Origin: Fimbriimonadaceae bacterium
GTDB lineage: Bacteria; Armatimonadota; Fimbriimonadia; Fimbriimonadales; Fimbriimonadaceae
Reading direction: 5' to 3'
Length of the DNA stretch: 45,084 nucleotides
Assembly (NCBI GenBank): GCA_020847855.1
Contig: JADLBH010000013.1
Coordinates: forward strand, 1 to 45,084
Shown: positions 1-45,084 of the stretch, one piece after another
Position numbering within the stretch: the stretch's first letter is position 1
Layout: each line of letters begins with the position of its first letter
Made by a program: the position numbers and the translations under genes
The notes under the pieces: generated by a model
What the model was told of the DNA's origin: nothing
The model's input: only the letters and a program-made list of their open reading frames with translations
Databases searched by the model: none

Positions 1-1614
1 GGCCCTTCCCACGACGATCGTAATCCCTCCTTTCAAGTAGACCCCGACCTCGGAAGGTATCGGTGTTGGTCGTGCGGGGCCAAAGGGGACGCCTTCGATT
101 GGGTCATGCACACCGAGTCGGTGGACTTCGGCGAGGCGCTGAGGCAACTCGCCAAGGACGTCGGGGTCGAGCTCAAGGGCCGTTCCGGCCCCCCCAAGGA
201 ACACGAGGCGATGGAAGCGGCCATGTCGCTTGCACAGTCGTTCTTTCGCTCGGAGCTCGAAGGGGCCCCGGAGGTTCAGGAGTACCTGCGAGGCCGGGGC
301 ATCGGAGACGATGTCAGTGAACAATGGGGGCTCGGCTACTCGCCACCTAGGGGAGACCGGCTCGCGCACGAGCTCCAGCGTGCAGGGCTCAAGCTTGGGC
401 TGTGCGAGGAGCTATTCCTCGTGGGCCGGGACGGTTCCGGGGCGTACTTCGACCGGTTTCGCGGTCGGGTCATGTTCCCAATCCGTGACGAGCGGGGCAA
501 GCTGGTCGCGTTCGGCGGTCGCGCCTTGGGCGACGGCCAGCCCAAGTATATCAACAGCGGAGACACCCCGCTCTTTCGCAAGGGCCGCGTGCTTTACGGG
601 ATGGACGTGGCTCGGCAAGCCATGGCTTCCGGCTCGCCCGCCTACCTCTGTGAAGGGTATCTCGACGTGATCGCGATGCACCGGGCTGGCGTGGCCTCGG
701 CCGTCGCCCCCTTGGGGACCGCGCTCTCGAACGATCATGCCAAGTTGCTCAAACGATGGGCCGGGATGGTGGTGCTCGTCTTCGACGGGGACGACGCAGG
801 GCTGAAGGCAAGCGAGCGATCCGTGCAGGTTCTGGAGGCAGAAGGCATCCATATTGCCGTCGCGCTGCTTCCCAAGGGGAGCGATCCGGACTCGATCCTT
901 GCACAGGGGGGAGGGGCTGCGCTCCAAGCCTCGGTGGGTTCCCCTCTCTCCTTGTTGGCGTTCTCGATTTCCATGATCGAGCGCCGTTACGAGCCCATGG
1001 ACCCTGCGTTTTGGAAGGAGGTCGTCAGCGCGATCGCCGCGAGCGGAGACCACTTGGAGTCGGCCGTTCAGGTTGACCGCCTGGCCCGTGTCTATCCAGG
1101 GACCCGTGATCTCGCCGCGGCACGGGCCGCGCTGGAGCGCACGATCGAGGAGGCGCGGCCCCGGTCGCGCCGTACCAAGAAGGCGCCCGTCCCCGTAGCC
1201 CCCCGTGCGACCGTGACGAACTTGGAGGCCTCCCTCTTTCGGGCGTTGCTCGTCCCCGAGCTTCGGGCGGTAGCTTGGGGCGCGATCCTTGCCGACGCGG
1301 CCGACTCGGGCCCCGCCCGCGCCCTATCGGCATCGCTCCGGGCGGCCTTTGGTGAGTCGGGCCCTTCGGGCGCTCCGCAGAACTGGCTTGCGAAGATCGA
1401 GGACAAGTCAGTGCTGGGCCTGCTGGAGGAACTCCTCCTCGGGCAGGGAGCGATCGTGATGGACGCCGGAACCCTCCAAGAGGCGATCACCCGCCTGGAG
1501 CGTCGTGCGGCCACCCGTCGCCGGGGCGAGCTTCGCGATCAGGCCCTCCTCGACGACGAAGCGTTGGAGCGGCTCTCACGGGAGTTGAAGTCCGCGGGCG
1601 GCCGAGGGGTCTAG
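1..1614 (+). CDS. dnaG: DNA primase DnaG, 5'-truncated by window edge
   Basis: DnaG makes the RNA primers for DNA replication and binds the replicative helicase. The frame is open from base 1, so the start lies upstream of the window. The first visible codons hold the end of the N-terminal zinc finger (the second Cys pair, CWSC, followed by GAKGDAFDWV). The TOPRIM catalytic core follows, with LCEGYLDVIAM and the acidic VLVFDGDDAGLKA motif. The weakly conserved C-terminal helicase-interaction region ends at the TAG. The first CxxH half of the zinc finger is missing only because of the window edge. A sigma-70 gene follows 69 bp downstream, which matches the classical dnaG-rpoD macromolecular-synthesis arrangement. 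Identification is firm. Confidence 0.96.
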   Translation, partial: GPSHDDRNPSFQVDPDLGRYRCWSCGAKGDAFDWVMHTESVDFGEALRQLAKDVGVELKGRSGPPKEHEAMEAAMSLAQSFFRSELEGAPEVQEYLRGRGIGDDVSEQWGLGYSPPRGDRLAHELQRAGLKLGLCEELFLVGRDGSGAYFDRFRGRVMFPIRDERGKLVAFGGRALGDGQPKYINSGDTPLFRKGRVLYGMDVARQAMASGSPAYLCEGYLDVIAMHRAGVASAVAPLGTALSNDHAKLLKRWAGMVVLVFDGDDAGLKASERSVQVLEAEGIHIAVALLPKGSDPDSILAQGGGAALQASVGSPLSLLAFSISMIERRYEPMDPAFWKEVVSAIAASGDHLESAVQVDRLARVYPGTRDLAAARAALERTIEEARPRSRRTKKAPVPVAPRATVTNLEASLFRALLVPELRAVAWGAILADAADSGPARALSASLRAAFGESGPSGAPQNWLAKIEDKSVLGLLEELLLGQGAIVMDAGTLQEAITRLERRAATRRRGELRDQALLDDEALERLSRELKSAGGRGV

Positions 1615-1683
1615 CCAAGATTTCAAGTTTCTTCTAGGATTTTGGAACCGGGCTAGAGTGCCGCGCGTCCAAGACATATATCG

Positions 1684-2577
1684 GTGCCCAGAAGTCTGAC
1701 GAGTTCGGCAGCGGTTCGCGCACCCGAGGCATTCGCCCCAGGAACCAGCCGTCGCGACGAGGACGACGCCGTCAAGTATTGGCTTGACCGTGTTGGGCGC
1801 GGCCCCCTGCTCACCTCCGAGCAAGAGCGGGAATTGAGTCGCAGGGCGGGGCAAGGTGACGGGGAGGCGCGATCGTGCTTGATTGAGTCGAACCTTAGAC
1901 TGGTCATCAGCATCGCCAAGCGCTACCGGGGTCGTGGGATCACGTTTCAAGACCTTGTGCAAGAGGGCAATATCGGCCTGATCCGTGCGGTCCACAAGTT
2001 CGACCCCGAGCGCGGCTGCCGGTTCAGCACCTATGCGACCTGGTGGATTCGGCAAGCGGTAGCTCGTGCGGTCGCCGTGCAGGGGCGGACGATCCGTGTC
2101 CCAGCCCACGTCTGCGACCAGATGAGCCGTGTGCACCGAGTGACCTCGAACTTGATGGCAAGGCTCGGCAGGGAGCCGACCGTTGACGAAGTTGCTCGCA
2201 CCATGGGTGTGGCCCCCGGCGTCGTGGAATCATTGCGGCAGGTGCACGAGAATTGCGCATCTCTCGACGTTCCCGTCGCGGGCGCGGAGGCTTCCTCGCT
2301 TCTCGAACTGATCGGGGGTGAAGAGGACTTTGCCGAGGGCCTCCTCGGTCGCTCGCAGTACATCGGGTTCCTGAAGGCATGGCTGTGCGGGTTCGATGCC
2401 CGGTCCCGCAAGGTGATCGCGATGCGTTTCGGCCTGCAAGGTAGCGTCTCGAGCGTTAGCGCGACTTGCGCGGCGACGGGTCTCACGCGCGATGCCGTCA
2501 AGTTGGTCGAGAAAAGTGCAAGAGCGAGGCTCAACCGTCCCGATATCCGTGCCAAGTTCCCGTTCGGTTCTCGCTGA
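1684..2577 (+). CDS. RNA polymerase sigma-70 family factor (short, RpoD-like)
   Basis: This 297-residue sigma factor starts at GTG. Region 1.2 lies near residues 30-60 and is followed by a canonical region 2 ([20 protein letters not shown], then [14 protein letters not shown] and the [13 protein letters not shown] stretch of 2.3/2.4). Region 3 has [10 protein letters not shown]. Region 4 is recognisable ([12 protein letters not shown], then [18 protein letters not shown]) but diverges strongly from the usual LEEVG...VTRERIRQIE helix-turn-helix. There is no acidic region 1.1, and the protein is shorter than most primary sigmas. Its place directly after dnaG is where rpoD usually sits. It is therefore either a streamlined primary sigma or a group 2/3 paralogue that occupies the locus. 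The GTG start is the most upstream plausible one; no strong Shine-Dalgarno site is visible. Confidence 0.9.
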
Positions 2578-2590
2578 CTTCCAGGCTCGG

Positions 2591-2596
2591 TAGAAT
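2591..2596 (+). promoter_or_regulatory. Candidate -10 element (TAGAAT), possibly leaderless
   Basis: TAGAAT lies 7 nt before the ATG at 2604, and no Shine-Dalgarno sequence lies between them. Transcription would start at or next to the start codon. The -35 region is weak. The call rests on sequence alone. Confidence 0.35.
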
Positions 2597-2603
2597 TTCG
2601 GGA

Positions 2604-3119
2604 ATGCCGGTTGCCCTGGGCAGTTTGAAACTGATGGACGGGTCGCTGACCACCACGGCGGAACTGACCTCGCGCGGATCGCTCGCCTTGGTGTTTCTGC
2701 GGCACCTAGGTTGCGTTTTCTGTCGCCGCTTGATCGCACAGTTGAACCGGTACTCTGATTGGAACGTAGCCTTGGTCGTGCTCGCAGTACCAGAGGACGC
2801 CCGCGCGTACTTCGCGACCCACCCTACGTCGTTTCCGGTCGTTTGCGACCCTGAAGCCCGGCTGTACTCCACTTTGGGGCTGAGGCGGGGTGGGATGTCG
2901 GCGGTAGCCTCGCCTCGGGTGTTCGGCCGTGCGATCGCAGCTTTGGCTGGTGGCGCGGGGATGGGCCGGGTCACCGGCGACCCGATGCAACTGGGCGGGG
3001 CGTTTGTGCTCGACGCTGGACAAGAGCTCGTCTGGCATTACCGGTCCGTGGATGCGGCCGACAACCCTTCGGTGGAGGAGATCGGTCGCGCGCTAGGGCA
3101 GGTCGTCGCAGGAGGGTAG
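2604..3119 (+). CDS. AhpC/TSA-like (peroxiredoxin-like 2 type) redox protein
   Basis: A 171-residue thioredoxin-fold protein. The strand LALVFLRHLGCVFCRRLI carries a CxxC-type motif (CVFC) at the position of the AhpC/TSA or PRXL2 active site. It is followed by a thioredoxin-like fold (VALVVLAVPEDARAYF, then a PVVCDPEARLYSTLGL segment typical of this family). It probably reduces peroxides or disulfides in the cytoplasm, because no signal peptide is seen. The ATG at 2604 is preferred over an upstream in-frame ATG inside the sigma gene, since the fold begins only after 2604. Its 3' end overlaps the convergent IMPase-family gene by 27 bp. The family is fairly sure and the substrate unknown. Confidence 0.75.
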   Translation: MPVALGSLKLMDGSLTTTAELTSRGSLALVFLRHLGCVFCRRLIAQLNRYSDWNVALVVLAVPEDARAYFATHPTSFPVVCDPEARLYSTLGLRRGGMSAVASPRVFGRAIAALAGGAGMGRVTGDPMQLGGAFVLDAGQELVWHYRSVDAADNPSVEEIGRALGQVVAGG

Positions 3120-3818
3120 GACGATGAACGGCTCGATCGGGGTTGGCCGGAGCCACTCCGACTCGTCGAGGAGCCGGCCGTCCGCGTGCCTCGCCTCTGC
3201 TCCGAGACTCCGAAGGATCACGAGGCTCGCGGCAGCGTCGTAGAGCTTGCACCGCGACGAGGTGAAGGCCCGCAACATGCCGCGGGCCATGAACATCGCC
3301 TCGACGACGAACGAGCCGAGATGGCGGCTCTTGCCCATCGTGGGGAAAGGGTCGTCGTTCTCGCCGACGGGCTCGTGCTTCGCGATCGGGGTGGCGAGGA
3401 GGTCTGGCAATGGTTCGCCGTTGCAGGTCGGACGATGGCCGCGCTGCCCGCAGAGCAGCCACCCGAGCTCGGGTAGGGCCACGACTCCCAGTTCGAGCCT
3501 GTCCCGGCAATAGAGCCCGGCGCTCGTGCCCCACAAGGGTTGGCCGAAGGCAAAGTTTGTCGTGCCGTCAATAGGGTCCACGAGCCAGATCCCTTCTTCG
3601 CCTTGTTCGACGTACCCGCCCTCCTCACCCCAAAACGTGGTTCCCGGCGAAGCGTCCAGGAGCCCCTGGCGAAGGACTTCCTCGGCGGCGAGGTCGGCGC
3701 TCGTGACCAAGCTTCCATCCGGCTTTGTGTTCGTCTTCAGCTCGCTCCGGAGGGCCAGGGCCGTCGCGGCGGCGTTCTCGACGATCTTCGCGACGGTTGG
3801 GAGCAGGGCCGGGTTCAC
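3093..3818 (-). CDS. Inositol monophosphatase-family phosphatase
   Basis: A 241-residue Mg-dependent sugar phosphatase. The metal-binding signatures are complete: WGEE (residues 63-66), DPIDGTTNF (81-89), and near the C-terminus LYDAAASLVILRSLGAE, which is the WDxAAgxli motif with Leu-Tyr in place of Trp. Family members hydrolyse inositol-1-phosphate, histidinol-phosphate or 3'-phosphoadenosine phosphates, and the sequence does not say which. The start is GTG at 3818; TACTTT lies 5 nt upstream, so a leaderless transcript is possible. It is convergent with the redox gene before it and divergent from tRNA-Gly. Confidence 0.88.
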   Translation of the reverse strand: MNPALLPTVAKIVENAAATALALRSELKTNTKPDGSLVTSADLAAEEVLRQGLLDASPGTTFWGEEGGYVEQGEEGIWLVDPIDGTTNFAFGQPLWGTSAGLYCRDRLELGVVALPELGWLLCGQRGHRPTCNGEPLPDLLATPIAKHEPVGENDDPFPTMGKSRHLGSFVVEAMFMARGMLRAFTSSRCKLYDAAASLVILRSLGAEARHADGRLLDESEWLRPTPIEPFIVLPSCDDLP

Positions 3819-3894
3819 GAACGAAAGTATGGCCCTTGGGACCCGCGTACACCGGACCCGCGAGGCACGGGCGGGTATATTCCCACCGGAGCGG

Positions 3895-3969
3895 GCGGGA
3901 ATAGCTCAGTGGTAGAGCATCTCGTTGCCAACGAGAGGGTCGAGAGTTCGAATCTCTTTTCCCGCTCCA
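3895..3969 (+). tRNA. tRNA-Gly (GCC)
   Basis: A full cloverleaf can be drawn. The acceptor stem is GCGGGAA/TTCCCGC, the D arm GCTC/GAGC, the anticodon stem TCTCG/CGAGA with loop TTGCCAA (anticodon GCC), and the T arm GAGAG-TTCGAAT-CTCTT. The discriminator is T and the CCA end is encoded (3967-3969). Confidence 0.97.
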
Positions 3970-4058
3970 AGCTTTGCTCCCTCCTGGCGGAGGTCGAGTC
4001 CCAGGGCTTGCGGAACGCGGGTACGCGAAGTGCGTTCCCCCGGTATTGGAGAACTACG

Positions 4059-4661
4059 ATGAGACTCGCTCCTCTATGCACACTTCTCGCCCTCGCGCTC
4101 GGTGCCCACGCCGCCCTTGCCCAGAGCAAACCGTTCAAGATCGGTGCTGGAAGCCAGACGCAGCAGCTTGCCCAGATGGAAAGCTCGGCCGACTTTGAGA
4201 CCTTCACCGGTCGGACGGACAAGGTCACGGGCGCGATCCAATTCGACCCTCAAGCTCACAAGGGAAGTGGCAAGATCGTGGTGGACGCTGCCTCGATTGA
4301 TACCGGCATCTCCCTTCGCAACGAGCACATGCGCTCACCAGCTTGGCTCGACACCGCGCAGTACAAGACGATCACGTTCGAGACGTTGAACGTCCGCAAG
4401 ACCGGCACGGACACTTACAAGGTCTATGGGAACTTCACGATGAAGGGGGTGACCAAGAAGATCACGACGACCGTGACCCTGAAGTATCGGCAGGAGAGCG
4501 AGGCCACCCGGAAGGCAGGTTTCAAGGGGGACGTCGTGCAGGTCAGAACGAGCTTCGAGATCAAGCTGGCGGACTATCTTATTGACGTTGCCAGGCTGGC
4601 CCATGGCAAGGTCTCGGACACCGTCACCATTTCGCTCGCGGTTTACGGTCAAACTGGCTAG
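4059..4661 (+). CDS. YceI family secreted lipocalin-like protein
   Basis: A 200-residue exported protein. A signal peptide (MRLAPLCTLLALALGAHAALA, cut after AQA/ALA) is followed by a YceI-type beta-barrel, which in this family binds polyisoprenoid or other amphiphilic molecules. Family hallmarks visible are the alternating beta strands, FETFTGRTDKVTGAIQFDP, ASIDTGISLRNEHMRSPAWL, YKTITFET and GNFTMKGVTKKITTTVTL. The start is the ATG preceded by GGAGAACTACG; the same frame is open further upstream but runs through the tRNA and is not coding there. A small membrane protein and an esterase follow within 3 bp and by overlap, so the three probably form an operon. Confidence 0.88.
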   Translation: MRLAPLCTLLALALGAHAALAQSKPFKIGAGSQTQQLAQMESSADFETFTGRTDKVTGAIQFDPQAHKGSGKIVVDAASIDTGISLRNEHMRSPAWLDTAQYKTITFETLNVRKTGTDTYKVYGNFTMKGVTKKITTTVTLKYRQESEATRKAGFKGDVVQVRTSFEIKLADYLIDVARLAHGKVSDTVTISLAVYGQTG

Positions 4662-4664
4662 ACC

Positions 4665-5093
4665 GTGACACCCGGAAGATTGCTCGCTGCCACCTTCCTA
4701 GGGCTGCTCGCCCTGGGAGGATTGGTCGCCGTCCTCTTCGCCTTTCAGCGCGAGTCGCAACTTGCATCCAAGGCGGTCGTCGCCCAGCGGGTGCGCCCGA
4801 GCAGCGAGGCCGCCCTATTTGGGGATATCGGGGAGAACATCGGCAGCCCGACAGAGTATGTGATCGAGGACCCGCACGCCTTGCTCGACCACAAAGGCCC
4901 CAATGGCATGGCCCTCCTGGACGAGAGCTACCTGGAGAAATCTGGCAAGTACCCGTTACAAATGAAGACGGTCCGCTTCATGGCCTCGGTAACAAAAGCG
5001 GGCGGGGGCTTGATTTTCGTAGTCTCGGGCGGGATCTTGTTCCTCCTCTTGCGAAGCAAGCCGGCCCAGGAAGGGGAGGCTTCCCCATCGTGA
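4665..5093 (+). CDS. Hypothetical two-helix membrane protein
   Basis: A 142-residue protein with a GTG start 3 bp after the YceI gene. An N-terminal hydrophobic helix (residues 4-26) is followed by about 75 polar residues and a second hydrophobic helix (about 112-130, GGGLIFVVSGGILFLLL) with a short charged tail. The polar middle would therefore lie outside the cytoplasm if the N-terminus is inside. I recognise no family. The 3' end overlaps the esterase start by 4 bp (GTGA). Confidence 0.7.
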   Translation: MTPGRLLAATFLGLLALGGLVAVLFAFQRESQLASKAVVAQRVRPSSEAALFGDIGENIGSPTEYVIEDPHALLDHKGPNGMALLDESYLEKSGKYPLQMKTVRFMASVTKAGGGLIFVVSGGILFLLLRSKPAQEGEASPS

Positions 5094-5944
5094 CGGGGGT
5101 TCATCTCGCGATCCTTGCTCTCGGTATGGGCCAGGCATCGCCCCAACGGGTTCCCTCGTTGAGTGGCGACATTCGGCCGCTCGGGCCCGTTCGCTCCGAG
5201 ATCCTGGGGAACTCGAGGAGCGTGCTGGTCTATGTCCCGCCGGGCTACTCCGATGACAAGAACGAGGAGCGATACCCTGTGCTCTACCTGCAGGACGGTC
5301 AAAACGTCTTCGACGGCTTGACCAGCTTCATCCCGAACGAGGAGTGGGGCACAGACGAATCGGCGGACGCGATGATCCGGTCCGGGCTGTGCGCACCCGT
5401 GATCCTGGTTGCCGTCGCGAACGCAGGGGCTGAACGCTCGGACGAGTATCTTCCGACGAGGGCGAAGCTCGGGAAGTCGGAGGCAGGCGGAAAGGCCGAC
5501 GACTATGGGCGTTTCTTGGCCGAAGAGCTCAAGCCAAGGATTGACAAGGAGTTCAGGACGCTCACCGGCCCCCAGGACACGGCACTCTGCGGGTCGTCCT
5601 TTGGGGGCATCCTGAGCCTGCACCTCGCGCTAAGCCGACCCGAGGTGTTCGGCAAGGCGATCGTCATGTCACCGAGCATTTGGTGGGACGACAAACTAAT
5701 GATCCGGCGCGTCCAAGAGCGCGCCGAGAGGCCCCGTCCCAAGCTGTGGGTGGACATGGGCCACCTGGAAGACGCCTCGGCGATCCCCAATGCACGGGGC
5801 TTAGAGAAGGCTCTGATTGGGAAAGGATGGGTTCAGGGGAAGGACCTTCTCTATATCGAGGTTCTTGGGGCGCGGCACAACGAACGGGCATGGCGGGAGC
5901 GCTTCGACCTCGCACTCGGCTGGATGTTCCCTCCCAAAAAGTAA
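5090..5944 (+). CDS. Secreted alpha/beta-hydrolase, putative esterase (esterase D/Fes-like)
   Basis: A 284-residue protein with a short hydrophobic N-terminus, followed by the PF00756-type esterase fold. Features seen are SVLVYVPPGYSDD, YPVLYLQDGQNVFD (oxyanion strand region), the nucleophile elbow CGSSFGGILS, an acidic residue candidate in DMGHLEDAS, and a catalytic His candidate in GARHNERAW. Relatives hydrolyse acyl esters, feruloyl esters or siderophore esters. The GTG start overlaps the preceding gene by 4 bp. It ends 3 bp from the convergent birA. Confidence 0.85.
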   Translation: MTGVHLAILALGMGQASPQRVPSLSGDIRPLGPVRSEILGNSRSVLVYVPPGYSDDKNEERYPVLYLQDGQNVFDGLTSFIPNEEWGTDESADAMIRSGLCAPVILVAVANAGAERSDEYLPTRAKLGKSEAGGKADDYGRFLAEELKPRIDKEFRTLTGPQDTALCGSSFGGILSLHLALSRPEVFGKAIVMSPSIWWDDKLMIRRVQERAERPRPKLWVDMGHLEDASAIPNARGLEKALIGKGWVQGKDLLYIEVLGARHNERAWRERFDLALGWMFPPKK

Positions 5945-5947
5945 GGG

Positions 5948-6625
5948 TTAGCCGAAATAGGCGTCGGCCGCGTACACTGTGACTTGCCTCTGTCCGTCGT
6001 GCGCGTGGAGGGCACCGAACGGTCCGACTCCGATGGCGGTGACGACCTCACCGGTGGGAAGGCGATAGCGCTTTCCTGGAGTCGTGTCGAGCTCACGCCA
6101 AGAGGGATCGAGGTCCTCCCAGCGTAAGGGGTCGGGAAGCTTACCGGCTGCGGCGAGGATCGCCTGAGCGACTTCCAACGGTTCTATCGGGATCTCCGCC
6201 GCCTCTGCCTGGATGCTTTCGGGCCATGCCATCGGCCTCAAGTTTGCGCCGACACCGATCACGGCGCACCGTCGGCCCTCTGCATCGGGCCAGACCTCCG
6301 CGAGGATGCCAGCGAGCTTGCCGGACTTGCCGTAGACGTCGTTGGGCCATCGGACGTTCCCGCGGAGCACTTGCGCGGTGGCGACGGCGAGGGCCATGCC
6401 GAGGAGCCACGGATGCGGATGGTCAGGATAGTGGTGCATGAGCACGCTCATCGTGAGCGAGCTGCCTCGTTCGCTGTGCCACGGTCGCCCGAAGCGTCCT
6501 CGCCCCATGGTCTGATGTTCTGCAAGCAACACGTCGGGCCCAGAGCCCGTGCGTAGTAGCATGGCGGCCTCGGACTGGGTGGAGCCCACCGAAGGAACGA
6601 CCATCCAGTTTTCGCCGAAGGTCAC
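5948..6625 (-). CDS. birA: Biotin--[acetyl-CoA-carboxylase] ligase (monofunctional BirA)
   Basis: This 225-residue enzyme attaches biotin to the biotin carboxyl carrier protein. The biotinyl-AMP loop GRGRFGRPWHSERGSSL is intact, and RWPNDVYGKSGKLAGILAEV supplies the KWPND-type motif. A small C-terminal SH3-like domain follows. The N-terminal winged helix of repressor-type BirA is absent, so it is a ligase only. The ATG overlaps the nadC stop by 4 bp (ATGA), which implies translational coupling. Confidence 0.93.
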   Translation of the reverse strand: MTFGENWMVVPSVGSTQSEAAMLLRTGSGPDVLLAEHQTMGRGRFGRPWHSERGSSLTMSVLMHHYPDHPHPWLLGMALAVATAQVLRGNVRWPNDVYGKSGKLAGILAEVWPDAEGRRCAVIGVGANLRPMAWPESIQAEAAEIPIEPLEVAQAILAAAGKLPDPLRWEDLDPSWRELDTTPGKRYRLPTGEVVTAIGVGPFGALHAHDGQRQVTVYAADAYFG

Positions 6626-7449
6626 GAGACTTCCAAATGGAACGGTAGGGCCGGGGCAGAGTGGGTCAAGGCTCCCACCGAGACGAAGTCCACTCCGGTC
6701 TCGGCGATCTTGGCCACCGTTTCCAAGGAGACGCCACCGGATGCTTCGAGGGGGACCTTGCCCCCGAGCTCGATCACGACGGACTTGAGCTCCTCGCAGG
6801 ACATGTTGTCCAGTAGCAGGACGTCGGCACCGGCCGCATGGGCGCGAAGGGCCATATCGAGGGAAGTGACCTCGACCTCAGTGCGTAGGAGGTATCGAGC
6901 TTCCTTGGCCCTCTTGATGGCGGCCTCCACGCTCCCTGCGGCCACGATGTGGTTGTCCTTGACCATGATGCCGTCGTAGAGCGCGAACCGGTGGTTCTTG
7001 GCGCCGCCACATCGGACGGCGTACTTCTGCAAGCGTCTCATTCCGGGGACGGTCTTCCGAGTGTCCAGGATCCTGCAGGAAGTGTGGGAGACCGCCTGTA
7101 CATATTTTCGAGTCAAGGACGCCGTGCCACTGAGGAGCATGAGATAGTTCAGGGCCGTGCGCTCGCGGGAGAGGACTTCGCTCGCCCTCCCTTCCCCTTC
7201 GAGGACAATCGTTCCTGGGGAGAGGGCGTCGCCATCGTTCACGAGCGGCACTGCATCGTCCCCGATCAAGAGCCACGCGGCGATCCCGACCGCGGCAGCG
7301 ATCCCTTCGGCTTGGGCCTCGATCCTCCATTCGCACCGGGTAGCTTCCAGCAAGGCGGCGCTCGGGTCGCCGGGACCGATGTCGTCTTCGAGCTCGGCCA
7401 AGGCGTGCTCCTTCCAGCCGGTGGGCTCTGGTTCGATGAAGCCTTTCAC
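6622..7449 (-). CDS. nadC: Nicotinate-nucleotide pyrophosphorylase (quinolinate phosphoribosyltransferase)
   Basis: A 275-residue enzyme of de novo NAD synthesis; it converts quinolinate and PRPP to nicotinate mononucleotide. Visible motifs are EDDIGPGDPS, RERTALNYLMLLSGTASLT, RILDTRKTVPGMRRLQKYAV, GGAKNHRFALYDGIMVKDNH, DVLLLDNMS and the C-terminal EASGGVSLETV with TGVDFVSVGALTHS. The GTG at 7449 is chosen over an upstream in-frame ATG because it begins just before the conserved N-terminus and overlaps the upstream stop as GTGA. nadA and nadB are not in the window. Confidence 0.95.
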   Translation of the reverse strand: MKGFIEPEPTGWKEHALAELEDDIGPGDPSAALLEATRCEWRIEAQAEGIAAAVGIAAWLLIGDDAVPLVNDGDALSPGTIVLEGEGRASEVLSRERTALNYLMLLSGTASLTRKYVQAVSHTSCRILDTRKTVPGMRRLQKYAVRCGGAKNHRFALYDGIMVKDNHIVAAGSVEAAIKRAKEARYLLRTEVEVTSLDMALRAHAAGADVLLLDNMSCEELKSVVIELGGKVPLEASGGVSLETVAKIAETGVDFVSVGALTHSAPALPFHLEVS

Positions 7450-7934
7450 GCCGGTTCCACCTCGAGCCCGGATCGAGCCGCGATCTCGCCGGGGAGAGTC
7501 ACGTAGGGCACTTCGACCCCGTTGCGCAGCCAACCGATGGGAGCGCGCTGCCTCCCCCGCACAAGGTGGGCCGCGGGTCGAATCACCATCTTGCCTTTGC
7601 CGTGCTCGAGAACGATGATCCCGTTCCCGCCATCCACGATTCTCTTGATTTCAGAGTAGTCCAGTCGGGTCCGGCCCGAGGCGCGGTGCCGTTCCAGGCC
7701 GGTGTCGGAGAGTACGTAGGAGTCTCCTGTGGCATTGCGGAGCGCGAGATCGGCGGCGGCGCCCCTTCCGAAGCTGAGAGCGGCAGACGCGGCGTCCTTG
7801 AGTTGGCCCGCGATGTCCTTCTTGCCGGGGGTCAGGGCGGCGTCCTTGAACTTTCTTGCGTCCTGCATTTGGAGCCGGGACTCGGTTCCGAACCAGTGCA
7901 GCACGGGCGGGGTTCGGTACGTGACAGGCTCCAT
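7446..7934 (-). CDS. Hypothetical 162-residue protein
   Basis: I recognise no family. The protein has no signal peptide or membrane helix. The C-terminal half looks like a small beta-rich fold (SYVLSDTGLERHRASGRTR, LDYSEIKRIVDGGNGIIVLE, KMVIRPAAHLV), loosely similar to PH-like or YcxB-type domains that follow a Y-x-EI-xRI pattern; this is only an impression. The ATG at 7934 follows a CATAAT by 7 nt, so the gene may have its own leaderless promoter. It overlaps nadC by 4 bp and starts 16 bp after the mcsB homologue. Confidence 0.7.
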   Translation of the reverse strand: MEPVTYRTPPVLHWFGTESRLQMQDARKFKDAALTPGKKDIAGQLKDAASAALSFGRGAAADLALRNATGDSYVLSDTGLERHRASGRTRLDYSEIKRIVDGGNGIIVLEHGKGKMVIRPAAHLVRGRQRAPIGWLRNGVEVPYVTLPGEIAARSGLEVEPA

Positions 7935-7941
7935 GACTAGG

Positions 7942-7947
7942 ATTATG
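7942..7947 (-). promoter_or_regulatory. Candidate -10 element (CATAAT), possibly leaderless
   Basis: CATAAT on the minus strand lies 7 nt before the ATG at 7934, with no Shine-Dalgarno site between. It would give the 162-residue gene, nadC and birA a promoter separate from the flagellar block. No good -35 is seen. Confidence 0.3.
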
Positions 7948-7950
7948 GGT

Positions 7951-9000
7951 TTATGCCCTGCCGGGGTTGCGCAGACTCCGCCAGGAGTCGTGCAACCTTT
8001 GGCGCACGAATTCGGCGCGATGGCGGGCTGCGATCGCGGGGTCTTGGGTTCCAAAGACCTCCATCGTCGAGACCGACTCGTCCACCTCACGGGTGCGTTC
8101 GGGTGCGCCTTCCAGCCCGACCGAGCTTGCCCATCGGACCCAGGCGAATATCCTAAGCGCCTCGCGCAGGTCGAGCTCGGAGGAGGAAACGGCGGTCTCG
8201 ACCGCTTGGCGAAACTTGTCACGCAGTTCGGTGCGTGGAACCTCGGCGCGGGCCTCGCGCTCCTGCCGAAGGAGCAGTTCGCACGCCCCGACAAACTCGG
8301 GAAGGCTCAGCCGGGTCGTGCTGACTTGAAAAAAGGCACCGACCGCTCGGCTCGACTCCCCGAAGAGGCCACGCGCCGTCACCCCGCCCGTTCCGAGGGC
8401 TCGGAGCAAGGATTGGAGGCGCCGCCGGTGCGCGAGACCGATGAAGTGGAACAGGGCCGACCACCGTCCCGCGCCTCCGCAGTTGAACTCGCTCGCGGTG
8501 AGATAGCCCCAAGGCTCGGCATAGGCGAAGTTGAGTCTGGCCTCGAAGACCCTTAGGCAGTCGCTGGCGGCGACGCGGGCGGTTTGCGGGCTCCAGCCCC
8601 CGACGAGGGCTTGTATCCTCAAGTGGTCCTCCTCGTTCACCATGACGCTCAACGTCCGGGACTTGTCCAAAAGGATCTCCCTTCCCGGATTGCGGTGCTC
8701 AAAGTCGGAGGAGATGAGCCGCGAGCCCAGGAGATAGTCCCTTTCCGCGTCCGTGAGACGGCCCTGCGAGACCAAGCCCGCAGACTTCCCTGACTCGGTC
8801 ACGGCGTGGGCTACGAGATTCGCCTGCTCCACTGTGCAGTGGTGGGGAAACGGGATGCCACGAAGGTTACGGGCGTATCGGAACCGAGTACTGACGACGA
8901 CATCACCTTGAGGCGAGTCGGCGCCCAGCCACGCCGGGGCGGGCATGCTTCGCAGGACGCGCTTCTTCCAAGACTCCGAGCGTGTTCTCTCGGTGGGCAC
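7951..9000 (-). CDS. McsB-like ATP:guanido phosphotransferase (protein arginine kinase homologue)
   Basis: A 349-residue protein with the bacterial arginine-kinase catalytic domain: VVVSTRFRYARNLRGIPFP, the diagnostic VMVNEEDHLRIQ (catalytic Glu present) and RGLFGESSRAVGAFFQVST. McsB phosphorylates arginines on proteins to mark them for ClpCP or to control regulators. Two points are odd. The family's T-x-C-P-T-N-x-G active-site loop, followed by R-A-S-V-M, here reads TASEFNCGGAGRWSALFHF, so the conserved Cys position is Ala-Ser and RASVM is absent. Its usual partners mcsA, ctsR and clpC are not adjacent; it sits 18 bp after flhB. The fold is firm; activity is uncertain. Confidence 0.85.
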   Translation of the reverse strand: MPTERTRSESWKKRVLRSMPAPAWLGADSPQGDVVVSTRFRYARNLRGIPFPHHCTVEQANLVAHAVTESGKSAGLVSQGRLTDAERDYLLGSRLISSDFEHRNPGREILLDKSRTLSVMVNEEDHLRIQALVGGWSPQTARVAASDCLRVFEARLNFAYAEPWGYLTASEFNCGGAGRWSALFHFIGLAHRRRLQSLLRALGTGGVTARGLFGESSRAVGAFFQVSTTRLSLPEFVGACELLLRQEREARAEVPRTELRDKFRQAVETAVSSSELDLREALRIFAWVRWASSVGLEGAPERTREVDESVSTMEVFGTQDPAIAARHRAEFVRQRLHDSWRSLRNPGRA

Positions 9001-9018
9001 GGGGCCGAGTCTACTCGG

Positions 9019-10068
9019 CTACTGCTTGGCGCGCCGGAAGGTCTTGTAGACATAGGCGAGCAGCTCTGCGACGGGCAGGAAGAGGTCGCGCGGGATGGCA
9101 TCCCCAGCCTCGCACCGTTCGAAAAGCGCGCGAGCGATGGCACGGTTCTCGACGATGGGAAGGTCAACGTCGTGGGCGATCTCGCGCATTTTGAGTGCGA
9201 GGTAGTCCTTGCCCTTCGCGAGGATCACCGGGGCGTGCATCGTGCTCCGGTCGTATTCCACGGCGATGGCGTAGTGGGTTGGGTTCGTGATGAGGACGTC
9301 GGCTTGCTTGAGCCGAGTGGCCATACCGCCCTTGGCGAGCTTTCTGCGTCGATGCATCTGGGCCGACTTTAGCTCGGGGGAGCCCTCCATCTCCCTCATC
9401 TCGCGCTTGAGCTCGTCCTTGGTCATCATCATCTGTTTCTCGACCTGATATCGCTGAAAGACATAGTCGAGGATTCCAATCGCGAGCCAGACGATCCCGA
9501 ACCTGACGGTGAGGGTTTGGACGGCGTCTATCGTCGCGGAAGTGAGCGGGCCGGCGCCGAAGCCGCCCATGCCTGCGATTCGGGGCCACTCCGACTTGAC
9601 GAGCGCAGAGGTCGTGGAGCCGAGGAGGGCGAGCTTGACCAGGGCCTTGAGGCCCTCCACCGCCGCATGCTTGCTGAAGAGCCGCTTGAAGCCTTGGAGA
9701 GGGTTCACCCGCTCCCACTTCGGTTTGAGTCCCTCGGAGTGGAAGTGGACCCCGACCTGGCCGGAGACCACGACGGTGGCGACGAGGGCGAGGACGGCGA
9801 GGGGCGCGAAGAGCCCGACGCTCGCGCGCATCGCCCACCATGAGAGCGTGGCTTGCAACCCCGCCTCTGGGGCGGATCCCGCACGGGCCGCACCTTCTGT
9901 CGCGGTCTCCAATAGGAACCGACACACCTGGGGGATCGCGAACGAGGAGGCCAGGACGAGGAGCGCGCCGGTCAGGTCGTTCGATCGGGCGACCTGGCCC
10001 CGCTTTCGCGCTTCTTGCCTGCGCTTGTGGGTCGGTTTCTCGGTTCGCTCACCGGCGGTGGAGGACAT
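9019..10068 (-). CDS. flhB: Flagellar type III export switch protein FlhB
   Basis: A 349-residue inner-membrane component of the flagellar export gate that switches substrate class. It has the basic N-terminus (ERTEKPTHKRRQEARKRGQ), four hydrophobic segments, the conserved linker (QVEKQMMMTKDELKREMREM then EGSPELKSAQMHRRRKLA) and the self-cleavage motif NPTH with its Asn at residue 262. It is the last flagellar gene of the block, 4 bp after fliR. Confidence 0.97.
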   Translation of the reverse strand: MSSTAGERTEKPTHKRRQEARKRGQVARSNDLTGALLVLASSFAIPQVCRFLLETATEGAARAGSAPEAGLQATLSWWAMRASVGLFAPLAVLALVATVVVSGQVGVHFHSEGLKPKWERVNPLQGFKRLFSKHAAVEGLKALVKLALLGSTTSALVKSEWPRIAGMGGFGAGPLTSATIDAVQTLTVRFGIVWLAIGILDYVFQRYQVEKQMMMTKDELKREMREMEGSPELKSAQMHRRRKLAKGGMATRLKQADVLITNPTHYAIAVEYDRSTMHAPVILAKGKDYLALKMREIAHDVDLPIVENRAIARALFERCEAGDAIPRDLFLPVAELLAYVYKTFRRAKQ

Positions 10069-10072
10069 GCAT

Positions 10073-10792
10073 TCACCAAATGGTCAGGTTGGTCGCGATC
10101 GCCTTGGCGGCCAAAGCGAGGGCGGGGAGTCCTACGGCCACGATGCCAAGACCGACGACCAGCTTGGCGGGCAAGGCGAGGAAGTAGGGCTGGGCTTGGG
10201 GCACCGCTCGGGCGACGAGGGCGGAGGCGATGTCAATGAGGATGGTCGCCGAGATCACCGGGGCCGCAATCTGCACGGCCGCGATGGTTGCGGTTTGAAG
10301 GGTGATCGCGACGATCTCCATGACGCCGTGGAGGCCCTCCACCGGAGGGTTGGAGGTGAGTCCGCGAATCACGAGGTGATGTCCGTCCGTGACGAAGACG
10401 AGGACCGAGGCGAGGATGGCGTGGAACTGACCGAGAGGGGCAGAGACCGAGCCCAGCGCAGGGTTCAAGAGTTGGGCCGAACCGGTGCCGATTTGAAGGT
10501 CCATCACGTTCCCAGCCGCTTGGAAGGCCCAGACCACTGCCTGGATGCTCAGCGCGGTGAGGAGTCCGAAGCCAATCGCCCCCAAAACCCCGAGGACCAT
10601 CGAGGCCATTTCCAGCGGAACCTGCTTGGGGCCAGGCACGACGGGGAGCAGCGCCCACGTGAGGATCACGGCGGAGAAGACCCGGATCATGGGGGGCACG
10701 AGGTTTCCGAGCATGGGCAGTGCGAGCACGAGCGCCGATGTCTTTGCAAAGAGGAGCACGCCTGACCAAACGGTGAGACTATCGAGGCTCAT
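10073..10792 (-). CDS. fliR: Flagellar export gate protein FliR
   Basis: A 239-residue membrane protein of the FliP-FliQ-FliR export gate. It has six or so hydrophobic helices with family features such as FQAAGNVMDLQIGTGSAQLLNP and the C-terminal PQAQPYFLALPAKLVVGL. The ATG at 10792 is chosen because it overlaps the fliQ stop (ATGA). Upstream in-frame codons fall inside fliQ and do not resemble FliR. Confidence 0.95.
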   Translation of the reverse strand: MSLDSLTVWSGVLLFAKTSALVLALPMLGNLVPPMIRVFSAVILTWALLPVVPGPKQVPLEMASMVLGVLGAIGFGLLTALSIQAVVWAFQAAGNVMDLQIGTGSAQLLNPALGSVSAPLGQFHAILASVLVFVTDGHHLVIRGLTSNPPVEGLHGVMEIVAITLQTATIAAVQIAAPVISATILIDIASALVARAVPQAQPYFLALPAKLVVGLGIVAVGLPALALAAKAIATNLTIW

Positions 10793-11058
10793 TGCCCGAT
10801 CTGTCCGGCGCTCTGGAAACAGAGCAGGGTGAACTTCACGAGGCTCTGGAGCATCCATGCACCCATCCCCAACACCACCCCGCAGACCGCGATGAGCTTC
10901 GGGACGTAGGTGACGGTGGGCTCCTGGATCTGGGTCACGGCCTGGAAGACGCTCACCACGATGCCGACGAGAAGGCTCACGCCGAGCAGGGGCAGGGAGA
11001 CCATCATGCCCACCTGCAGCCCTTGCCGTGCCGCATCCATGACCAGGGACTCGTTCAA
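10789..11058 (-). CDS. fliQ: Flagellar export gate protein FliQ
   Basis: An 89-residue protein with two transmembrane hairpin helices. It matches FliQ closely (PLLGVSLLVGIVVSVFQAVTQ then IQEPTVTYVPKLIAV). It overlaps both fliP and fliR by 4 bp. Confidence 0.97.
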   Translation of the reverse strand: MNESLVMDAARQGLQVGMMVSLPLLGVSLLVGIVVSVFQAVTQIQEPTVTYVPKLIAVCGVVLGMGAWMLQSLVKFTLLCFQSAGQIGQ

Positions 11059-11810
11059 GGCGAGTACCCCGCGAGGATGGCTTGGACCAGGACGTGCCAG
11101 CCGTTGGCGAGCACGAAGACGAGCAGCTTGACGGGAAGCGAGACGACGGTAGGGGGCATCATCATCATGCCCATCCCCATCAGGACGCTCGCAACGATGA
11201 GATCAATCATCACGAAGGGCACAAAGATGAAGAACCCGACCACGAAGGCGGTTTTGAGCTCACTGATCACGAACGCAGGGACAAGACTGCCGAAGGCAAC
11301 CTCCTCGCGCGATCGGGGCCGTTCCTTTCGGATGTCGGTGAAGAGCCGAAGATCGCTCTCGTAGGTGTTCTTGAGCATGAAGTCGCGAATGGGGACTTGG
11401 CCACGCTTCACGGCTTCGTCGAAGGTGATGGGGTTTTCCTTCCGCATGTAGGGCTGGAGCGCGGTCTCGTTCACCTGCTCGAACGTCGGGCCCATCACGA
11501 AGAACGTGAGGAAGAGGCTGAGGCCGACGATCACCTGGTTGGGCGGGATGGACTGCGTCCCCAGGGCGGAGCGGACAAGGCTCAACACGATGACGATTCG
11601 GGTGAATGCGGTGGTGAGGATCAGCAGCGCGGGTGCGAGGCTCAGCACGGTGAGAAGGGCAAGGATCTGGAGCGAGGCAGACACCTCGTTCTGACCCTGT
11701 GCCTGGCCCACGCCGAGTTGAATGCTGGGGACGTTCACGCCTTGCGGGACGGCGAGAGCGGCCGCGAGGAGTATCGCTAGCACGGAGGCGAGTCTGAGGC
11801 CGCGGTTCAC
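11055..11810 (-). CDS. fliP: Flagellar export gate protein FliP
   Basis: A 251-residue membrane protein with a cleavable-type N-terminal hydrophobic segment. The conserved FliP core follows (SLAPALLILTTAFTRIVIVL, RSALGTQSIPPNQVIVGLSL, FLTFFVMGPTFEQVNETALQ, then LVPAFVISELKTAFVVGFFI and MMMPPTVVSLPVKLLVFVL). The start is the GTG that overlaps the fliO stop as GTGA. The longer open frame upstream is not FliP-like. Confidence 0.96.
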   Translation of the reverse strand: MNRGLRLASVLAILLAAALAVPQGVNVPSIQLGVGQAQGQNEVSASLQILALLTVLSLAPALLILTTAFTRIVIVLSLVRSALGTQSIPPNQVIVGLSLFLTFFVMGPTFEQVNETALQPYMRKENPITFDEAVKRGQVPIRDFMLKNTYESDLRLFTDIRKERPRSREEVAFGSLVPAFVISELKTAFVVGFFIFVPFVMIDLIVASVLMGMGMMMMPPTVVSLPVKLLVFVLANGWHVLVQAILAGYSP

Positions 11811-12214
11811 TTCAGCTGGAGGCGCTCCCACCGTGCCTGGGCCACGGGATCGGCATGTACCGTCGGCTCGACTTGGTCGAGTACATCGAGGAAGGACTCG
11901 CTCTTGTGCTCGCTGGGAAGCTCGGTGAGGAACGTCAGGCTTTGGGCGGTCACGCCCACGAGGCAGGTCTTGCCTCGCGCCTCCACGATCGCGACCTGAC
12001 CACCGCCGAGCAGCGCGGTCTCCTTGATGATGAGTTGGCTGCCCGGCTTTGCCGTGCCCACAATGCCTTTCCGCACGATCCACCTCGCGGCCAAGGCAAG
12101 GAGCGCGAGCACCACGATGACCGGGATCCATGCCGAACCCCCTTGGGCGGGCGACGCTGCTGGCATGTCGCTCTTTGTGCCCAGTGCTTGACCCAAGGTG
12201 GAGAGGAGGAGCAT
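11807..12214 (-). CDS. fliO: Flagellar biosynthesis protein FliO
   Basis: A 135-residue protein with one transmembrane helix (about residues 29-46, WIPVIVVLALLALAARWIV) and a small cytoplasmic domain with the FliO pattern LIIKETALLGGGQVAIVEAR followed by CLVGVTAQSLTFL. FliO helps assemble the FliP ring. Its ATG shares one base with the fliY stop (TAATG). Position and fold agree; sequence conservation in this family is low. Confidence 0.88.
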   Translation of the reverse strand: MLLLSTLGQALGTKSDMPAASPAQGGSAWIPVIVVLALLALAARWIVRKGIVGTAKPGSQLIIKETALLGGGQVAIVEARGKTCLVGVTAQSLTFLTELPSEHKSESFLDVLDQVEPTVHADPVAQARWERLQLK

Positions 12215-13005
12215 TAGGCCGCCTCGCTGCTCTTTCGGTCGGCGGGCTTCATGATCTCGGTGATGCGGACTCCGAAATTGTCGTCAATCACGACGACCTC
12301 GCCCTTCGCGACGAGGTGACCGTTCAGGAGCACCTCAACCGGTTCGCCCGCCGCCTTGTCAATCTCGACGATGGAGCCGGGCCCCAGATCCACCACGTCG
12401 CGGACCGGGATTTTGACCCGGCCGATCTCGACGCTGAGCTCCAGGGGTACGTCGAAGAGGAGTCCCAGGTCGCTGGTGACTCCCTCCATCGTCTTGCGGG
12501 CAGGAGGTTCGGCGTCCTCTCCGCAGATCGTTGCGCACGAGGCGGCATCCAGGATGAGGGACACCGTTCCGGAGCCGTTCTCACCCGTGGCTTTCGCGAT
12601 CAACCGGATGGTGGGGCCATCGGCCCGGAACTCGTCCGGAAGCGAGCCGAGCGGGCCCGTGACTGTGACTTTGCCGAGCGAGGGCGAGTCGCCGGATGGA
12701 TCGCTCAGGCCCGCGCACACTCCTTTCGCGATGGCTTCCAAGATCTCGCTCCATGCCTCTGGGGAGGGTGCTAGCGCAAAAGCGGCGCACGAAGCCTCGG
12801 GGATGCAGAAGATGCCGGTACCGAGACCGGTGAGCGAGATCGTCGCCACGACCGCTGACGAGGCCACTTCCTGGAGCAAGGAGTCCTGATCCGGTTCGAG
12901 CAGTTCCATGGGGGCCAAGCCAACCGTGGGGCCCCCGGCATCGGTCACAGCACGGGCGACAGAGGTCCATAGTGCGGATTGAAGTTGGGTGAATAGCTGC
13001 GTCAT
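12214..13005 (-). CDS. fliY: Flagellar motor switch protein FliY (FliN-domain)
   Basis: A 263-residue switch protein. The C-terminal ~75 residues are a clear FliN/SpoA domain (LLFDVPLELSVEIGRVKIPV, VVDLGPGSIVEIDKAAGEPV and VLLNGHLVAKGEVVVIDDNF). The N-terminal ~170 residues take the place of the CheC-like domain of FliY. There, the phosphatase signature E-x2-N of CheC/FliY is not visible in EILEAIAKGVCAGLS, so CheY-P phosphatase activity is doubtful. The ATG overlaps the fliM stop (ATGA). Confidence 0.9.
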   Translation of the reverse strand: MTQLFTQLQSALWTSVARAVTDAGGPTVGLAPMELLEPDQDSLLQEVASSAVVATISLTGLGTGIFCIPEASCAAFALAPSPEAWSEILEAIAKGVCAGLSDPSGDSPSLGKVTVTGPLGSLPDEFRADGPTIRLIAKATGENGSGTVSLILDAASCATICGEDAEPPARKTMEGVTSDLGLLFDVPLELSVEIGRVKIPVRDVVDLGPGSIVEIDKAAGEPVEVLLNGHLVAKGEVVVIDDNFGVRITEIMKPADRKSSEAA

Positions 13006-14024
13006 AGGGTTGTTTCGGTCGTGGCCCCGGTCTCGGGGGTCGTCGTCACGGTGAATGCGAGGTTGGAGCCGTCGAGGGCCATCTTGCCAAAGTGCAGGGG
13101 GATGCCCTGTACGAGGAGGATGAGGTCTTGATCCACCTTATGGTTGAGGGGTATTACCTGCCCGACCTGGATTTTGGTGAAGTCTTCAAAGCGGATCGGG
13201 GTGGGGGTCATGCGGATCGCACACGAGACGTCCACACCTCGAATCATGGAATCGAGCGCACTGTCCGCCTTGCGAGCTTGCTTGCGGTTTCCGGCGGCGA
13301 TCCATCGGTTGCCGCTCAAGCGAGAGGTGACGCCCTTGAGCATCGTGTACGGGATGCAGAGGCTCAGTGCGCCCCGCGTGTCCTCCATCCTCACCTCGAA
13401 CAGGCTGCTGATGACGATGTCGCTGGGCGGTGAGATCTGAACAAACTGGGAGCTCACCTCGATGCCGTCCACCTTGGGCTCGATGGCGGCAAGCCCTTCC
13501 CATGCGGCGACAAGGCACTGACAAAGGTGGCTGACGAGCTCGCGGACGAGCGGGGCCTCGATGTCGGTGAAGATTTGCCGTGCGAAGGGCCTTCCTGGCC
13601 CTCCGAGCAACCGGTCCACCATGGAAAACGCGACCGGGAACTCGATCTCCAGCACTGCTTGGCCTTGGAGTGGCGGCAAGGAGAGGAGGATGAACGCAGA
13701 ACTGCTGATTCCACGAAGGTATTCCTCATAGGGGACTTGCTCCAGGGTGACGAGCTCGAACGAGACGGGCATGCGCAGGTTCGCGGCCAGGCTCGATCCT
13801 GCGAGGCGGCCAAAGCCCTCGTTGATCATTTGGAGCGTGCGCAACTGCTCCTTGCTGAACTTGTCCGGGCGACGGAAGTCGTAGACCTCGTAGGCGACCA
13901 CCCCTCGTGTTCGCTGGGGCCTACTCTCGCTCTGGGTTGGGCGACGGACGGGGGTCCCCTCTGCCTCGGAGGAGAGGGTTCCGATCAGCGATTCGATCTC
14001 GGCCTTGGAAAGTACGTCGGACAC
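13002..14024 (-). CDS. fliM: Flagellar motor switch protein FliM
   Basis: A 340-residue rotor C-ring protein. The N-terminal CheY-P-binding segment (VLSKAEIESLIGTL) corresponds to LSQxEIDALL of other FliM. The middle domain has YDFRRPDKFSKEQLRTLQMI and the C-terminal SpoA domain carries IQVGQVIPLNHKVDQDLIL. It is the first flagellar gene of the minus-strand block. The preceding 99 bp hold a hairpin at 14046-14061 and no sigma-54-type site with correct spacing. Confidence 0.96.
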   Translation of the reverse strand: MSDVLSKAEIESLIGTLSSEAEGTPVRRPTQSESRPQRTRGVVAYEVYDFRRPDKFSKEQLRTLQMINEGFGRLAGSSLAANLRMPVSFELVTLEQVPYEEYLRGISSSAFILLSLPPLQGQAVLEIEFPVAFSMVDRLLGGPGRPFARQIFTDIEAPLVRELVSHLCQCLVAAWEGLAAIEPKVDGIEVSSQFVQISPPSDIVISSLFEVRMEDTRGALSLCIPYTMLKGVTSRLSGNRWIAAGNRKQARKADSALDSMIRGVDVSCAIRMTPTPIRFEDFTKIQVGQVIPLNHKVDQDLILLVQGIPLHFGKMALDGSNLAFTVTTTPETGATTETTL

Positions 14025-14045
14025 AGCTTGCCTCGAACCCGCGCA

Positions 14046-14061
14046 CCCGCAAGAGTGCGGG
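14046..14061 (-). other. Hairpin in the fliM leader
   Basis: CCCGCA and TGCGGG arms (6 bp, all but one pair GC) are separated by a 4-nt loop, 22 bp upstream of fliM. No T-run follows, so it is not an obvious intrinsic terminator. It may shield or stabilise the fliM leader. Confidence 0.4.
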
Positions 14062-14123
14062 CACGAGCCGGTTCGACAGGTGGGTTATCGGGCTGGTTCC
14101 GGTTTCCTGGAGGTCTGAGCAGG

Positions 14124-15197
14124 CTAGTTGGTCACAACCGCCTCGTTTCGGAGTGTGACCTTCGCCCAGCCACCGGCTCTGGCGAGGATCGTTCCGCCTT
14201 CGAGCTTGCCCTTGCCCAAGGGGATCCAGATCGGCTTGCCCGCGAGCTCGGCGGGCACGGATGGCTTCCACTCGGCCACTTCGGCGGTCGCCGCTAGGAT
14301 CGCGCGTTCGTACGCCGAAGGGGATTGGTCGTCCGGCAGCACGAGCGAGCGGGCGAACACCGATCTCGGAAGGATGCTCTCGGCGAGTAGCGCGAGGCCG
14401 AGGTAGGCGTCGAACCCCTCTTGTCCCCCGGCGGCGAGATCGGCGGATCTCGGCCCTTGGACTGCCGCGGCCAAGACGAGCGGGGTTACATTCTTGCCCA
14501 CGTACTCTTGGAGTTGGTCGAGTGTTGCCCCCATCGTGTCGGAAGGGGTGGCCTTGCCCAGCGCTAGGGCTTGAGCCATGCGCCGGAGATAGATTCGCTC
14601 ACCCAGGTCGCCGTTCGCCCACTCTTCAGGCCCCTTGGCGATCCTCACGGGTGGGAGCGTGGCGTGTCCATACTCGTGCGCGAGCTCACGGGCCCACTCG
14701 ATGCGGCTGGAGAGGCCTTTCACGTCGTAGACGTGGATCGTGTTCACCTTGGCGGCACTGCCGCCGGGCAGGGAGTCGTCCTTGTCCACCGTGGCCCGCT
14801 GGAGCGCGCCAGGGTCGCCGCCGTCGCACAGGTACACGTCCACGGTTCGGGAAGGGAACTCGACACCGTGGTCCAATCGGAAGCTCGTTCGGTTGATCTC
14901 GACCAATCGAAGCAGGAAGCGGGTAACGCCGACGCTCACGTCCTCCTCCGGCTTCCCCTCCAAGGACTGCCTAAAAACTCGGAACCGAGGCGCGAACTCG
15001 CCGTTGCCCTCCACCATGCCGGTGACGGTTCTAGGGAATACCCACTCGTGGATGGGTGAGCGTTTTGGCCGTTCCAAGGGGGCCAGGGGCACCCGGATCG
15101 CCGACTTGGTGGGGGGTGTGAGAATCCCTTCCACTTCGAACCAGGCGAAGTCCGCCTGGGCTTGGAGGGCGAGTCCGGCGATGAGCGCGAAGGTCAT
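14124..15197 (-). CDS. Putative secreted metallopeptidase (HEYGH motif)
   Basis: A 357-residue exported protein of no family I can name. A signal peptide (MTFALIAGLALQAQA) leads to a largely beta N-terminal region and then ARELAHEYGHATLPP, which holds an HExxH zinc-protease motif. The third zinc ligand is not certain. The likely start is the ATG that overlaps the trxB stop by 4 bp (ATGA), rather than an upstream in-frame ATG within trxB. The gene lies between trxB and fliM on the same strand. Confidence 0.7.
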   Translation of the reverse strand: MTFALIAGLALQAQADFAWFEVEGILTPPTKSAIRVPLAPLERPKRSPIHEWVFPRTVTGMVEGNGEFAPRFRVFRQSLEGKPEEDVSVGVTRFLLRLVEINRTSFRLDHGVEFPSRTVDVYLCDGGDPGALQRATVDKDDSLPGGSAAKVNTIHVYDVKGLSSRIEWARELAHEYGHATLPPVRIAKGPEEWANGDLGERIYLRRMAQALALGKATPSDTMGATLDQLQEYVGKNVTPLVLAAAVQGPRSADLAAGGQEGFDAYLGLALLAESILPRSVFARSLVLPDDQSPSAYERAILAATAEVAEWKPSVPAELAGKPIWIPLGKGKLEGGTILARAGGWAKVTLRNEAVVTN

Positions 15198-16132
15198 GCG
15201 TGATCCAAGGCTTCCAAGTACCGCTCGGCCTCGATGGCGGCCATGCACCCCGTGCCGGCGGCGGTGACGGCTTGCCGATAGACTCGGTCGGTCACGTCAC
15301 CACAAGCAAAGACGCCTGGGATCTTGGTCCGTGTCGAGCCAGGCTCGACGATCAAGTATCCGAGTGCGTCGGTTTCAAGGTACGGGGTGAAGACTTGCGA
15401 GTTCGGTTGGTGGCCTATCGCCACGAACACCCCCTCGATCGGCAGTTCCTCGTTGGGTCCTCCTGTAGTGTCTTCCAGGATCATCCCAGTGACCTTTCGC
15501 GGTGGCCCTTCCGTGCCCGTCACCTCGAGGAGAGCGCGGTTCCAAGCGAAGGAGATCTTGGGGTGGTCGAGGGCGCGTTGTTGCATGATCTTGCTTGCAC
15601 GGAGGGTGTCTCGCCTGTGAACCACGGTTACGTGCTCGGCGTGGCGAGTGAGGTACACGGCCTCCTCCATAGCCGTGTCGCCGCCACCGATGACGGCGAC
15701 CCTTTTTCCACGGAAAAAGAAGCCATCGCACGTTGCACAGGCGCTCACGCCATGCCCGCCGAACTCGACCTCGCCCTTGGCCCCCGTCCATTTGGCGCTC
15801 GCCCCGGTCGAGACGATCACGGATCGAGCGAGGTAGTGGTCCTCGCCGCACCAGACTTGGAACGGCGATCCTTCGAGTACGACCCGGTCCACGGTCTCGT
15901 GCTTGACGGTCGTGCCGAACCGCTCGGCCTGCTTCTGAAAGAGCTCCATGAGCTCGGGGCCGAGGATCCCGTCGGGGAATCCGGGGTAGTTCTCCACGTC
16001 GGTCGTGATCATCAGTTGCCCACCCGGCTCGGGCCCTGCGAGCATGAGGGGCGCGAGATTGGCGCGGGCGGCATAGACAGCGGCCGTATACCCAGCGGGT
16101 CCGGAACCGATGATCACGACGTCATGGGTCAT
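15194..16132 (-). CDS. trxB: Thioredoxin-disulfide reductase
   Basis: A 312-residue flavoprotein that passes electrons from NADPH to thioredoxin. The FAD motif is VVIIGSGPAGYTAAVYAARA, the redox pair CATC sits in GVSACATCDGFFFRG, the NADPH motif is VAVIGGGDTAMEEA, and the C-terminal FAD-contacting motif is GVFACGDVTDRVYRQAVTAA. Both a GTG (16135) and an ATG (16132) are possible starts; the ATG is taken. A strong palindrome followed by CTCTTTT lies 20-45 bp upstream on the same strand. Confidence 0.96.
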   Translation of the reverse strand: MTHDVVIIGSGPAGYTAAVYAARANLAPLMLAGPEPGGQLMITTDVENYPGFPDGILGPELMELFQKQAERFGTTVKHETVDRVVLEGSPFQVWCGEDHYLARSVIVSTGASAKWTGAKGEVEFGGHGVSACATCDGFFFRGKRVAVIGGGDTAMEEAVYLTRHAEHVTVVHRRDTLRASKIMQQRALDHPKISFAWNRALLEVTGTEGPPRKVTGMILEDTTGGPNEELPIEGVFVAIGHQPNSQVFTPYLETDALGYLIVEPGSTRTKIPGVFACGDVTDRVYRQAVTAAGTGCMAAIEAERYLEALDHA

Positions 16133-16156
16133 CACTCCGACGGTACCGAAAAGAGG

Positions 16157-16178
16157 GCGGCCGCCCTAGGGCGGCCGC
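16157..16178 (-). promoter_or_regulatory. Perfect 22-bp GC palindrome in the trxB leader
   Basis: The 22 bases are a perfect inverted repeat. As RNA it folds to a 9-bp stem (GCGGCCGCC/GGCGGCCGC) with loop CTAG. On the minus strand it is followed by CTCTTTT before the trxB start, so it resembles an intrinsic terminator placed in a leader (an attenuator). No minus-strand gene ends here. It could instead be a protein-binding operator between the divergent genes. Confidence 0.5.
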
Positions 16179-16364
16179 ATGACGCAACGAATGTATTCTA
16201 AGAGTGGGCCGGCGACACCGCCAAGGGGAGAGCAAGAGCGGAGCACCGAGCCCAATCCTTAGATACCGAAACGCACCTCCATGTTCCGTGCCAATCTCGA
16301 TGGTACCAAGGCGGGGGCAACTCCGGCATTTCCGTCGGGACGTCTCGTCCCCCGGTCTCCGAAG

Positions 16365-16703
16365 ATGGACAGCGTGGACACTCCCTTTTTTCCGGACGAT
16401 ATAGACGGTCAAGTGGTTTGGCTCAACCAGTTTGCCAAGTCCGTGATGACCTATGGCCCAATCTTGGAGATCCCGGCGACCGTTGCGGCGGAAGCTCAGG
16501 ACTTGGCTCGCGGTCTCCGGTTCATCAAGATGAACATCGAGTGTGCGCTTGGCGATGGCGAGATGCCGGGCCGGGAGACGGTGATGGCCTTCTCGAAGGT
16601 GCAACGCTGGGTTCGAGAGCAGTCGAAGTACCTCAAGGGTCACATGTGCTACACCCCCAGCCTCGGCCGGGTGTTCGGCGTGGAACGCAGGCTAGCTGCC
16701 TAG
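16365..16703 (+). CDS. Hypothetical 112-residue protein
   Basis: No family is recognised. The product is mostly helical (WLNQFAKSVMTYGPILEI, AEAQDLARGLRFIKMN), with no signal peptide or membrane helix, and a basic C-terminus. Two starts are possible, ATG at 16281 and ATG at 16365. The later one is preferred because the intervening residues look low-complexity and a weak GAAG precedes it. The gene is followed after 39 bp by the M42 peptidase. Confidence 0.55.
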   Translation: MDSVDTPFFPDDIDGQVVWLNQFAKSVMTYGPILEIPATVAAEAQDLARGLRFIKMNIECALGDGEMPGRETVMAFSKVQRWVREQSKYLKGHMCYTPSLGRVFGVERRLAA

Positions 16704-16742
16704 GCCCGGACCGGGCGGGGAAGACTAGGTAAAAGCATCGCC

Positions 16743-17795
16743 GTGAACATCGGCCTGCTCCAAGAACTCACAGAAGCCCACGGCATCCCTGGGAACGAAG
16801 GGATGATCCGTGCGATCGTCAAGCGCGAGCTCGGGGGGATCTGCGAACTCGAAGTGGACTCGATGGGAAGCGTGATCGCCCGGAAGGCCCCCACGAAACC
16901 TGGGTCCGGGCGTCGGGTCATGCTCGCCGCCCATATGGACGAGATCGGCTTCGTCGTGAAGCACATCAGCGACAAGGGCTTTCTTCGAGTCCAACCCTTG
17001 GGCGGTTGGGACCCAACGCAGATGGCGAGCCAGCGGGTCTTCGTCCATACCCAGTCGGGGAAGTTGAACGGGGTCCTCACCCAGAGCAAGAAGCCCAAGC
17101 ACATGCAGACTCCGGGCGATGCGAACAAGGCCCCGACTACCGACGACTTCTTCCTGGACATTGGTTTGAGCGGGGAGGCGGCCCAAGCTCAGGTCCAACT
17201 CGGCGATATGGTGACCATGAACCGGACGTTCCAGACGATGGGAGATCTTTTCACCTGCAAGTCCATGGACGACCGTGCGGCGGTCTTCGTGATGATCGAA
17301 GCGCTGAAAGCGGCGGGCGAGCACTCTGCGGAGATCTTTGCGGTTGCGACAGTTCAAGAGGAGGTCGGCTTGCGGGGAGCGGCGGCATCGGGCAGCAGGA
17401 TCGCCCCCGACGTGATGGTCGCGATTGACGTCACGCTCGCCAACGACATCCCCGGCCTACCGGACGAGCTCGCGGTCACAAAGCTGGGCAAGGGAACGGC
17501 GATCAAGTTTATGGACAGTTCGCTCATCTGCCATCCCAAGGTTTTCGGCCATTTCCGCTCCCTGGCCGAGAACCACAAGATCCCGTACCAAGTGGAGGTG
17601 CTCCCGGCTGGCGGGACCGATGCGGGGGCCGTGCAGCGCCTCCATGGAGGGGTGCCTTCGTTCACGCTCTCCATCCCTACGCGGTATATCCATACGGTGA
17701 ACGAGACTGTGAACAAGGGCGATGTCCAGGCGTCTGTGGACCTCCTCGCCCGGTTCATCGAGACGGTAGGCGAGGCCGATTACTCGCTCGACTGA
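16743..17795 (+). CDS. M42 family metallopeptidase (glutamyl/deblocking aminopeptidase)
   Basis: A 350-residue cytoplasmic aminopeptidase with two metals per active site. The M42 signatures are present: AAHMDEIGFVV (first His-Asp), KSMDDRAAVFVM, QEEVGLRGAAASGSRI (catalytic Glu-Glu), DVTLANDIPGL, PAGGTDAGAVQ and TRYIHTVNE (last His). Members form dodecameric tetrahedral complexes that trim peptides after the proteasome or Clp proteases. The start is GTG at 16743. Confidence 0.93.
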   Translation: MNIGLLQELTEAHGIPGNEGMIRAIVKRELGGICELEVDSMGSVIARKAPTKPGSGRRVMLAAHMDEIGFVVKHISDKGFLRVQPLGGWDPTQMASQRVFVHTQSGKLNGVLTQSKKPKHMQTPGDANKAPTTDDFFLDIGLSGEAAQAQVQLGDMVTMNRTFQTMGDLFTCKSMDDRAAVFVMIEALKAAGEHSAEIFAVATVQEEVGLRGAAASGSRIAPDVMVAIDVTLANDIPGLPDELAVTKLGKGTAIKFMDSSLICHPKVFGHFRSLAENHKIPYQVEVLPAGGTDAGAVQRLHGGVPSFTLSIPTRYIHTVNETVNKGDVQASVDLLARFIETVGEADYSLD

Positions 17796-17840
17796 CGTCC
17801 CAGGGAACTCTTCGGGCCGATGTTGCGCTAGTACAAGAGA

Positions 17841-17854
17841 GGATCGTTCGATCC
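17841..17854 (+). other. Short inverted repeat upstream of the HMA lipoprotein gene
   Basis: GGATCG and CGATCC arms with a 2-nt centre lie 15 bp before the ATG at 17870. This could be an operator for the metal/redox gene. No second copy was found in the window. Confidence 0.3.
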
Positions 17855-17869
17855 ATCCGGTTTACTGAA

Positions 17870-18319
17870 ATGAACGTCAAGACATGGACGGCTTGGACGG
17901 CCGTCGGTATTTTCGCGGCGGTTTACGTGGTGGCATGCAGCCCCCCGGCAGAGCCGCAAAGCGCGCCAGCACCCGCGGCAGGTGAACCCGAGATCACGCG
18001 CCAAGAGGTCGTGCCTGGTTCCGATGCGTCCTCTCGGTCCGATACCAAGGCGACGGGGCCATCTACTTCCAGCAGCGAACAGGTCGTGGCCAAGGTCGCA
18101 ACCCTGCACGTGCCGGGCATGACGTGAGCCACCTGCCCGGACACTGTCCGATCCATCTTGGTCAAGATGGAAGGTGTGAAGAAGGCCGTGACCGATGGCA
18201 AGTCGCTCACCGCGACCGTGGACTTCGACCCTTCGGTCGTTACGGCCGAAGAGATCGCGAAGGGGCTGGGCAAGGCGAACGCCCGTTACAAGGCGACAGT
18301 TCGAGAAGTGAGTCAGTAG
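17870..18319 (+). CDS. Candidate selenoprotein: HMA-domain lipoprotein with Sec-x-x-Cys (in-frame TGA)
   Basis: Read through the TGA at 18125-18127 the gene encodes 149 residues; a conventional gene caller would stop at 85. Residues 1-22 are a lipoprotein signal with lipobox VVAC, followed by a Ser/Ala/Pro-rich linker. A complete heavy-metal-associated domain then follows. Its metal site reads LHVPGMT-[TGA]-ATCPDTV where the family has GMTCxxC, so residue 86 would be selenocysteine in a UxxC pair with Cys89. Downstream of the TGA the frame stays open and keeps the HMA pattern (SILVKMEGVKKAVTDGKSL, TATVDFDPSVVTAEEIAKGL) to a TAG at 18317-18319. A SECIS-like stem-loop sits at 18152-18171. The alternative is a Cys-to-stop nonsense mutation. 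HMA proteins bind Cu, Hg or Zn; UxxC suggests a redox or soft-metal role at the outer face of a membrane. Confidence 0.75.
18152..18171 (+). promoter_or_regulatory. SECIS-like stem-loop 3' of the in-frame TGA
   Basis: An 8-bp perfect stem (TCCATCTT/AAGATGGA) closes a 4-nt loop GGTC (18160-18163). The loop begins 32 nt after the TGA, inside the spacing accepted for bacterial SECIS elements, and starts with GG-U, the kind of loop SelB recognises in Escherichia coli fdhF. It lies inside the coding sequence, as bacterial SECIS elements do. Confidence 0.7.
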
Positions 18320-18407
18320 GCATCTAAGTCGGATCGTACAGCCGTTGCTGAGCAGAGGTTCTTTGGCTCCGGCGGCGTGGCCGGGCGATCCACCCATGGG
18401 TTCCGCG

Positions 18408-18413
18408 TAGAAT
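18408..18413 (+). promoter_or_regulatory. Candidate -10 element (TAGAAT), possibly leaderless
   Basis: TAGAAT lies 6 nt before the ATG at 18420, with no ribosome binding site between, as at 2591. The -35 region is weak. Confidence 0.35.
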
Positions 18414-18419
18414 ACAGCC

Positions 18420-19406
18420 ATGCGCTCGCACCTCTTGCTGGCTCTTCTCGTCGTAAGCCTGGGTTGTGGCCCGCAGGGTGGCTCGAAGCCGACCTCGGGC
18501 GAGACGCCGCGAGAGAAGCCGTTCAAGGTCGCGTTGCTCACTCCCGGCCCCATCAGTGACGCAGGCTGGAGCGCCCTCGCTTATCGGGGCCTGGAGGCGG
18601 TCGAGAAGGAGCTGGGTGCGGAGGTCAACCAACAGCAAGCGACGGACGCCCAGATCAAGGATGCGATGCGGAGCTACGCCCAAGAGGGCTACGCGCTCGT
18701 CTTCGGCCATGGCTTCGAGTACAACGCGCCAGGGGTCGAGGTAGCGAAGGACTTTCCGGCGACAGTGTTCGTGAGCAGCTCGGGCGGCGAGTCCTCGGCC
18801 AACGCCGGGGCCTTTCGGTTCCTCCTTGAAGAAGGCTTCTATCTTGCAGGGATGACGGCGGGGAGCCTGACGAAGTCGGGGACGGTCGCGATGATCGGCG
18901 GGCCGGACGTGCCCAGCATCCGCTCGACGTTCAAGGCTTTCCGAGCTGGGGCTGAGGCGGGTCGCCCCGGAATCCGAGTCATCGAGACGTTTACGGGCTC
19001 GAACGACGATGTCGCCAAGGCGAAGCAGGCGACCGCGGCCGCGATCAGCCAAGGTGCCGACTATGTGATCCACCAGGCGAACGCGGCGGCGCAAGGCGTG
19101 TTCGATGCTTGCAAGGAGGGCGGCGCCAAAGCTTTCGGCTCCAACAGCGACCAGAATTCGAACCCAAGCGGGGTGGTGATCGCATCGGCGGTCATCGTAG
19201 CGGAGCCCGCGTTCGTGGCTCTGGCGAGGCGCGTGAAGGAAGGACAATATCACGGAGGAATCGAGACCATGCGCATGGCGGACGGGGCGATCTCTTTTGT
19301 CTGGGGGGACGCGATGGAGATCCCTGGCGCGGTGAAGGCCAAGATTGAGGCGGCCCAGAAGGACATCGAGTCTGGAAAGCTCTCAGTGCCCTACGATCGG
19401 TTCTGA
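18420..19406 (+). CDS. BMP-family ABC transporter substrate-binding lipoprotein
   Basis: A 328-residue lipoprotein (lipobox SLGC) of the Bmp/PnrA/Med family, which usually captures purine or other nucleosides. Family features include KVALLTPGPISDAGWSALAY, YALVFGHGFEYNAPGVEVA, EGFYLAGMTAGSLTKSGTV, YVIHQANAAAQGVFDA and the closing KLSVPYDRF. Four tightly spaced genes follow: one ATPase, two permeases and a PTPS-fold protein, so this is the receptor of an importer. The exact ligand cannot be read from sequence. Confidence 0.9.
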   Translation: MRSHLLLALLVVSLGCGPQGGSKPTSGETPREKPFKVALLTPGPISDAGWSALAYRGLEAVEKELGAEVNQQQATDAQIKDAMRSYAQEGYALVFGHGFEYNAPGVEVAKDFPATVFVSSSGGESSANAGAFRFLLEEGFYLAGMTAGSLTKSGTVAMIGGPDVPSIRSTFKAFRAGAEAGRPGIRVIETFTGSNDDVAKAKQATAAAISQGADYVIHQANAAAQGVFDACKEGGAKAFGSNSDQNSNPSGVVIASAVIVAEPAFVALARRVKEGQYHGGIETMRMADGAISFVWGDAMEIPGAVKAKIEAAQKDIESGKLSVPYDRF

Positions 19407-19408
19407 GC

Positions 19409-20824
19409 GTGGCGGTTCTCGAAGTTCGCGGGGTCAGCAAGTCGTTCGGATCGGTGCAGGCGCTGGAGAACGTCTCGCTCGATCTCCGACCGGGCGAGGT
19501 TCACGCGATCCTCGGAGAGAACGGCGCGGGCAAGTCCACTTTGGTAGGAATCCTCGCAGGCTTCCTTGTGCCCGACTCGGGGACCGTGGAGTTCCAGGGC
19601 GTGGAAATTCGCTACGGCCACCCAACCGAGGTTCGTGAGGCGGGGCTGCGGATCGTCCACCAGCACTTTATGCTGGTGCCTCAGTTCACGATCGCGGAGA
19701 ACATCGCGCTTGGCAATCTTCGTCGGTGGGAGAACCCTTATCAGTGCGCCGCGGTCTCGGAGGCGTCGGATCTGGCGGAGCGGCTTGGCTGGGGCCTGGA
19801 TCTCGAAAGCAGGGTGGACCAGCTCTCCGTGGGATCCCTACAGCGCGTGGAGATTCTGCGCGCACTGATCGGAGGCGGGAGCGTTTTGGTGCTTGACGAG
19901 CCCACGGCCGTGCTCACGGCAGAAGAAGCGAGCGAGTTGCTTGCGTTCGTTCGTGCGCGTCGGGACGAAGGTATGACGGTGGTGCTCGTGACGCACAAGC
20001 TGCGGGAGGTTTTCGACGTAGCCGACCGGGCCACGGTGCTTCGACAGGGCAGGCTCGTGGCTACGTTCGATCTGTCCTGCACCGAACCCGATGTGCTTGC
20101 CGAGGCGATGGTGGGAGGGCCGGTACCCATGGCAAGCGGCACTTTGCGGGCGGCGGGGGAGGAGATTGTCCGGATCGAGGAACTAATCGTCGAGTCTGAC
20201 CGTGGATCGCCCGCGGTGCGGGGCATCGGCCTTTCGCTTCGCTCCTGCGAGGTGCTCGCGATCGGTGGTGTGGACGGGAATGGTCAGGTCGAGCTCGCGG
20301 AGGCCTTGGTAGGTATTCGGCGAAGCTCCAGCGGATCTATCCAAGTGTCGGGCCGTTCGATTGCCTATATCCCGCAGGATCGGCAGACCGACGGCCTCGT
20401 CCTGGAGATGAGCATTGCCGAGAACATACTTCTGGGCCAAAGCCTGAGGGAATGGACCCGGTTCGGAATCTTACGCATGCGGCAGGTGCTGGAATGGGCC
20501 CAGAGCCTGATGCGCCGGTTCGACGTTCGGGCCGAGTCGGCAATCGTTCCGGCGGGCGCGCTCAGCGGGGGCAACCAACAGAAGGTGGTCGTCGCACGGA
20601 ACCTTCACCGCGTGCCCGACCTGCTCGTGGCCGTGAACCCGACACGCGGATTGGACCTTCGGGCCGAGGCCGCGGTTCGGAAGGCGATTCTGGAGTGTGC
20701 GGCCCAAGGTGCCGCGGTGCTGCTCCTCTCGACGGACCATGACGAGATCGAGGCCCTGGGCGACCGGGTGATGTACATGGAGTCGGGTCGCCTGGTGGAT
20801 CGGTTGGTTGGCTCGACGCTATGA
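19409..20824 (+). CDS. ABC transporter ATP-binding protein (tandem, nucleoside/BMP type)
   Basis: A 471-residue double-ATPase subunit. The first half has Walker A GENGAGKST, signature LSVGSLQRVEILRAL and Walker B VLVLDEPTAVLT. The second half has a degenerate Walker A (GGVDGNGQ) and signature LSGGNQQKVVVARNL. The layout matches YufO/RbsA-like subunits of BMP-type importers, in which one site is catalytically weak. The GTG start is 2 bp after the receptor gene; the end overlaps the next gene by 4 bp (ATGA). Confidence 0.93.
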   Translation: MAVLEVRGVSKSFGSVQALENVSLDLRPGEVHAILGENGAGKSTLVGILAGFLVPDSGTVEFQGVEIRYGHPTEVREAGLRIVHQHFMLVPQFTIAENIALGNLRRWENPYQCAAVSEASDLAERLGWGLDLESRVDQLSVGSLQRVEILRALIGGGSVLVLDEPTAVLTAEEASELLAFVRARRDEGMTVVLVTHKLREVFDVADRATVLRQGRLVATFDLSCTEPDVLAEAMVGGPVPMASGTLRAAGEEIVRIEELIVESDRGSPAVRGIGLSLRSCEVLAIGGVDGNGQVELAEALVGIRRSSSGSIQVSGRSIAYIPQDRQTDGLVLEMSIAENILLGQSLREWTRFGILRMRQVLEWAQSLMRRFDVRAESAIVPAGALSGGNQQKVVVARNLHRVPDLLVAVNPTRGLDLRAEAAVRKAILECAAQGAAVLLLSTDHDEIEALGDRVMYMESGRLVDRLVGSTL

Positions 20825-21846
20825 GGGTTCACGTTCGGATTCTTGCGAGCTTTGCCCTACTTATCGGGGCACTGATCTTGACTCTCCTTGTGTTCCGTGT
20901 GCCGATCGGTGAAGGCTTGCGGCTGATCGGGCAAGGCGCCATCTTCACGGAGGCGGGATGGACCCGGTCAGCGGTACGTTCCACACCGCTCGTGTTCGTC
21001 GGGCTAGGCATGGCGGTGGCCTGGCGCGCGGGTATGTATAACATTGGCGGCGAAGGCCAGTATGTATTGGGTGGGTTGGCGGGGGCAGCGTCGGTGAGCG
21101 CCCTCGGCACGGCGGCCACGTGGTCGCCGGCTGTGCCGATCCTTGCGGCTTGCGCGGGCGGCGGGTTGCTGGCTGGCCTCGCGGGGGTGCTCCAGGTGTG
21201 GCGCGGCATCCCGGTGGTCATCTCCACGATCCTTCTGAACTTCATGGTGCTTCCGCTCCAGGAGTGGCTCTTGCAGGGCCCGCTCCAGGAGGCGAAAGGG
21301 CAGATCCCGCAGACGGATCGGTTGCCCGACTCTGCGATGCTTGCCCGGTTCGATCCCCGCTTCGACCTTCATGCCGGGGTGTTTATCGCGGTGGCGGCGG
21401 TCTTGGCGATGGCCGTGTTCCTCTATCGCACCCCTGCCGGGTTTCGGCTCCGGGTCGTAGGTTTGGGCCCTCGCGCCGCAAGGGCGCACGGGATCTCGGG
21501 AGACCGGGTCCGGGTCTGGGCGATGGTGCTTTCCGGCTCTCTGTGCGGCCTTGCCGGCGGGGTGGACCTGACCGGGCTCACCGGCTACTTGGGAACGGGC
21601 TTCGACCAGGGGTGGGGGTTCATGGGGATCCCGGTCGCGCTCCTCGGGGCGCTCGACCCGGTTGGAGTGTTCCTCGCGGCCGTCTACTTCGGGGTCTTGG
21701 TGGCAGGTTGCGAAAACCTGGCCCGGTTTGCGGACGTCGGGAGCCCGATCGTCTATGTGGTGCAGGCGGTGGCGGTGCTCGTGGCGGTCGGTCTCCAACA
21801 TTGGCGGTTCGCACCGAAGGGGAGGGCCGAAGTTGAACTGGGCTGA
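20821..21846 (+). CDS. ABC transporter permease (BMP-type, YufP-like)
   Basis: A 341-residue membrane protein with about nine hydrophobic helices of the BPD_transp_2 fold. It has the YufP-like segments YNIGGEGQYVLGGLAGA, VWRGIPVVISTILLNFM and GRGFDQGWGFMG-type residues (GTGFDQGWGFMGIPVALLG). It pairs with the second permease next to it. Confidence 0.92.
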   Translation: MRVHVRILASFALLIGALILTLLVFRVPIGEGLRLIGQGAIFTEAGWTRSAVRSTPLVFVGLGMAVAWRAGMYNIGGEGQYVLGGLAGAASVSALGTAATWSPAVPILAACAGGGLLAGLAGVLQVWRGIPVVISTILLNFMVLPLQEWLLQGPLQEAKGQIPQTDRLPDSAMLARFDPRFDLHAGVFIAVAAVLAMAVFLYRTPAGFRLRVVGLGPRAARAHGISGDRVRVWAMVLSGSLCGLAGGVDLTGLTGYLGTGFDQGWGFMGIPVALLGALDPVGVFLAAVYFGVLVAGCENLARFADVGSPIVYVVQAVAVLVAVGLQHWRFAPKGRAEVELG

Positions 21847-22696
21847 CATCCTGACCTATGCGGCCCCGGTGGGCCTCGCGGCGCAAGGCGAGACGATCGT
21901 GCAACGCGCTGGCTTGATCAATATCGGCTTGGAGGGGACCATGCTCATGGCCGCCTACGCCTCGATGAAGTTGACCGCGATTACGGGCTCCCCGTTCGCC
22001 GGGATGGCGGCGGGTTTGATCGTAGGTGTCGCCGTTTGTCTTCTCAGTGCCCTGTTTACGGTGCGCCTCGGTGCCGACCAGGTGGTCGTGGGTACGGCGC
22101 TGAACCTAGGCGCGCTGGGGGCGACGAGCACGATGTTCCAAGCGGAGTTTGGGCGCAGCGGCCAGCTTCTCTCGGTACCTGCCCTTCCCGACTGGCTGCC
22201 GGGGATTGACCTTGGGACGTCCTTGTTGTTGCTGTGGCCCTTTGTCGCGACTTGGTTTCTTTGGAGAACCGGGGCGGGCCTCGTGATGCGCGGCTCGGGC
22301 GAATATCCGGCGGCCGTGGAGGCGGCAGGTGCGTCCGCGATCCGTTCTAGGATCATCGCGGTGTCCGTGGGGGGGGCGCTTGCGGGCCTCGCGGGGGCCT
22401 ATCTTGCCGTTGGTATTGCAGGAACCTTCGTAGAGAACATTACTGCGGGGCGCGGCTTCGTAGCGATCGCAATGGTGACCTTTGGACGTTTGAAGCCGTG
22501 GTGGGTGCTTGCGGCATCCTTGGTCGTCAGTGTCGCCGAGCAAGCACAGTTCACGATGCAAGGCTGGGGCCTTGGGGTGTCGCCGCAATTGTTCGTGGCC
22601 TTGCCGTACACGGTCGCGCTTCTTGTCCTCGTGTTTGCGGGCAAAGGAACCCGATTGCCGGAGTCCCTAGGGCGGCCTTTTAGGAGGGTTACATGA
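21833..22696 (+). CDS. ABC transporter permease (BMP-type, YufQ-like)
   Basis: A 287-residue membrane protein of the same fold (VGLAAQGETIVQRAGLINIG, LEGTMLMAAYAS, FVENITAGRGFVAIAMVTFG). The start is taken as TTG at 21833, preceded by GGGGAGGG, which overlaps the first permease by 14 bp. The same frame is open further upstream but is not permease-like there. The end overlaps the PTPS gene (ATGA). Confidence 0.9.
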   Translation: MNWADILTYAAPVGLAAQGETIVQRAGLINIGLEGTMLMAAYASMKLTAITGSPFAGMAAGLIVGVAVCLLSALFTVRLGADQVVVGTALNLGALGATSTMFQAEFGRSGQLLSVPALPDWLPGIDLGTSLLLLWPFVATWFLWRTGAGLVMRGSGEYPAAVEAAGASAIRSRIIAVSVGGALAGLAGAYLAVGIAGTFVENITAGRGFVAIAMVTFGRLKPWWVLAASLVVSVAEQAQFTMQGWGLGVSPQLFVALPYTVALLVLVFAGKGTRLPESLGRPFRRVT

Positions 22697-23505
22697 GGCG
22701 GGCGGTAGCCTTGACCCGGGTCGTCCGGTTCTCATCGGGCCACCGGTATTGGGAGGATGCGTGGCCCGAGGTGAAGAACCGCGAGGTCTTCGGTGAGTGG
22801 GCCTCCCCTCACTACCACGGCCACAACTATGTCATGGAGGTGACGGCGGAGGGCCCGACCGACCCTTCCACCGGCATGGTGGTAAACATCAAGGACATTG
22901 ATACAGTGCTTCAGGAGCGTGTGGTGGCCCTCTTTCACCAGCGGAGCATCAACGAGGAGGTGCCTGGGATCAAGGCCCCCCCTACCCTCGAGACATTGTT
23001 GGCGTATTTCCAAGAGCGGCTGGCTCGTTTACCGGGCCAATCGAGGCTTGTACGTTTGAGGCTCGAAGAGTCTCCCGAACTATGGGGTACATGGACCGAA
23101 GAAATGGTAACAATTACAAGGAGTTATGAGTTTGCGACATCACACCGATTGTACGTGCCTAGCCTGAGCGAGGCAGAGAACGAGAGCCTCTTTGGTAAGT
23201 GTTGTCGCGCGAGCGGGCATGGCCACAACTATGTGGTCGAGGTGAGCGTCAGCGGCGAGGTGGATGCGCTTTCCGGCATGTCGGTGGATCTGGGTGAGTT
23301 GGACGCGGTCGTCGAGCGCGAGATCCTGGATCGCTATGACCACAGGAACCTCAACACGGACGTAGACGACCTTGCGGGCCTCAATCCTACGAGCGAGGTC
23401 GTGGCGCTCGCGATCTTCGACCGGTTGAAACCGGTGGTTCCGGGCCGCCTCGTCAAAGTAGTACTGTGGGAGACCTCGCGGAACGGGTTCGAGGTCTCGG
23501 CCTAG
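22693..23505 (+). CDS. Tandem 6-pyruvoyl-tetrahydropterin synthase / QueD-like protein
   Basis: A 270-residue protein made of two PTPS-fold domains. Domain 1 (about 1-125) has the zinc ligands SGHR and HYHGHNY, but the catalytic Cys region reads [14 protein letters not shown], with Trp where Cys is expected. Domain 2 (about 138-270) has TSHRLY and [14 protein letters not shown] with the Cys in place, plus [10 protein letters not shown] (DHxxLN) and the C-terminal Glu of [12 protein letters not shown] enzymes convert dihydroneopterin triphosphate to pyruvoyl- or carboxy-tetrahydropterin, the first step to queuosine and biopterin. The ATG overlaps the permease stop by 4 bp. Its stop codon shares CTAG with that of the convergent HNH gene. 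Confidence 0.88.
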
Positions 23506-24041
23506 CAAGCGAAGGCCGACTGGCTACGGGCAAACTCCTCATAGACTGGCAGGTAGTCCGTCCAATCGTCCCTCTGGATCGCTCGCATATACTTCGGCAG
23601 GGAGAGGAAGGGCACGAAGTGGGGCCGTTTGGGCACCCTGGCGAGGCACATGTTGGCTTGGGCGGGCGTCTTGTCCCCCTTCTTGAGGTTGCACTTGCGG
23701 CAACAAGCGACCAAGTTCTCCCAGGTGTGCGGCCCGCCGCACCATCTCGGCGTGACGTGGTCAATCGTTAGATCCTTGCGAGATCCGCAGTATTGGCACG
23801 TGAAGTTGTCTCTGGCAAGGACGGACTGGCGCGAGAGCCGCAGCTGGTTGATCGGCCTACGAACGAAGTAGCGCATCTTGACGATAGAGGGAGCCGGGAG
23901 TTGGGTTTGGCCCGTGACGACGACAAGTTCCGTTCCTTGGATGACGTCTGCCTTGCCCAGGAGCACGAGCGAGAGCGCACGGGGCATCCTGCACAGGTTG
24001 AGCGGCTCAAAGTTCGCGTTCAGCAGCAGGACCTCGCTCAC
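23502..24041 (-). CDS. HNH endonuclease family protein
   Basis: A 179-residue protein with a classic zinc-type HNH core: [17 protein letters not shown], then [20 protein letters not shown] and LKKGDKTP (CxxC...DH...H...N...CxxC). The N-terminal segment ([20 protein letters not shown]) is typical of a widespread chromosomal HNH family with no known phenotype. The start is the GTG at 24041 because AGGAGG lies 6 nt upstream; an ATG further upstream lacks this site. It need not be mobile. Confidence 0.88.
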
Positions 24042-24064
24042 GACATGCCTCCTCTGACATAGTG

Positions 24065-24092
24065 AGGCCCGTCCCACAGAGTGGACGGGCCT
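24065..24092 (-). promoter_or_regulatory. Strong hairpin in the leader of the HNH gene
   Basis: AGGCCCGTCC pairs with GGACGGGCCT and the stem continues with AC/GT past one bulged C, giving 12 pairs around a 3-nt loop. It lies about 15 bp upstream of the AGGAGG of the HNH gene. No gene ends next to it, so it is more likely a leader structure than a terminator. Only weak T content follows on either strand. Confidence 0.45.
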
Positions 24093-24260
24093 TGTCGGGC
24101 GCGACCGGACACACCCCCACGTATGATGTCCACTCCCATTGGCGGCCAGCCGGCCCGGTGCGGCTTCCTCAACATGATCCTATTATTGTGAACGATCCGG
24201 CGCCCCGATTCGCCGCGCGGTGTTGAGAAACCCGCGCAACCTGACAAGATTGCCAGGGGA

Positions 24261-24289
24261 CGGACAAGCCTGTCCGGATTTGGTATGAT
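24261..24289 (+). promoter_or_regulatory. Candidate murA promoter with overlapping inverted repeat
   Basis: An extended -10 (TTGGTATGAT, hexamer at 24284-24289) lies 34 bp before murA. CGGACA/TGTCCG arms with a 4-nt loop occupy 24261-24276, where the -35 region would be, and no good -35 hexamer is present. This would suit a regulator bound at the -35. Confidence 0.35.
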
Positions 24290-24323
24290 GCTGGCACTGT
24301 CCCACGGAGGGGACTGGAAATCC

Positions 24324-25622
24324 ATGGAAGCCTTGCGAATCGAAGGTGGGCGTCGCCTATCCGGTGAGGTCATTGTACCGGGGAGCAAGAACACTGCCCT
24401 CGCGGTACTCTCGTGCGTCCCGCTCGCGACCGATCCGATCGTGCTGAGGAACGTCCCCTCGGTCTCGGACGTTCGCACGAAGCTTCAGCTCCTGGAGGAG
24501 TTCGGCTGTACGGTGGAATGGCGCGAGGAGACCCTGTTCTTGGATCCAAGTGGGATCCGCCAGCACGAGCCTACCGAGGAGAGCCTCCGGCAGATTCGTA
24601 CCTCTTTCTATCTCTTGGGGCCAGTCTTGGCGCGACTGGGCCGAGCCGTGCTCCCTATGCCCGGCGGTTGTCGCATCGGTGCCCGGCCCGTGGACTACCA
24701 CCTTAAGGGCCTGAGCGCGATGGGGGCGAAGATCGAGCTTACGGGAGGCCGGTATGTGGCTACCGCCGAAAGGTTGGTCGGTACCGAGATCTATCTCGAC
24801 TATCCGAGTGCCGGGGCGACCCAGCACCTGATGGCGACCGCTTGCCTCGCCGAGGGCGTCACGACGATCCAGAATGCCGCGATGGAGCCCGAGATCGGTG
24901 CCTTGGCCGAGTTCTTGAACGGGATGGGGGCGCGGATCGAGGGAGCGGGATCGAGCATGGTGACGATCACGGGGGTTCGCGAGCTCGGCGGGACCGACTT
25001 CCGCATTCCGGAGGACCGGCTCCAAGCCGGTACCTACCTATTGGCGGGCGCGGTCACGGGAGGGGACGTGAGCGTCCGTGGAGTTTGGTCCGAGCCGCTC
25101 ACTGCGCTCATCAACAAGCTCAGGGAGGCGCAAGTGGGGATCGAAGAGGGCACAGACGTGATACGCGCGACCTCGAACGGACGGCCGAAGGCGACGAACG
25201 TCCGCACGATGCCCTACCCGGGCTTTCCGACCGACCTTCAGCAACCCTTCGCGGTACTGCTCGCGATCGCCCAGGGGCGGAGCAGCATCGTTGAGACCAT
25301 CTATGAGAGCCGCATCGGGCACGTGCAGGAGCTGCTCAGGATGGGGGCGGACATGCACATTCAGGGCCGGTCCACCGTGATTGACGGTGTACCGAAGCTA
25401 CGCGGCGCGTCCGTGGAAGCGAGCGACCTTCGCGCCGGGGCTGCACTCGTGATCGCTGGCCTCGCCGCCGAGGGAACCACCGACGTTCGGAACGTCCACT
25501 TCATTGACCTAGGATATCAGAACTTCGAGGAGTGCCTCCGGGGGCTCGGTGCGAGTATCGAGCGGATCGAGACCGATACCCGGGAGGGCAGTGCCCACGG
25601 CTCGGGTGTGAAGTCGAGTTGA
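24324..25622 (+). CDS. murA: UDP-N-acetylglucosamine 1-carboxyvinyltransferase
   Basis: This 432-residue enzyme carries out the first committed step of peptidoglycan synthesis, transferring enolpyruvate from PEP to UDP-GlcNAc. The active-site loop MPGGCRIGARPVDYHLKGL keeps the Cys targeted by fosfomycin. Other motifs are VPGSKNTALAVL (SKN Lys and Asn), DYPSAGATQHLMATACLAEG and PGFPTDLQQPFAVLLAIAQG. The ATG at 24324 begins at the conserved N-terminus; GGAGG lies 13 nt upstream. The stop overlaps the mreB start (TTGA). Confidence 0.97.
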   Translation: MEALRIEGGRRLSGEVIVPGSKNTALAVLSCVPLATDPIVLRNVPSVSDVRTKLQLLEEFGCTVEWREETLFLDPSGIRQHEPTEESLRQIRTSFYLLGPVLARLGRAVLPMPGGCRIGARPVDYHLKGLSAMGAKIELTGGRYVATAERLVGTEIYLDYPSAGATQHLMATACLAEGVTTIQNAAMEPEIGALAEFLNGMGARIEGAGSSMVTITGVRELGGTDFRIPEDRLQAGTYLLAGAVTGGDVSVRGVWSEPLTALINKLREAQVGIEEGTDVIRATSNGRPKATNVRTMPYPGFPTDLQQPFAVLLAIAQGRSSIVETIYESRIGHVQELLRMGADMHIQGRSTVIDGVPKLRGASVEASDLRAGAALVIAGLAAEGTTDVRNVHFIDLGYQNFEECLRGLGASIERIETDTREGSAHGSGVKSS

Positions 25623-26632
25623 AGTTTCAGGTCGAGCTAGGGATTGACCTGGGAACGGCAAACATCCTCGTCTATCGTCGGGGCCGTGGCATCGTTCTGA
25701 ACGAGCCGACGGTCGTCGCTGTCAACACTCACAACAAGAAGGTCTTGGCGGTCGGGCACGACGCTCGCGACATGATCGGGCGCACGCCCGGCAACATCCA
25801 GGCGATCCGCCCGCTACGAGACGGTGTCATCGCCGACTACACGGTGACGTTCGCGATGCTCGACTTTATCCGCCGGAAGACGGTGGGTCGAGGGCAGATC
25901 TTCAAACCGATCGCACTCATCTGCGTCCCGAGCGGGATCACGAACGTGGAGCAACGAGCGGTGATGAAGGCGGCGACCGCGGCGGGCTTCAGCAAGGCGA
26001 TGACGATCGAGGAGCCGATGGCGGCGGCAATCGGGTGTGGGTTGCCGATTGATACCGCCGCAGGCAACATGGTCATTGACATCGGCGGCGGCACGACCGA
26101 CATCGCGGTGATCAGTTTGGGGGGGATCGTGATCTCGCAGAGCTTGCGGGTAGGCGGGATCAAGCTTGATGAGGCGATTGTTCGGCACATTCGCAACGTC
26201 TACAACCTGATGGTGGGCGAGCAGACCGCCGAAGACGTGAAGCTGCAGATCGGGTCGGCGTATCCGCTGGGCCAGGAGACGACGATCGAGATCCGCGGTC
26301 GAGACCTCGTCGCCGGGCTCCCCAAGACCGTGGCGGTGACCTCGGAGGAGATTCGGGAGGCATTGGCCGAGCCTGTTCGACAGATTGCCGAGAAAGTGTG
26401 CGTGGTCTTGGAAGAGACGCCGCCGGAGCTTGCGAGCGACATCATCCAGCGCGGGATCGTCTTGACCGGTGGAGGGGCACTTTTGCGCGGGCTCGATCAG
26501 TTGTTAGAGAAGGTGACCGGAATCCCGATCCATGTTGCGGACAACGCTTTGCAGGCTGTGGCCATCGGCACGGGCCGTGCGCTGGAGCAGATTGACGAGA
26601 TCGAGCGTGCCGGGGCGCTCACCCGAGTATGA
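25619..26632 (+). CDS. mreB: Rod shape-determining protein MreB
   Basis: A 337-residue bacterial actin that guides lateral cell-wall synthesis. ATP-binding motifs are LGIDLGTANILVYRRGRGIV, MVIDIGGGTTDIAVISLGGI and GIVLTGGGALLRGLDQLLEK. The N-terminal membrane-binding region is short. The start is taken as TTG at 25619, which forms a 4-bp TTGA overlap with murA; no ATG or GTG lies at the conserved N-terminus. The direct murA-mreB coupling ties precursor synthesis to cell-shape control. mreC and mreD are not adjacent. Confidence 0.95.
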   Translation: MKFQVELGIDLGTANILVYRRGRGIVLNEPTVVAVNTHNKKVLAVGHDARDMIGRTPGNIQAIRPLRDGVIADYTVTFAMLDFIRRKTVGRGQIFKPIALICVPSGITNVEQRAVMKAATAAGFSKAMTIEEPMAAAIGCGLPIDTAAGNMVIDIGGGTTDIAVISLGGIVISQSLRVGGIKLDEAIVRHIRNVYNLMVGEQTAEDVKLQIGSAYPLGQETTIEIRGRDLVAGLPKTVAVTSEEIREALAEPVRQIAEKVCVVLEETPPELASDIIQRGIVLTGGGALLRGLDQLLEKVTGIPIHVADNALQAVAIGTGRALEQIDEIERAGALTRV

Positions 26633-27123
26633 AGTTCTTTGCGACGGCGCTCGCCCTGTTCTTCGCCGTTTGGGCACAGGCCCAGGCGGTCACCGAGAAG
26701 GAGTTCTTCACGGTGTGCGGCGAGTTCGAAGCGGCGCAGTACCGGGTGCTCAAGCTTGATCCGCCGAGCCCGCGCGAGCCGGGTAAGGACAAGGCGGTGA
26801 CGAGGTCCCAAGTCGTCCGCGAGTTCACACGGATTTGGGAGAAGGTGAGGCCGAAGGTTCGGATCACGCCCAAGGAATATCGGTTCGACTTGGCCGCGCT
26901 GAAGCGGAGGAACGGGGCCGAGGACGCGGCCCTCCTCGCCCAACTCGCGGGCAAGGGCCTCATCGCCCCGGTCGGCCCTCTCGCGACCGGGCCGAAAGAG
27001 ACCATGACCGCGCGGCAACTGGGGGACGCGATCGGATACTTCTTCTCCCAGGTCTCATACTTGACCCACAAGCCCTCGGCCAAGTGGACCCCGTCACTTA
27101 TGCCGGTCGAGGGCGACGGTTAG
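26629..27123 (+). CDS. Small secreted protein coupled to mreB (possible SLH-like domain)
   Basis: A 164-residue protein with a signal peptide (MKFFATALALFFAVWAQAQA). The mature part has LKRRNGAEDAALLAQLAGKG followed by LIAP...ETMTARQLGDAIGYFF, which has the length and spacing of one S-layer-homology repeat (helix, glycine turn, T-R-x-x helix). The similarity is weak and inferred by eye. The ATG overlaps the mreB stop (ATGA), so it is made together with MreB and probably acts at the envelope. Confidence 0.65.
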   Translation: MKFFATALALFFAVWAQAQAVTEKEFFTVCGEFEAAQYRVLKLDPPSPREPGKDKAVTRSQVVREFTRIWEKVRPKVRITPKEYRFDLAALKRRNGAEDAALLAQLAGKGLIAPVGPLATGPKETMTARQLGDAIGYFFSQVSYLTHKPSAKWTPSLMPVEGDG

Positions 27124-27141
27124 CCATGCCGATAATCCTTC

Positions 27142-28635
27142 GTGGTGGCAAGCAGTTCGCTCCTCTGGGAAGAGTGCCCGTTCGAGCTCTTTGACCTGGG
27201 CGCGCTTCCGAGCCTCGGTCTAGAGGGTTGGTTGGCGGCGATCCTAGGGCCGACGCTGAGGCACTTCCACGCATCGAGCGGCTCGGTCTTCTTGCTCGAT
27301 CACGAGGGAACGGGGCGGCTTGCCGCCCAATGCGGCACACTCCGGCCGATCCCTTCTGAGGCGAGCGTTCGAGTCGGGGAAGGCATCGGGGGCGCGGTGC
27401 TCGCCGACCGGCACGCTCGCATCGTGGGCGATCCCGGTTCGGACCCGTTCTTCGTGGGCCGAGAGGTACGTGCCGTTGCTTCGATCGGGAGCGCGCTTGT
27501 CGTTCCCCTGGTGGACTCGCAGCGCACGGTCGTGGGGCTTCTCAATGTCAGCCGAGGGGCGGGCAGCGAACCGTTCGCTGAAGGCGATCTGCGGAGGTCC
27601 GAGGTCTTTGGAGGGTTCATGGCGATGGCGATTTCCAACGCACGGTTGGTCGAGAGCGTCCGCTCGGCCCTGGATGCGGCGGAGCTTCGCGGCTCACAGC
27701 TCCAAGCTGTGCTGGCCAAGGTGCCAGGTAGGGTATGTGTGCTCGACTCCGACGGGCGGCCCAATCCGATCGGATCTCCCTTGCCGAGTGCTCCCGTCGT
27801 GCTCGCGGAGGCCGCCCGCGAGGTCGTCCGGAGCTTGACGACGAAGGGGAAAGGTGCGAGCCGCCGGGTGGACGACCCGGCCAGCGGTCGTAGCTGGACG
27901 CTGGAAGGCACCCGGCACCCTGGGACCGGTGGGGTGGTCTCCGTTCACGAGGTGACCAAGACGGTGGCTGCCCAAACCGAGTCTGCGCGGAACCGTCACT
28001 TGGCGGAGTTAGGCTTGACCGCGGCGGCGGTCGCCCACGAGATGCGAAACCCATTGACCGGCATCAGTGCGGCGGCCCAGATGATTGCTTCGTCCGACGG
28101 CGAGTCTGCCGAGTTTGCCGAGATCATTCGATCGGAGGCGCACCGATTGTCCGGCCTTTGCGAGTCGCTCTTGGAACACGCTCGGCCAGTTCGTGTGGAG
28201 AAGTCGCCTACCCAGCTTGGCCGTGAGGCGAGCGAGGTGGTGAGGCTCATGCAGTGCGAGGCGGAGGCAAAGGGGGTTCGTGTCCTCTCACACGTGAGCG
28301 GGCCTGACGCAGCCCGTTCCCTCGATGCGGGAAAAGTCCGGCAAGTTATTTTCAACCTTGTACGAAACGGCATCCAGGCTTGCTCGATTGGTGGAACTGT
28401 GACGGTGGCCGTGCGAGGTAGCGCGATCACGGTGGAGGACACGGGGCCTGGGATCGAGGGGGATCTTGTGGGCAAGCTCTTCCAGCCATTTGTCACGACC
28501 AAGGTGGATGGGACGGGGCTTGGCCTGTTGACCGTCAAGCGGATTGCCGAGGCTCATGGGGGGGACGTTCGCCTGGATACGAGCCCTGGGGTGGGGACGA
28601 GAGTAACCGTGGACTTCCAAAGGAGGATTGCATGA
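27142..28635 (+). CDS. Sensor histidine kinase, GAF-HisKA-HATPase (NtrB-like)
   Basis: A 497-residue soluble kinase with no membrane helix. It has a GAF domain at about 35-170 (GSVFLLDHEGTGRLAAQCGT, VRVGEGIGGAVLADRHARIV, ARLVESVRSALDAAE), then a PAS-like linker and the dimerisation/phosphoacceptor helix LGLTAAAVAHEMRNPLTGIS with His299. The ATPase domain has N-box VIFNLVRNGIQACS, G1 VEDTGPGIEGD and G2 GTGLGLLTVKRIAEAHGG. The start is a GTG pair at 27142. It overlaps the response regulator by 4 bp (ATGA), so the two form a two-component system that senses a cytoplasmic signal. Confidence 0.92.
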   Translation: MVASSSLLWEECPFELFDLGALPSLGLEGWLAAILGPTLRHFHASSGSVFLLDHEGTGRLAAQCGTLRPIPSEASVRVGEGIGGAVLADRHARIVGDPGSDPFFVGREVRAVASIGSALVVPLVDSQRTVVGLLNVSRGAGSEPFAEGDLRRSEVFGGFMAMAISNARLVESVRSALDAAELRGSQLQAVLAKVPGRVCVLDSDGRPNPIGSPLPSAPVVLAEAAREVVRSLTTKGKGASRRVDDPASGRSWTLEGTRHPGTGGVVSVHEVTKTVAAQTESARNRHLAELGLTAAAVAHEMRNPLTGISAAAQMIASSDGESAEFAEIIRSEAHRLSGLCESLLEHARPVRVEKSPTQLGREASEVVRLMQCEAEAKGVRVLSHVSGPDAARSLDAGKVRQVIFNLVRNGIQACSIGGTVTVAVRGSAITVEDTGPGIEGDLVGKLFQPFVTTKVDGTGLGLLTVKRIAEAHGGDVRLDTSPGVGTRVTVDFQRRIA

Positions 28636-29810
28636 AGGAGAAGAAGAGGGTCTTGATCGTAGACGACGAACTGAACATTCGTCGGATACTCCAAGCAGCG
28701 TTCGACCGGAACGGGTGGCACTCCATGGCCGCGTCCGGACCCTTGGAGGCCCTCGATATCCTGAGCCAGGGCCCGGTGGACTGTGTCCTGACCGATGTGA
28801 CGATGCCCGACGGTAGCGGTCACGATCTACGGCGGACGATCGCGGAGCGTTGGCCGGGGACACCGGTGGTCGTCATGACCGCTTTCGGTTCGATTCCGGA
28901 TGCGGTGATCGCGATGAGGGAAGGGGCGTTCGAGTACGTTTCGAAGCCCTTTGACCTCGAAAGCCTGAAGAAGACGATCGTGGCCGCCATGGGCGGGTCC
29001 GCGAAGACCGGTTCGCGACACAAGAGGGCCACGCCGGGTCCATCTCGCACCTTCATCGCGGAAGCTCCCGCAATGAAATGCCTCATGGAGGAGATCGCGC
29101 AGATCGCAGACTCGAAGGCGACGGTACTCGTGACGGGGGAGAGCGGCACGGGCAAGGAGGTCGTTGCGCGGACGATCCACGATCTCTCGCCTCGCAACGG
29201 CGGGCCGTTCGTGGCGGTCTCGTGCGCCGCTTTGCCCGAGACGCTCCTGGAGAGCGAGCTGTTTGGCTACGAGAAGGGCGCGTTCACCGGGGCGAGCGGG
29301 GCGAAGGCAGGACGGTTCGAGCAAGCAGACGGTGGGACGCTGTTCCTTGACGAGATCGGGGAGATTCCGCTGCCGGTCCAAGTCAAACTTCTGCGGGTGC
29401 TCCAGGAGCGGGAGTTCGAACGCCTTGGTGCCACCCGGCCCACGCGCGTGGACGTGCGGCTCGTAACCGCCACGAACCAAGACCTGCAACGGGCGGTGGA
29501 CGACGGGGCATTCCGCCTCGACCTGCTCTACCGGCTGCAAGTGGTCGAGGTGCACCTGCCCCCGCTCCGCGAACGGGTCGCGGACATCCGGCCTTTGGCC
29601 ACGCACTTCCTCGAGAAGGCGAACGAGGAGAACGGGCGGCAGATCGGCGGTTTCGACGAGGAGGCGATGGCTCTTCTCGAGCGGCACGTGTGGCCTGGGA
29701 ACGTGCGCGAGTTGGAGAACGTCGTGGAACGGGCCGTCGTGATGGCAGGCCGTGACGCGGTGACCCTAGAGACCCGCCACCTGCCGCCGGCACTGCGCTC
29801 TGCCGCGTAG
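28632..29810 (+). CDS. Sigma-54-dependent response regulator lacking a DNA-binding domain (NtrC/FlgR-like)
   Basis: A 392-residue protein. The receiver domain has VLIVDDE, phosphoacceptor Asp55 and FEYVSKPFD. The AAA+ sigma-54 activator domain has Walker A GESGTGKE (169-176), the sigma-54-contacting GAFTGA loop (216-221), TLFLDEIGEIPLPVQVKLLR, the R-finger region and WPGNVRELENVVERAVVM. It ends about 20 residues after the AAA+ domain (LPPALRSAA, TAG), with no Fis-type helix-turn-helix, whereas NtrC proteins normally have 50-80 more residues. HTH-less activators such as FlgR of Helicobacter and Campylobacter work from solution on flagellar sigma-54 promoters. The stop is TAG with no frameshifted HTH after it that I can see. 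Confidence 0.92.
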   Translation: MKEKKRVLIVDDELNIRRILQAAFDRNGWHSMAASGPLEALDILSQGPVDCVLTDVTMPDGSGHDLRRTIAERWPGTPVVVMTAFGSIPDAVIAMREGAFEYVSKPFDLESLKKTIVAAMGGSAKTGSRHKRATPGPSRTFIAEAPAMKCLMEEIAQIADSKATVLVTGESGTGKEVVARTIHDLSPRNGGPFVAVSCAALPETLLESELFGYEKGAFTGASGAKAGRFEQADGGTLFLDEIGEIPLPVQVKLLRVLQEREFERLGATRPTRVDVRLVTATNQDLQRAVDDGAFRLDLLYRLQVVEVHLPPLRERVADIRPLATHFLEKANEENGRQIGGFDEEAMALLERHVWPGNVRELENVVERAVVMAGRDAVTLETRHLPPALRSAA

Positions 29811-29812
29811 AC

Positions 29813-30001
29813 GTGGCCCCTCGTGCCGGGTCGAGACAAGGTTGGCGCAGGCGGTGGGATGAGACGAGGTATCGCGGTGGGACGTCTCAGGGTTGGAAGG
29901 AGCTCGCGGACCCAAGGATCAAGGCCTCGCTGGGGCGCACTCCGCTGAACCTAGCCCGACAAGAGGGGAATGCGACGATCACCCGTGCGCTGGGAGGCTA
30001 G
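29813..30001 (+). pseudogene. Orphan ankyrin-repeat-like C-terminal fragment
   Basis: The frame starting at GTG 29813 ends in LGRTPLNLARQEGNATITRAL, which matches the ankyrin pattern G-x-TPLxLA-xx-GNxxIxxxL. Only one repeat is present, preceded by about 30 basic, unrecognisable residues. A single repeat cannot fold alone. It looks like the tail of a larger gene lost by deletion, or a chance match. It directly follows the regulator stop by 2 bp. Confidence 0.3.
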
Positions 30002-30046
30002 CCGGGGTGTCAGAAGCGCTGGTTCGCGAAACAAAGGCTGACCCCG

Positions 30047-31864
30047 CTAGTCTGTAGCGTCGGACATAGGGGCGGTCCTCGCGGATCGGTCGTCCCGTTG
30101 GAGGTCGAGCTTCAGGTGCCCTTCTCGAATGTTCTCCTCCTCATACCAACGCATCCGCGCCTTCATGAGTTGGGTTCGGTCGAGATACCCCACGAGCCTG
30201 CCATTTTCCTGGCGCTCGACGACGGGTAGGCGCCCGATGTCGTTCGCAACCATCTTGATCACGGCGTCGCGCAAGACCTCGTCCGGATACGCGACAATCG
30301 GGTCGGCAGAGCACGCCTCCATGGCGGTGCGCGCACCGCTCGGATCCATCTCCATCGCCCGCATGAGATCCCCGACGGTCAGGACGCCGAGGAGCTTGCC
30401 GTCGGTGCCCACGACCGGTGCGCCCTGTTGACGGATGAAGGTCCGGCACGCCTTGGATCGTCGGTTTGCGAGTAGCCGAGCTGGCGTGTCCGCCCGGACG
30501 GTTTCAAAACTTTCGAGCATGACCTCCGAGACGCGGTGGATCTCCAGGGGGTCCACCGTGTACTCGCGGGTGAGGTGGTGTCCGCGGCGGGCGACCTTCT
30601 CTGTGAGGATCGAACGCTTCATGATGAGGACGGTCACGGCCTGCGAAGCGACCGCCGCGATCAGCAGGGCAGGCAGGGTGTGAATGTCATAGGTGAGCTC
30701 GAGCGCGAAAATGATCGCGGTGATCGGTGCTCTCATCGTCCCCCCCATCAGGGCGGTCATCGAGACGAGCGCCCAGAGGCCAGCGTCGCCGACGGGGATG
30801 ACTCTGGCCCCTAGGGCCCCCAGGGCGCCACCGATCATCAGGAGGGGGGCGAGGACACCGCCCGAGGTTCCCGATCCGAGGGACAACGACCAGACCAGGG
30901 CCTTGACGACAAGGAGCGAGACGATGGCCGTACCCACGAGCTTGCCGTTCAGCAGGTCCCCAATGACGTCGTATCCAACACCGAGTGCGCGAGGCTCGAT
31001 GAGGCCGCCGATCCCCACGAAGAGGCCCCCGATGGCAGGCCACCACATCCAGTGGAACTTGAGCCTGGAGAACAGGTCCTCGGCGGCATAGACCAGCGTG
31101 GTGAGGAGCCCGGAGCCGAAGCCTACGGCCAGGCCCGCCAAGAGACTGAAGCCCAGCACTTCGCCGGACAGCACGGGATGGCGCTCGAAGGGGAAGATCG
31201 GCCCGGCTCCCAGGATCGGTACCCGGACCGCCGATGCCGTCGCCGCCGCGAGCGCGACCGGGATGAAACTTCGGGGCTTCCACTCGAAGAGCAGCAGCTC
31301 GACTGCGAGGAGGGCGGCGGCGATCGGCGTGGAGAACACGGCCGACATGCCCGCGGCCGCACCCGCGACCAGGAGCGTCTTTCGCTCGGCGGACGAGAGG
31401 TGCATGACTTGCGCGATCAAGGAGCCGACGGCGCCCCCGGTCATGATGATCGGCCCCTCGGCACCAAACGGCCCGCCAGTCCCGATGGAGATCGCGCTGG
31501 ATAGCGGTTTGAGGAGGGCAACCTTCGCCTCCATGCGGCTGCGGCCGATCAGGATCGCCTCGAGCGCCTCGGGAATGCCATGCCCGCGGATCTTCTCCGA
31601 GCCGTAGCGGGCCATCAGCCCGATGATGAGACCACCGATCACGGGCACGGCGATCACCCACGGGCCGAGGCTCGCAGCGGCGGGGGACGCTTCTTGCATC
31701 GAAAACCTGCCGAAGAAAGCGAGGTTTGTGAAGAGCGAGATCAGCCTAATGAGCACCCAGGCGACGAAGGCACCGATTCCACCGATCACGATCGCGATCG
31801 CAGAGATTAGGATGACACGGGAGTCGGTAGTGAAGTCGGCAAGTTCCTCGGTGTTCGGCTTCAT
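30047..31864 (-). CDS. ClC-type chloride channel/transporter with CBS pair
   Basis: A 605-residue protein. Residues 1-430 form the ClC membrane domain with the three ion-binding signatures: GHGIPEALEA, GTGGPFGAEGPIIMTGGAVG (the gating Glu is kept in GAEGP) and GSGTSGGVLAPLLMIGGALG. Residues 450-585 contain two CBS domains (FIRQQGAPVVGTDGKLLGVL and DIGRLPVVERQENGRLVGYL), which usually bind nucleotides and control gating. It moves chloride (or H+/Cl-) across the inner membrane. It is divergent from the MarR gene and shares a short intergenic region with a perfect operator-like palindrome. Confidence 0.93.
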   Translation of the reverse strand: MKPNTEELADFTTDSRVILISAIAIVIGGIGAFVAWVLIRLISLFTNLAFFGRFSMQEASPAAASLGPWVIAVPVIGGLIIGLMARYGSEKIRGHGIPEALEAILIGRSRMEAKVALLKPLSSAISIGTGGPFGAEGPIIMTGGAVGSLIAQVMHLSSAERKTLLVAGAAAGMSAVFSTPIAAALLAVELLLFEWKPRSFIPVALAAATASAVRVPILGAGPIFPFERHPVLSGEVLGFSLLAGLAVGFGSGLLTTLVYAAEDLFSRLKFHWMWWPAIGGLFVGIGGLIEPRALGVGYDVIGDLLNGKLVGTAIVSLLVVKALVWSLSLGSGTSGGVLAPLLMIGGALGALGARVIPVGDAGLWALVSMTALMGGTMRAPITAIIFALELTYDIHTLPALLIAAVASQAVTVLIMKRSILTEKVARRGHHLTREYTVDPLEIHRVSEVMLESFETVRADTPARLLANRRSKACRTFIRQQGAPVVGTDGKLLGVLTVGDLMRAMEMDPSGARTAMEACSADPIVAYPDEVLRDAVIKMVANDIGRLPVVERQENGRLVGYLDRTQLMKARMRWYEEENIREGHLKLDLQRDDRSARTAPMSDATD

Positions 31865-31889
31865 CCATGCAACCTATCGCGATCTCATG

Positions 31890-31906
31890 ATATCGTATTA
31901 CGATAT
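31890..31906. promoter_or_regulatory. 17-bp palindromic operator between clC and marR
   Basis: ATATCGTA-T-TACGATAT is a perfect inverted repeat with 8-bp arms, the size and AT-rich form of MarR-family sites. It overlaps a TATAAT (31904-31909) for the marR direction and lies 26 bp from the clC start. It would allow one dimer to repress both genes. Confidence 0.7.
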
Positions 31907-31933
31907 AATGAACTGGGACCAGAATGGTGGGCG

Positions 31934-32350
31934 ATGTCGAACAGGCGGGTGCGATTGGACAAGAAGGAGTACGAGAGGCTGGCGGCCTTTCGAGCCACGC
32001 TTCGGCGTTTTGTGCGGCGGACCGAGGAGCGCGCGCGCGCCGTGGGGATCACTCCGCAGCAGCAACAAGCGCTGCTCGGAGTGATGGGGAGCCCAGGGAA
32101 GGATTGGGCTTCGGTCGCCGAACTGGCGGACTTTCTCCAGGTGCGGCACAACTCGGCAGTGGAACTCGTGGACCGTTGCGAGAAAGCAGGCCTGATGCGC
32201 CGGGTCCAGGACGAATCGGATCGGCGGCTTGTCCACGTGACGCTGACCCCGAAAGGGAAGAGCGTGCTCGATCAGTGTGCGGAGGTGAGTTGGGCGGAGC
32301 TCCACTCCTTGGGAAGGACGATCTCCTTTGCACCGGATGGAGAGGAGTAA
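31934..32350 (+). CDS. MarR family transcriptional regulator
   Basis: A 138-residue winged-helix repressor. The HTH is ASVAELADFLQVRHNSAVEL, and the wing has the family motif DESDRRLVHVTLTPKG. It probably senses a small molecule and represses itself and the divergent ClC gene through the palindrome at 31890-31906. Confidence 0.92.
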   Translation: MSNRRVRLDKKEYERLAAFRATLRRFVRRTEERARAVGITPQQQQALLGVMGSPGKDWASVAELADFLQVRHNSAVELVDRCEKAGLMRRVQDESDRRLVHVTLTPKGKSVLDQCAEVSWAELHSLGRTISFAPDGEE

Positions 32351-32524
32351 CGCGGGGTTTGCCTCGACCGAGACGGCCCTCCTGGCACGGATGTGGTTTA
32401 CCGTCTTGAGGCGGCCGAGCCGCGATCCCTAATCGTGGATCGTGGCTGGAACCGCACTTGCTTCCAACGGTTCGAAAGCGGTATCGAGCGTCGGAGACCG
32501 GACGAACAAGGTTTCTCACCCTCC
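32351..32524. other. Intergenic stretch, no gene seen
   Basis: This region lies between the convergent marR and a minus-strand membrane-anchored gene. It holds a short inverted repeat (CGATCC...GGATCG) but no good reading frame and no clear terminator. Confidence 0.4.
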
Positions 32525-33265
32525 TTATTCGCTAGCGTCGTGCGAAACCGAAGCCTTGCGACGTCTGGACTCGCGCCGTTCAAGAGACGCCGTCCAGTAG
32601 TCGGCCATCGCCTCCCAAGGCACGGACCGATTCTGGGGGCCCACGGAGAGCAGGCTGGCGACCCCGTACCGCTGGAGGTCTGGAGCTTCCAACCTAACCG
32701 CGTGCACCGCCTCTGCGAAGTAGTCGAGGGAGCTATCACCACTGGACCGAGCATGCTTGAGAATCGCCGCACCAAGGGCGTAGTCGCCGAACAGATATCC
32801 CCTCGGGCCCTCTGGTGTTCGATGCAGCGTAATGGTGACAGGAACCTCGGTGCCAGTGCTGTTTGTAAAGAGCACGGTGTTGAGTAGGCCGTGTCGGTCG
32901 CCGTCCCATTCTTTCAGTGCTTCATGACGCTTGGCGGTGCGCAGCCTCGGTGCGACGTAGTCACGGATGAACACCCCATACTGGAGTTTGGTGAGATGGA
33001 GCATCTCCTTCTCGCGCCTGTGCGCATACCGGAACACTGTTGTCCCGTCGCCAGCGATCGCTGCCTCTACGATGGCATGGGCGGCGCGGCCGAGCGGTTC
33101 GTTTCGGAGCCGCAAGAGCAAGGCTTCCCAGCCGAAATATGTCAAGGCCCCGGTCGTACAGAGAAGGAGTAGCCGAGTCCTCGTGGGGATCGGCGTACTT
33201 GCAATCCCCCCCTCTCTTCCGTAAACTAGGACGAGGCCAGCATGGCCGAAGGTGCGACCCGGCAT
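32525..33265 (-). CDS. Membrane-anchored protein, paralogue of the gene at 35479
   Basis: A hydrophobic helix (RLLLLCTTGALTYFGWEALL) is followed by LRNEPLGRAAHAIVEAAIAG and a ~150-residue domain ending ADYWTASLERR. The layout and many residues match the product at 35479-36111: LRNEPL, AGDG, the RTPxGPRGYL-GD-ALxxA-xKHAR block, LDYFAxA-xAxRxEAxxLQ and the PW-x-MADYW end. Function is unknown. The start is uncertain: the ATG at 33265 is the nearest one, but homology begins only near 33190, where GGAAGAGAGGGGGG precedes an ATT codon (33205). Confidence 0.65.
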   Translation of the reverse strand: MPGRTFGHAGLVLVYGREGGIASTPIPTRTRLLLLCTTGALTYFGWEALLLRLRNEPLGRAAHAIVEAAIAGDGTTVFRYAHRREKEMLHLTKLQYGVFIRDYVAPRLRTAKRHEALKEWDGDRHGLLNTVLFTNSTGTEVPVTITLHRTPEGPRGYLFGDYALGAAILKHARSSGDSSLDYFAEAVHAVRLEAPDLQRYGVASLLSVGPQNRSVPWEAMADYWTASLERRESRRRKASVSHDASE

Positions 33266-33625
33266 ACGAATTACCGTCACTTGATCACACCATGGCTTTC
33301 CTGGATTTGCAAGACGAGGCATGAGAGGGGGTGCGCGGTGCCAGAGTGTTGCGTCACTCAAATCCCACTTGAGCTCCGACGAGCCTGATTCAATGGAGTG
33401 GCGACCAGGCGCCTGCTCTCCCCTCGGGGCGAGGGGTGGTCTTGCTGCACGGTCTCGATCCGAGGATTGGCCGGTAGGTGCGCATGGCGCTCCGTCGTGC
33501 GAGGTTGTCGGAGTGAATCCGCGCTCGACTTCGCCCGGCTACGTCTTCGGAGCGAATCTCGCTCGAACCGGTGACCAAGTCGGAGCCCCCCCCCTCTTGT
33601 GTCTTCAACCGATGCGGCTAGGGCG
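33266..33625. other. 360-bp stretch with no supported gene
   Basis: Open frames here have no recognisable motif and no ribosome site. A minus-strand stretch near 33430-33460 could encode RIETVQQDH, like the RIETVHQDL end of GlpX, but it is too short to call. The region separates the antiporter gene from the membrane-anchored paralogue downstream. Confidence 0.4.
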
Positions 33626-35431
33626 CTAGAGGACTCTGGCAGCGATTCCCGCTCGAATCTCGGCCACCACGCGCTCGACCTCCTCTTCCTCGACCCCGAC
33701 GGAGGCAAGCGCGTACTGCCGCATTTCGAGAGCGAGGGAAGCTTCACCCATAAACGTACGGCTTACTCCGATTTCTCGGAAGTATGCGGTTTGCGAGAAG
33801 CTGTGGCTGCGGACGCACGTGTCTATGTCCGGGTTCACTTTCCAAGCGTGGTCCAGGATCTCCTTAGCATGGGACTTGTCCGGAGTCGCGATGATGAGCA
33901 GCCGCGCGTACTCGAGCGAAGACTGCGCGAGCACTCCGGCTCGGGCGGCGTCGCCGAAAATGGCGCGTTGCCCTTGCCGCCTGAGTTCTTCGACCACATT
34001 CCTGTCCTGTTCCACAACGACGTAAGCGACCTGGCACTGGTCGAGTGCTTCGCCGATCATCGCCCCGACGCGGCCGTAGCCGATCATGACCACATGGCCC
34101 TGGAGTAAGTCTGGGTTTGGGGAGAGATCCGATTGCGGGGCTTCCAGCTCGAACAGCGACAGGAGGCGTGGCCGGGCCCGAAGCCAACGGTCAATCGGCG
34201 CGATGGTCCGGAAGATCAACGGGTTGAGCGAGATCGAAAGGATGGCGACCGCCACGACGATGCTTTGAGCCGCCGCCGGCAAGATCTCGAGATGGGTGCC
34301 GAGCGCGACCAGGATGAACGAGAACTCCCCGATCTGGGCCAGGCTGGCCGAGATCGTGAGTGCCGTCGCGACCGGGTAGCGGAACAGCAGCACGATGAAC
34401 GCGGAGGCGAGCGACTTGCCCACGATTACAACGAGGAGAGCGATCACGACGAACACGGGGTTCGACACCAGGACGGCCGGGTCGAACAACATCCCGACCG
34501 AGACGAAGAAGAGCACGGTGAAGGCTTCCTGGAGCGGCAGAGTTTCGGCTGCCGCCTGGTGCGACAGGTCGGACTCGCTGATCACGACTCCCGCGAAGAA
34601 CGCCCCGAGCGCGGGAGAGACTCCGAACAACGCGGAGGCCCCGAACGCGATCCCGAGCGCTACCGCGAGCACCCCGAGCGTGAACAGCTCGCGCGAGCGC
34701 ATCCTCGCGGCTCGGCCCAACACGCGCGGAATCAGCTTCTTCCCGATCACGAGCATCCCGGCGACGAACGCGGAGACTTTCAAGAGGGTGAACCCAAGGT
34801 CGAGGGCGACGTTGCCAGTGCCGCCCTCCGCGAGAGGCTTACCGCCGAGAGGGATGGCGAGCGCGGGCAGGGCGACGAGCGCGACGACGGTCGCCAGGTC
34901 TTCGACGATCAGCCAGCCGACAGCGACGCGGCCGTTGACCGTGTCGAGCTCTCGCCGCTCGCCCAGAGCGCGCAGCAGCACGACTGTGCTGGCGACCGAC
35001 AGCGAGAGGCCGAAAACGATGCCAGCGCCCCAGCTCCAGCCCCAAACCCGGCAGACCAAGGCGCCCATCAGGGTAGCAGCAGCTAACTGGGCGACGGCGC
35101 CGGGGAGCGCGATTTTGCGGACGGCTAGGAGGTCTCGGATGGAGAAGTGGAGACCGACCCCGAACATGAGCAAGGTCACGCCGATTTCCGAAAGCTGATG
35201 GGCCATGTCGCCGTCCGCGACGTAGCCTGGGGTGAACGGGCCGATCGCGACCCCAGCAAGAAGGTAGCCTAACAACGGCGGCAGGTGGAAACGCGCCGCC
35301 AGTAGCCCGAAAACGAACCCGAGCCCGAGCCCTGCCGCAATCGTTGCGGTCAGCGAAGTGTCGTGTGGGATCGCTCCAGTATGGCACTTTGGGCGGGGCT
35401 TGCTGTAGCGTCCGGTTGCCACACCAGCCAC
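33626..35431 (-). CDS. Kef-type (CPA2) cation:proton antiporter with TrkA-N domain
   Basis: About 585-601 residues. The N-terminal 12-13-helix transporter (LPPLLGYLLAGVAIGPFTPG, LSEIGVTLLMFGVGLHFSIR, SPALGAFFAGVVISESDLSH) closely resembles the E. coli YbaL group. The C-terminal NAD-binding domain has VVMIGYGRVGAMIGEALD. It expels K+ or Na+ in exchange for protons, gated by nucleotides or thiols. The only ATG (35431) precedes 20 unconserved residues; conservation with YbaL begins near IPHDTSLTAT, where no ATG or GTG exists, so the start is unsure. It sits between two paralogous genes on the same strand. Confidence 0.9.
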   Translation of the reverse strand: MAGVATGRYSKPRPKCHTGAIPHDTSLTATIAAGLGLGFVFGLLAARFHLPPLLGYLLAGVAIGPFTPGYVADGDMAHQLSEIGVTLLMFGVGLHFSIRDLLAVRKIALPGAVAQLAAATLMGALVCRVWGWSWGAGIVFGLSLSVASTVVLLRALGERRELDTVNGRVAVGWLIVEDLATVVALVALPALAIPLGGKPLAEGGTGNVALDLGFTLLKVSAFVAGMLVIGKKLIPRVLGRAARMRSRELFTLGVLAVALGIAFGASALFGVSPALGAFFAGVVISESDLSHQAAAETLPLQEAFTVLFFVSVGMLFDPAVLVSNPVFVVIALLVVIVGKSLASAFIVLLFRYPVATALTISASLAQIGEFSFILVALGTHLEILPAAAQSIVVAVAILSISLNPLIFRTIAPIDRWLRARPRLLSLFELEAPQSDLSPNPDLLQGHVVMIGYGRVGAMIGEALDQCQVAYVVVEQDRNVVEELRRQGQRAIFGDAARAGVLAQSSLEYARLLIIATPDKSHAKEILDHAWKVNPDIDTCVRSHSFSQTAYFREIGVSRTFMGEASLALEMRQYALASVGVEEEEVERVVAEIRAGIAARVL

Positions 35432-35478
35432 CGATTCAGCCGCGGCCCGTGGGGGGACAACTCGGCAGCGAGATTCGC

Positions 35479-36111
35479 TTACGGGGCCCTAGATCGGGCT
35501 CGACGGTCGAGCTCGGCCTTCCAGTAGTCGGCCATCTGCACCCAAGGGATGGGTCTGGCGTTCGGGCCACCAGAGAGCAGACTGTGCACGCCTTGCTTTT
35601 GAAGCTCGGACGCCTCGATTCGGATGGCTTGTTCGGCCACTGCGAAATAGTCGAGCGGGCGGCTGCCGTCTGGCCTCGCATGCTTCGCGACTGCGGTCGC
35701 GAGAGCGATGTCCCCCGCCAAGTAGCCGCGCGGGCCGTTGGGCGTGCGGCTAATGCTGAGGGTAAACGGGACTTCTACGCCAGCCGCATTGGTCAGCATC
35801 AAAGTGTAGTGCAGAGCCCGCTTGCCGTCGTCCCACTCGACGAGTTCGACACCTCGCCTTGTGTTTGCCAGCACGGGCCTCGCATAGTCCCGAACGAACC
35901 TGCGATACTCGGCGGGCCCCAGGCCGAGTTGCTCTCTTTCGCGAAGGTGCGAATAGCTGTGCACCGGACCGCCGTCGCCCGCTAGGGCCGCGGCGACAAT
36001 CTTCCGGGCAGCTTGATCAAGTGGCTCATTCCGGAGCCACCAGAGCCAGGCTTGCCACCCGAACCAAGCGAGCGACCCGGCTGCTCCCAACACGAGCAGC
36101 CGGGTCCGCAC
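35479..36111 (-). CDS. Membrane-anchored protein, paralogue of the gene at 32525
   Basis: A 210-residue protein with one N-terminal hydrophobic helix (LLVLGAAGSLAWFGWQAWL), then LRNEPLDQAARKIVAAALAG and a soluble domain ending ADYWKAELDRR. It shares the blocks listed for the protein at 32525. The start is taken as GTG at 36111, where similarity with the paralogue begins. No family is recognised; the domain may be extracytoplasmic. It starts 17 bp after the Cys-rich secreted gene. Confidence 0.7.
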   Translation of the reverse strand: MRTRLLVLGAAGSLAWFGWQAWLWWLRNEPLDQAARKIVAAALAGDGGPVHSYSHLREREQLGLGPAEYRRFVRDYARPVLANTRRGVELVEWDDGKRALHYTLMLTNAAGVEVPFTLSISRTPNGPRGYLAGDIALATAVAKHARPDGSRPLDYFAVAEQAIRIEASELQKQGVHSLLSGGPNARPIPWVQMADYWKAELDRRARSRAP

Positions 36112-36128
36112 AGAGAGTGAACCCCTCT

Positions 36129-36488
36129 CTATCCGCCTCCCCCTCCTCCGGATGGAGGCACGCAATGGGCGTTGACCGTGCAGTCTTCCGAGCACGGTAC
36201 GGCACCGCCAGTGCCGTTGAAGCGGAACTCCCAACCTTGGTAGTTTCCGCAGTCAATCATCCTTCGCTCGATGATTCGGCATCGGGCGCCTGCGCCCGCC
36301 ACGTCGCAGCTGTATGGCACCCAGGCGCCGACGCTCTCCGGGTTCGTACAGGTCGGGTTCCAGCCACACGGTGGACCCTCTGCTAGGGCTGTGGTTACGA
36401 TGGCGACTGTTGCGCCGAACGCGAGTATGCCTGCGGTCCGCATCTTCGATCCGGCAGTGATTGTTTTCAAGGGTTGCAGTCTGGTCAT
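36129..36488 (-). CDS. Small Cys-rich secreted protein with C-terminal poly-Gly tail
   Basis: A 119-residue protein (104 if it starts at the in-frame ATG 36443, which is close to GGATCGAAG). A signal peptide (MRTAGILAFGATVAIVTTALA) precedes a short mature part with eight cysteines (PPCGWNPTC, YSC, ARC, IDC, VPC, EDC, AHC), which suggests disulfides. The protein ends PPSGGGGGG at the stop codon. I know no family. A thioredoxin-like gene and a pseudopilin gene upstream on the same strand suit disulfide-dependent export. Confidence 0.65.
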   Translation of the reverse strand: MTRLQPLKTITAGSKMRTAGILAFGATVAIVTTALAEGPPCGWNPTCTNPESVGAWVPYSCDVAGAGARCRIIERRMIDCGNYQGWEFRFNGTGGAVPCSEDCTVNAHCVPPSGGGGGG

Positions 36489-36548
36489 GGTCGTTTTTTC
36501 TAGGGTCAGATGCCCTTGCAGGCAGTTAAGAGTTACTGTGATGGCGGC

Positions 36549-37136
36549 CTAGTACCACCATGCGTCGAGGTCAGTGACCGAAGCGTCTCGGGTCCTGGTC
36601 TGGATTGAGCCGTCGAGCCGGAGGCCGGTGGCTCGCCTTGCCCGCCATTCGTTTGCTTCCGGGTCGTTTGGGCTCGCGTCGCACCAGGGCTCAGCAACGT
36701 AGACTGTCTGTGCCCCGTGGAGGATGCACATCGCCTCGAATGTCGAGTGCTCTCCTGGTAGTTCGTCCATGTAGACGAAGTAGTCGGTAAAGTAGGGCTT
36801 CCCCTCCCCGAACCGACGTACTCCGACGCCGGGTCGGCAGGGGCTCTGCCATGTGCGTGGCTCGGGAACCGCATCGCGCCATCCTCCGCTGCGGTTCCAG
36901 GCGATCGGGTTGGGCGGAAGGCCCATCTGGCTCGGACGACCGAACTCGATCTTGGGGTCGTTGGCCTCGCGGTACAGCATCATGCCGTGATGGATCTGGC
37001 GAAGGTTGTGGACGCTTGCCGACTGCTTGGCGGCTAGGACAGTGCCACTCAGCACAGGCGCAACGATTGCCGCCAGCGCTGCGATGATCGTCACGCTGCA
37101 GACCACTTCAAGAAACGTAAGTGCTCGCCGCTTCAC
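36549..37136 (-). CDS. Prepilin-like protein (type II pseudopilin N-terminus)
   Basis: A 195-residue protein with a prepilin peptidase site and hydrophobic helix: KRRALTFLEVVCSVTIIAAL continuing AAIVAPVLSG, where Glu is at the fifth position of the mature chain as in pilins. The C-terminal part (LHGAQTVYVAEPWCDASP, GLRLDGSIQ) resembles the large DUF1559-like and H-X9-DG prepilin-like families of Planctomycetes and Armatimonadota. The GTG at 37136 overlaps the stop of the upstream gene (GTGA). Confidence 0.8.
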   Translation of the reverse strand: MKRRALTFLEVVCSVTIIAALAAIVAPVLSGTVLAAKQSASVHNLRQIHHGMMLYREANDPKIEFGRPSQMGLPPNPIAWNRSGGWRDAVPEPRTWQSPCRPGVGVRRFGEGKPYFTDYFVYMDELPGEHSTFEAMCILHGAQTVYVAEPWCDASPNDPEANEWRARRATGLRLDGSIQTRTRDASVTDLDAWWY

Positions 37137-37585
37137 CGTGACACTCTGTCCGAGCATGATACGACGATCCCATCTGCGTCGAGCCTCAAAACGTAGGGGG
37201 CCGTGAGCCACGCCTCGCGGGGCAGCGCGTTGCTCGCAAGCCGGACGACGTTGCCCGCGTATCTACTCGCTTGCTTGACCCCTGCTTCCTCCGAGCGCTC
37301 CGACACGATGAGTATTGGTTCGGAGTCCTTCATTTTGGCGACCAAGTCTGCTGCACTCCGAATCGAGCACCCGCTGCACGTCTCAGAAGCTACGACGGCC
37401 CACTGGGCCGTACCGCGAACCGTGAGCTGAAGTCCCGGCACTCTGTGACCCACCAGCGCAGAGCACACCGCCTCGCTCGATCCGTCTCCGCCCGCTGGCG
37501 AATCCGCTAGCAACAGTGAGTACGCCCAGTACCCCCCCCCTAATGCTAGGAGAGCGGCGGCCTGGCCGAGTTTTCGGCCTGCCAT
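37133..37585 (-). CDS. Membrane-anchored thioredoxin-like protein (CSGC)
   Basis: A 150-residue protein with an N-terminal helix (KLGQAAALLALGGGYWAYSL) and a domain with WAVVASETCSGCSIRSAADL, then an acidic SEPILIVSERSEE and a cis-Pro-like TAPYVLRLDADGIV, which follow the thioredoxin fold. The CxxC would face the extracytoplasmic space, so it could form or reshuffle disulfides in the Cys-rich protein encoded two genes on. GGAG lies 8 nt before the ATG and a good promoter lies just upstream. Confidence 0.72.
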   Translation of the reverse strand: MAGRKLGQAAALLALGGGYWAYSLLLADSPAGGDGSSEAVCSALVGHRVPGLQLTVRGTAQWAVVASETCSGCSIRSAADLVAKMKDSEPILIVSERSEEAGVKQASRYAGNVVRLASNALPREAWLTAPYVLRLDADGIVVSCSDRVSR

Positions 37586-37603
37586 ATGGATGCTCCAAGG
37601 TTG

Positions 37604-37632
37604 AATATACACGATTCGGCGAGCAATTGCAA
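37604..37632 (-). promoter_or_regulatory. Sigma-70-type promoter of the thioredoxin-pseudopilin cluster
   Basis: On the minus strand -35 TTGCAA (37632-37627) and -10 TATATT (37609-37604) are separated by exactly 17 bp. A GGAG and the ATG at 37585 follow at normal distances. It is the clearest promoter in the window and would drive the minus-strand genes from 37585 down. Confidence 0.65.
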
Positions 37633-37736
37633 GGGTTTGCAGAAAAATGCCAGGGTATTGTTTAGGGCCCCGACGTGGGCACAGCGATCCGCTAGTCTGC
37701 CAATCTTGTGCGTTCATGGGCCCGATTGCGCAGGCT

Positions 37737-38699
37737 CTAAGCGTCCGGGAGGTCCTGGTGCACGGTCTCGATCCTTCGGATCTGGCCCGTGGCCGAGCGC
37801 ATCACGATGCTCTCGGTCTGAGCATAGCCCCGCTTGAACCGCACTCCCTTGAGGAGGTCGCCGCTTGTGATCCCTGTTGCAGAGAAGACTACGTTGCCCC
37901 TGGCGAGGTCGCTCGTCATCAGGACGCGCTCCGGGTCACCGTCCATCATGTGCACCGCCCGCTCCTTTTCCTCGTTGTTGCGGAACTTGAGCCGGGCTTG
38001 CATTCCCCCGCCCGTACACATGACGGCGACGGCGGTGAGAACCCCTTCGGGTGCGCCTCCGATGCCCATGAGGCCATCAATCCCTGCTTCGGGATCCAGG
38101 GCGGCGATCGCGACGGAGAGGTCGCCGTCGGGCACAAGGTGGACCCTGCACCCGGCCTCCCGGAGCTCGGCGATCAAAGAGTCGTGCCTGGGTCGGTCGA
38201 GCACGCCGATGATCATTTCGTCCACGTCCTTGCCCAATGCCTGGGCCATGAGGCGGACGTTCACTCGCGGAGGGAGGGTGATGTCTATGACCGACGCGCA
38301 CTCGCGGCCGACGACTAGTTTGTCCATATACGTGTCGGGAGCGTGCATGAGCCACCCTTCGCCCTCGATGGCGGCGGCGAGGACGCTGATCGCGTTCGGG
38401 GCACCGTTGGCGCAGAGGTTCGTACCTTCCAGCGGGTCCACCGCGATCTGGACCTCGGGTCCCTCGCCGCTCCCGAGCGACTCCCCGATATAGAGCATGG
38501 GGGCTTCGTCGCGCTCGCCCTCGCCGATCACGATCGTTGCCTGCAAGTCCATGCTGTTGAGCGCGTTCCGCATGGCCTGGCACGCGGCATCGTCCGCCTC
38601 GTCCTTCTTGCCCTTGCCCACCCATTTGCTGGCGGAGAGGGCGGCCTGTTCGGTGACCCGGAGGAAGTCAATCTGTCCGTGCTTGTCAATGTTTGCCAT
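37737..38699 (-). CDS. glpX: Fructose-1,6-bisphosphatase class II
   Basis: A 320-residue gluconeogenic enzyme that removes the 1-phosphate of fructose-1,6-bisphosphate. The class II signatures are complete: DEADDAACQAMRNALN, GEGERDEAPMLYIGE, VDPLEGTNLCANGAPNAI and GIGGAPEGVLTAVAV. It also catalyses sedoheptulose bisphosphate hydrolysis in some bacteria. It is monocistronic here. Confidence 0.96.
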   Translation of the reverse strand: MANIDKHGQIDFLRVTEQAALSASKWVGKGKKDEADDAACQAMRNALNSMDLQATIVIGEGERDEAPMLYIGESLGSGEGPEVQIAVDPLEGTNLCANGAPNAISVLAAAIEGEGWLMHAPDTYMDKLVVGRECASVIDITLPPRVNVRLMAQALGKDVDEMIIGVLDRPRHDSLIAELREAGCRVHLVPDGDLSVAIAALDPEAGIDGLMGIGGAPEGVLTAVAVMCTGGGMQARLKFRNNEEKERAVHMMDGDPERVLMTSDLARGNVVFSATGITSGDLLKGVRFKRGYAQTESIVMRSATGQIRRIETVHQDLPDA

Positions 38700-38901
38700 G
38701 GCTTTGTCGTTCTAGTTTAGGCGATGACGGGCCTGGCACGTTTTGCGTCGCCTGTTCTGAGCAACGTAAGGTCAGTGTACGGGTGGTTCGGGCTCGCCCT
38801 TCCGCCCCGGCGCACAAAGGACTAGGGAGGGCCGCGGCGTACAGTGGCATCGGCTTTGCGGTCACGTTCGGCAGAAGGTCCTGGGACCTACTTGACAAAT
38901 C

Positions 38902-39420
38902 ATGCGCACAAATGCGCAAATGCGCAAATCGCATACACTTCTGTCTTCGCTGATGCTGACACTTGCCGCCGCCCCAGTTGGTGCGCTCGCGCAAGCCAGT
39001 TGGTTCCCCTACTCCTACCAGCCGACGATGGGATGCGGCGTTGACCCGGCGAGCAAGGAGGTGGTCTCCGAAACGATCTGGTCAGGGTCGGCCTTCGCCA
39101 GCGACTCGGACACTTGGAGCCGGGAGCTGCCCGGCGGCGGCTACGAGTACGGCGTCTTCGCGTCCAGTGATCACGGCGTGCTCATCCATCAAATGCGCTC
39201 TGGCACCACGCTGGCTTGGGTGATGAGCTCGTCCGTCAATGGTACGAAGACGTGGACGCACACGATCAAAGCGTTGACCGCAGGGCCGAACGAAGTCATC
39301 GTCACGGTGGACTACTATCTGGCGCGTGACAACGCGCCGGGAGTCTTGGACGACGCCGACATCATCGTTGGGCGGACAGTGACGATCACGGGCCCCACAG
39401 GCTCAGGCGGAGGCGGCTAG
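38902..39420 (+). CDS. Secreted hypothetical protein with Gly-rich C-terminus
   Basis: A 172-residue protein. A signal peptide spans residues 7-32 (RKSHTLLSSLMLTLAAAPVG then ALAQA), so the true start is more likely the ATG at 38920 than that at 38902; both lie within tandem ATGCGCAA copies. The mature domain is beta-rich (SWFPYSYQPTMGCGVDPAS, VIVTVDYYLARDNAPG). It ends GPTGSGGGG at the stop codon, like the Cys-rich protein at 36129. No family is recognised. TTGACA at 38892 has no matching -10. Confidence 0.62.
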   Translation: MRTNAQMRKSHTLLSSLMLTLAAAPVGALAQASWFPYSYQPTMGCGVDPASKEVVSETIWSGSAFASDSDTWSRELPGGGYEYGVFASSDHGVLIHQMRSGTTLAWVMSSSVNGTKTWTHTIKALTAGPNEVIVTVDYYLARDNAPGVLDDADIIVGRTVTITGPTGSGGGG

Positions 39421-39424
39421 GAAA

Positions 39425-40348
39425 TTGGTTGCCAGCCTCCTCCTCGCTGCGTTCAGCTTCGCTGGCGGCACCCCGGGCGAGCTTGCCAACCAGCTCGCGC
39501 TGGAGACCCGTCATGACTGGGTCTGCGGCGTCGGTCTGGAAGGCAAGGTCGAGAAGTTCACGATTCCCGAGCTCGATCCGGCGCTCGAGATCTCGGCACT
39601 TGCGGACAAGCTCGCCGAGGCGACGGGGCGGCTGCCCAGCTCCTTAGTCGGTGGTAGCCCGCCCCAGCTTATCGTGAGCCTGCCAGGACATGGGGTGTCG
39701 CGGGAGCAGGAGTACATCGAGGCCAACGTCCTTGACCCCGAGGCGATCCGGTGGAGCGACGACGGCACGATCCTCTTCGGCCCGACCGGGAAGAAGTGCG
39801 TGAGCTGGGAGCAGGTGGCGAGGGCGCTTCCGGACGAGAAGCTAGAGGTGCACTGGCTCTACACCCGGGTCTACATGGCGGGCGTCGCGAGCCATGTGGA
39901 CGTGCCGGCGTTCCTCTCGCTCCTGGCGGCGTCGGTCGGGGCGAAGCACGTTGAGTCCGAAGGTGTCCACCGGATCGAGCCCTTTGCCCCGGCCGTCCGG
40001 GGCCAACTCGCCGCGATCCACCTGGCGCGTTCGAAACTGGACAAAGACCTTCTCCACAGCATTGGGAAGTTCTCACTCGCAGTACTCCGCGATATCCCAG
40101 ACGCTGTGATCCTCCAGGCGGTCGAAACCCCGGATTCTCACGCCCGCATGGACGCGACCCTGGCACAAAGGGACGCGATCCTCGAATATGTCCTTGCCAT
40201 GAAGAAGGTCGTGCCGGACATCGTCAAGCAGTTCGAGGACGCGGGGTGCTTCAGCCGGCCGTACCGGATCTCGTTGCAGGCGAATGGCTTGATCAGCGCG
40301 ATGTTCGAGGGCCCGCCCGGCCCGAAGAAGATCTACTACTTCCTATAA
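39425..40348 (+). CDS. Secreted hypothetical protein
   Basis: A 307-residue protein whose TTG start is preceded by TAGGAAA, 4 bp after the previous stop. A short signal peptide (LVASLLLAAFSFAGG) leads to a soluble, mostly helical domain (VPAFLSLLAASVGAKHVESE, IHLARSKLDKDLLHSIGKFS). No motif or family is recognised. It probably shares a transcript with the Gly-tailed protein before it. Confidence 0.62.
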   Translation: MVASLLLAAFSFAGGTPGELANQLALETRHDWVCGVGLEGKVEKFTIPELDPALEISALADKLAEATGRLPSSLVGGSPPQLIVSLPGHGVSREQEYIEANVLDPEAIRWSDDGTILFGPTGKKCVSWEQVARALPDEKLEVHWLYTRVYMAGVASHVDVPAFLSLLAASVGAKHVESEGVHRIEPFAPAVRGQLAAIHLARSKLDKDLLHSIGKFSLAVLRDIPDAVILQAVETPDSHARMDATLAQRDAILEYVLAMKKVVPDIVKQFEDAGCFSRPYRISLQANGLISAMFEGPPGPKKIYYFL

Positions 40349-40553
40349 GCGGAGTCCCGGCGTTCCCGCAAAAGTTCTTGCCGCGTTGCAGGTGCGGGTG
40401 CGGCTCGATCCGACCTCGCTCATCGCGTCGTCCGTCCGCCGTACGCAAGCTGGCCGGTTCCTCCATCCGCCAAGAGGGGCACTGGCGTCCATGCGTCAGC
40501 GACCTGCATCGTCGGTGCCCTCGTGGCGTCATTCTTTGAGACTCGGGCAGAAT

Positions 40554-40877
40554 ATGGGCGTGGAATGGCAGGCGACGGACCAGTTCGGGACCCTCTATGT
40601 AGGCGAGTCGGACGCTGCAGACTTGGATGGGTTGCGGGCGGACTTGGCGTCCTTGCTGACCGAGGTTCGCGATCGCGGTGGGGCCGATTGTCGCCTGACG
40701 GTTGACCTTGCCTACCAAGAGGTTAGCGGGCCTGACCCCGAGTCCGTGAGCCACATCTTGCGCGTGCCATGGTTCGCCGGGGCAGACCCAGGGGGAGTGT
40801 TGGAGTCGGTTCGGGCGCACGTGAATGCGATCTGTGAGGCGGAGGGGTGGCCCGTAGTGCCGGTCGGTTTGGCCTAG
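40554..40877 (+). CDS. Hypothetical 107-residue protein
   Basis: From the ATG at 40554 the product is MGVEWQATDQFGTLYV..., with an alpha/beta pattern (LDGLRADLASLLTEVRDRGG, CRLTVDLAYQEVSGPDPESV) and no signal peptide. The same frame is open upstream to 40386 but is Arg/Ser-rich and probably not coded. No family is recognised. It is convergent with the heme-protein pair. Confidence 0.5.
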   Translation: MGVEWQATDQFGTLYVGESDAADLDGLRADLASLLTEVRDRGGADCRLTVDLAYQEVSGPDPESVSHILRVPWFAGADPGGVLESVRAHVNAICEAEGWPVVPVGLA

Positions 40878-40917
40878 CCGTCGGACCCGTAGTGCTCCTG
40901 GAGGCGATAAGGGCGGT

Positions 40918-41577
40918 TTATCGTCCGCGGCGGTGAGTTACTGCGACGGCCATGGCGGCCAGTTCCCCAGGCTTTACGTCGCCGTGGCAATCTGCGCAGG
41001 ACGCCTTTCGGAACCTCACCCCCCGCGCCCGGAACTCGACGGTGTCGAGCTTCTCCAAATAGACATCGTCCGGGGCAGAGCGGACGGCCGCCGCCGCTCG
41101 GTCGAAGACTCCCGCCTTGTCGAGTCCCGGCACCCAGACCCTGTCGTACTGCGGCTTGCCCCAAGGGGGGGCAGACTTCCAATTCTCCCAGAACGAGACG
41201 CGCCAGGGCGGCATGGGTTTGCGCGTGTTGGGCAATCTGGGAGGGCGCTTGTCGGTGCGGCTCAGCGAGACGTCGTAGGGCTCAGGGACGGTGTACTCCG
41301 GCCGCAAGGAGACGAGCCCCTCCTCGAAGTCTGCCCCTGCCAAAGCGAGCGAGCGACGGGAGGCCACGAGCGGGTTCGCGGTAGGGCCTGGAGATCCCAG
41401 GCCGAGGAATGGGTTGACGGCTGGGTGACCGGCGAAAGGGTAGCGGTAGTGCGCGAGTGGCGAGTAAGCGATCGTGGCGCGAGGGGCCTCGAACCCGGCC
41501 GTGTAGGCAGAGAGCAACCGGTCCACCTCAGTCGGCGAGTCGCTCGCGATCACTGCAAGAAGCAATGCGGCGATCAT
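40918..41577 (-). CDS. Putative c-type heme protein (CADCH)
   Basis: A 219-residue exported protein with a short hydrophobic N-terminus (MIAALLLAVIAS). Near the C-terminus, FRKASCADCHGDVKPGELAA holds a CxxCH heme-binding motif. The N-terminal 170 residues are Pro/Arg-rich and unrecognised. The ATG overlaps the stop of the next gene upstream (ATGA), which is also a CxxCH protein, so the two probably form an electron-transfer pair. Confidence 0.72.
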   Translation of the reverse strand: MIAALLLAVIASDSPTEVDRLLSAYTAGFEAPRATIAYSPLAHYRYPFAGHPAVNPFLGLGSPGPTANPLVASRRSLALAGADFEEGLVSLRPEYTVPEPYDVSLSRTDKRPPRLPNTRKPMPPWRVSFWENWKSAPPWGKPQYDRVWVPGLDKAGVFDRAAAAVRSAPDDVYLEKLDTVEFRARGVRFRKASCADCHGDVKPGELAAMAVAVTHRRGR

Positions 41578-42248
41578 TCCGGATCCGGCTTGTGCTCCGC
41601 GATGACGGCGATGGTGGCGACGTCACCGACCTTCGCTCCCTCGTGGCACGAGAGGCATTCCATGGACCGAAACGGGATCCCGCGACCGGTGAGCGTCCAG
41701 TCGCCTTGCCGGAGCTTGAACTCCTTGGGCCCTGCTTCCTTTGCGGCGGCGGCGATCTTGGTGGCGATCTCGGTTTGTCCGGGCTTGTGGTCGTACACCC
41801 CGCGCGTCACGTTCCCCAAGAGCTTGAGTTCCGGGTTCCAAGCGAGCCAGAGCGCGATGGTGGGTTGGTCCGACCGGAACATCGAGTTCTGCTTCGTCGA
41901 AGTCGCCCCGCTGGGTGTGACGAAGCCCTCTTCCCATGTCGTGCCAGCCTCGGAGAGCTTGAGGCGCACCTGCTGGACCTTGCTGCGCGAGGACCCGGGT
42001 TTGCCGAGCGCGTCGCGGGAGCTGATCCCTTTGTGCGCGTTCGGAGGGTGGCTGGGGATCCGCAAGGTTCCGAAACTGCCTTCGGCGACCAGGGACATGT
42101 CGTTGAAGAGCTCGTCGTGGGCTTGCAAGAGGGTGCTCGCGCCGGGGGGATCTGGCTTCTTGGCCGGGGCGGGCCGGGCCGAGTCCTTGGCGGCGAGGAC
42201 GGCGGCGAAGGCGGCACCGGCGGCGGCAGCGATGACGAGCAGCTTCAT
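41574..42248 (-). CDS. Putative c-type heme protein (CLSCH)
   Basis: A 224-residue exported protein with signal peptide MKLLVIAAAAGAAFAAVLAA. The region RGIPFRSMECLSCHEGAKVG carries CxxCH near the C-terminus, followed by VATIAVIAEHKP. The layout, with a heme motif near the end and GDVATIAVI or LAAMAVAVTH after it, is the same as in its downstream neighbour, so they look like diverged duplicates. The DUF3365-like sensor/cytochrome family has a similar arrangement, but I cannot confirm membership. Confidence 0.72.
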   Translation of the reverse strand: MKLLVIAAAAGAAFAAVLAAKDSARPAPAKKPDPPGASTLLQAHDELFNDMSLVAEGSFGTLRIPSHPPNAHKGISSRDALGKPGSSRSKVQQVRLKLSEAGTTWEEGFVTPSGATSTKQNSMFRSDQPTIALWLAWNPELKLLGNVTRGVYDHKPGQTEIATKIAAAAKEAGPKEFKLRQGDWTLTGRGIPFRSMECLSCHEGAKVGDVATIAVIAEHKPDPE

Positions 42249-42370
42249 CGGGTTCACACTCAAGAGTTAGGACGCCTGGAGCCGGGCCGCCGGTTCCCGG
42301 TTCGGTCCCTCTGCGTGCCTAGGCCCCGCGATCCGAAGATACTCTGGAGGTATCCTCCCGAGTCCGGAAC

Positions 42371-42446
42371 TGCCGCATAGCTCAGTTGGTAGAGCAGCTG
42401 ACTGTTAATCAGCGGGTCGTTGGTTCGAGTCCAACTGCGGCAGCCA
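42371..42446 (+). tRNA. tRNA-Asn (GTT)
   Basis: All stems pair: acceptor TGCCGCA/TGCGGCA, D arm GCTC/GAGC, anticodon GCTGA/TCAGC with loop CTGTTAA (anticodon GTT), and T arm GTTGG-TTCGAGT-CCAAC. The discriminator is G and CCA is encoded. A large STAND-like gene follows 95 bp later. Confidence 0.97.
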
Positions 42447-42541
42447 TCTCCACCGCCGTGCGGCTTCACTCCCAATTAGGGCTGCCCGATGCACTGAGCA
42501 GGCGAACCTAACTGCACCTGAAGGGTAAGATTGGAGACGGA

Positions 42542-45084
42542 ATGGCGGAGGGGGGCGGCTTTCGCAACTGGCTGAAGCGGCTCCTGGGCGGACGCGACCC
42601 ACTCGGCGCTGCCCTCGACCTGGAAGACGCGCACAGCGTGGCGAAACTGGGGAGCGAGATCGCAAACGCCATTTCTGCGCTAGGCGCTTTTGGAGCGTTC
42701 TCCGGGCAGCTCGGGCCCCAACTGGCAAGTGCGGGGGTAGGGCCAAACCAACTCTGCGCCGTAGCTTGCGTCCCCCTCTTCTACCTTCTAAGAAAGAGGT
42801 CGGCGAAGAAGGACGCCGATAGCGATGACAAAGATAAGGCCCTGATGGAGCGGCTCGAGGAGATCAAGCAACTCGTTTCCGACCGGTCCCTCCCGGGCGA
42901 CGAGCGGGTCCAGCGGCTCGAGGAGAAGGTCGGAACCCTCTACCGGATCATGGATCACCAAGCCACGAAAGAGTACGTGGACAACGAGATCCGGAACTTA
43001 CAAGCCAATCTCGGTGCCCAAAACCTCACGATCCGCAAGGCGAGCCAGTTGCTCCGCTCCCTGGCGGAAAGGGATCTCGACCCTACCCAGGGCCCCACGG
43101 CCCAGAGCTTCTTCGCCAACCTCAACGAAGGCATCGCCGCGCTCCGCCAAGAAGTCGCGGGCTTCCGAGACGAACTGAGAGACACCGTCGCCCCCCCGAT
43201 CTATGTCCCCACGCCTACCGACGAGCCGAACCGATATCGCTACAGGGACCAGGCGACTCCCCTCGTCGGGCGCAAAGCGGAGCAATCCACGATCCGAGAG
43301 TTCCTCAATTACAAGAAACCGGCGGCTTGGATGCTGGTCCGCGGGGGCGCCGGTTCGGGAAAGAGCCGGCTGGGGCTCTGGGCGCTGGAAGAGGCCCAGA
43401 GGTTGGGCTACCGCGCCGGCTTTCTTCACGATGGCGACCTCGACGATTGGCACAGATGGAGGGTGCACCAGGACACCCTGGTCGTCGTGGACTACGTCCA
43501 GCGCCGCACTGGCGATATCGGCGAAGCGATCCGCGCCGCGGCTCGGGCAAACCCAGCGCACAAACTTCGGTTTCTTCTCCTGGAGCGGGATGCCGTCGGT
43601 ACCTGGTACTCCAATCTCGGCAAAGCCAACGAAGACAAGTACACGCCGGGAGGAGCAACTGCCTACTTCTGGATGGATCTGAGCAGGATGGATCGCCCCG
43701 GCGTGGTCGAAGTCTTCACAGAACTGCTGCGGTCGGACCCCATAGCGGGGCGGGACGCAGGCTCTCTCGCCGACCAGTTCCTGACGATCGAGCCCGACGG
43801 AAGGCCCCTCTTCGCCGCGTTCTACTTCGAAGCGGTTGCTAAGGGAGAGGAGGTGGACGGCTGGTCGAGGACCGATCTCGCCCGATGGGTCCTCACTCAC
43901 GAACTCGACGAGCGCTGGCGCCCAGTTGGGATTGACGCGGAGTATGGGCACCTCGCCACCGTCGCTTCCGCGCTGCGAGGCGTCACCAAGGAGTTCTGCG
44001 ACTCTGTCCCGTGCCTTGCCCCGTACCTACCGCGCTGGGAAAAGGACAAGTGCAACGTGATCGGCTCCCTCGGCGGCGGGTACGAGGACGCCCCAAAGCC
44101 CCGCGTGCCTGCCCTCGACCCCGACTCCATCGCCGAGCTCTATATCCTGGACCGCCTGGCCGGGGCGGCGGACCTGGGCCAGGGCGTCGGCCAGGCTGCC
44201 GAGACGAAGAAAGTGCTCGACTGCCTTTGGGGGGAAGCGGGTTCCCACGAAACGCTGGTCGAACTGGTCCGGCACTGTGCCCAAAGCTACGCCGGGCACG
44301 AAATGTTGGCGAAGATCCAAGACGCTCCGGACTCGGTCCCGGAGGCGGTGCGCGAAAGCCTGAAGATCCAAGTGGCCGCTGTGGCCGCGGCGTCGGGCGC
44401 CTCGCTGCAGGAGGTGGTGGGTGCGGCGGGTGCTACGCTGGCCGAAGCAGCTGAGGCTCTGCCCCAAGGCGGAACCATGCTGCTGGCCCAGGCCTACTTC
44501 CAGGAGGCTTTCGACCGGGAAGGGACCGTGGCGGGCCGGGTGGCGCTCGATGCGTTGCGCGCTCTCGCCGCCGCCAACCCGGACGAGCCGGAGGTGCGGC
44601 TGGCGCTCGCCCAGGCGCTGTTCAACGCGACGGTCGGCCGCGAGATGACGGAGGAGGGGCAGGCCGCCCTCGCCGACCTGCGCAAACTCGCCGAGGAGCA
44701 CCCGGACGAGCCGGAAGTGCGGCTGGCGCTCGCCCAGGCGCTGACCAACGCCGTCGGCCACCTGGCGGAGGACGGGCCGCGGCAGGGCGCCCTCGCCGAG
44801 CTCCGCGCCCTCGCCGAGGAGCACCCGGACGAGCCGGAAGTGCGGCTGGCGCTCGCCAAGGCGCTGAACAACGCGGTCTTCAAGCTGAAGACGGACGTGC
44901 CGCGGCAGGCCGGCCTCGCCGAGCTCCGCACCCTCGCCGACGCCCACCCGGACGAGCCGAAGGTGCGGCTGGCGCTCGCCCAGGCGCTGACCAACGCCGT
45001 CCTCAAGCTGGGGGAGGACGGGCCGCGGCAGGCCGCCCTCGCCGACCTGCGCAAACTCGCCGAGGAGCACCCGGACGAGCCGGA
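42542..45084 (+). CDS. STAND-like NTPase with C-terminal 41-residue repeats, 3'-truncated by window edge
   Basis: At least 847 residues, still open at the window end. It starts at ATG after GGAG, and TAAGAT lies 10 nt before the ATG. The N-terminal ~240 residues hold a hydrophobic stretch (about 60-90) and charged helices of coiled-coil type (DKDKALMERLEEIKQLVSDR, QRLEEKVGTLYRIMDHQATK). The NTPase begins at TPLVGRKAEQ, with Walker A GGAGSGKS (268-275) and Walker B DTLVVVDY (Asp317), followed by a helical region. From residue ~679 a tandem array of 41-residue units takes over (PDEPEVRLALAQAL core). This sensor-NTPase-repeat layout fits signal-transduction ATPases such as Avs-type phage-defence proteins; the effector, if any, would be the N-terminal domain. 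No close family is identified. Confidence 0.82.
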   Translation, partial: MAEGGGFRNWLKRLLGGRDPLGAALDLEDAHSVAKLGSEIANAISALGAFGAFSGQLGPQLASAGVGPNQLCAVACVPLFYLLRKRSAKKDADSDDKDKALMERLEEIKQLVSDRSLPGDERVQRLEEKVGTLYRIMDHQATKEYVDNEIRNLQANLGAQNLTIRKASQLLRSLAERDLDPTQGPTAQSFFANLNEGIAALRQEVAGFRDELRDTVAPPIYVPTPTDEPNRYRYRDQATPLVGRKAEQSTIREFLNYKKPAAWMLVRGGAGSGKSRLGLWALEEAQRLGYRAGFLHDGDLDDWHRWRVHQDTLVVVDYVQRRTGDIGEAIRAAARANPAHKLRFLLLERDAVGTWYSNLGKANEDKYTPGGATAYFWMDLSRMDRPGVVEVFTELLRSDPIAGRDAGSLADQFLTIEPDGRPLFAAFYFEAVAKGEEVDGWSRTDLARWVLTHELDERWRPVGIDAEYGHLATVASALRGVTKEFCDSVPCLAPYLPRWEKDKCNVIGSLGGGYEDAPKPRVPALDPDSIAELYILDRLAGAADLGQGVGQAAETKKVLDCLWGEAGSHETLVELVRHCAQSYAGHEMLAKIQDAPDSVPEAVRESLKIQVAAVAAASGASLQEVVGAAGATLAEAAEALPQGGTMLLAQAYFQEAFDREGTVAGRVALDALRALAAANPDEPEVRLALAQALFNATVGREMTEEGQAALADLRKLAEEHPDEPEVRLALAQALTNAVGHLAEDGPRQGALAELRALAEEHPDEPEVRLALAKALNNAVFKLKTDVPRQAGLAELRTLADAHPDEPKVRLALAQALTNAVLKLGEDGPRQAALADLRKLAEEHPDEP
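44576..45084 (+). repeat. 123-nt tandem repeat array encoding 41-residue helical units
   Basis: Unit starts at 44576, 44699, 44822, 44945 and 45068 are exactly 123 nt apart, giving four full units and the start of a fifth. The core GACGAGCCGGAAGTGCGGCT is nearly identical in every unit. Each unit has two predicted helices (VRLALAQAL and LADLRKLAEEH), like a long tetratricopeptide-type repeat. The array continues beyond the window. Confidence 0.9.

Follow-up and report, generated by a model that had tools for sequence, protein, structure and literature searches.

A TGA-containing HMA lipoprotein gene

The window (the whole stretch of DNA analysed here, 45,084 nucleotides) comes from a 2.53-Mb, 97% complete assembly of Fimbriimonadaceae-type Armatimonadota (G000). 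Between an M42 aminopeptidase gene and a gene for a PnrA/Bmp-type ABC substrate-binding lipoprotein, it contains a plus-strand frame encoding a predicted lipoprotein signal peptide, a low-complexity linker and a heavy-metal-associated (HMA) domain, interrupted by a single in-frame TGA (Table 1). The PnrA/Bmp-type gene starts a separate transporter operon and lies outside the finding described here. Eighty-five residues precede the TGA and 63 follow it, GC3 is 0.72 upstream and 0.78 downstream, and no strong Shine–Dalgarno sequence is obvious ahead of the ATG. A gene call under translation table 11 yields a product of 85 residues ending at the TGA, as an earlier, sequence-only reading of this DNA had anticipated, and ordinary annotation thus cuts the lipoprotein ahead of its sole domain.

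Table 1 Features of the locus, with positions in the window.
Feature	Position	Strand	Basis or comment
M42 aminopeptidase gene, conserved upstream neighbour (synteny marker)	16743..17795	+	
Probable HMA-domain lipoprotein selenoprotein gene, 149 residues	17870..18319	+	ATG at 17870; codon 86 is TGA, translated as Sec; ends with TAG at 18317–18319
Predicted lipoprotein signal peptide, lipobox V-V-A-C (residues 20–23)	17870..17938	+	Translation inspected; lipobox Cys23 at 17936–17938
HMA domain, residues 78–136, beta-alpha-beta-beta-alpha-beta fold	18101..18277	+	Pfam, AlphaFold model, MerP fold match
In-frame TGA, probable Sec, at first metal-site position (GMTUATC)	18125..18127	+	
Cys89, predicted second metal-site ligand	18134..18136	+	Invariant in 5/5 orthologues
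SECIS-like hairpin, 8-bp stem, GGUC apical loop	18152..18171	+	Fold and covariation
PnrA/Bmp-type ABC substrate-binding lipoprotein, downstream neighbour	18420..19406	+	

With the TGA translated as selenocysteine (Sec, U), the domain matches Pfam HMA (PF00403) at 6.1e-13 and 49.4 bits, above the gathering cut-off of 24.8, and an AlphaFold model based on the five orthologous sequences shows the element order expected of the HMA fold, with pLDDT values of 77–91 over this part of the chain. The best match of the model in the PDB was MerP (1osd; TM-score 0.90 by target length), and a profile search of solved structures likewise placed MerP first among single-domain chains. The sequence-only reading had put the TGA at the first cysteine of the GMTCxxC metal site and had the frame and the domain continuing past it; both points were confirmed, the read-through translation giving GMT-U-ATC. 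Inspection of the translation indicated a probable signal peptide and lipobox cysteine of the bacterial lipoprotein type. A similar signal and lipobox are present in three of the orthologues described below (G010, G091 and G007); the fourth (G001) has no lipobox cysteine, so lipid anchoring is not universal among them.

Orthologues and coding selection downstream of the TGA

The lipoprotein gene was found in 5 of 85 family genomes (the source assembly, G010, G091, G001 and G007), adjoined by the M42 aminopeptidase gene at all five loci. The metal-site codon is TGA in the first four of these genomes, with motifs UATC, UASC or USSC, and TGC in G007. Homologues had been predicted to carry Cys at residue 86, which proved true of one, the other three having TGA as in the window; a close homologue combining TGC with a broken frame, named beforehand as grounds for abandoning the selenoprotein interpretation, was not encountered, the TGC orthologue being full-length with its frame intact. 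Where the orthologues diverge beyond the TGA, most of the changes sit at third codon positions (for example, 12/13/27 in comparison with G010), which indicates coding selection on this part of the frame. A search of 291 genomes of the phylum with a strict GMT-TGA-xxC-P DNA pattern returned the four TGA orthologues and one further match, in G173, which we rejected as a chance occurrence because stops break the frame on both sides and the match does not lie in an HMA gene.

These comparisons bear on a rival reading of the locus, that the TGA is a true stop and the gene an 85-residue fragment or pseudogene, as annotation under table 11 would have it. We consider this highly improbable, because the TGA is shared by four species in three genera and followed by coding selection, which also led us to reject a pseudogene or sequencing error, because the sole orthologue with TGC is full-length, and because the genome encodes Sec machinery and the gene a covarying hairpin, as set out below.

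A hairpin that accompanies the TGA and is lost with cysteine

Bacterial SECIS elements commonly have a small apical loop containing G (PMC1088965). The sequence-only reading had proposed such an element here, and a perfect 8-bp stem closing a GGTC loop (TCCATCTT-GGTC-AAGATGGA) was indeed found shortly after the TGA, with 32 nt from the TGA to the first loop base. Only two perfect hairpins with an 8-bp stem and 4-nt loop occur on the plus strand of the 45-kb window, this one included, and the background rate of 8-bp hairpins with G as the first or second loop base is about 0.00012 per position. Compared with shuffles, the 63-nt stretch folds with unexceptional energy (z = -1.5; -0.6 to -1.8 across the Sec forms), so the hairpin alone is weak evidence; what makes it strong is its comparative behaviour.

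The hairpin is identical in the Sec orthologues G010 and G091. The more divergent G001 has GCCACTCT-GGTC-AGAGTGGA, in which three base pairs differ by compensatory changes on both sides, the GGUC loop is unaltered, the outermost stem pair is broken and the residues encoded over the hairpin also differ (ILVKM to TLVRV). For the hairpin, 96.9% of cells are paired, compared with at most 59% in slid controls, the covariation itself coming from the one divergent sequence. The Cys orthologue in G007 has no hairpin. Presence with Sec and absence with Cys is the pattern expected of a bacterial SECIS, and together with the covariation it argues strongly for that identity. A shared GGUC loop was also sought in selD and in the TGA-bearing genes of contig C20 of the source assembly (see below) and was not clearly found.

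Selenocysteine machinery of the genome

A check for selA, selB, selD and tRNA-Sec had been suggested as a test of the selenoprotein interpretation, and all four were found in the source assembly. The tRNA-Sec scores 69.5 bits and is called by ARAGORN as tRNA-SeC (tca), with anticodon UCA; selA scores 435 bits and selB 317 bits, the latter over its cut-off; and selD carries an in-frame TGA at its canonical catalytic site (SCAGUAGKLG). Because all of these are encoded, UGA is very likely decoded as Sec in this genome. The selD product (G000:C10:43359-44279; SCAGUAGK) is itself a selenoprotein. The tRNA-Sec gene is also present in the remaining TGA-bearing genomes and in the Cys-bearing G007, and is missing from three relatives without the lipoprotein gene, one of which is only 72% complete. 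As G007 keeps the Sec machinery, its Cys form without hairpin and the Sec forms make a natural pair.

Hairpins are generally able to stimulate read-through, and an ordinary amino acid might therefore be inserted at the UGA, by near-cognate suppression or a partial change of code, with the hairpin acting merely as a stimulant. We regard this as the least probable of the readings considered, since a tRNA-Sec with a UCA anticodon is encoded along with selA, selB and selD, since selD likewise has TGA at its Sec site, and since the TGA in the lipoprotein gene falls on a cysteine that does not vary across the HMA family.

Taken together, the Sec machinery, the TGA/TGC pattern among orthologues and the covarying hairpin uphold the selenoprotein interpretation made at the outset: the gene very probably encodes a selenoprotein with HMA identity. 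Its UGA at codon 86 is almost certainly decoded as Sec in the manner these sequence features predict, with SelB and tRNA-Sec acting on the codon under the guidance of the GGUC-loop hairpin downstream.

Proposed role in soft-metal binding

The predicted product is a lipid-anchored, extracytoplasmic HMA protein facing away from the cytoplasm, in which Sec86 and Cys89 would hold a soft metal ion on the exterior side of the membrane, for example Hg(II), Cu(I) or Cd(II). The bound metal might then be sequestered or buffered, or be handed to an export or uptake protein (a transporter). By analogy with the HMA/MerP family and from the chemistry of Sec, the selenolate would have a higher affinity for soft metals and a lower pKa than the thiolate of Cys, and on these grounds we think it probable that the UxxC pair binds soft metal and sequesters or delivers it.

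A real rival is that the protein is a selenoprotein whose U–C pair works not in metal binding but in thiol/selenol redox chemistry, either disulfide reductase-like or peroxide-reactive. A UxxC motif in a prokaryotic selenoprotein most often belongs to a redox protein (PMC13188914, PMC1088965), and in the window no metal-export or other metal-transport gene adjoins the lipoprotein gene. A redox role nonetheless appears unlikely, because the fold is HMA (ferredoxin-like), with MerP and not thioredoxin as its nearest relative, and because the GMTCxxC loop is a standard metal site. If metal binding is the correct reading, Sec is employed here in a metal-binding loop rather than in a redox enzyme, and the Sec and Cys orthologues, with the hairpin present or absent to match, offer a clean test of what selenium contributes to metal binding.

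As for which metal, no full-score MerA occurs in the five genomes with the lipoprotein gene; mercury detoxification through MerA was therefore rejected, and we do not claim a mercury-specific role. In the source genome, contig C10 also encodes a P-type ATPase with an HMA domain and contig C20 carries a mer-like operon; no link from either to the lipoprotein gene was found.

A mer-like operon elsewhere in the genome

The apparent operon on contig C20, outside the window, comprises in order an ArsR regulator, a MerT-HMA fusion (Cys form), a secreted candidate UxxC HMA protein, an AhpD/CMD protein and two genes with multiple in-frame TGAs. In the secreted HMA protein (L173 1813-2328, G000:C20), the first metal-site position is encoded by TGA (GMT-U-GGC); its homologue in G052, a genome of the same taxonomic order, also has TGA at the metal site (GMS-U-GCC), together with a stem whose loop starts GGUC. 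One of the last two genes (L173 about 2837-3643) has in-frame TGAs at SPT-U-GEC and PG-U-RLYSGG, and the other (L173 about 3661-4300) encodes a secreted product with SG-U-PI-U-P just past its signal peptide. Pfam and NCBIfam gave no significant match for either gene, and the two are possible new multi-Sec selenoproteins. Considering the C20 operon beside the UxxC lipoprotein, we suggest tentatively, and as less likely than metal binding by the lipoprotein itself, that some Fimbriimonadaceae may keep an extracytoplasmic set of selenoproteins for soft metals, in which Sec would serve mainly as a metal ligand and not as a redox catalyst.

Comparison with known HMA-type selenoproteins

The sequence-only reading described UxxC HMA/MerP-like selenoproteins as already reported in environmental data, and such proteins are indeed known: a Sec form of MerP was reported from GOS data (PMC2398784, Table 2), and a 2026 review lists the UxxU metal-binding family NF041115 (PMC13188914, Table 1) and a UxxC cation P-type ATPase with the domain ID TIGR01525 (PMC13188914). 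A literature search of partial coverage found no selenoproteins described in this lineage. A lipid-anchored, single-Sec UxxC HMA protein in this lineage thus appears undescribed, and the gene adds a well-supported selenoprotein to a phylum with none described in the literature searched. For each NCBIfam model that it matched, the window protein scores under the curated cut-off.

Its best NCBIfam match is NF041115 (UxxU_metal_bind; 52.9 bits, E 3e-14, curated cut-off 95). Both are small, HMA-like, metal-binding proteins by family with Sec in the metal motif, but NF041115 has two Sec residues in a UxxU motif, whereas the window protein has one in UxxC, as do the other Sec orthologues, and it differs further in its long N-terminal linker and lipobox. 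The HMA-like C-terminal part of NF045683, a MerT/CopZ fusion-like heavy metal transport selenoprotein, matches at 29 bits, far under the cut-off of 375; that family is a membrane transporter fusion. The UxxC P-type ATPase (TIGR01525) shares the UxxC motif in a heavy-metal protein but is a multi-domain ATPase, in contrast to the stand-alone lipoprotein described here. MerP (TIGR02052; 49.3 bits, curated cut-off 92.55) is the closest in fold and in solved structure (1osd, 1afi), being like the window protein a periplasmic single HMA domain with a GMTCxxC site; the window protein differs in lying beside M42 peptidase and PnrA-type ABC transporter genes rather than in a mer operon, in its predicted lipid anchor and in having Sec at the first ligand position.
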